Assembly (NCBI GenBank): GCA_947303825.1
Contig: CAMYZK010000001.1
Location: 1 to 28,900 of the forward strand
Direction: 5' to 3'
Source of the DNA: an uncultured Prevotella sp.
Lineage (GTDB): Bacteria; Bacteroidota; Bacteroidia; Bacteroidales; Bacteroidaceae
Length of the DNA: 28,900 nucleotides
The notes beneath the pieces were generated by a model. It had not been told where the DNA came from. It saw only the letters and a list, made by a program, of their open reading frames with translations, and made no database searches. A program made the position numbers and the translations under genes. Numbering within the stretch: the stretch's first letter is position 1; each line of letters starts with the position of its first letter. Shown here piece after piece: positions 1-28,900 of the stretch.

Positions 1-2402
1 GCATTGTTTTAGATGATGGGACAAAAGGCATCGGAGGCAGTGCCTTCTCTGGTTGCAGCGGCCTGACCTCCATCACCATCCCCAACTCTGTGACTAGCAT
101 AGGAAACTGGGCTTTCTATGGTTGCATGAATCTGACCTCCATAACCATCCCTAACACTGTGACTAGCATAGGAGAATATGCGTTCTTTGGCTGTGGCAGC
201 CTGACCTCTGTTACAGTACAGTCAAAAACACCAGTCGTGATTTCTAAAAGTGTATTCTCAAACAGAGCGAACGCCACGCTCTATGTGCCCTCCGGAAGCA
301 AGACGGCATACGAAGCCGCTGATTACTGGAAGGAGTTCAAGGAGATAAAAGAGCCTTTCACCGGCACCGTGACCGATGAGCAGGGTGTAAAGTACACCGC
401 CAATGACGACGAGACCACTTGCTATGTGTTTGGACACGAAGACAATTACAGTGCCACCATCGTCATTCCACAGACATTCCAAGGGAGAACAGTATCTGCC
501 ATTGGAGGCGAAGCCTTCCGGAATTGCTGGAGTCTGACCTCCATCACCATCCCAAGCTCCGTGACTAGCATAGGAAACGGGGCTTTCGAGGGCTGTCGTG
601 GTCTGACCTCCATCACCATCCCCAAATCTGTGACTAGCATAGGAGACGGGGCTTTCGAGGGCTGTCGTGGTCTGACCTCCATCACCATCCCCAACTCTGT
701 GACTAGCATAGGAGACGGGGCTTTCTCAGGCTGCAGCGGCCTGACCTCCATCACCATCCCCAACTCCGTGACTAGCATAGGAGAAGGTGCTTTCTATGGT
801 TGCAGCAGTCTGACCTCCATCACCATCCCTAACTCTGTGACTAGCATAGGAGAATGTGCTTTCTATGGTTGCAGCAGTCTGACCTCCTTCACCATCCCTA
901 ACTCTGTGACTAGCATAGGAGAAGGGGCTTTCGAGGACTGTCGTGGTCTGATCTCCATCACCATCCCCAAATCTGTGACTAGCATAGGAGACGGGGCTTT
1001 CTCAGGCTGCAGCGGCCTGACCTCCATCACCATCCCCAACTCCGTGACCAGCATTGGAAACAATGCTTTTCAGAGTTGCAGTGGCCTGACTTCCATCACC
1101 ATTCCCAGCTCAGTGACTAGCATAGGAATCTGGGCTTTCTTTTACTGTACCAGCCTAACCTCCATTACCATCCCATGCTCCGTGACTAGCTTAGGGAACA
1201 GTGCTTTCAATGGATGTAGCGGTCTGGCATCCATTGTCGTTGAAGCAGGGAATACTGTTTACGACTCTCGGGAGAATTGCAATGCCATTATCAGAACTTC
1301 TGACAATCAGCTTATCACGGGCTGTAAGAATACAGTAATCCCCAACTCCGTGACTAGCATAGGAGAAGCTGCTTTCCAGAATTGCAGCGGCTTGACCTCC
1401 ATCACCATCCCCAGCTCCGTGACTAGCATAGGAGGCCTTGCTTTCATTGGCTGCAGCGGCCTGACCTCCATCACCATCCCCAACTCTGTGACTAGCATTG
1501 GAAACAATGCTTTTCAGAGCTGCAGTGGCCTGACCTCCATCACTATCCCCAGTTCCGTGACTAGCATAGGAGAATATGCTTTCTATGGCTGCAACAGCTT
1601 GACCTCTGTTACAGTACAGTCAAAAACTCCTGTGACGATTCAGTCACATGTGTTCTCAAACAGAGAAAATGTTACTCTCTATGTGCCCTATGGAAGCAAA
1701 GCGGCATACGCGGCTGCCGACTACTGGAAGGATTTCAAGGAGATTGTGGAGTTGCCTGCACCCACCCCATCTAGCAGTCTCTATGCAGAAGAAACATCTC
1801 TGCGTACTGGCTCACAGGCTGTTATTCCCGTTATCTTTGAGAATGAAAAGGCCTATGGTGGGTTGCAGTGTGAGGTGACGCTGCCTGCAGGCATCACGCT
1901 GAGCAAGGTGACGAAGACGGACAGGCTGAGCGACGACTTTGTCCTTCAGAAGAGCAAGATAGGTGACAACACCTACCAGATTCTGCTGTACAACACAAGC
2001 CGCCTGTCATTCACGGGCAATGACGGTGCATTGTTCACGATGACGGTCGACGTTGCCGACAATATGGCGGTTGGCGATTATACAATGACGCTCAGCGATA
2101 TCGTTGCCACAGATGTTGATGAGAACCAGGAGGACTTGGCCGACGTTAGCGTGCCCCTCCATGTGGAGAAATACCTTGTTGGTGATGCTAATCGCGATAA
2201 CCGCGTTAATGTGACCGACATCATGGCTGTGGCCAACTATATCCTGAAAATTGCAAGCAGCAACTTCAACGAAAAGGCTGCCGACGTAAACAACGACAAC
2301 CGCATAAACGTCACCGATATCATGGGCATTGCCAACATCATCCTGAAGGTGAACACAACACAGAATGCACCAGCAAGGAAGCAGGTGCTTGATCCGCAAT
2401 AA
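1..2402 (+). CDS. BspA-like leucine-rich repeat surface protein with cohesin-like and dockerin domains (5' partial)
   Basis: The frame is open at the left edge, so the true start and signal peptide lie outside the window; an internal GTG at 90 is not the start. The product is built from 23-residue LRR_5 (BspA/Treponema type) units, TSITIPxSVTSIGxxAFxxC. One block covers about 3-210. A second covers about 520-1620, with ten contiguous full units, then a degenerate spacer, then further units. Each block ends in a similar QSKTPV...LYVP...DYWK.FKEI segment. A cohesin-like beta domain follows (about 1780-2170). The protein ends in two dockerin type I-like calcium loops: DANRDNRVNVTD from about 2184 and DVNNDNRINVTD from about 2281. 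BspA proteins are surface adhesins that bind host or bacterial ligands. The role here is inferred. The next gene starts 30 nt downstream, so they are probably co-transcribed. Confidence 0.88.
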   Translation, partial: IVLDDGTKGIGGSAFSGCSGLTSITIPNSVTSIGNWAFYGCMNLTSITIPNTVTSIGEYAFFGCGSLTSVTVQSKTPVVISKSVFSNRANATLYVPSGSKTAYEAADYWKEFKEIKEPFTGTVTDEQGVKYTANDDETTCYVFGHEDNYSATIVIPQTFQGRTVSAIGGEAFRNCWSLTSITIPSSVTSIGNGAFEGCRGLTSITIPKSVTSIGDGAFEGCRGLTSITIPNSVTSIGDGAFSGCSGLTSITIPNSVTSIGEGAFYGCSSLTSITIPNSVTSIGECAFYGCSSLTSFTIPNSVTSIGEGAFEDCRGLISITIPKSVTSIGDGAFSGCSGLTSITIPNSVTSIGNNAFQSCSGLTSITIPSSVTSIGIWAFFYCTSLTSITIPCSVTSLGNSAFNGCSGLASIVVEAGNTVYDSRENCNAIIRTSDNQLITGCKNTVIPNSVTSIGEAAFQNCSGLTSITIPSSVTSIGGLAFIGCSGLTSITIPNSVTSIGNNAFQSCSGLTSITIPSSVTSIGEYAFYGCNSLTSVTVQSKTPVTIQSHVFSNRENVTLYVPYGSKAAYAAADYWKDFKEIVELPAPTPSSSLYAEETSLRTGSQAVIPVIFENEKAYGGLQCEVTLPAGITLSKVTKTDRLSDDFVLQKSKIGDNTYQILLYNTSRLSFTGNDGALFTMTVDVADNMAVGDYTMTLSDIVATDVDENQEDLADVSVPLHVEKYLVGDANRDNRVNVTDIMAVANYILKIASSNFNEKAADVNNDNRINVTDIMGIANIILKVNTTQNAPARKQVLDPQ
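517..1620 (+). repeat. 69-bp tandem coding repeat array (LRR units)
   Basis: The 23-residue LRR units are also near-identical at nucleotide level. The string TGACTAGCATAGGA recurs at 69-nt spacing, including between the units at 91 and 160. The period is a multiple of three, so unit gain or loss keeps the frame. Confidence 0.85.
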
Positions 2403-2432
2403 TTTTTCTAACTCAATAATAAACCAAAAAAG

Positions 2433-3626
2433 ATGAAAAAGCTACTATGTGCCTTGATGGCATTAACATCATGGGCTGCATCAGTAAGGGCAGCCGATGG
2501 CATCACTATCGCTGATGCAAACGTTCCGAAAGGAGGAACAGCTGTGGTAGAAGTGCAACTCAACAGCACTGACAAGAGCTATGGAGGATTCCAGTTTGAA
2601 GTGACACTGCCCAAAGGGGTAGCGCTCGTGAAAGTGGAGAAAGCCGCTCGACTGACGGCTATTGAGAACTATACGCTGCAGAAGAACCTGACGGATGCGG
2701 AGAACAACATCTACACCGTTCTTGGCTACAATACTGACAGGCAAAGCATTGCTGGCACGTCAGGAGCGGTAGCCTACCTCACTCTTGAGGCTAGTACGAG
2801 TATGACCATTGGCAATGTTCTCAATGCTTCAGTTAATAATGTAGTACTGAGCACGGTTAATGAGGAGAATATCGATGCTGCCAACTCTTCGTTTACCATC
2901 ACTATTGGTGAGCCTGGCGACAATCGCACCATTCTTGACGAGACATCGACCACGGCTCCTGCTGCCAGCAACGGCGCAGTGGATGTGCGTGTGAAGCGCA
3001 CCATCAAGGGTGGCGAATGGGGCACCATCTGTCTGCCCTTCGCCATGAGCGAGACGCAGGTGAAAGCAGCCTTCGGCAGCGACGTGCAGATAGCCAACTT
3101 CACCAGCTGGAAATCGGAGGAGGACGACGGGGGTGCCATCGTAGGTATCAACGTGGGATTTACCGCTGTCAGCGAAATGGAGGCCAACCATCCTTACATT
3201 ATCAAAACATCGGCAGACATCACTGAGTTCACCGCAGACGGCGTGGACATTGAGGTTGAAGATGAACCGAAGGTGCAGGTAGGCAAGAAATCTTCCGAGC
3301 GCGGCTATATGTATGGCACCTTCAAGGTGATGAAAGTTCCTGAGGAGAATCTGTTCCTCAGTGGTGGTGATTTCTGGTACTCTACTGGGACTACGACAAC
3401 AAAAGCCTTCCGTGGATACTTCGAGTTCCGCGACGTATTAGATGCCTATTATGACCAAAGCAATGCTCGCATCACCATGACGTTCACCGACGAGGCCAGT
3501 GGCGTACAGTTGGTAGAGATATCTGGCAAGCAGGATGACAGCACTTACGACCTGCAGGGCCGCAGGGTGGTGAAACCCGCTGGTGGTCTGTACATCAAGG
3601 GAGGAAAGAAAGTGATTGTGAAATAA
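2433..3626 (+). CDS. Secreted protein with cohesin-like domain and KGLYI-type C-terminal tail
   Basis: 397 aa with a clear Sec signal peptide (MKKLLCALMALTSWAASVRA). Residues about 22-156 form a cohesin-like domain that aligns by eye with the one in the preceding LRR protein: both share YGG.Q.EVTLP.G..L.KV.K..RL, LQK, YNT.R.S..G..GA and a later EN. The middle (about 160-355) is a beta-rich region of a type often seen in Prevotella surface proteins (GEWGTICLPFAMSE...). The C-terminus reads YDLQGRRVVKPAGGLYIKGG followed by a basic end, which resembles a short T9SS type A tail. Spacing of 30 nt from the upstream gene and 19 nt to the next small ORF suggests one operon. Function is unknown; a surface scaffold or partner of the dockerin protein is inferred. 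Confidence 0.85.
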   Translation: MKKLLCALMALTSWAASVRAADGITIADANVPKGGTAVVEVQLNSTDKSYGGFQFEVTLPKGVALVKVEKAARLTAIENYTLQKNLTDAENNIYTVLGYNTDRQSIAGTSGAVAYLTLEASTSMTIGNVLNASVNNVVLSTVNEENIDAANSSFTITIGEPGDNRTILDETSTTAPAASNGAVDVRVKRTIKGGEWGTICLPFAMSETQVKAAFGSDVQIANFTSWKSEEDDGGAIVGINVGFTAVSEMEANHPYIIKTSADITEFTADGVDIEVEDEPKVQVGKKSSERGYMYGTFKVMKVPEENLFLSGGDFWYSTGTTTTKAFRGYFEFRDVLDAYYDQSNARITMTFTDEASGVQLVEISGKQDDSTYDLQGRRVVKPAGGLYIKGGKKVIVK

Positions 3627-3645
3627 CTAAACAGCGTAAGGAACT

Positions 3646-3831
3646 ATGAAGAAGATATATATTTCGCCTAGGACAGAGGTAACAGCAGTGCAGTCGCAAA
3701 CAATACTCACCGGCTCTGGCGGCGTGTGGTCGCCTGGCGGCATAGGCTACGGCGGTGTGGACACCGGTGGCAGCAAGGAGCCGGGAGCCCGCTACCACAA
3801 CAAGCTGTGGGATGACGAGGAAGACTGGTGA
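3646..3831 (+). CDS. Small 61-aa protein, MKKIY.SP / LWD family
   Basis: The start is supported by AAGGA a few bases upstream, an unusually good Shine-Dalgarno for this phylum. It begins MKKIYISPRTEV, has a glycine-rich middle (about residues 23-43), and ends RYHNKLWDDEEDW. There is no hydrophobic signal peptide. The same layout recurs in the small minus-strand ORF at 27302-27505: identical first five residues, SP, T, Q near residue 18, then R-x(1-2)-K-x-LWD and acidic residues. Both sit immediately downstream of a gene with the KGLYI tail. I do not recognise a function. A peptide precursor, a modified leader/core peptide, or a chaperone for the surface protein are possibilities only. Confidence 0.7.
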   Translation: MKKIYISPRTEVTAVQSQTILTGSGGVWSPGGIGYGGVDTGGSKEPGARYHNKLWDDEEDW

Positions 3832-3838
3832 TGTAGGT

Positions 3839-3893
3839 TTAAAATTAGACAATTAGACAATTGAAGGATTGAATAATTGAAAAATTGAAAGGA
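3839..3893 (+). repeat. Short A/T-rich tandem repeat after the small ORF
   Basis: Degenerate copies of AATTAGAC, then ATTGAA(A/T)A-type units, begin a few bases after the stop codon at 3831, in the gap between convergent genes. No hairpin plus T-run terminator is evident. Confidence 0.6.
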
Positions 3894-3972
3894 CATAGCT
3901 GGGGGTAGGCACACATGGCGAGCCTGCGTCCAGCTCTTCAGTTACCTTCATGCAGCAACAACCGTTTCAGTT

Positions 3973-5565
3973 TCATCTGCCCACTCTCAGCACTGCCCTC
4001 TGCGCGCTTGTCACCTCGATATAGATGCCCTTGTGCGGCGGTGAGGCGAGACGCAGGCCGTGCAGGGAATAGTAGCCTGGGGTGCGGCCGTCGGTGCGGG
4101 TGGCCGGCTGCTGTAGGGAGCTGATGTCGGGGTCGTCGTAGCCCAGCTGCTGGTCCATCCAAGCCACGCGCTGGCCTATCCAGCGCTTCAGCTGTGCTAT
4201 CTCCTTGTCGTAGGTGTTCACCGTCTTGTAGTTGGGGGCAATGTTCTTGCCCCACACAGGCCATGCGGCGAAGTTGCGGTCTAGGACTCCCCGGGCCGAG
4301 AGCATGGCGGTGAGCGAGTCGATGGTGGCCACTATGTGGGCTATGCTGTACGACTGTTGCCGGTATTGCGCCCACCGCTGTCTGAGACTGTCGACGTAGA
4401 GGGGGTCTTCCATGAGCCTCATCCACCAGAAGGGCACCTTGTTGTAGGCATTGAAGCTGGTGAAGTGGCTGTTCTGGTAGCGCCAGAAGTCGGTAAGCGT
4501 AGCATTGCAGTTGGTAGTGTTGCCAAAGGCGAGGTCGAAGTCCCAGATGGCAGTCTTGAAGCGCGGGTCTTGCGAGTCACGGTGTTTGTAGAGGTTGGTG
4601 CTCAGGCGGTATGCGTCGATGTTTCCGCAGAACTCCTGTGACAGCTGGTAGTCTATGAACGAGAGCTGGTCCAGGTACTGCCGGTATCCGGTGTCGGGGT
4701 TGGCAAAGTCGTCGGAGGCCAGGGCGTCTTCCATCTGGTCTATGCGGCTGTGCAGGTATTCCAGCTGCGGGGGTGTCATCTCGTCGTACTCGGGGTGCTT
4801 GTACTGGAAGTAGATGCGGCGGTAGGCCGAATAGGTTCGGCCCAGGCTGTCTACGGCAAAGTACTTGGAGGTGTAGTAGTGATCCTCGTCGTTGCGGTCT
4901 ACCTGCACCTGGTAGCCTCCCGTCAGCTCGTCGCCGTCGGTGCCCGGGTCATCAAGGTTGAGGCGGTTCTTGCCCTTCCTGATGTTCTCGGCCAGCAGGT
5001 AGACACCATAGTAGATGCCGTCTACCACCAGCTCGCAGTGGCGGCAGCGGGGGGTATAGTCGAAGTAAGGGCGGGCCAGCTGGAACATCAGCGCGTCACG
5101 TATGAGGCTGCGGTCGGTATAGGGGGCAAGGAGCACCCAGCTGTGGTCTCGGGGCATGCCAAGTATTTCTGTCTTCAGCTTAGGCCCCTCCACGTCGTCG
5201 GTCTTCATGGTGTGTATGCTGAACGGCTTCTTGGGCTGGCCGGTGAACGACGAGTTTCCCCGGTATCTTATGGCTACCCATCCGTCGTAGTCGGCCTCCT
5301 GGCGGGGGTGTGCCAGCGTGTCGCCGTAGTTGGTGCCGCCGTCGTTGTTGACTATCTTCATGCGGGCAGCCACGCGCCAGTCGCGGTGGATAATCTTTGT
5401 GGTGTCGCCGTCGCAGCGTGTGTCTATGAAGACAATGGGCAGGTTGGTCTCTGCAAGCTCCACACTGGCGGCAGGGCGGTAGTTGTAGCGGTCGTACCTG
5501 TCGGCACGTGCCGACGTGATGCACAGCGACATGAGCAGTAGTAGCGTATAGCGGCAGAGAGACAT
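3973..5565 (-). CDS. Secreted CotH kinase family protein
   Basis: 530 aa with an N-terminal signal peptide (MSLCRYTLLLLMSLCITSARA). CotH-like hallmarks in order: IRYRGNSS (residues about 99-106), KKPFSI (112-117), DRSLIRDALMFQLA (151-164), GVYLLAEN (187-194), EFCGNIDAY (311-319) and the metal/catalytic-type motif WDFDLAFGN (341-349). CotH of Bacillus is an atypical protein kinase that phosphorylates spore-coat proteins; Bacteroidetes homologues are secreted and their substrates are mostly unknown. The end (about 500-530) contains YYSLHGLRLASPPHKGIYIEV, a degenerate version of the T9SS-like tail seen elsewhere in the window. It is convergent with the surface-protein operon and has its own promoter just upstream. 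Kinase activity is inferred from the family. Confidence 0.87.
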   Translation of the reverse strand: MSLCRYTLLLLMSLCITSARADRYDRYNYRPAASVELAETNLPIVFIDTRCDGDTTKIIHRDWRVAARMKIVNNDGGTNYGDTLAHPRQEADYDGWVAIRYRGNSSFTGQPKKPFSIHTMKTDDVEGPKLKTEILGMPRDHSWVLLAPYTDRSLIRDALMFQLARPYFDYTPRCRHCELVVDGIYYGVYLLAENIRKGKNRLNLDDPGTDGDELTGGYQVQVDRNDEDHYYTSKYFAVDSLGRTYSAYRRIYFQYKHPEYDEMTPPQLEYLHSRIDQMEDALASDDFANPDTGYRQYLDQLSFIDYQLSQEFCGNIDAYRLSTNLYKHRDSQDPRFKTAIWDFDLAFGNTTNCNATLTDFWRYQNSHFTSFNAYNKVPFWWMRLMEDPLYVDSLRQRWAQYRQQSYSIAHIVATIDSLTAMLSARGVLDRNFAAWPVWGKNIAPNYKTVNTYDKEIAQLKRWIGQRVAWMDQQLGYDDPDISSLQQPATRTDGRTPGYYSLHGLRLASPPHKGIYIEVTSAQRAVLRVGR

Positions 5566-5588
5566 GATGGTTCGGTTACGTTAAATTG

Positions 5589-5596
5589 CAAAAGTA
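5589..5596 (-). promoter_or_regulatory. Bacteroidetes -7 box for the CotH gene
   Basis: On the minus strand this reads TACTTTTG, an exact match to TAnnTTTG, about 24 nt before the ATG at 5565. A matching -33 TTTG is not clear. Confidence 0.6.
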
Positions 5597-5672
5597 CAAA
5601 TAATAATTTATTATACCTGCCATAAACTGTTAAAAAAACATAGCCGCAGGGCAATTATGGGAAATAGTGCTG

Positions 5673-5699
5673 TTGTTTCGTGTTTTTTTCGTATTTTTG
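5673..5699 (+). promoter_or_regulatory. Bacteroidetes-type promoter toward the subtilase gene
   Basis: TATTTTTG (5692-5699) matches TAnnTTTG, with TTG at 5673 as a possible -33 element. If used, the 5' untranslated leader before the subtilase is over 400 nt and contains the repeat elements at 5721-6050. Confidence 0.5.
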
Positions 5700-5720
5700 C
5701 AACATCATTGTATTTATAAG

Positions 5721-5811
5721 ACCACAGATTTCTTGCGTCCCTCTGGTAGCAAGCGGCAGAGCCGAGCGCACGGATGACACAGATTATTCTTATATCTGTT
5801 AGATCTGTGGT
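5721..5811. repeat. Intergenic repeat bounded by 9-bp inverted repeat
   Basis: ACCACAGAT (5721-5729) and ATCTGTGGT (5803-5811) are a perfect inverted repeat. The interval holds one copy of the dispersed repeat TTCTTGCG...GGTAGCAAG.GGCA.AGCCGAGC (5729-5768), also present at 8343, 8447, 8518 and 25535. Confidence 0.65.
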
Positions 5812-5835
5812 AGGGGAAATAAGGAACTTGAATCA

Positions 5836-6050
5836 TGAGCCCACTTTAAAAAAGTCTAGAAATGAGTATTCCGAGAAGAAATCTGTGCGCAGCCGCTCCC
5901 CGCCCCTTAAGGGGAGGGGTCGGGGGTGGGGTAGGTATCTCTCTGCCGCTGAATGAGTTAGTCACCCCACTCCCTGCCCCTCCTCTACAAGGGAGGGGAG
6001 TGCCATGCGGCTCGTTAGTTGACGGTAGCGGACATTTTAAAGTAGACTCA
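5836..6050. mobile_element. MITE-like element in the subtilase leader
   Basis: A 16-bp terminal inverted repeat with two mismatches, TGAGCCCACTTTAAAA (5836-5851) and TTTTAAAGTAGACTCA (6035-6050), encloses 215 bp. ATCA directly precedes the left end and directly follows the right end, a possible target duplication. Inside are very GC-rich palindromic arms: CCCCTTAAGGGG near 5904, and an imperfect inverted pair of about 22 bp (around 5909-5933 with 5961-5985). No protein is encoded by it. The subtilase reading frame happens to be open across it, which makes a spurious N-terminal extension from 5862. Confidence 0.6.
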
Positions 6051-6119
6051 ATCATGCCTGTAATAATATGTAATGAAAGTAGAGCAAGCCGACAGCTGTC
6101 GGCTACAGTAAGAGCGACA

Positions 6120-8315
6120 ATGGCCATAAGCGTTGCCCGGTTTGCCCTGGTGCTGCTGGCCCTGGTGCTGCCGGTGCTCACGCTGCATGCGCAGCGTACG
6201 CGTCTGGACAAGCTGTCACCCATGCTGCGCAACATGGCCCGTCAGGAGGCGGCTGCCAGCCGGGGCACAATGGCGGCACGCCCCACTGCCGTATGCGCCT
6301 TTGTCAAGGTGGCAAAAGACGGCGAGAAGGCACTAGGCGACAACGGCTGCAGGGTGTTGGCACAGGTGGGCGACATCTGCATTGCCCACATTCCGACGAG
6401 CCGACTGGCCCCCCTCTCGAGAGACAGCCGCATAAAGCGGATAGAGGCCAACAGGGGCAGCCGTCCGCAGACCGACTCGCTGGCATGGTATCTCAACGCA
6501 CTGCCAGTATACCAGGGGCTCAACGCTCCGCAGGCTTATACCGGAAAGGGTGTCGTGGTGGGGGTGATGGACATTGGCTTCGACCTCACCCATCCCAACT
6601 TCTACAGCTGCGACACTGCCGAATACCGCATCAAGCGGTTCTGGGACATGCTCTCTGCCGACACCGTGGGCAGCACTCTGTATGTGGGGCGCGACTATGG
6701 CGGGCGCGACGAGCTGCTGGCTGTGGCACATGCCAGAGACGGCCTCGACCAGACACACGGCACCCACACCCTGGGCATTGCCGCAGGCAGCGGGTACGAC
6801 TCTCCCTACAGGGGGATGGCTCCCGAGAGCGACATCTGCCTGGTGGCCAACGCCGTGAGTGAAGACATTGCGCTTATCGACTCGGCCGACTACAATAAAT
6901 ATACGTATGCCACCGACGCACTGGGCTTCAAGTATATCTTCGACTATGCAGAGAGCCGTGGCATGCCGTGCGTGATAAACTTCAGCGAGGGCAGCAGCCA
7001 GGACTTCTGGGGCTACGACCAGCTCTACTACGAGCTGCTGGAGCGTATCACCGGTCCTGGACGCATCATCGTGTCGTCGGCAGGCAACCACGGCTACGAC
7101 AAGACGTGGATACACAAAGCAGCGGGTGAGTCGAGGGCAGGCTCCTTCGTCAGTTCCAGCAGCCCGTTGGGAATGCTTACCGTCAAGGCCGACAGAGACT
7201 TCATGCTGCGACTGGTGGCCTATGGAGAAACAGCCAACGACACCCTGCTGGTAAACTCACGCAGCGTGGTAGAGCAGGAAGACTCGGTGCTCAACGATTT
7301 TGTCTATGCCCATATCGACACGGTACATGTGAGCATTGAAGCCTACCCCTCCTGCTATGTGCCCACCGAGACCTGCTACGACATCACGTTTGAAGGCAAG
7401 CGCACGCTGGGTGTCAAGCAGCCCCTGTCGGTAGAGGTAATAGGCCAGGAGGCCGACATAGAGGTATACAGGGTGTCGGGAAAGCTGGTAGAGAACGCCC
7501 TCAACCCGCAGCTCAACGACGGCGAGCTGACCCACACCGTCATGTCGCCCGCCACGGCTCCCTGTGTCATCTGCGTGGGGGCCACCTTCTACCGACCCGG
7601 CATTGTCAACTATCTGGGACAATGGAAGGAGGCCAGCAAGGGACCATACGGCGAGAGGCAGGTCAACTCGTCCATCGGCCCTACTATGGACGGGCGCATC
7701 AAGCCCGACGTCATGGCACCAGGCATGAACATCATCTCATCGTACAGCAGCTATTACCTGGAGAACCATCCCGATGCCAACGATATAAAGTGGGACGTGG
7801 AGCATTTCAGCTTCAACGGACGCACATACGCCTGGAACACCAACAGCGGCACGTCGATGTCATCGCCAGCCGTGGCAGGGGCCATCGCCCTGTGGCTACA
7901 GGCCAAGCCCGACCTTACCAAAGAGCAGATACTGGACATCTTCAGCCACACCTGCCGACACTATGACGAGACAATGACGTTTCCCAACAACTACTACGGC
8001 TATGGCGAGATAGACGTCTACAGCGGCTTGCTCTATCTGCTGGGCACAAGTGGCATACAGGGGGTGTCGGCCAGCAAGACCACGGCACGCATCAGCACCA
8101 GTGAGGGGAGAATGACAATAGACTTCGGCAGACCCGTCGCAGAGCCTGTCGTCATACGCCTGCTATCGCTGTCGGGCCGTCAGGTCATGTCGGAAAAGAT
8201 TACTACTGGACTTTCAGCTTACACCATGACACTGCCCCACCTTGCAAAAGGCGTATATCTGGTGCAGATTGATGGACCGACAAGTATCTGCGGTTCAATG
8301 CTGGTTCGACTCTGA
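6120..8315 (+). CDS. S8 family (subtilisin-like) serine peptidase with T9SS C-terminal sorting domain
   Basis: Start chosen at ATG 6120, giving 731 aa and a classic signal peptide (MAISVARFALVLLALVLPVLTLHAQ). The in-frame ATG at 5862 would add 86 residues encoded by a MITE-like repeat. Subtilase triad: Asp151 in VMDIGFD, His213 in THGTHTLG, Ser579 in SGTSMSSP; the oxyanion Asn lies in SSAGNHG. The His-Ser interval is much longer than in a minimal subtilisin, consistent with a beta-rich insertion (about 340-500). The last ~75 residues (LSLSGRQV ... LPHLAKGVYLVQI ... MLVRL) look like a T9SS type A sorting tail, so the product is predicted to be exported and surface-anchored or released. It probably degrades extracellular protein. 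It stands alone on its strand. Confidence 0.9.
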   Translation: MAISVARFALVLLALVLPVLTLHAQRTRLDKLSPMLRNMARQEAAASRGTMAARPTAVCAFVKVAKDGEKALGDNGCRVLAQVGDICIAHIPTSRLAPLSRDSRIKRIEANRGSRPQTDSLAWYLNALPVYQGLNAPQAYTGKGVVVGVMDIGFDLTHPNFYSCDTAEYRIKRFWDMLSADTVGSTLYVGRDYGGRDELLAVAHARDGLDQTHGTHTLGIAAGSGYDSPYRGMAPESDICLVANAVSEDIALIDSADYNKYTYATDALGFKYIFDYAESRGMPCVINFSEGSSQDFWGYDQLYYELLERITGPGRIIVSSAGNHGYDKTWIHKAAGESRAGSFVSSSSPLGMLTVKADRDFMLRLVAYGETANDTLLVNSRSVVEQEDSVLNDFVYAHIDTVHVSIEAYPSCYVPTETCYDITFEGKRTLGVKQPLSVEVIGQEADIEVYRVSGKLVENALNPQLNDGELTHTVMSPATAPCVICVGATFYRPGIVNYLGQWKEASKGPYGERQVNSSIGPTMDGRIKPDVMAPGMNIISSYSSYYLENHPDANDIKWDVEHFSFNGRTYAWNTNSGTSMSSPAVAGAIALWLQAKPDLTKEQILDIFSHTCRHYDETMTFPNNYYGYGEIDVYSGLLYLLGTSGIQGVSASKTTARISTSEGRMTIDFGRPVAEPVVIRLLSLSGRQVMSEKITTGLSAYTMTLPHLAKGVYLVQIDGPTSICGSMLVRL

Positions 8316-8599
8316 GCCCACTTACTTTACTCCTAACAGGGGTTCTTGCGCCCCTTCGGTAGCAAGAGCGGCAAAGCCGAGCACCACCCCCGCCTGTGGC
8401 CTTTCGCCCCGTTGGGGCCTACTTCTATTTAGTTTAGAGTGTAGAGTTTCTTGCGTCCCGCTGGTAGCGGTAAAGCCGAGCGGCTACCGCTTGCAGGGTA
8501 TTGTCTTTAACTCCTTTCGCTCGGCCCTGCCGCTTTGCTCTGCAAAGAACTCCTAACAAATGTCTCTCAACTCTTAACTCTTAACTCTCAACTCTTAAC
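8316..8599. repeat. Intergenic repeat cluster (three dispersed-repeat copies)
   Basis: Two direct copies of the TTCTTGCG...GCCGAGC family (8343-8382 and 8447-8483) and one inverted copy (8518-8549). Between them lies a 24-nt string (8426-8449) found identically at 12051-12074. The cluster ends in heptad repeats (CTCTTAA-type, 8564-8604) that run into the stop codon of the minus-strand gene at 8600. No coding region is supported here. Confidence 0.75.
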
Positions 8600-10231
8600 T
8601 CAAAACGCCTCTACCCTGGCTATTCGCCTGAAGATGTTGGTTGTAGGACATGTAAACACAAGATAGCTGCGCCCGTCTATCCTTACCACCTCAAAATGGA
8701 AGTCGTCAAGCTCGTAGCTGTCGCCATTATAGGCCATGAGCCGCTGGCGCAGTGACAGCTGCGACACGTCTTCTTTCTTCAGCACAAACCTTACCTTGCT
8801 CACGGGCTTGTTGTTCTCCATACGCCATACGTACAGCTCCTTGTTGGCATCCAGCTCGTAGGTCTTGTAGGCTGTAGCGTCTCTCTTTATCCGCTCCACC
8901 ACATCCTCGGGCAGGAACACCAGCCTGTCCTTGCCATACAGCCGTGCAGCACAGCGCATGTTGATGTCGCTGGCATCGAAAGCCATGTAGCTGCTGTAGA
9001 AGCCAAAGACAAACGAGCTGTTCACATAGTGCTCACGGAAGTAGTCCATCAGCCGGCACTCTCCCTTCAGTGGCCTATGTACGGCTATCAGCTTACGGCC
9101 GGGCTCCTTCATCTGCCGTTCGGCCAGCTGCCAGTTCTTGCTGTTCTCATGCCTTACCATCCAGGCCGGAACGTAAGACAACGCCATCAACACCGAGCAG
9201 GCCACCGTCAGTCGCCGTGCCCAGGTTGGCGAGACGGTCTTTACCATCAGGCTAAGCAGCAACAGCAGCGACATGAAGTCAACATAGAAGCCCACCCTCT
9301 CCAGGTTTGTCCCGCACAGCAGCACTATGCCAAAAGCCACCGACAGGGCTAGGTAGACGTATCTGTTGTCGCTGATATGCTCTCTAAGCAATGTCCTGTT
9401 CTTCCTCCACAGTATGAGGCAAACGACAAGCAATAGCCACATCACACGGATGTTAGACACACAGTTGATGGCCCCGCTCAACAGGCGCCCCTGCATGCTG
9501 ATGCCCTCGGACGAGCGGCTCGCCAAACCCGGTGACAACAGGCACAAGGCAGTGCCCGCCATCATCCACAGCATATAGAGCACCACAGGCTTGCTGCCCA
9601 GCTGCCTCCTGTTTGCCAGGATATATGCTACGAAAGCTACCGACAGCGGCAACAGCAATGCCTCGTGGGTCCATCCGGCCAGCAATGCCAGAGGCGACAG
9701 CACATAGTGGCGCAGGCTGTATCTGTCGCCCACCCTCTTCATCCACAGCAGCAGGGCCATGACAGCTACCAGCACCCACAAATAGTTTAACGCACCCAGA
9801 CCCCACAGAAGAGCTGTCCTCACCCCCTGAAACACCACAAATAGGAAGAAGCATGCCACCACTGCCGTCGTCAGCGGCATGCGCCGACGGGAATCGGCCC
9901 AGCACACACAAAGATGCAGCAGCACGGCAAACAGCACGGCATTGAGCAGCTGAAGCACCTGCGGGGGCATGAACACCAGAAAGAACTGTGCCAGCAGATG
10001 GGGCACGAAACGCCCGTTTACGGTCATGTAGTGTACCCACTGCGAGTGCAGCAGGTCGCCCAGGCTGTCTATGGTCTGTACCGGCGCACCATCGTTGCCA
10101 GTCCACATAAAGCGGTAGAGCATGTCGTCGCTCAGCGTTGGCACGTCCATCAGTTGGAGCCACAACATGGCAAAACCCGCCAAGACAAGAAACAATGTAT
10201 ATGAACGACTTGCTGTCTTCACTCTTTTCAT
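8600..10231 (-). CDS. Polytopic membrane protein, DUF6056 / glycosyltransferase-like
   Basis: Start taken at 10231 (MKRVKTASRS), because a promoter -7 box at 10266-10273 would put transcription start inside any longer version from 10276. 543 aa. The N-terminal ~350 residues are a run of roughly ten hydrophobic segments; the last ~170 residues are soluble. After the first membrane segment comes SDDMLYRF (residues 34-41), then SQWVHYMTVNGRFVPHLLAQ (63-82). This arrangement, an acidic pair in the first periplasmic loop and an NGR motif, resembles the DUF6056/GT-C-like membrane proteins of Bacteroidetes that are often linked to surface glycans. No sugar substrate can be deduced. It appears monocistronic. 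Confidence 0.72.
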   Translation of the reverse strand: MKRVKTASRSYTLFLVLAGFAMLWLQLMDVPTLSDDMLYRFMWTGNDGAPVQTIDSLGDLLHSQWVHYMTVNGRFVPHLLAQFFLVFMPPQVLQLLNAVLFAVLLHLCVCWADSRRRMPLTTAVVACFFLFVVFQGVRTALLWGLGALNYLWVLVAVMALLLWMKRVGDRYSLRHYVLSPLALLAGWTHEALLLPLSVAFVAYILANRRQLGSKPVVLYMLWMMAGTALCLLSPGLASRSSEGISMQGRLLSGAINCVSNIRVMWLLLVVCLILWRKNRTLLREHISDNRYVYLALSVAFGIVLLCGTNLERVGFYVDFMSLLLLLSLMVKTVSPTWARRLTVACSVLMALSYVPAWMVRHENSKNWQLAERQMKEPGRKLIAVHRPLKGECRLMDYFREHYVNSSFVFGFYSSYMAFDASDINMRCAARLYGKDRLVFLPEDVVERIKRDATAYKTYELDANKELYVWRMENNKPVSKVRFVLKKEDVSQLSLRQRLMAYNGDSYELDDFHFEVVRIDGRSYLVFTCPTTNIFRRIARVEAF

Positions 10232-10265
10232 AAAACAGGCAAAGCAAAAAAATAAAAACGTGATG

Positions 10266-10273
10266 CAAATGTA
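10266..10273 (-). promoter_or_regulatory. Bacteroidetes -7 box for the DUF6056-like gene
   Basis: Minus strand reads TACATTTG, matching TAnnTTTG, 35 nt before the chosen ATG at 10231. It supports that start. Confidence 0.55.
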
Positions 10274-10302
10274 CAAAATAGAGAAAAAAAAATAGGAAAA
10301 AT

Positions 10303-10333
10303 ATTGTTAATTAAAAAAAAATATGTATCTTTG
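10303..10333 (+). promoter_or_regulatory. Bacteroidetes-type promoter for the lipoprotein pair
   Basis: TATCTTTG (10326-10333) matches TAnnTTTG, and ATTG at 10303-10306 is a plausible -33 element 23 nt upstream. It precedes the first leader copy at 10370. Confidence 0.6.
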
Positions 10334-10369
10334 TGGCCAAATTGCGTAAATATTACTAGACACATAAAA

Positions 10370-10404
10370 GGAGTAATGCCGAAAATCCTACAAAGAGTAG
10401 GCAT
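10370..10404 (+). promoter_or_regulatory. Repeated 35-nt 5' leader element, copy 1
   Basis: Starts GGAGTAATGCCGAAAATCCT and ends AGAGTAGGCAT. It differs from copy 2 (10831-10865) at two bases and sits 23 nt before the ATG, the same as copy 2. Two alternative stems compete for the same GG: ATGCC with GGCAT, and CCTAC with GTAGG. Confidence 0.6.
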
Positions 10405-10427
10405 AAAATTATTGACATTATTAAAAA

Positions 10428-10817
10428 ATGAAAAAAATTGTTTTCGCTGTTCTCGCAGCATTTGTTATGAGCCTGAGCTTTGTTTCTTGTTCAAAATCTC
10501 CTCAGGACAAGTTGATTTCTCTGGCCGAAGAAATGGTTAGCACGCTGAAAGATGCACACATCAAGACTGCCGACGATGCCAAGGCCCTGAAAGAAAAGAT
10601 TGAAAAGATTAGCAAAGAGGGCAAAGAAATCGAAGAGGCAATGGAGAAGGACATGGAGAAGCTCTCTGATGAGGAAAAGGTGAAGAAGCTTGCCGAGTTT
10701 ATGGAGTTTGCCCAGAAGGCCAAGGACATCGAGAAGGCTGCCAAGACCGAGATTGAGCGTCTGCAGAAAGAAGCCAAAGAAAACAATGTCGACATCAGCG
10801 ACATTGACTTCGACTAA
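10428..10817 (+). CDS. Small predicted lipoprotein, coiled coil, paralogue A
   Basis: 129 aa. Signal peptide with lipobox ending at Cys21 (SFVSC), so a lipid-anchored envelope protein. The mature part is highly charged (Lys/Glu) and helical, consistent with a coiled coil (about residues 45-118), ending in acidic DISDIDFD. It is a tandem paralogue of the next gene: both begin MKK(I/M)(V/I)FA.LAAFV with Cys21, and both carry the same leader. No family with known function was recognised. Confidence 0.8.
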   Translation: MKKIVFAVLAAFVMSLSFVSCSKSPQDKLISLAEEMVSTLKDAHIKTADDAKALKEKIEKISKEGKEIEEAMEKDMEKLSDEEKVKKLAEFMEFAQKAKDIEKAAKTEIERLQKEAKENNVDISDIDFD

Positions 10818-10830
10818 TCTTTAACAGCAA

Positions 10831-10865
10831 GGAGTAATGCCGAAAATCCTGTAAAGAGTAGGCAT
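10831..10865 (+). promoter_or_regulatory. Repeated 35-nt 5' leader element, copy 2
   Basis: Same as copy 1 except CCTAC is CCTGT. Both changed positions could still pair with GTAGG as G-U wobbles, which fits a conserved hairpin. It lies between the two lipoprotein genes and 23 nt before the second ATG. It could encode a short peptide MPKIL ending at TAA. Confidence 0.6.
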
Positions 10866-10888
10866 CGTTACATAATAATTTTATTACT

Positions 10889-11167
10889 ATGAAGAAAATG
10901 ATATTTGCTGCTCTTGCAGCATTCGTAATTAGCTTTGCAGCTAGCTCCTGCGGTGGCAGCGCCGAGGGCGACCAGGCCGTAAAGGACTACAAAGAGCTTG
11001 TTGAGAAGCTGAAGAAAGCCAAGGAGACTAACGACCTCACCAAGATTATGGATGTTGTGAAGGAGGCTCAGGCTTTTGCCGAGAAGTATAAGGATACAAA
11101 GCTGTCCAGCTCACAGCAGAAGGAGATAGAAGAGGCCATGAAAGAGATTCAGGACCTTTCAAAGTAA
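10889..11167 (+). CDS. Small predicted lipoprotein, coiled coil, paralogue B
   Basis: 92 aa with lipobox Cys21 (AASSC) after a hydrophobic signal. The mature part is short, Lys/Glu-rich and helical (about residues 33-90). It is shorter than its upstream paralogue but has a related signal sequence and the same leader. It is followed by a strong intrinsic terminator at 11189, so the pair forms a two-gene unit. Function is unknown; abundance in the envelope is suggested only by the good promoter and terminator. Confidence 0.8.
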   Translation: MKKMIFAALAAFVISFAASSCGGSAEGDQAVKDYKELVEKLKKAKETNDLTKIMDVVKEAQAFAEKYKDTKLSSSQQKEIEEAMKEIQDLSK

Positions 11168-11188
11168 ATCTCTCTTAGAGACAAGAAG

Positions 11189-11229
11189 CCGTGCCCATAG
11201 CATAGTCTATGAGGCACGGTTCTCTTTTT
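11189..11229 (+). terminator. Intrinsic terminator after the lipoprotein pair
   Basis: CCGTGCCCATAG pairs with CTATGAGGCACGG (one bulged A), with a short loop, followed by TTCTCTTTTT. Confidence 0.85.
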
Positions 11230-11231
11230 AT

Positions 11232-11295
11232 ACCTTGCTCTCGCCCTCAATGTAACGTGACCTTCCTTTCACACCTTGCTCTCGCCCTCAATGTA
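11232..11295. repeat. 23-bp direct repeat duplicating the end of lpxH
   Basis: The same 23 bases, beginning ACCTTGCTCTCGCCCTCAAT, occur at 11232-11254 and 11273-11295. The second covers the last codons of the lpxH-like gene; the first is a vestigial copy just past its stop, 41 bp away. Confidence 0.8.
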
Positions 11296-12048
11296 TTGCG
11301 ACATGAGCAGATGCTCGCCGTCGAACACCACATAGCTGAAATGGCTTATCCAGTCGCCCAGGATGATGACTCGCGGCTTCTTGCCCCGTTGCTGTGAGGG
11401 TAGCTGCAGGTCTACGTCTATGTGGCGGTGTCCGTAGATGTAGCAGTCTACGTTGGGATGCAGCTGCATATACTGCTTGGTATAGAGTATGAGGTGCTCA
11501 CGGTCTTCACCCATGTACGGTGGTTCCTGTCCGTCGGGCCGTTTCATGCGCGAGTGCTTTGCCCACGTCTGCCCCATCCACATGCCCCAGCGGGGGTGCA
11601 GAGAAGACAGTGCCCACTGGCAAACCTTGTTGTGAAAGAGCCACCGCATCAGCTTGAAGCTCTTGTTGGGGTCGCCCAGGCCGTCGCCATGGGCCAGAAA
11701 GAACACCCTGCCGTATATCTCGGTGGTAAGGGGCTTCTTGTGGAGTATCACGCCGCACTCCTTCTCCAGGTAGCCATAAGACCAGATGTCGTGGTTGCCA
11801 GTGAAGTAGTGCACCTCCACCCCCAGGTCGGTAAGCTCCGACAGTTTTCCCAGGAAACGGGTGTAGCCCTTTGGAACCACATACTTGTATTCATACCAGA
11901 AGTCGAACATGTCGCCCAGCAGATATACCGCTGCCGCCTTCTCTTTTATACTGTCGAGGAACCTCACCAGCCGCCGCTCCTGCATGCGCTGATGTGGTAT
12001 GGCCCATGACCCGAGATGGGCATCCGAAAGGAAATAGACGTTCTTCAC
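11269..12048 (-). CDS. lpxH: UDP-2,3-diacylglucosamine pyrophosphatase-like metallophosphoesterase
   Basis: 259 aa calcineurin-like phosphoesterase. Metal-binding motifs in order: SDAHLG (Asp9, His11), GDMFDFW (45-51), GNHD (84-87), HGDG (120-123), GHRH (206-209). This pattern and length match the LpxH family, which hydrolyses UDP-2,3-diacylglucosamine to lipid X at the inner membrane in lipid A synthesis. It is the last gene of a minus-strand run (PfkB, GT2, RadC, DUF59). The four-helix-bundle unit fills nearly all the space between it and the DUF59 gene. Its 3' end is partly duplicated downstream. LpxH is the best match; the related LpxH2-type enzymes cannot be excluded. Confidence 0.85.
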   Translation of the reverse strand: MKNVYFLSDAHLGSWAIPHQRMQERRLVRFLDSIKEKAAAVYLLGDMFDFWYEYKYVVPKGYTRFLGKLSELTDLGVEVHYFTGNHDIWSYGYLEKECGVILHKKPLTTEIYGRVFFLAHGDGLGDPNKSFKLMRWLFHNKVCQWALSSLHPRWGMWMGQTWAKHSRMKRPDGQEPPYMGEDREHLILYTKQYMQLHPNVDCYIYGHRHIDVDLQLPSQQRGKKPRVIILGDWISHFSYVVFDGEHLLMSQYIEGESKV

Positions 12049-12050
12049 TT

Positions 12051-12074
12051 TATTTAGTTTAGAGTGTAGAGTTT
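12051..12074. repeat. 24-nt repeat identical to 8426-8449
   Basis: Begins TATTTAGTTTAGAGTGTAGA. The copy here overlaps the left inverted repeat of the four-helix-bundle unit; the copy at 8426 adjoins a dispersed repeat. Confidence 0.75.
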
Positions 12075-12557
12075 AGAGTGTAGAGTCTGCTACCGCACAT
12101 CAACTCCACTGTTTTTCTTTATTGTCTTAATTGAACACACCAACATCTTGATAAGTTCATCGTTGTCATCTTTCATAGAGCGAAAGCCATTCTCATCAAT
12201 GAAGTCGGCATTGTAAAGGCGCGTAAGCCAATATTCGGTTTCATTAGCTTCCTTAAGTGCAATGCTAAGCTTACTAATAAAGTCTGCCTCACTTTGAGCA
12301 TTAGTACTTTCAGCAATATTAGCCCCAATGCTTGTGCCACTTCTATATATCTGGTTAGCCATGACCGTCTCTTGCTTATCCAAAACGTAACGGTATGGTT
12401 TTACAATCCTATCGGCAAACAATTCCGATTTCCTACGAAGTACACTATCTTTCCTCGGCATAATTGAATTATAATTGTTTAACATTCTAAACATCACAAA
12501 TAGATTGGAGGCATAAACTTCCGACGACTGCGGTAGCAAACTCTACACTCTAAACTC
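12069..12557. mobile_element. Inverted-repeat-bounded unit carrying a four-helix-bundle gene
   Basis: The 29-bp ends at 12069-12097 and 12529-12557 are inverted copies with one mismatch; the inner end reads TGCTACCGCA. The unit begins 20 nt from the lpxH start and ends 9 nt from the DUF59 stop, so it fills the whole gap between two genes of one operon. The only cargo is the four-helix-bundle gene, whose stop codon lies inside the left repeat. No transposase is encoded. Confidence 0.65.
12090..12461 (-). CDS. Four-helix bundle protein (23S rRNA intervening-sequence protein family)
   Basis: Start chosen at ATG 12461 (MPRKDSVLRR), giving 123 aa, close to the family's usual ~115-125; a TTG-initiated version from 12539 would begin inside the inverted repeat. 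Family motifs: FADRIVKPYRY (15-25), QIYRSGTSIGANIAES (37-52), DFISKLSIALKEANETEYWL (60-79). Relatives are encoded in intervening sequences of 23S rRNA genes and as Avd proteins of diversity-generating retroelements, but here it is a free-standing gene with no reverse transcriptase or rRNA nearby. Its codon use looks more A/T-rich than its neighbours, which fits acquisition. Molecular role unknown; nucleic-acid binding is inferred from the family. Confidence 0.85.
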   Translation of the reverse strand: MPRKDSVLRRKSELFADRIVKPYRYVLDKQETVMANQIYRSGTSIGANIAESTNAQSEADFISKLSIALKEANETEYWLTRLYNADFIDENGFRSMKDDNDELIKMLVCSIKTIKKNSGVDVR

Positions 12558-12566
12558 TCAACTAAT

Positions 12567-12887
12567 CTACTCAAACCCCAGTTCCACGCGTGCTTCCTCG
12601 CTCATCATAGACTGGTCCCATTCGGGTTCAAAGACAAGGTTGACGTTGGCCGACCTGATGCCCTCCACACTCTCCACCTTCGTGCGTACATCTTCTAATA
12701 TATAGTCGGCGGCAGGGCAGTTGGGAGCGGTGAAGGTCATATCGAGGTCAACGCTGCTGTCGTCTTGCACGTTTATCTTGTATATCATGCCAAGGTCGTA
12801 GATGTTGACGGGAATCTCGGGATCGTAGACGGTCTTCAGCACGTCTACTATCCTCTCTTCAAGCTTTGTTCTCTCTTCTTGTGTCAT
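12567..12887 (-). CDS. DUF59/MIP18-family iron-sulfur cluster assembly protein (SufT-like)
   Basis: 106 aa. Shows the family hallmarks DPEIPVNIYDLGMIY (22-36), TAPNCP (53-58) with the conserved Cys57, and the C-terminal P.W....MSEEAR..LGFE. These small cytosolic proteins take part in Fe-S cluster maturation (SufT, MIP18, PaaD relatives). It lies 30 nt after radC and, apart from the inserted four-helix-bundle unit, close to lpxH. Membership of the family is clear; which subtype is not. Confidence 0.87.
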   Translation of the reverse strand: MTQEERTKLEERIVDVLKTVYDPEIPVNIYDLGMIYKINVQDDSSVDLDMTFTAPNCPAADYILEDVRTKVESVEGIRSANVNLVFEPEWDQSMMSEEARVELGFE

Positions 12888-12917
12888 AAATCGGTATGTT
12901 GTTTATACAGTTTTGGC

Positions 12918-13607
12918 CTATAGCATTCCCTGCTCATGGTATGAGTAATACTGTCCGTCGGCCACTATCACGTGGTCCATAAACTTTATTCTCATCAGCA
13001 GGCATGCGTTCTTTATCGACTGTGTAAGACTGTCGTCCATGCGGCTGGGCCGTATGCTACCCGATGGATGGTTGTGGCAGGCTACTATCATGGTGGCGTT
13101 GGCCAGCACTGCCTCACGCATGATGATGCGCACGTCGACGCTCACCTCCGATATTCCCCCGTGGGCAATGCGTACCTGTCTGATGAGACGGTGTCCCTGG
13201 TTGAGCAGCAGCACCCAGAACTCTTCCACGTCGAGGTCTTGCATCTGCGGATGCATGTAGTTGTATATATTGGTGGCCGTGCATAGCTCGGGCCGTTCTT
13301 CGGGTTTCTCCATCTGCCTGCGCTTTCCCAGCTCACATGCTGCCAGTATGGTGATGGCCTTCGCCTCGCCAATGCCCTTGAAGTCCATCAGCTGCCTGAT
13401 GGTCATCTTTCCCAGGGTGTTCAGGTTGTTGTTGCATTTATTGAGCACCTGCTGCATCAGCTCCACGGCACTCACGCCGGGAATGCCCGAGCCAATGAGG
13501 ATGGCCAGCAACTCGGCGTTGCTCAGTGCCTGTGCCCCCTTGTCTCGCAGCTTCTCACGCGGCTGGTCGTCTACAGCCCAGTGTGCTATGGTGAAGTTCG
13601 CACTCAT
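12918..13607 (-). CDS. radC: RadC family JAMM/MPN protein
   Basis: 229 aa, usual length. N-terminal helix-hairpin-helix-like segment (FKGIGEAKA, 76-84), then the MPN/JAMM metal site HNHPSG (178-183) followed by the Asp in SRMDDS (188-193). RadC proteins were named for DNA repair, but that role is disputed and no enzymatic activity is firmly established. Its ATG overlaps the stop of the glycosyltransferase gene by 4 nt, so the two are translationally coupled. Confidence 0.93.
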   Translation of the reverse strand: MSANFTIAHWAVDDQPREKLRDKGAQALSNAELLAILIGSGIPGVSAVELMQQVLNKCNNNLNTLGKMTIRQLMDFKGIGEAKAITILAACELGKRRQMEKPEERPELCTATNIYNYMHPQMQDLDVEEFWVLLLNQGHRLIRQVRIAHGGISEVSVDVRIIMREAVLANATMIVACHNHPSGSIRPSRMDDSLTQSIKNACLLMRIKFMDHVIVADGQYYSYHEQGML

Positions 13608-14647
13608 TTGTAGAATGTTTTCTCAAAAGCAGTAAACTCGTCCTGGCCCAGCACGCAGCGCTTCCACCAGCTCTTGATGAACCCCAGACCGTAGCCCATC
13701 AGCTGTACGAAGGCGGCGGGAATGCTCAGCAGTCCCACATACAGGCTACGGTTCTTTATGCTTGAGTCTATCAGGATGACAAGGCAGTAGAGCACTATGG
13801 GCAGCCACGGCAGCAGGCATAGCCACCGCCACTGCTCGTTGCCCTGATAGTACATCAGCAGACGGCCTGCGGCCGAGAGTAGCACCAGGGCTATCACTCC
13901 CAGTGTGAAAACCGTGGGCAGCAGGTGCACCAGCTTCAGCGTGCCTGGATGGCGCTTGGTGAGGTTGATGCGCGCTATGCCACTGTTGAACACCTGCCTG
14001 AAGAACTTGCGGAAGTCGGTACGTCGCTTGTGCCACACCCATGCCCCGGGCAGCAGGCGAGCCTTATAGCCTGCCTCCACTATCCGGTAGGAGAAGTCAA
14101 TGTCCTCGCCGAAGCGCATGCGCGAGAATCCTCCCAGCTCCTTGTACGCCTCGCTCTTCACTCCCATGTTGTAAGAACGTGGGAAAAACTTGTCCATCTT
14201 TGCCTTGCCGCCGCGTATGCCACCCGTGGTGAAGAAGCTGGTCATGGAGTAGCTGATGGCCTTCTGTACGGGGGTGAAGTCGGGATGTGCCGTGTCGGGG
14301 CCGCCCCATGCAGCCACACTCTCGTCCTTACTCTTTAGTCTTTCATCTACAGCCTGAAGGTATCCGTCGGGCAGCACCACGTCGCTGTCGAGCACAATGA
14401 GCCACTTGCCGCTAGCACGCTCTGCCCCATAGTTACGGCTCTGTCCCGGTCCGCTGTTGTCCTTGTAGTAATAATGTATGTCCAGCGAGTCGCTGAAGTC
14501 GTCGCACACCTCCTTGCACGTCTTCTGCGACCCGTCTTCCACTATAACTACCTCAAAGCCCTTCATCGTCTGCCGGGTCATGCTCTCCAGCAGTTCGCGC
14601 ACCTCGTCAGGGCGGTTGTAGACAGGAATGATGAATGAATAGTCCAT
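13604..14647 (-). CDS. Glycosyltransferase family 2 membrane-associated protein
   Basis: Start set at 14647 (MDYSFIIPVYNRPDE), 347 aa; the longer version from 14731 would overlap the kinase gene and add residues unlike a GT2 start. GT-A features: IIPVYNRP (6-13), ED37-38, the DSD metal motif (87-89), and GEDIDFSYR (180-188) as the acceptor/catalytic region. Two or three hydrophobic stretches (about 240-262, 275-298 and 308-330) anchor the C-terminus in the inner membrane. It transfers a sugar from a nucleotide donor, probably to envelope glycan; donor and acceptor are unknown. Confidence 0.88.
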   Translation of the reverse strand: MDYSFIIPVYNRPDEVRELLESMTRQTMKGFEVVIVEDGSQKTCKEVCDDFSDSLDIHYYYKDNSGPGQSRNYGAERASGKWLIVLDSDVVLPDGYLQAVDERLKSKDESVAAWGGPDTAHPDFTPVQKAISYSMTSFFTTGGIRGGKAKMDKFFPRSYNMGVKSEAYKELGGFSRMRFGEDIDFSYRIVEAGYKARLLPGAWVWHKRRTDFRKFFRQVFNSGIARINLTKRHPGTLKLVHLLPTVFTLGVIALVLLSAAGRLLMYYQGNEQWRWLCLLPWLPIVLYCLVILIDSSIKNRSLYVGLLSIPAAFVQLMGYGLGFIKSWWKRCVLGQDEFTAFEKTFYK

Positions 14648-14696
14648 AGCTGAATCGTTGCGAAGGTCTGTGTATGCATGCACGTCCACCGGCAGG

Positions 14697-15644
14697 TTAC
14701 ATGATGAGCTGTTTTGCCATCTCGTTACCAAACTCCGGACTGACGTAGTTGTTGATGCTCTGGCACACCTCGGCCGAGAACTGCTGAGCGCTCGCTATCA
14801 GCGAGTCCCATTGTTTCTCTGTCAGTCCGTTTTCTATTGCCTGTCGGGTGATGCCGTTCTTTATAAGACCATAGACAAAGCCGGCATTGAAGTTGTCGCC
14901 TGCGCCTATGGTGCTCACCACGCCCGATGTCTTTGCCACGTCATACTGCTTCTTCAGCCCTCCCTCAGCGCGAAGCTCCACCGGGTTGGCCCCCTGAGTG
15001 CAGATGAAGTTGTGGGTGTAGAACGCTATCTGTGTGCGGTAGACAGTCTCGGGGTAGCTCTTGCGGAACATCACCTCGAAATCTTCCGTCGAGCCGCGCA
15101 CCATGTCGGCATACTCCAGGTTCTCAAGGATGTTGGGCGTAAGCCTCATCACCTCGTTGCGGTGGGAAGCACGGAAGTTTACATCGTAGTAGAGTATGGC
15201 GCCGTGCTGGCTGGCATAGTCGAGAAACCCCACCACCTGCGGACGTATCACAGGATTGACGGCATAGTATGAGCCGAAGACCACTATATCGTCGGGCTGA
15301 ATGTTGGGAAAGGTAAACTCCAGACGGTCGTTGGGGTGGTCTTTGTAGAAGATGTACTCTGCATCGTTGCGCTCGTTGAGGAATGCCAGCGAGATGGGCG
15401 ACTTTGATTCTGGGTAGACATATACCGACGAGCCATCGACACCGTTCTTCCTTAAGAACTCCGTTATGGTGCGCCCTACACGGTCGTTGCCTGTCTCGCT
15501 GATAAATGATGCCTGTACCCCGCAGCGACCCAGAGAAATAAGGCTGTTGAACACAGACCCACCTGGCACCGCTGCCGTTGGCTGGTCGTTCTTGAAGATG
15601 ATGTCGAGGACGGTCTCCCCTATTCCGATAACTTTTCTTGCCAT
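14697..15644 (-). CDS. PfkB family carbohydrate kinase (fructokinase/ribokinase-like)
   Basis: Start set at 15644 (MARKVIGIGETVLDIIF), 315 aa; the promoter -7 box at 15681-15688 excludes a start at 15767. Ribokinase-superfamily signatures: GGS (28-30) in the substrate site, DVNFR (154-158), and the anion-hole motif TIGAGDNFNAGF (245-256) with catalytic Asp250. It should phosphorylate a sugar or related small molecule with ATP in the cytosol; the ligand cannot be read from sequence. It is the promoter-proximal gene of the minus-strand run, 49 nt upstream of the glycosyltransferase. Confidence 0.9.
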   Translation of the reverse strand: MARKVIGIGETVLDIIFKNDQPTAAVPGGSVFNSLISLGRCGVQASFISETGNDRVGRTITEFLRKNGVDGSSVYVYPESKSPISLAFLNERNDAEYIFYKDHPNDRLEFTFPNIQPDDIVVFGSYYAVNPVIRPQVVGFLDYASQHGAILYYDVNFRASHRNEVMRLTPNILENLEYADMVRGSTEDFEVMFRKSYPETVYRTQIAFYTHNFICTQGANPVELRAEGGLKKQYDVAKTSGVVSTIGAGDNFNAGFVYGLIKNGITRQAIENGLTEKQWDSLIASAQQFSAEVCQSINNYVSPEFGNEMAKQLIM

Positions 15645-15680
15645 GATGAGAGCAATATGGAGTTTGAATAAATTTTTCTG

Positions 15681-15688
15681 CAAAGGTA
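15681..15688 (-). promoter_or_regulatory. Bacteroidetes -7 box for the PfkB-lpxH run
   Basis: Minus strand reads TACCTTTG, an exact TAnnTTTG, 37 nt before the chosen start at 15644. Confidence 0.65.
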
Positions 15689-15729
15689 GCAAAAAAAAAT
15701 GCAAGATGAAAATAAAAACTGCTTTTTCT

Positions 15730-15760
15730 TTTGCTTTTTGCCTGCTTATTATTACCTTTG
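15730..15760 (+). promoter_or_regulatory. Bacteroidetes-type promoter for the dcuB operon
   Basis: TTTG at 15730-15733 and TACCTTTG at 15753-15760, both good matches with a 23-nt offset, divergent from the PfkB promoter. The leader is short (about 40 nt). Confidence 0.7.
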
Positions 15761-15804
15761 TAGGCAAATTAACAATAACCCATTAACTACAAACCATTCT
15801 GCTT

Positions 15805-17151
15805 ATGTCTTTCTTAATGATTATCCAACTGCTCATCGTGCTTCTCGCCTTATGGGTGGGTTCTCGCTATGGCAGCCTGGCACTAGGCGCTATCTCAGGC
15901 ATCGGCCTGGCCATCCTCGTTCTCGGATTCGGTCTCAAGCCTGGCACACCTCCCACCGAAGTTATCTACATCATCATTGCTGCCGTAACATGTGCCGGCG
16001 TGCTCCAGGCATCGGGCGGCATGGACTGGATGATACAGATAGCCGAGAAGATGCTGCGCAAGCATCCCGACCGCATCACCTTCCTGGCCCCGCTCACCAC
16101 ATTCTTCCTTACCGTGCTGGTGGGCACGGGCCACGTGGTCTACACCCTTATGCCCATCATCTGCGACATCTCGCTGAAGAAAGGCATACGACCTGAACGG
16201 CCTTGCGGTGTGGCGTCGATAGCATCGCAGGTGGGCATCACTTGCTCGCCTATCGCTGCGGCGGTGATAGCCTTTGCTGCCATCTCTGCCGACAATGGCT
16301 TTGGTGTCAACAACCTACAGATAATAATGATAACCATCCCTGCCTGCCTGTGCGGACTGATGGCCGCTGCAGCCGCCAGCTACCACCGTGGCAAGGACCT
16401 TGACAAAGACCCTGTCTTCCAGGCAAAGCTGAAAGACCCCGAACAGTACAAATACATCTATGGCGGCAGTGCCACTACGCTCGACAAGAAGATTGCCCCC
16501 GAGTCGAAGATGGCCGTCTATGTCTTCCTGATGGCCCTAGGCGTTATAGTACTGTTCTCTCTGGTACAGATTTTCGGCGGCAACCTGTTGCCGGTGTTCA
16601 ACGGCAAGCCCCTTGCCATGACCATTGTCATACAGATTGTCATGATTACAGCTGCGGCGCTTATGATTATCTTCTGCAAGGCCCAGCCGAAAAAGGCTGT
16701 TGCTGGCTCAGTGTGGCAGAGTGGCATGGTGGCCGTGGTGGCCATCTATGGCATAGCATGGCTGGCAAATACATACTTCGGCAACTATACCGCCGAGATG
16801 GAGTCTATGCTCACAGGGCTGGTGAAGGCTTATCCTTGGTCTATCGCCATTGCCTTCTTCCTCGTCTCCGTGCTCATCAACTCACAGGGTGCCGTGGTAA
16901 CGACCATGCTGCCACTGGCATATACCCTTGGCATCGACGGATGGGTGCTGCTGGGTGTGCTGCCAAGCGTATACGGTTACTTCTTCATCCCCAACTATCC
17001 CAGCGACATCGCTACGGTGAACTTCGACCGCTCGGGCACCACCGTCATAGGCAAGTACCTGCTCAACCACTCGTTCATGATGCCGGGCCTCATCAGCGTC
17101 TTCACCAGCACTATCGTGGCCTACGGCCTTAGCTACCTTATCATGAGGTAA
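15805..17151 (+). CDS. dcuB: Anaerobic C4-dicarboxylate transporter, DcuA/DcuB family
   Basis: 448 aa, close to E. coli DcuB (446 aa), with about ten to twelve hydrophobic segments. Matches I can recall from the family: QASGG (around 68-72), GTGHVVYT (112-119), IRPERP, RGKDLDKD (around 193-200), GMVAVVAIYGIAW, and FFIPNYPSDIATVNFDRSGTT near the end. These carriers exchange fumarate, malate or aspartate for succinate across the inner membrane during fumarate respiration or succinate-producing fermentation, typical of Prevotella. The next gene starts 7 nt later. The choice of DcuB over DcuA rests on length and recalled similarity. Confidence 0.9.
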   Translation: MSFLMIIQLLIVLLALWVGSRYGSLALGAISGIGLAILVLGFGLKPGTPPTEVIYIIIAAVTCAGVLQASGGMDWMIQIAEKMLRKHPDRITFLAPLTTFFLTVLVGTGHVVYTLMPIICDISLKKGIRPERPCGVASIASQVGITCSPIAAAVIAFAAISADNGFGVNNLQIIMITIPACLCGLMAAAAASYHRGKDLDKDPVFQAKLKDPEQYKYIYGGSATTLDKKIAPESKMAVYVFLMALGVIVLFSLVQIFGGNLLPVFNGKPLAMTIVIQIVMITAAALMIIFCKAQPKKAVAGSVWQSGMVAVVAIYGIAWLANTYFGNYTAEMESMLTGLVKAYPWSIAIAFFLVSVLINSQGAVVTTMLPLAYTLGIDGWVLLGVLPSVYGYFFIPNYPSDIATVNFDRSGTTVIGKYLLNHSFMMPGLISVFTSTIVAYGLSYLIMR

Positions 17152-17158
17152 ACGGAAA

Positions 17159-18157
17159 ATGATGGAAAACCAATATGTCAAGCAGTTTCCCGACTTGCTG
17201 AAGGGAAAGAAGCTACTCTATGTTCACGGCTTTGGCAGCAGCGGACAGTCGGGCACTGTTCGCCGTCTGCGCACCGTCTTCCCCAACGCCACCGTGCTCG
17301 CCCCCGACCTGCCCGTTCACCCGGTCGAGGCAATGGTACTCCTGCGACAGCTGTGCGTCGACGAGCGGCCAGACATCATCGTAGGCACATCGATGGGCGG
17401 CATGTACACCGAGCAGCTGCGAGGCTTTGACCGCATCTGCACCAACCCCGCACTGTGCATCGCCGACACCATGCACGACCACGGACTGACAGGCACACAG
17501 ACCTTTCAGAACCCCCGTCAGGACGGCGTGCAGACGTTCTATGTAGACAAGGCCATGGTGAAGGAATATCGCCAGGTGTCTGAGCAGCGTTTCGAAGGTA
17601 TCGACGATGACGACCGCCAGCGTGTCTACGGACTCTTCGGCGATGAAGACACCGTTGTCGACACCTTCGACCTCTTCCACCAGCACTACCCGCAGGCCAT
17701 GCACTTCCACGGCGAGCACCGCATGGACGACCGCTCATTCATGCACTCCGTGCTACCCGTCATACGCTGGATAGACGACCATCAGGAGCACCGCGAGCGC
17801 CCCATCATCTATATAGGCACAGAGACACTCATCGACCCGCACCGCCAACCCGCACCGAGCTGCCAAAAGGCAGTACGTCAGCTCATTGAGCACTATCAGG
17901 TTTACTTCGTCGCCCCGGCACCATCTTCCTGCCTGTCCGAGTACGGTGCCGTGTCGCAGTGGCTGGAGCAGTATGTCAACGTGCCGGCATGGGGGCACAC
18001 CGTGTTTACCAACCAGCGGCACCTGCTCTACGGCGACTACCTCATAGAGCAGACCGAAACAGCCGATGCCATGGCCACCAGCATCGTCTTCGGCAGCGAC
18101 ACCTTCAAGACGTGGGACGACATCTTGGCCTATTTCGACCGTCTCGGTGGGCAATAA
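17159..18157 (+). CDS. YqiA-like alpha/beta hydrolase fused to a degenerate HAD/5'-nucleotidase-like domain
   Basis: 332 aa. Residues about 17-207 resemble YqiA/UPF0227 esterases: LLYVHGFGSSGQSGT (19-33), nucleophile elbow GTSMGG (76-81, Ser78), an acid in GDEDTVVD (161-168), and a candidate His at 187 or 196. The remaining ~120 residues resemble the type C 5'-nucleotidase branch of HAD proteins (APSS......W...Y, LLYGDYLIEQTE, FGSDTFKTWDDILAY). At the expected DxDxT nucleophile site, IIYIGTETLIDP, both Asp residues are replaced (Gly and Glu), so this half is probably not catalytic. E. coli YqiA is much shorter and has no such domain. It is likely co-transcribed with dcuB. Substrate unknown. 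Confidence 0.75.
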   Translation: MMENQYVKQFPDLLKGKKLLYVHGFGSSGQSGTVRRLRTVFPNATVLAPDLPVHPVEAMVLLRQLCVDERPDIIVGTSMGGMYTEQLRGFDRICTNPALCIADTMHDHGLTGTQTFQNPRQDGVQTFYVDKAMVKEYRQVSEQRFEGIDDDDRQRVYGLFGDEDTVVDTFDLFHQHYPQAMHFHGEHRMDDRSFMHSVLPVIRWIDDHQEHRERPIIYIGTETLIDPHRQPAPSCQKAVRQLIEHYQVYFVAPAPSSCLSEYGAVSQWLEQYVNVPAWGHTVFTNQRHLLYGDYLIEQTETADAMATSIVFGSDTFKTWDDILAYFDRLGGQ

Positions 18158-18178
18158 AAAAAAAAAGAACCCGGAAAA

Positions 18179-18210
18179 TTTGGTTTTCACACAAAAAAGT
18201 GCTAACTTTG
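18179..18210 (+). promoter_or_regulatory. Bacteroidetes-type promoter for tRNA-Gln and purN
   Basis: TTTG at 18179-18182 and TAACTTTG at 18203-18210, offset 24 nt, about 50 nt before the tRNA. Confidence 0.7.
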
Positions 18211-18261
18211 CACCCGATTTGTGAGAAAGCCGTTTTCCGACGTACACAAGTCTCTGATTAT

Positions 18262-18332
18262 TGGGCGATGGTGTAATGGTAACACTACAGGTTTTGGTTC
18301 TGTCATTCCCGGTTCGAATCCGAGTCGCCCAA
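18262..18332 (+). tRNA. tRNA-Gln (anticodon TTG)
   Basis: Acceptor stem TGGGCGA pairs with TCGCCCA; D-arm GTG-TAATGGTAA-CAC; anticodon arm ACAGG-TTTTGGT-TCTGT puts TTG at positions 34-36; T-arm contains GGTTCGAATCC. The CCA end is not encoded. It is 46 nt upstream of purN on the same strand. Confidence 0.93.
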
Positions 18333-18378
18333 CATCTTGTCTCCAAACCTTTTTTTGTCTGAACCTACTGTCAAGCCA

Positions 18379-18969
18379 ATGAGAAAGATTAACATTGCCG
18401 TCTTTGCATCGGGCAGCGGCTCCAACTGCGAGAACCTTATAAAGTACTTTGCCCATCATGAGAAGGCCGAGGTCAGGCTGGTGGTGAGCAACAAGGCCGA
18501 CGCCCCCGTGCTGCAGCGTGCAGCAAGGTTCGGGGTGCCGCAGGCCGTTGTGAGCCGCAATGACCTTCAGCTGCCAGAGGTGGTGCTGCCCCTTCTCAAC
18601 GACTATGCTATCGACTTCATTGTGCTGGCCGGTTTCCTGCCGCTGGTGCCCACGTATATCATAGACGCATACCCGCAGCGCATAGTTAACATCCACCCCT
18701 CTCTGCTGCCAAAATACGGAGGCAAGGGCATGTGGGGACATCATGTGCATGAGGCTGTGAAGGCCGCCGGTGAGCTGGAGACGGGCATGACGGTGCACTG
18801 GGTCACCCCGCAGTGCGACGAGGGAGCCATCATTGCACAGTTCAAGGTTGCCCTTTCGCCCGATGATACCCCCGACGACATTGCCGCGAAGGAGCATGTG
18901 TTGGAGATGGAGCATTTCCCCCAAGTGGTGGAACTGCTAGTGGAGAGTCTTCTTTATTCGTTCAACTGA
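18379..18969 (+). CDS. purN: Phosphoribosylglycinamide formyltransferase
   Basis: Start at ATG 18379 (MRKINIAVFASGSGSN), 196 aa, a normal PurN length; a TTG start at 18337 would reach back almost to the tRNA end. Motifs: ASGSGSN (10-16), LAGFLPLVP (83-91), the catalytic NIHPSLLP (104-111, Asn104 and His106) and CDEGAII (146-152, Asp147). PurN transfers a formyl group from 10-formyl-THF to GAR, the third step of purine synthesis. It is probably read from the promoter upstream of tRNA-Gln. Its end overlaps the convergent ORF at 18954 by 16 nt. Confidence 0.95.
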   Translation: MRKINIAVFASGSGSNCENLIKYFAHHEKAEVRLVVSNKADAPVLQRAARFGVPQAVVSRNDLQLPEVVLPLLNDYAIDFIVLAGFLPLVPTYIIDAYPQRIVNIHPSLLPKYGGKGMWGHHVHEAVKAAGELETGMTVHWVTPQCDEGAIIAQFKVALSPDDTPDDIAAKEHVLEMEHFPQVVELLVESLLYSFN

Positions 18970-19565
18970 TTGCAGATTTCTTCTGCCATAGCGTTGAGGG
19001 CGACACAATCGGCACGGCTGATGTGCCGCTTACTGGCATCATAGGGCCAGGGAGCAAGGAATAGGACGCGCCCAGAAGCACAAGCATCGAAGAGGGAGTC
19101 TTTGGGCTTATAGTAATCGCGGAAGCCATTGTCTGTAAGACAGACAAACGGCAGCTGCTCACGCAGCAACACTTGCTGCACCTGCTTTTCCTGTGTAGAG
19201 ATGAAAGGCGATACCAAGACCGTTCCCTTGCGAGCTTTTAGCACACAGGAGTTCATGTAATTGCGTAACGGCTCGTTATCGCCGTGTTCTGCCATCTTCA
19301 CCATAAGCTGGCGCACATGCACCGTGTCATACTGGGCTGCCATCAGCAGCATGGCATTACCCACGGCATCGTAGCTACGACTGCCTATTGCCACCTCCCG
19401 CTGTACACGGAAGAAGCCTGGCCTTAACCGTTTGGTGGCCAGGCGTTGGGGGTTCATGTCTATGTAGCGGATGATGTTGGGAATTTGGGTGTTACGCCCC
19501 ATCGGACGGATGAAGGGCATCTCGGCGAAGACGGGGTCAAGGCGGTAATAGGCCTCGTCGCCCAT
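18954..19565 (-). CDS. Probable C-terminal fragment of a transposase-like (Y1/REP-associated) protein
   Basis: 203 aa from ATG 19565, but the frame stays open further upstream into a pyrimidine-rich tract without a good start codon, so the 5' end is unclear. The segment IIRYIDMNPQRLATKRLRPG (about 31-50) resembles the region after the catalytic domain of IS200/REP-type Y1 transposase relatives. The end (YYKP...LFDACASGRVLFLAPW....HISRADCVALNAMAEEI) resembles the C-terminal half of the longer proteins of that kind. No HUH motif or catalytic Tyr context is visible, which suggests loss of the N-terminal domain. It overlaps purN by 16 nt tail to tail. Family assignment is tentative; a domesticated protein is the alternative. 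Confidence 0.45.
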   Translation of the reverse strand: MGDEAYYRLDPVFAEMPFIRPMGRNTQIPNIIRYIDMNPQRLATKRLRPGFFRVQREVAIGSRSYDAVGNAMLLMAAQYDTVHVRQLMVKMAEHGDNEPLRNYMNSCVLKARKGTVLVSPFISTQEKQVQQVLLREQLPFVCLTDNGFRDYYKPKDSLFDACASGRVLFLAPWPYDASKRHISRADCVALNAMAEEICNQLNE

Positions 19566-19661
19566 GCGCTCGCGGAGGGTGGCAGAGAAGGCCTCCAGCT
19601 GTTGGGTGCTTTCCTGGAGGGTTTCTTCTTGGTTGTTTTGCCGAAAGGCATTCGGCGTAAT

Positions 19662-19744
19662 GGAAGAATGGGGGGGGCGGAAGGAGGGGGGGAGAGGGGG
19701 AGAGATGGGGAAGGAGAGAAAGAAGGCAGAAGGGGAGGGTAGGA
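19662..19744. repeat. Polypurine/polypyrimidine tract
   Basis: About 80 nt almost purely purine on the + strand, with G-runs of 8, 7, 5 and 4 near 19670-19710 and few interruptions. It separates the SusD gene from the transposase-like fragment. Potential for G-quadruplex or triplex DNA; otherwise non-coding. Confidence 0.7.
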
Positions 19745-19761
19745 CCTCTGCCTTCTGCCTT
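19723..19761 (-). terminator. Probable terminator of the SusC/SusD operon
   Basis: AAGGCAGAAGG (19723-19733) and CCTTCTGCCTT (19751-19761) form a perfect 11-bp stem 10 nt after the SusD stop. On the minus strand it is followed by CTTTCTCTCC, a pyrimidine-rich but not pure T tract. Confidence 0.55.
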
Positions 19762-19771
19762 TGCTTTAGCC

Positions 19772-22021
19772 TCAGTCTTCGGCCAGGGGGTCGAAGGTGC
19801 CGTTGCTTCCTCCGTGATTATAGTCTTGCCAGCCTATGGTCTGCGGGAGTGCTTTGTTTGAGGTCTGTGCACCAGCACTCAGTCCAAGGAAGTAGTACTT
19901 CGGACGGTAGTTCATGTAGAGCAGGTTCTTCTGCGAGTCATAGCCGTCGCCGCGTTTCTCTGTCACCACGAGGTTTTGGCTGTACCATGACTTGAGTGAG
20001 TCTAGCTGCGTGGCAATGTCGTCCTTGCGGAAGTCCACTCCCTCCGGTCGTGTCACACCGGCTTTGAGCAACGGGTCGCTCTCAAAGGTTGTCCCTCCCA
20101 CTCCAAACTTGTCGGCCGTACGGAACTCTATGCTCTCGCGGCGCTGACCGTTGAGAGGCTTGAATCCCAGCCATGTGCAGGTGTTGCCTCCCCATCCGGT
20201 GAGCTGCCATGTTGACGGCGCTCCCTCTGCCATCTGTATGCCTCCGTCGAAGAGCATCCAGCGGCGCAGGTCGTCGAAACGTTTGCCCTCGTAGGCAAAC
20301 TCTATCTGTCGCTCGTAGAGAATGGCACTCATGCAGGCCTGCTGGTCGGTGGCAAGGTTGGCCTGTAGACCGTAGTTGTTCTCTGCGGTATATCCTGCAC
20401 GGGCGCGCACCTTCTGCAGTAGCTCCACAGCGTATGCCATGTCGCCTGCACCGCAGGCAGCCTCGGCCAGGTTGAGCAGCACCTCGGCATAGCGCAGCTC
20501 GATGAGCGGTGCTGCCGAGTAGTAGGGAGCTGCACCTTTCTCGTCAAGAGCCACATACTGGTATAGCGGTGAGCTGTTCACGTCGAGGTCGTCGCTCTTC
20601 TTTCGGACGTAGATGTTGGTCTTGCTCGTCAGCAGGTTGTCGGCACCGTATGAGTTGCCGTTAGTGGGATCGCCAGCCTCGCTCAGCTCTGTGTACCATA
20701 CATAGTTCCACAGCACGTAGTTCTTTCCATCGCTGGGGTTGTTGGGATTCTTCACGCTGGCGTCGCCGTTGTAGGCCCATCGGAATCCCGGGAAGGCGAA
20801 GGTGCGGTAGAAGCGGGGGTCGCGGTTCATGAAAGGTGCGCTGCCCTCGTAGGCATACTGCGATGTCTCAAGCTTTGCGTAGGTTCCTGTGCCGGCAGGT
20901 ATCTTTCCGTCGGCCATGGGGAACTGCTGCACCAGCATCAGTCCGGCTCCCTTGCCGCCGCCGCCGGTGTTCGAGGGGCGTATGTCGCGCTCCCAGCGGT
21001 TGTTCTTCTGATTGTCCAGTCCGTCGCCCTCGATGTTGTTGTACAGTGTGACGAAGACGGCCTCGGGATTCTGTCCCTGCTGCAGGAACTGTGCAGCGAA
21101 GTCGCTTCCGTTGATGTTCTTTCCCGAGGCGTAGAGGCCATAGCCGCAGGCGTTGATGCTGTCTAGCTGCTGCTTCATGGCAGTGTAAGCCTGTGTCCAT
21201 CGGTTCTTGTCGTTGGTGCGGTTGAAGAGGGGGCTGGCCCACCACAGCAGCACGCGGCCTTTCAGTGCGAGGGCAGTGCCGGTGGTCACGCGTCCCCAGT
21301 TGGAGCCGCTCCATCCGCCGTTCATGGTCTTCTGGGCTAATAGGCGGGAGGCACGGTCCAGGTCGGCCAATATGAACTGCATGGTGGCCTTTGCCGATGA
21401 GCGTGGAGTGAAGTTGCCCTCTACAGGCTCCAGCACGTCGGTGACGAGGGGCACGCCGCCGTACCAGCGGAAGAGGTTGAAGTAAGCCCAGGCACGGAAG
21501 AAGTAAGCCTGTCCCAGCAGTGGGTTTTTCTGCTCGTCGGGTAGGGTGCCACTGGCTATGCCGTTGATACAGTCGTTGATGTTGCGTATGCGTCCGTATA
21601 CCGATGCCTGAATGTTGTTGGTGCTGCCGGTGAAGAAGTCGGGCACGCCGTTAGTGCCGCTCATCGATGTGAGCTCTATCTCCGGGTCAACAAAGCTGCT
21701 GAATCCCGCATACTCCTCAGTAGCCTTGGCGCAGATGTCGGCATTGCCCATCGACACGGGGAAGTTGCGGTTCAGGGTGGTAGTCACGTCGCCCACTATG
21801 GGCAGACACCATGCGTAGATGTCGTTAAGGCGGCCTTCGCAGCCCTCCACATAGTTGTAGATGTCGGCATTCACATTGTCGTAGTTGCGCTTGTCGGCCA
21901 GGAAATCGTCACTACAGGAAGTGAAGAGTGAAGAGTGAAGCGTGAAGGCTGCTGCGCATACCATCCACTTCGTCATCACTGTCAGGCTTCCCTTTCCATT
22001 GTTATATTTCTTTGTCTTCAT
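19772..22021 (-). CDS. SusD/RagB family nutrient-binding outer membrane lipoprotein
   Basis: Start at 22021 (MKTKKYNN), 749 aa; a start at MTKWMV, 15 residues in, would place the lipobox Cys at 21 and is equally possible. Lipobox LFTSC (Cys36). SusD landmarks: the N-terminal SDDFLADK, the tetratricopeptide-like segment GQAYFFRAWAYFNLFRWYGGVP, and IEFAYEGKRFDDLRRWMLF near the middle-end. It is longer than a typical SusD (about 500-650). SusD proteins cap a SusC transporter and bind a glycan at the cell surface. It lies 44 nt after the SusC gene in the same operon. Glycan unknown. Confidence 0.93.
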   Translation of the reverse strand: MKTKKYNNGKGSLTVMTKWMVCAAAFTLHSSLFTSCSDDFLADKRNYDNVNADIYNYVEGCEGRLNDIYAWCLPIVGDVTTTLNRNFPVSMGNADICAKATEEYAGFSSFVDPEIELTSMSGTNGVPDFFTGSTNNIQASVYGRIRNINDCINGIASGTLPDEQKNPLLGQAYFFRAWAYFNLFRWYGGVPLVTDVLEPVEGNFTPRSSAKATMQFILADLDRASRLLAQKTMNGGWSGSNWGRVTTGTALALKGRVLLWWASPLFNRTNDKNRWTQAYTAMKQQLDSINACGYGLYASGKNINGSDFAAQFLQQGQNPEAVFVTLYNNIEGDGLDNQKNNRWERDIRPSNTGGGGKGAGLMLVQQFPMADGKIPAGTGTYAKLETSQYAYEGSAPFMNRDPRFYRTFAFPGFRWAYNGDASVKNPNNPSDGKNYVLWNYVWYTELSEAGDPTNGNSYGADNLLTSKTNIYVRKKSDDLDVNSSPLYQYVALDEKGAAPYYSAAPLIELRYAEVLLNLAEAACGAGDMAYAVELLQKVRARAGYTAENNYGLQANLATDQQACMSAILYERQIEFAYEGKRFDDLRRWMLFDGGIQMAEGAPSTWQLTGWGGNTCTWLGFKPLNGQRRESIEFRTADKFGVGGTTFESDPLLKAGVTRPEGVDFRKDDIATQLDSLKSWYSQNLVVTEKRGDGYDSQKNLLYMNYRPKYYFLGLSAGAQTSNKALPQTIGWQDYNHGGSNGTFDPLAED

Positions 22022-22065
22022 ATCTCTTAGAACATTGAACATTGTTAGATGAAAGATGAAAAAAC

Positions 22066-25000
22066 TCAGAACGACAGGTTCACGCCTACAGTCCAGGAGC
22101 GCAGGTTAGGATAGGCTCCGTAGCTGCCTGCCATGGGGCTGGTGAAGCTGTCGGGATAGGGGTTGTAGAAGTTGATGAGGTTCTGTCCGGTGACGTTCAC
22201 TCGGCAGCTCTTTATTCCCACGTTGGCAAAGAGCTTCGAGGGCACGGTGTACGACAGTGTGAGCCTGTTCAGGGCTACACGTGCTGCGCTTACCCTCCAG
22301 AAGCTGCTTGTCTGTGCGTTGATGCCGTAGTAGGGGTTGGGATAGTAGGCGTCGCGGTTCTGCGGCACGGTGACATTGCCTTGTCCGTCGGTCACGTCTT
22401 CATAGACGTAGACGTTGTCGGGATTCCAGAACGACGGCAGGTTGTAGAACTCAATGTTCGACCCCGAAGCCACCGAGATGGCCTGCGAGGGCAGCGTGGC
22501 ATATCCTCCCCACGATGCTCCAAGCTGTGCCGTCAGTCCGAGGCCCTTCCAATTGGCTCCCATGTTCAGTGTGAAGCCGTAGATATTGCTGCGCTTGCCC
22601 AGCTGCACCTGGTCGTTGTCGCGGTCTACTATGCCGTCGGGACCGTCGTAGGTGCCTGTCTCCTGGTTGTAGGCTCCGCGCACATCTTTATATATAAGCA
22701 TGCCGGGACGCACCTTGTCCTTGCTCATGCCCATGTAGGTGCCGTAGGTGCCGTCGGCCTGCTTCAGATAGCGGTCGAAGTACTCCTCTATGTCCTGGAA
22801 CGAGCGGAACATGCCCAGACACTGCATGCCCCAGAGTCCGAGGTCGGTGCGCTGCCCGTACTGTATGCTGCGGTATATCTCCTTGGGGTCGCTCTCCCAG
22901 TCCATGAGCAGCACCTTGTTGTCGCTCATGCCAGTGGAGATGCCTACACGGTAGGAGAAGTCCTTGCCTATCTTGTCGCGCCAGGTGACGCTCAGCTCCC
23001 ATCCCCAGTTGTCCATCTTGCCCATGTTGACCGATGCCGACTGCGTTCCCACGGTGGCTGGAATCTCCTGACTGAGGTTGAGCAGCATCTCACGGTTCTT
23101 CTCATAGTAGTAGTCGAAGGTGACGGCGAGCCGCTTGTTCAGCACCTGGAAGTCGAGGCCAATGTTGGTCTTGTACGACTGGTCCCAGTGTACGTCCTTG
23201 TTGACGGCCGAGTTGTTCTTGTTGATGGTGATGCGGTTGTTCGAGTCGTTGCCGCTGCCAGTGCCCAGCACAATACCGCCGTTGGCATCCTGTGCGTATA
23301 TCTGCATCCACTGCCATGGTGCCAGGTTGTCGCGTCCAGTGAGACCCCAGCTGGCACGCAGCTTGAGGAAGTCTATCCAGCCGAGCTTCTCCACGTTGCG
23401 GAACCACTCTTCCTCGCTTATCACCCATCCTCCTGAGAAGGAGGGGAAGTATCCCCAGCGGTGTCCGGGTCCGAACTTCGTCGAGGCATCGGCGCGGAAG
23501 AGGAACTCCAGCAGGTAGCGGTCTTTCAGTGCGTAGTTCAGTCGCCCAATGTAAGACAGCGATGCGCTCTCCGACCGTGTGAAGACGGTTGTCAGCTCGC
23601 CCGTTGCCGAGTTATACTGATAGGTGGTGAAGGGGTATGGCTGCTGACGCTGTCCCTCCAGGTATTCGGCCTCCTGCTCTGAGCGCTCTATCGAGAACAG
23701 TGCGTTGATGCTATGCTCTCCGAAGGTACGCCCGTACTGTGCCGTGAAGTTCACCTGATAGTTGTCGTTGCGTGTCATGGTGCGGTAGAGCATGTTGCCG
23801 TTGTTCAGCGACAGAGGCAGGAAGTTGCCCTCGCCCAAGTAGCTGAAGGTGGCATCGTCGCCGCTGGTGGGCGTATAGAGGTGATGTCCCGAGCCGTAGC
23901 GGTTCACCATCTGGTAGAGTGTGAAGTTAGAGCCATACTGGTTGGTCTTGCCTGTGTTGATGCTCTTCGAGTAGTTGAAGCTCATCTTCAGTCCCTTGAG
24001 TAGCTTGCTCCACCCGAAGTCGTAAGACAGTCCACCGTTGATGGTCATGTTCGACGTCATGTTGCGGTTGAAGTCGCCGTTGTTCTGCAGCACGTTGAAC
24101 GAGTAGTTCTGGTTCTGCACCTTCTGCTGATTGCTGATGCCGTAAGACACGAGGTCGTAGTCGCCGACGCTCTCCGGCATGTAGCGTGGGCGTGTGAGCA
24201 GCAGGTTGTAGTCTTTCTCGCCGTTGGAGCCTCCCACCTTTAGTAGCGGGGTGTTCTTCTTGCCGTAGTCGCCGCTGACGGTGAGGTTGGCAGAGAGGTA
24301 GTCGCTCACCTTCACGTCAACGCCGGCGCGGTAGTTCCAGCGGTTGTAGTCCAGCTTGCCCAGGTTGCCGTCCTGGTTGAAGAATGAGCCTCCGGCAAAG
24401 TAGCTCACACGGTCGGTGGCTCCGCTTACGTTGATAGAGTGTTTCATCTTGGTGCCCGTCTCCCAGTATTTGTCCAGCAGGTCATAGTCCAGACCCTTCA
24501 TGGCCTCCAGCTCGTCAGCCTGGAAGAGTGCAGTGGTGTGGTTAAGGCTGGTGTTTGTAGGGTCGGCAGCGGCGTAGGCGTTGTAGAGCTTGCCATACTG
24601 GTAGGCCGAGAGCATCTTAGGACGGGCCACCTCGTCGGTAAAGCCGAAGGTGCCGCTGTAGCTGATGGTGGGCTTGCCCACCTTTCCCTTCTTTGTGGTG
24701 ACGAGGATGACACCGTTGGCAGCCCTGGAGCCATAGACGGCAGCCGAGGCATCCTTCAGTACGGTGATGCTCTCCACCTCCGAGGGGTCGAGGTTGTTGA
24801 AAGCCTCTGCGCCGAGGTTCTGGAACGAGTTGCCCACCTTGATGTCGTTGGGGTATATATATCCGTCGATGACGAAGAGAGGCTGCTGTGCCGTGGAGCC
24901 AATCTCTCCAAACGAGCCCACGTCGCGTATCTGCAGGCGGGCGTTCTCGCCGGGTCGTGCCTCACCTCCGCTCACCGACAGGCCGGGCACCAGTCCGCTC

Positions 25001-25419
25001 AGCGTTGAGGCGAGGTTGCCCGATGCCAGGTCTTGTATGTCCTCCATGGGCACGGTGACGACCGAGCCGGTGAGGTGGGCTTTTTTCTGCGAGCCGTAGC
25101 CTACTACCACCACCTCTTCCAGGCTCTGGCGGTCTTCCTGCAGGCGTGCCACGCCACCGGCTTTCACCGTCAGCGGCATGTAGCCTATGTACGATATGGT
25201 GATACGGCTGTCGGCAGGCACCTGTAGCTGGTAGTTGCCGTCGAGGTCGGTGATGACGCCGCCACCCTCCTGTCCCACCACACGTATGGTGGCACCAATG
25301 ACAGGTTCGCCTTTCTCGTCGACCACCTGTCCTTTCACGGTCTGGCTCTGGGCTGCCGCTGTCATCGACAGGCATAGGCAGAGGCCCAGTGCTGAAACAT
25401 GCTTATATATCTTCTTCAT
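22066..25419 (-). CDS. SusC/RagA family TonB-dependent outer membrane transporter
   Basis: Start at 25419 (MKKIYKHVSALGLCLCLSMTAAAQ), 1117 aa; a longer version from 25470 would run through a hairpin in the leader. After the signal peptide comes a carboxypeptidase-regulatory-like domain (VKGQVVDEKGEPVIGATIRV, about 29-48), the SusC signature SLEEVVVVGYGSQKKAHLTG (about 98-117), the plug (about 115-230), and a long beta-barrel that ends in SWTVGVNLSF with terminal Phe. It imports oligosaccharides or peptides with energy from TonB-ExbBD. Partner is the SusD gene downstream. No hybrid two-component or sigma/anti-sigma regulator is next to it, so control is not evident. Confidence 0.95.
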   Translation of the reverse strand: MKKIYKHVSALGLCLCLSMTAAAQSQTVKGQVVDEKGEPVIGATIRVVGQEGGGVITDLDGNYQLQVPADSRITISYIGYMPLTVKAGGVARLQEDRQSLEEVVVVGYGSQKKAHLTGSVVTVPMEDIQDLASGNLASTLSGLVPGLSVSGGEARPGENARLQIRDVGSFGEIGSTAQQPLFVIDGYIYPNDIKVGNSFQNLGAEAFNNLDPSEVESITVLKDASAAVYGSRAANGVILVTTKKGKVGKPTISYSGTFGFTDEVARPKMLSAYQYGKLYNAYAAADPTNTSLNHTTALFQADELEAMKGLDYDLLDKYWETGTKMKHSINVSGATDRVSYFAGGSFFNQDGNLGKLDYNRWNYRAGVDVKVSDYLSANLTVSGDYGKKNTPLLKVGGSNGEKDYNLLLTRPRYMPESVGDYDLVSYGISNQQKVQNQNYSFNVLQNNGDFNRNMTSNMTINGGLSYDFGWSKLLKGLKMSFNYSKSINTGKTNQYGSNFTLYQMVNRYGSGHHLYTPTSGDDATFSYLGEGNFLPLSLNNGNMLYRTMTRNDNYQVNFTAQYGRTFGEHSINALFSIERSEQEAEYLEGQRQQPYPFTTYQYNSATGELTTVFTRSESASLSYIGRLNYALKDRYLLEFLFRADASTKFGPGHRWGYFPSFSGGWVISEEEWFRNVEKLGWIDFLKLRASWGLTGRDNLAPWQWMQIYAQDANGGIVLGTGSGNDSNNRITINKNNSAVNKDVHWDQSYKTNIGLDFQVLNKRLAVTFDYYYEKNREMLLNLSQEIPATVGTQSASVNMGKMDNWGWELSVTWRDKIGKDFSYRVGISTGMSDNKVLLMDWESDPKEIYRSIQYGQRTDLGLWGMQCLGMFRSFQDIEEYFDRYLKQADGTYGTYMGMSKDKVRPGMLIYKDVRGAYNQETGTYDGPDGIVDRDNDQVQLGKRSNIYGFTLNMGANWKGLGLTAQLGASWGGYATLPSQAISVASGSNIEFYNLPSFWNPDNVYVYEDVTDGQGNVTVPQNRDAYYPNPYYGINAQTSSFWRVSAARVALNRLTLSYTVPSKLFANVGIKSCRVNVTGQNLINFYNPYPDSFTSPMAGSYGAYPNLRSWTVGVNLSF

Positions 25420-25450
25420 AATTACTGTTATTCTAGTTTCTGAGTTTTTA

Positions 25451-25476
25451 TTTCGCATGTTTCTTAACATGCGAAA
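25451..25476. promoter_or_regulatory. Perfect palindrome/hairpin in the susC leader
   Basis: TTTCGCATGTT (25451-25461) and AACATGCGAAA (25466-25476), an 11-bp perfect stem with a 4-nt loop, 32 nt before the susC start. No T-run follows on either strand, so it is more likely an operator or RNA hairpin than a terminator. Confidence 0.6.
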
Positions 25477-25534
25477 GTTGGATTACATTTATGGAACTCT
25501 CAACGAAAGTCTCTCAATGCTTATCAAAAGTCTC

Positions 25535-25594
25535 TCCGCTCGGCTTCGCCGCTTGGCTCGTCCAAGAACTCTTAATTCTTAACTCTTAACTCAC
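25535..25594. repeat. Dispersed repeat copy plus heptad repeats
   Basis: An inverted copy of the CGGC.AAGCCGAGC family (25535-25568), followed by CTTAA(C/T)T heptads that run into the stop codon of the upstream lipoprotein gene at 25591. The same arrangement is seen at 8518-8604. Confidence 0.65.
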
Positions 25595-27105
25595 AACAGC
25601 CACCTTGGGTCTCCGGTCTTGTGCTGCAGCTGTTCTGCTCCCGTGGGGGTGAGGTCGCCATTGGCAGGGTCGCTCAGGGCAGGGTCGCTCTGCAGTGCCG
25701 AGTGGCTGGTATCATACTGCGATGGATTCTCGGGGTCTTCATCCTCGGGCGCGCCTTCCTTCTCTGCGGCCCCATTAGCCCAATAGGTGTTTCTATCGAA
25801 GACCACACTGCCGTAGGCCGAGGCAGGCCTGGTGGCCAGCAGGCGTCGTGCTATGCCGTTGCCTCCCGTTCCACACTCGCAGAAGATGTTCTTCTCTATG
25901 TCGAAGCTGGTGTATTTCTGTCCTGCAAAGGCAGCCCAGTTGCAGAACCATCCGCTGCCCAGTTTGTAGAACGTGCTGCTCAACAGGCTCACGCTCTGCG
26001 TCTCGCCGTCGCGGTCGTAGCCGGCACGGTCCAGACGTCCGGAGTTGTTATAGCGTATGACATACTGCAAGTTACCCTCGCCGATGTTCCACATAGAGCT
26101 GTTCTTGATGGTCAGGTCTTTGATGAAGCCGCCGGGGGTGTAGAAGTATGCCCAGTTAGAGATGTTGCTCTTGGTGATGAACTGCACCTTGCAGTTCTCT
26201 ATGATAAGTGTCTCCACGCAGTACTGCTTGTTGTTGTCGTAGAAGAGCATGCCCTTCACGCCGGTGAAGTCGCAGTTCACTATGTATATGGGCTTCACGG
26301 CGATGTTATAGTAGCTGCTGGTGTACTTGCCGTGGTTGATGATGCCCTTGATGCTCTCGTCGGGTGTGGGACTGAGGGCAATGGCAGCCGAGTTCTTTGC
26401 CTCGTCTGACACACCGGAGCAGTCCAGGTTGATGTTCTGCAGTGTCATCGGTGCCGATGTGCAGAAGTATCCTCCTGTGCCGTAGGTTATCTGTGCGCGG
26501 TTCTGCTTGTCGGTGGTACGCAGCACCACGTGGTGTCCTCCCAGGTCGAGGGTGTCGTTAAGGGTGTAGTGCCCTTCCGGCTCCAGGTTGTAGTAGATGG
26601 CCTCTGTAGAGTCGGGAATGGGGTTTTGGCGGAACCACTCTGCCAGGTCTGCCCCTGTAGGCACCGTTGCCAGCTCCTTGGCGAAGGTGTTGAACAGCAG
26701 CACCGTCGCCTGCTGTGCGTCGCTGTTCTTTATCTTGCTGTTGCCCACAGTCTTCACGCTCACCATGTAGTTGGTGTCTTCCTGGCGCGGCACCGTCACC
26801 GAGCAACCGTCTATGAGCGAGTCGCTCACCAGCGGTGCCTCGGGCTGGCTCTGGTCGTAGAAGGAGAAGAGGTAGCCGCTGGCTCCATGTACCACTGGCC
26901 AGCTGATGGTCTGCGTCTTGCCGTCGGCAGAGGGTGTGACGGTGATGGTCTCCTCGCCTGGCGACGACAGCTGTGTGCCCTTCACGCTACTGTCGAAACG
27001 CTCGTCATCGTCGTAGCCGTCGGCGGCACACGCAGTGAGGAACAGGGCGCTTGCCACGGCAAGAGCCACGTGCCCCCAATGGGATGCATGCTGTGCTTTT
27101 TTCAT
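25591..27105 (-). CDS. PUL-associated lipoprotein with FN3-like and pectin-lyase-like (DUF4957/DUF5123) domains
   Basis: Start at 27105 (MKKAQHASHW), 504 aa; the -7 box at 27171-27178 excludes a start at 27183. Lipobox LFLTAC (Cys26). Residues about 50-145 look like a fibronectin type III fold (ETITVTPS..GKTQTISWP). The rest alternates short beta strands with Asn-rich turns (LQNINLDCSG, YIVNCDFTG, LIIENCKV, LTIKNSSMWN) as in right-handed beta-helix proteins, ending ANGDLTPTG......GDPRW. This matches the DUF4957/DUF5123 proteins that accompany SusC/SusD pairs. It is probably a surface glycan-binding protein; catalysis is not supported. It is first in the operon, 171 nt before susC, an unusual order. 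Confidence 0.78.
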   Translation of the reverse strand: MKKAQHASHWGHVALAVASALFLTACAADGYDDDERFDSSVKGTQLSSPGEETITVTPSADGKTQTISWPVVHGASGYLFSFYDQSQPEAPLVSDSLIDGCSVTVPRQEDTNYMVSVKTVGNSKIKNSDAQQATVLLFNTFAKELATVPTGADLAEWFRQNPIPDSTEAIYYNLEPEGHYTLNDTLDLGGHHVVLRTTDKQNRAQITYGTGGYFCTSAPMTLQNINLDCSGVSDEAKNSAAIALSPTPDESIKGIINHGKYTSSYYNIAVKPIYIVNCDFTGVKGMLFYDNNKQYCVETLIIENCKVQFITKSNISNWAYFYTPGGFIKDLTIKNSSMWNIGEGNLQYVIRYNNSGRLDRAGYDRDGETQSVSLLSSTFYKLGSGWFCNWAAFAGQKYTSFDIEKNIFCECGTGGNGIARRLLATRPASAYGSVVFDRNTYWANGAAEKEGAPEDEDPENPSQYDTSHSALQSDPALSDPANGDLTPTGAEQLQHKTGDPRWLL

Positions 27106-27170
27106 AAGATTGTCGTTTGTTATATCTGATTTGTTAGTCTTTCGTTTGTCGTGTGTTACAAAAAGCACTG

Positions 27171-27199
27171 CAAAGATACACATTTTCTTTTACAACAAA
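27171..27199 (-). promoter_or_regulatory. Bacteroidetes-type promoter of the SusC/SusD locus
   Basis: Minus strand: TTTG (27199-27196), then TATCTTTG (27178-27171), a good match with a 21-nt offset, about 65 nt before the lipoprotein start. Confidence 0.7.
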
Positions 27200-27210
27200 G
27201 CAATTATATC

Positions 27211-27264
27211 AAAAAAAATAAAAAAAAAGACAGAAAGGCACCCGCCAGCAGTGTGACGGATGCC
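27211..27264 (-). terminator. Intrinsic terminator after the second small ORF
   Basis: Minus strand: GGCATCCG (27264-27257) pairs with CGGGTGCC (27244-27237), one G-U pair, followed by a long T-rich run (27236-27211). It insulates the next promoter at 27171-27199. Confidence 0.85.
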
Positions 27265-27301
27265 ATTCTTTGTCGATGTATAAATGATTAGTTACTGTGG
27301 A

Positions 27302-27505
27302 CTAGAACAGAACTTCGTCTTCGTCAAAATCCCACAGCGACTTGCCGTGGCGGCTCAGGTTGCCGCCGGTAATGCTGTTGTCGAGCGGATTAGCATTAGT
27401 TGTATTGAATCCGTTCTCCAGCACTCCGGTGCTGCTGGCAGCAATCATCTTCTGTGTATTCACTTTTACCAGCATCGTGGCCGGTGACTGATATATCTTT
27501 TTCAT
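27302..27505 (-). CDS. Small 67-aa protein, MKKIY.SP / LWD family
   Basis: Start at 27505 (MKKIYQSPATMLVKVNTQ); an ATG two codons upstream is possible. No signal peptide; Asn/Gly/Ser-rich middle; end SRHGKSLWDFDEDEVLF. It shares with the 61-aa ORF at 3646 the start MKKIY.SP.T, Val and Gln at similar positions, a GV....G segment, and the tail R...K.LWD plus acidic residues. It follows, by 66 nt, a gene with the KGLYI tail, and is followed by a strong terminator. Function unknown. Confidence 0.7.
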   Translation of the reverse strand: MKKIYQSPATMLVKVNTQKMIAASSTGVLENGFNTTNANPLDNSITGGNLSRHGKSLWDFDEDEVLF

Positions 27506-27571
27506 AATCATTTCTTTTTTTTATTCTTAGTTGAAACTCGCCGAGGCGATACCTTAATGCTCACCTCATTC

Positions 27572-28525
27572 TTACTTCAAGACCTTCTTGCCATTGATAA
27601 TGTAGAGACCCTTTGTGGCTTTCTCCACGCGCACACCGTTAAGGTTGTAGATGGCACCGGTGTTCTGGGTGGTGTTCACCTCGCTGATACCAGAAGCGGT
27701 GTTGTCTATAGCGATAAATGCACGAGAGGTAGCGATTGAAGCAGGCAGGTAAGCGGTGTGGGCACCTACTTCAAAATTATCGTTATTAGTCTTGTAGAAT
27801 CCGATAGGATGAGTATCATCCTTATAAAGAACGAATGCGCCAGAGCCTACAACAGTTTTTTCAAGCACACCTACGAACTTGTTCTCTGACACATCGTCAG
27901 TGGTGTTTGCAGCAGCTACATCATAGTCTTTAGCAGCACCTTTCAGCAGCACGCCAGTCTCTACAGGAATTCTTGTTATCTCAGTGAACGACACCTTCTC
28001 GCCACTTACCGTTGCAATGTAGGCCGTCAGACCAGTAACACTTGTAAAGTCAAGTGCGATGTCACTGCAGTATGTAGCGTAACCAGCATCGGTGATGGTA
28101 ACAGTACGATGATTTGCGTTATAGTCAGCCTCTTGAGCTGCTGCCAGTTCCTCTGCGGTAGGAGTTCCTAGGCTCTGGATATAAATGAAGTCTACAGCTG
28201 CAGTGTATCCAGTCTGACCAAGAAGAATCTCATTGTCGCTGTTTGCTAAAACAACCTCTGTGTCTGCATCGGTAGCATTGGAATTTCCTGTTGTTGTAGC
28301 CCATATTTCACGGTAGCCAGTATAGAACTTATAGGTTCCACCTGCCGATGTAGGCGAATAGAAGCGGGCAGTCATCTTGTACTTACCCTGTGGCAAGTTA
28401 GTTACAAGGGTATTACCACTTTTAGAATAACCGGCAGCACGCTGCGACGAGCGGGCCTCGGCATTACCGCTATTCACAATGCCCATGTCTGGAATATCCT
28501 CTACCTCAGCTAAGAACACCACCAC
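27572..28525 (-). CDS. 5'-truncated secreted protein with KGLYI-type C-terminal tail
   Basis: The open frame runs from about 28550 with only GTG codons near its upstream end (28525) and no signal peptide, so the N-terminus appears lost. The visible protein starts with a beta-rich region (AARFYSPTS-like; DMGIVNSGNAEARS, NLPQGKYKMTARFYSP), which resembles a carbohydrate-binding-type sandwich. Next is a linker with AEELAAAQ, then a region found in Prevotella surface proteins (TITDAGYATYCSDIALDFTS ... IPVETGVLLKG), then GISEVN and the tail YNLNGVRVEKATKGLYIING with a basic end. Immediately upstream lies an Abi_2 remnant in another frame, overlapping by 20 nt. Probably a decayed or recombined gene. 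Confidence 0.65.
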   Translation of the reverse strand: MVVFLAEVEDIPDMGIVNSGNAEARSSQRAAGYSKSGNTLVTNLPQGKYKMTARFYSPTSAGGTYKFYTGYREIWATTTGNSNATDADTEVVLANSDNEILLGQTGYTAAVDFIYIQSLGTPTAEELAAAQEADYNANHRTVTITDAGYATYCSDIALDFTSVTGLTAYIATVSGEKVSFTEITRIPVETGVLLKGAAKDYDVAAANTTDDVSENKFVGVLEKTVVGSGAFVLYKDDTHPIGFYKTNNDNFEVGAHTAYLPASIATSRAFIAIDNTASGISEVNTTQNTGAIYNLNGVRVEKATKGLYIINGKKVLK

Positions 28526-28832
28526 GGTTCCATAGGCGAGAGTGATGGGCTATGATGTTACGCAACACTGATATAGCTTCCAACCAACTGGACAACTCTT
28601 TTGCTGAATAAAGTCCAAAGTCATTAGCTATTGCAGCACGTTCAGGCAACTGACTCTTCAAGTTTTTGTACATCTTTGAGAGTGTGCCAAAGGTTGCGCT
28701 CTCGAGTATCATCCATGCATCAGGGTTATCACCTGCCATCGACTCCCAATCCCAATTGGAATGCCCAGCAATATACTCCTTGGCAAAAGGTTCCGTACTG
28801 CGGTCAAACTCGTATTTAAATTCCGCAGCACT
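28506..28832 (-). pseudogene. Abi_2-family (AbiD/AbiF-like) abortive infection protein remnant
   Basis: In this frame, open from 28832 to the stop at 28506, the translation reads EFKYEFDRSTEPFAKEY (upstream of the ATG at 28739), then WMILESATFGTLSKMYKNLK and ISVLRNIIAHHSRLWNR. These are the core landmarks of Abi_2 proteins (EFDRS, SFGTLSKLYKNLK, LRN..AHH.RLWNR). An in-frame TAA at 28833-28835 removes the N-terminal part, and the frame ends six codons after LWNR, where family members normally continue. Abi_2 proteins act in phage abortive infection or as toxin-like RNA-binding proteins. This copy is almost certainly non-functional. Confidence 0.75.
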
Positions 28833-28856
28833 TTAGTTTAACTTCCTTTATAAGTA

Positions 28857-28881
28857 CCTGAGCAACAAAAAGTTGCTCAGG
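28857..28881. other. Perfect 10-bp hairpin near the right edge
   Basis: CCTGAGCAAC (28857-28866), loop AAAAA, GTTGCTCAGG (28872-28881). No T-run follows on either strand. It lies just upstream of the Abi_2 remnant and could be part of an element that continues outside the window. Confidence 0.6.
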
Positions 28882-28900
28882 ATTTGGTCATGTCAGATTT

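Follow-up and report, generated by a model that had tools for sequence, protein, structure and literature searches.

The closest described counterpart of the genes reported here is the pathway to Linear Polyphosphorylated Peptides (LPP) of Paenibacillus alginolyticus, encoded by lppA-K-B-S-D-N and published in 2026; that report calls LPP restricted to Bacillota and the C-termini of the precursors highly variable (PMC13381572). It also describes phosphorylation of LppA on Ser3, which is Y+18 of its consensus, and abolition of phosphorylation by the S3T substitution (PMC13381572). Y-x-x-P is the motif bound by the RREs of lasso and LPP systems according to two reports (PMC13381572; PMC12710340). 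The small open reading frames (sORFs) described below resemble LPP both in the precursor (small, with a YxxP leader and a Ser 18-20 residues past the Tyr) and in the gene set that accompanies it, comprising an HprK-like kinase, a discrete PqqD-type RRE, a putative archaeal-type signal peptidase I (SpI)-like protease and, in part of the loci, an MsbA-like exporter and an NTP transferase. Paeninodin-type lasso systems have in common with them an RRE with a [Y/W]xxP leader, an HprK-like kinase and an NTP transferase (PMC13381572), while the double-glycine/PCAT RiPPs, found in the same order Bacteroidales, are likewise made from small precursors with an N-terminal leader (PMC10352776).

The window, a stretch of 28,900 nt from an uncultured Prevotella sp., is contig C1 of a source genome of 385 contigs that is 70.7% complete. 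The first-pass annotation had pointed to two related tiny ORFs, each on the same strand directly behind an exported-protein gene with a KGLYI tail, as a candidate undescribed system. Both were re-found as claimed, with the following neighbours:

90..2402, plus strand: BspA-type LRR protein with a C-terminal dockerin (Pfam LRR_5 E 1.3e-139, Dockerin_1 E 1.2e-11), preceding the cohesin gene
2433..3626, plus strand: exported partner of sORF 1, 397 aa, with a signal-peptide-like start and a cohesin fold at about residues 20-161
3646..3831, plus strand: sORF 1, predicted peptide precursor, 61 aa, with a predicted leader at about residues 1-23 (Y5-x-x-P8) and conserved Ser24
27302..27505, minus strand: sORF 2, predicted peptide precursor, 67 aa, with Y5-x-x-P8 and Ser24/Ser25
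27572..28525, minus strand: tail gene 5' of sORF 2, with a C-terminal β-domain of a second type and a KGLYIINGKKVLK tail

sORF 1 lies 19 nt 3' of a gene with the product end YDLQGRRVVKPAGGLYIKGGKKVIVK and sORF 2 lies 66 nt 3' of one with the product end YNLNGVRVEKATKGLYIINGKKVLK, both upstream products ending Y-x-L-x-G-x-R-V ... GLYIxxGKK. The sORFs themselves have acidic ends (WDDEEDW in sORF 1 and LWDFDEDEVLF in sORF 2), and an ATG in frame at 27511 would make sORF 2 two residues longer. The leader/core boundary of sORF 1 would fall at about residue 23/24. In the partner of sORF 1 the C-terminal region consists of a W-x-T-x-x-L-P-F ... FRGYF β-domain followed by the GLYIKGGKKVIVK tail; the rows of its structure search cover mainly residues 18-161, in the cohesin part. 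The tail gene 5' of sORF 2 (L013) matches β-domain model g2 (E 4.8e-33), and its 5' end, start and signal peptide are missing in the assembly. The C-terminal part of an Abi_2 gene (28506-28739, minus strand; PF07751 E 4.5e-22) fuses into the middle of this gene at about 28520, a junction produced either by rearrangement or by assembly joining close to the end of the contig. Elsewhere in the window a subtilase (5862-8315, plus strand) bears a weak T9SS sorting tail (PF18962 E 3.5e-5, under the cut-off), and two DUF805b RNA motifs (RF02914) lie about 460 nt apart at 10368-10403 and 10829-10864 on the plus strand.

A small-protein family behind exported-protein genes

Neither sORF has a match at E≤1 in Pfam or NCBIfam, and single-sequence searches returned four proteins for each. 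A single 12-row profile (A1), in contrast, gathers 341 proteins at E≤10 among 5.8 billion, which bears out the relationship between the two sORFs and the existence of conserved homologues. The 120 matches listed of the 341 are 48-84 aa long and come from Prevotella or Prevotellaceae wherever the source named an organism; 28 diverse members give the consensus M-K-K-x-Y-I-x-P ... S ... G-x-G-Y-G-G-V-D ... P-x-S-R ... W-D-D-x-E-E-D. Within the genus of the window the profile is positive in 37/40 genomes (E≤0.01), with up to 27 places per genome, and in the wider bacterial family it is positive in 51/101 genomes and 19/30 genera (E≤0.001), most of the surveyed genomes being drafts and absence in other groups meaning little because the profile is biased toward Prevotella. 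Close sORF pairs are under purifying selection: 22 pairs were measured, two of them redundant (L153 duplicates L152), and dN/dS is 0.08-0.42 in 18 of the remaining 20, the exceptions being L072/L073 (1.71 at dS 0.029) and L083/L091 (0.70 at dS 0.073). None of the three outcomes that the first-pass annotation had named as telling against its proposal (no conserved homologues, no linkage in other genomes, dN/dS near 1) came about. These sequence comparisons confirm that both sORFs belong to a genuine family of small proteins, under selection in Prevotella-like Bacteroidales, that carries no Pfam or NCBIfam name. Regulatory or chance frames behind exported genes, with no peptide function, would fit the shortness of the sORFs and their want of a family name; the dN/dS values, which rule out chance ORFs, and the recurrence of the same protein family across 19 genera make such frames extremely improbable.

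The linkage to exported proteins recurs from genome to genome when it is followed from the sORF. The pattern M-K-K-x-Y-x-x-P has seven matches in the source genome, one being a 12-aa ORF and the other six real ORFs that all lie behind a tail gene (gaps of 16-83 nt). There are 11 profile matches in this genome (E≤0.01), nine of them listed, and all nine of those follow a tail gene, two with the variant tails KGLYIRGHKK and KGLYLKGNRK. Across the genus we assembled 69 loci, comprising the best place in each of 29 genomes (source genome excluded) and the next 40 of more than 150 listed places, with the best match retained per locus. A frame of more than 80 codons ends within 300 nt upstream of the sORF in 66/69, the tail pattern matches in 55 (median gap of these 20 nt), and seven further loci show variant tails by eye (L047, L072, L073, L081, L085, L097, L104). 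The upstream frame lacks a tail in L060, L063 and L064, which were excluded from later sORF counts for this reason, and is ambiguous by eye in L098; L048, L057 and L103 have no frame of more than 80 codons ending within 300 nt upstream. In five chosen whole genomes a tail match lies within 300 nt upstream on the same strand for at least 41 of 65 sORFs (E≤0.01), a lower bound because 150 of 370 tail matches were listed, and for at least 6 of 21 weaker sORFs (E 0.01-1). Among those 150 tail matches none lies downstream (0/86; 0/65 at E≤0.01) and none on the opposite strand (0/86; likewise 0/65), and the binomial P per genome ranges from 6e-3 (G103, with 3 ORFs) to 2e-26. The wider family shows the same arrangement by eye in 23/29 loci (L105-L133), whereas in L111, L116, L117, L118, L120 and L131 it is absent by eye or there is no room. 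Programmed frameshift extension of the cargo is ruled out, since sORF and cargo are separated by anything between -4 and 233 nt. Family sORFs are also preceded, in L072, L073, L047 and L123, by a second tail type recognised by eye (K-N-G-x-Y/F ... NG-K ... KNG ... A-x-G-Q).

Seen from the exported partner, the proposed link to the KGLYI tail holds in part: the linkage recurs elsewhere, but the tail alone is no predictor. By eye, a sORF stands behind 8 of the 24 matched tail genes of the source genome, and the 16 without one rule out the tail as sole determinant. It is the C-terminal β-domain, not the tail alone, that marks the partner in the source genome. HMMs of this domain, built from residues -240 to -40 of linked proteins and trained on other genomes, score 8/8 linked tail genes (E≤2e-7, better model) and only 1/16 unlinked ones (L018, E 3e-13; next unlinked E 0.02). 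When named genomes were scanned with these HMMs, a family sORF (profile E≤7e-4) followed directly after the β-domain gene in 75 of the best 80 of 131 confirmed stretches, at gaps of -4 to 175 nt, which establishes linkage well beyond the source genome. The β-domain genes with no following sORF are L158 and L212 (identical in tail sequence), L189, L201 and L163 (15 nt of contig left). The scanned stretches come from MAG or assembly records of Prevotella, Prevotellaceae, Bacteroidaceae and Bacteroidales and from one Bacteroides-named source, and many of the β-domain records bear rumen names.

The tails resemble the T9SS type A sorting domain (TIGR04183/PF18962) in the pattern Y-x-L-x-G-x-x-V ... 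G-x-Y-I ... K-V, in their position on exported proteins and in being found mostly in SprA-bearing genomes, but differ in that TIGR04183 reaches E≤0.1 in only 3/66 upstream proteins (best E 0.006, a weak match). SprA is present in the source genome (C26:180-7748, 2612 bits). A dockerin-like motif pair also lies upstream of the cohesin gene in 36/73 loci (among L136-L215), suggesting that rumen Prevotella possess a cohesin/dockerin surface module of T9SS type.

Type III secretion chaperones bind their effectors before export, and by analogy the sORF product could serve the exported protein, without being modified, as its dedicated partner or chaperone: it would be small, acidic and cytosolic and would attach to the C-terminal β-domain or the basic tail ahead of export. 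The near-obligate adjacency (75/80) and the tie to one C-terminal domain (8/8 versus 1/16) both fit this reading, as does charge: among the 140 linked sORFs that were aligned (75 from the β-domain scan, 63 from the genus loci and the 2 of the window) 89% have a pI below 5, while the tail is basic. The conserved sORF ends would moreover suggest a conserved binding partner. However, the C-terminal part of the sORF shows no clear co-divergence with the neighbouring domain (Mantel r 0.085, with 26/300 permutations as high; L183 and L202, with a short upstream gene, and the duplicate L153 excluded), which speaks against lock-and-key partnership and would fit a generic role as adaptor, tether or mark. 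The structural model of the sORF is of low confidence past the leader (pLDDT about 80 for residues 1-20 and 48-57 beyond). A chaperone would also leave unexplained the invariant YxxP, the position that is Ser and not Thr, and the YxxP ORFs at RRE loci of genomes without a SprA match (see below). We therefore regard an unmodified chaperone as unlikely; the dedicated partner of the first-pass annotation survives as gene linkage and loses ground on co-divergence.

A leader motif and a conserved serine

All 140 linked sORFs carry Y-x-x-P within the first 26 residues (139 within the first 14), a count that is partly by construction, as Y, P and, for the most part, S are conserved columns of the profile that yielded the set. 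A Ser is found at Y+17 to Y+21 in 138/140, and Y+19 is Ser in 100 and Thr in 1. The residues leading up to it are mostly Leu/Ile/Met at Y+15 and Y+16 and mostly Gly/Ala/Val/Thr/Ser at Y+18. Hydropathy reveals no clear case of a Sec signal among the 140 (maximum 15-residue value above 1.8 in 3/140). A double-glycine leader is ruled out because Y+17/18 is not GG (Gly at Y+18 in 41/140), and the sORFs differ from the double-glycine/PCAT RiPPs in lacking this site and in protease type (PMC10352776). The aligned leaders also show no HQ or FET columns of the LPP leader consensus YxxPxVLxHQxIxFETxxS.

Kinase, protease and RRE genes in the same genomes

An HprK-like kinase is encoded in 78/101 family genomes, including the source genome (C114:23-916), and a PqqD match (PF05402) is found in 90/101, of which at least four weak matches are other proteins. 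At 14 chosen PqqD loci the kinase (~300 aa), a signal-peptidase-type protease (~150-190 aa) and the RRE (mostly ~90 aa) are adjacent in 13; in the 14th, that of the source genome, contig ends interrupt the locus, C279 carrying protease and RRE and C114 the kinase. An RRE HMM (R) matches all 14. In a second set of 18 loci the protease stands with kinase and RRE in 8, and 3 more have kinase and RRE without the protease. PqqD matches L270, L271, L280 and L281 were rejected as other proteins, lacking K, S and N matches (L271 has a weak R match).

The kinase motifs SGTGKST and NDD-x-P are invariant in 14 aligned rows, and the kinase profile finds only ABC transporter chains and PEPCK among solved structures (E 0.001 to 0.1). 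The protease matches are weak (Peptidase_S24 at E 0.1 to 5e-5; the archaeal-type signal peptidase I model TIGR02228 at 3e-6 and 3e-7, under the cut-off), but in 7/10 sequences where the pattern found both residues the Ser-His spacing is 38-41, compared with 39 in LppS. The Asp of its GD motif lies 15-16 residues past the His, as opposed to 25 for LppS D93. The RRE has an Asp73, invariant in 9 rows, that was compared by position with LppB D70; it matches the NCBIfam lasso PqqD model under the cut-off (3.8e-7) and solved structures weakly (TfuB1 6jx3, E 0.013; 'PqqD family protein' 9x8z, E 0.18). The set resembles the HPr-rel-A system (TIGR04352/TIGR04353) in pairing an HprK-related kinase with a PqqD-family peptide chaperone, but both matches are weak and far below the cut-offs (TIGR04352, HprK_rel_A, 2e-5; TIGR04353, 6e-3). 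An MsbA-like exporter and an NTP transferase both occur in L279 and in L277, and stand beside the core genes in only part of the loci: in ten loci from SprA-positive genomes (G069 set aside) the core genes are flanked by the NTP transferase in 0/10 and by an ABC transporter in 2/10 (L233, L237). Visual inspection of L231, L232, L234, L235 and L236 shows a sigma-70-like gene close to the kinase/protease/RRE locus and, in several of them, also a gene for a small exported protein that bears a V-Y-M-F-G-F-type motif.

Some enzyme loci have a candidate precursor of their own. A plausible YxxP ORF lies within the fetched stretch in 7 of 13 kinase/RRE loci from genomes without a SprA match (L274, L275, L276, L277, L278, L279, L284), some kilobases off in L275, L276 and L284; the YxxP pattern also gives antisense and GC-rich frames in many loci, and these were removed by eye. 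In L277 and L278 the gene row reads 38-aa YxxP ORF, ~1,100-aa protein, RRE, NTP transferase, ABC transporter, kinase and protease. The two encode one identical YxxP peptide in genomes without a SprA match; in L277 the ~1,100-aa protein has a lipoprotein-like start and no Pfam match, and the transporter matches ABC_tran (E 4e-33). L279 carries the complete enzyme set with a YxxP ORF 16 nt behind the exporter. The G069 stretches L272 and L273 have one YxxP ORF each, that of L272 directly behind an exported-protein gene. All eight YxxP ORFs at or near enzyme loci that were compared (L272, L273, L274, L275, L276, L277, L279, L284) have a Ser at Y+19 or Y+20. Three of these (L272, L273, L275) also match the profile and the genome of L276 has one profile match, leaving a profile-independent check of 4/4 in L274, L277, L279 and L284, whose genomes have no profile match at all. 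Conversely, pattern matches judged by eye yielded no such precursor at any of the ten loci with kinase, protease and RRE from SprA-positive genomes (L227, L229-L237; G069 set aside), so that in those genomes the connection between sORFs and enzymes is drawn from motif and co-occurrence. The YxxP ORF of L274 is 148 aa long and starts MKKIYEKP; it adjoins a gene of the radical SAM type (L274:7586-9163; PF04055 E 1e-21), lies near the kinase/protease/RRE genes and is possibly a second precursor type.

Across genomes the kinase accompanies the sORFs in 48/51 sORF-positive and 30/50 sORF-negative genomes (Fisher 3.3e-5), SprA in 46/51 and 23/50 (Fisher 1.3e-6) and PqqD in 49/51 and 41/50 (Fisher 0.024), with ancestry not accounted for in any of the three tests. 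sORFs are present in 43/61 genomes with both kinase and SprA, 5/17 with the kinase only, 3/8 with SprA only and 0/15 with neither; by genus, in 19/24 with the kinase versus 0/6 without it (0.0008, again with ancestry not accounted for). SprA is at least equal to the kinase as a predictor of sORFs, in line with their pairing to exported proteins. Among sORF-positive genomes no kinase match was found in G083, G106 and G139 (drafts, 87-94% complete) and no SprA match in G045, G049, G052, G073 and G075. The presence of the kinase in 30 sORF-negative genomes, and the confounding of co-occurrence by ancestry, count against an LPP-type reading. Together with the RRE-type leader motif and the conserved serine, the kinase and PqqD frequencies in sORF-positive genomes nevertheless favour the peptide-precursor half of the first-pass proposal.

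Because YxxP is also a lasso leader motif, lasso-peptide precursors are an alternative. Lasso-type loci do occur in the same bacterial family (L282 and L283, with PqqD and Transglut_core3, and Asn_synthase at E 6e-19 in L282), and they carry W-x-x-P ORFs, matching the W/Y split given in the LPP report (PMC13381572). The B2 protease PF13471, however, is above the cut-off in only 2/101 family genomes (G044 and G071, neither with a profile match; four more are below the cut-off). This rarity sets the sORFs apart from paeninodin-type systems and led us to reject lasso peptides, to which we give next to no credence.

Proposed processing in trans of scattered precursors

The reading that we favour, and consider fairly probable, is that the sORFs are precursors of a ribosomally made, modified LPP-type peptide, dispersed along the genome behind cargo genes of T9SS type, with their processing taking place in trans. 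In this mechanism the sORF would be co-transcribed behind an exported cohesin/adhesin gene, and a stand-alone PqqD-type RRE would bind its leader via Y5-x-x-P8. The HprK-like kinase would then phosphorylate the conserved Ser24, and the archaeal-type signal-peptidase-like protease, with the leader presented by the RRE, would cut behind a small residue at about position 23/24. Some of the genomes also have an MsbA-like ABC exporter and an NTP transferase, which may export the peptide and modify it further. Finally, and most conjecturally, the released acidic peptide of ~38 residues might act at the cell surface with the neighbouring T9SS-type cohesin protein; the pairing of each sORF with an exported-protein gene suggests that the finished peptide belongs with that protein. 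In the lineage of the window the enzymes would serve, in trans, a large number of dispersed precursors; in T9SS lineages the precursors have presumably grown in number and come to lie behind cargo genes that share one type of C-terminus.

The same motif and serine evidence would also suit a substrate of RRE and kinase that is neither cut nor exported, a phospho-adaptor or regulator reporting on the production or export of the neighbouring cargo, and the scarcity of ABC transporters beside the core genes (2/10 loci in SprA-positive genomes outside G069) is in keeping with it. The SpI-like protease, however, stands with kinase and RRE in 13/14 chosen loci and 8/18 of the second set, which points to cleavage, and we judge an uncut phospho-adaptor quite improbable. 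A more specific form of the precursor reading, which we consider less likely than not, has one kinase/protease/RRE locus processing as many as tens of precursors. Each would be produced along with a single cohesin or adhesin exported by T9SS, and the finished phosphopeptide would be the adaptor by which that protein is fastened or licensed at the surface (a three-gene surface module of dockerin protein, cohesin protein and peptide).

Although the system is LPP-like, we would not call it a member of LPP on present sequence evidence, because its leaders depart from the LPP consensus and, in the lineage of the window, its precursor genes are not part of the cluster; the Asp spacing of the protease is also off. 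Relative to LPP as published, the sORF hosts are Bacteroidota, the precursors are dispersed behind genes for exported proteins, with as many as 27 profile matches in one genome, the leaders lack the HQ..FET consensus, the C-terminus is conserved and acidic/Trp, and the NTP transferase and exporter are not always beside the core genes. We recognised no prior description of such a system in Bacteroidota or with T9SS in the open-licence literature, bioRxiv preprints and most subscription journals lying outside that scope. The earlier suggestion of an undescribed system is thus upheld by that literature and qualified by the enzyme set, which is the LPP set published in 2026 for Bacillota.

The sORFs are a likely substrate set for the kinase/protease/RRE locus, whose kinase is found in 78 of 101 family genomes and whose job we did not find described in the open-licence literature. 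Short precursors and a small number of enzymes put direct tests of leader binding, cleavage and phosphorylation within reach. If the favoured reading is true, a RiPP logic published only for Bacillota would extend to major gut and rumen bacteria and would be tied there to T9SS-type surface display and cohesin/dockerin complexes.
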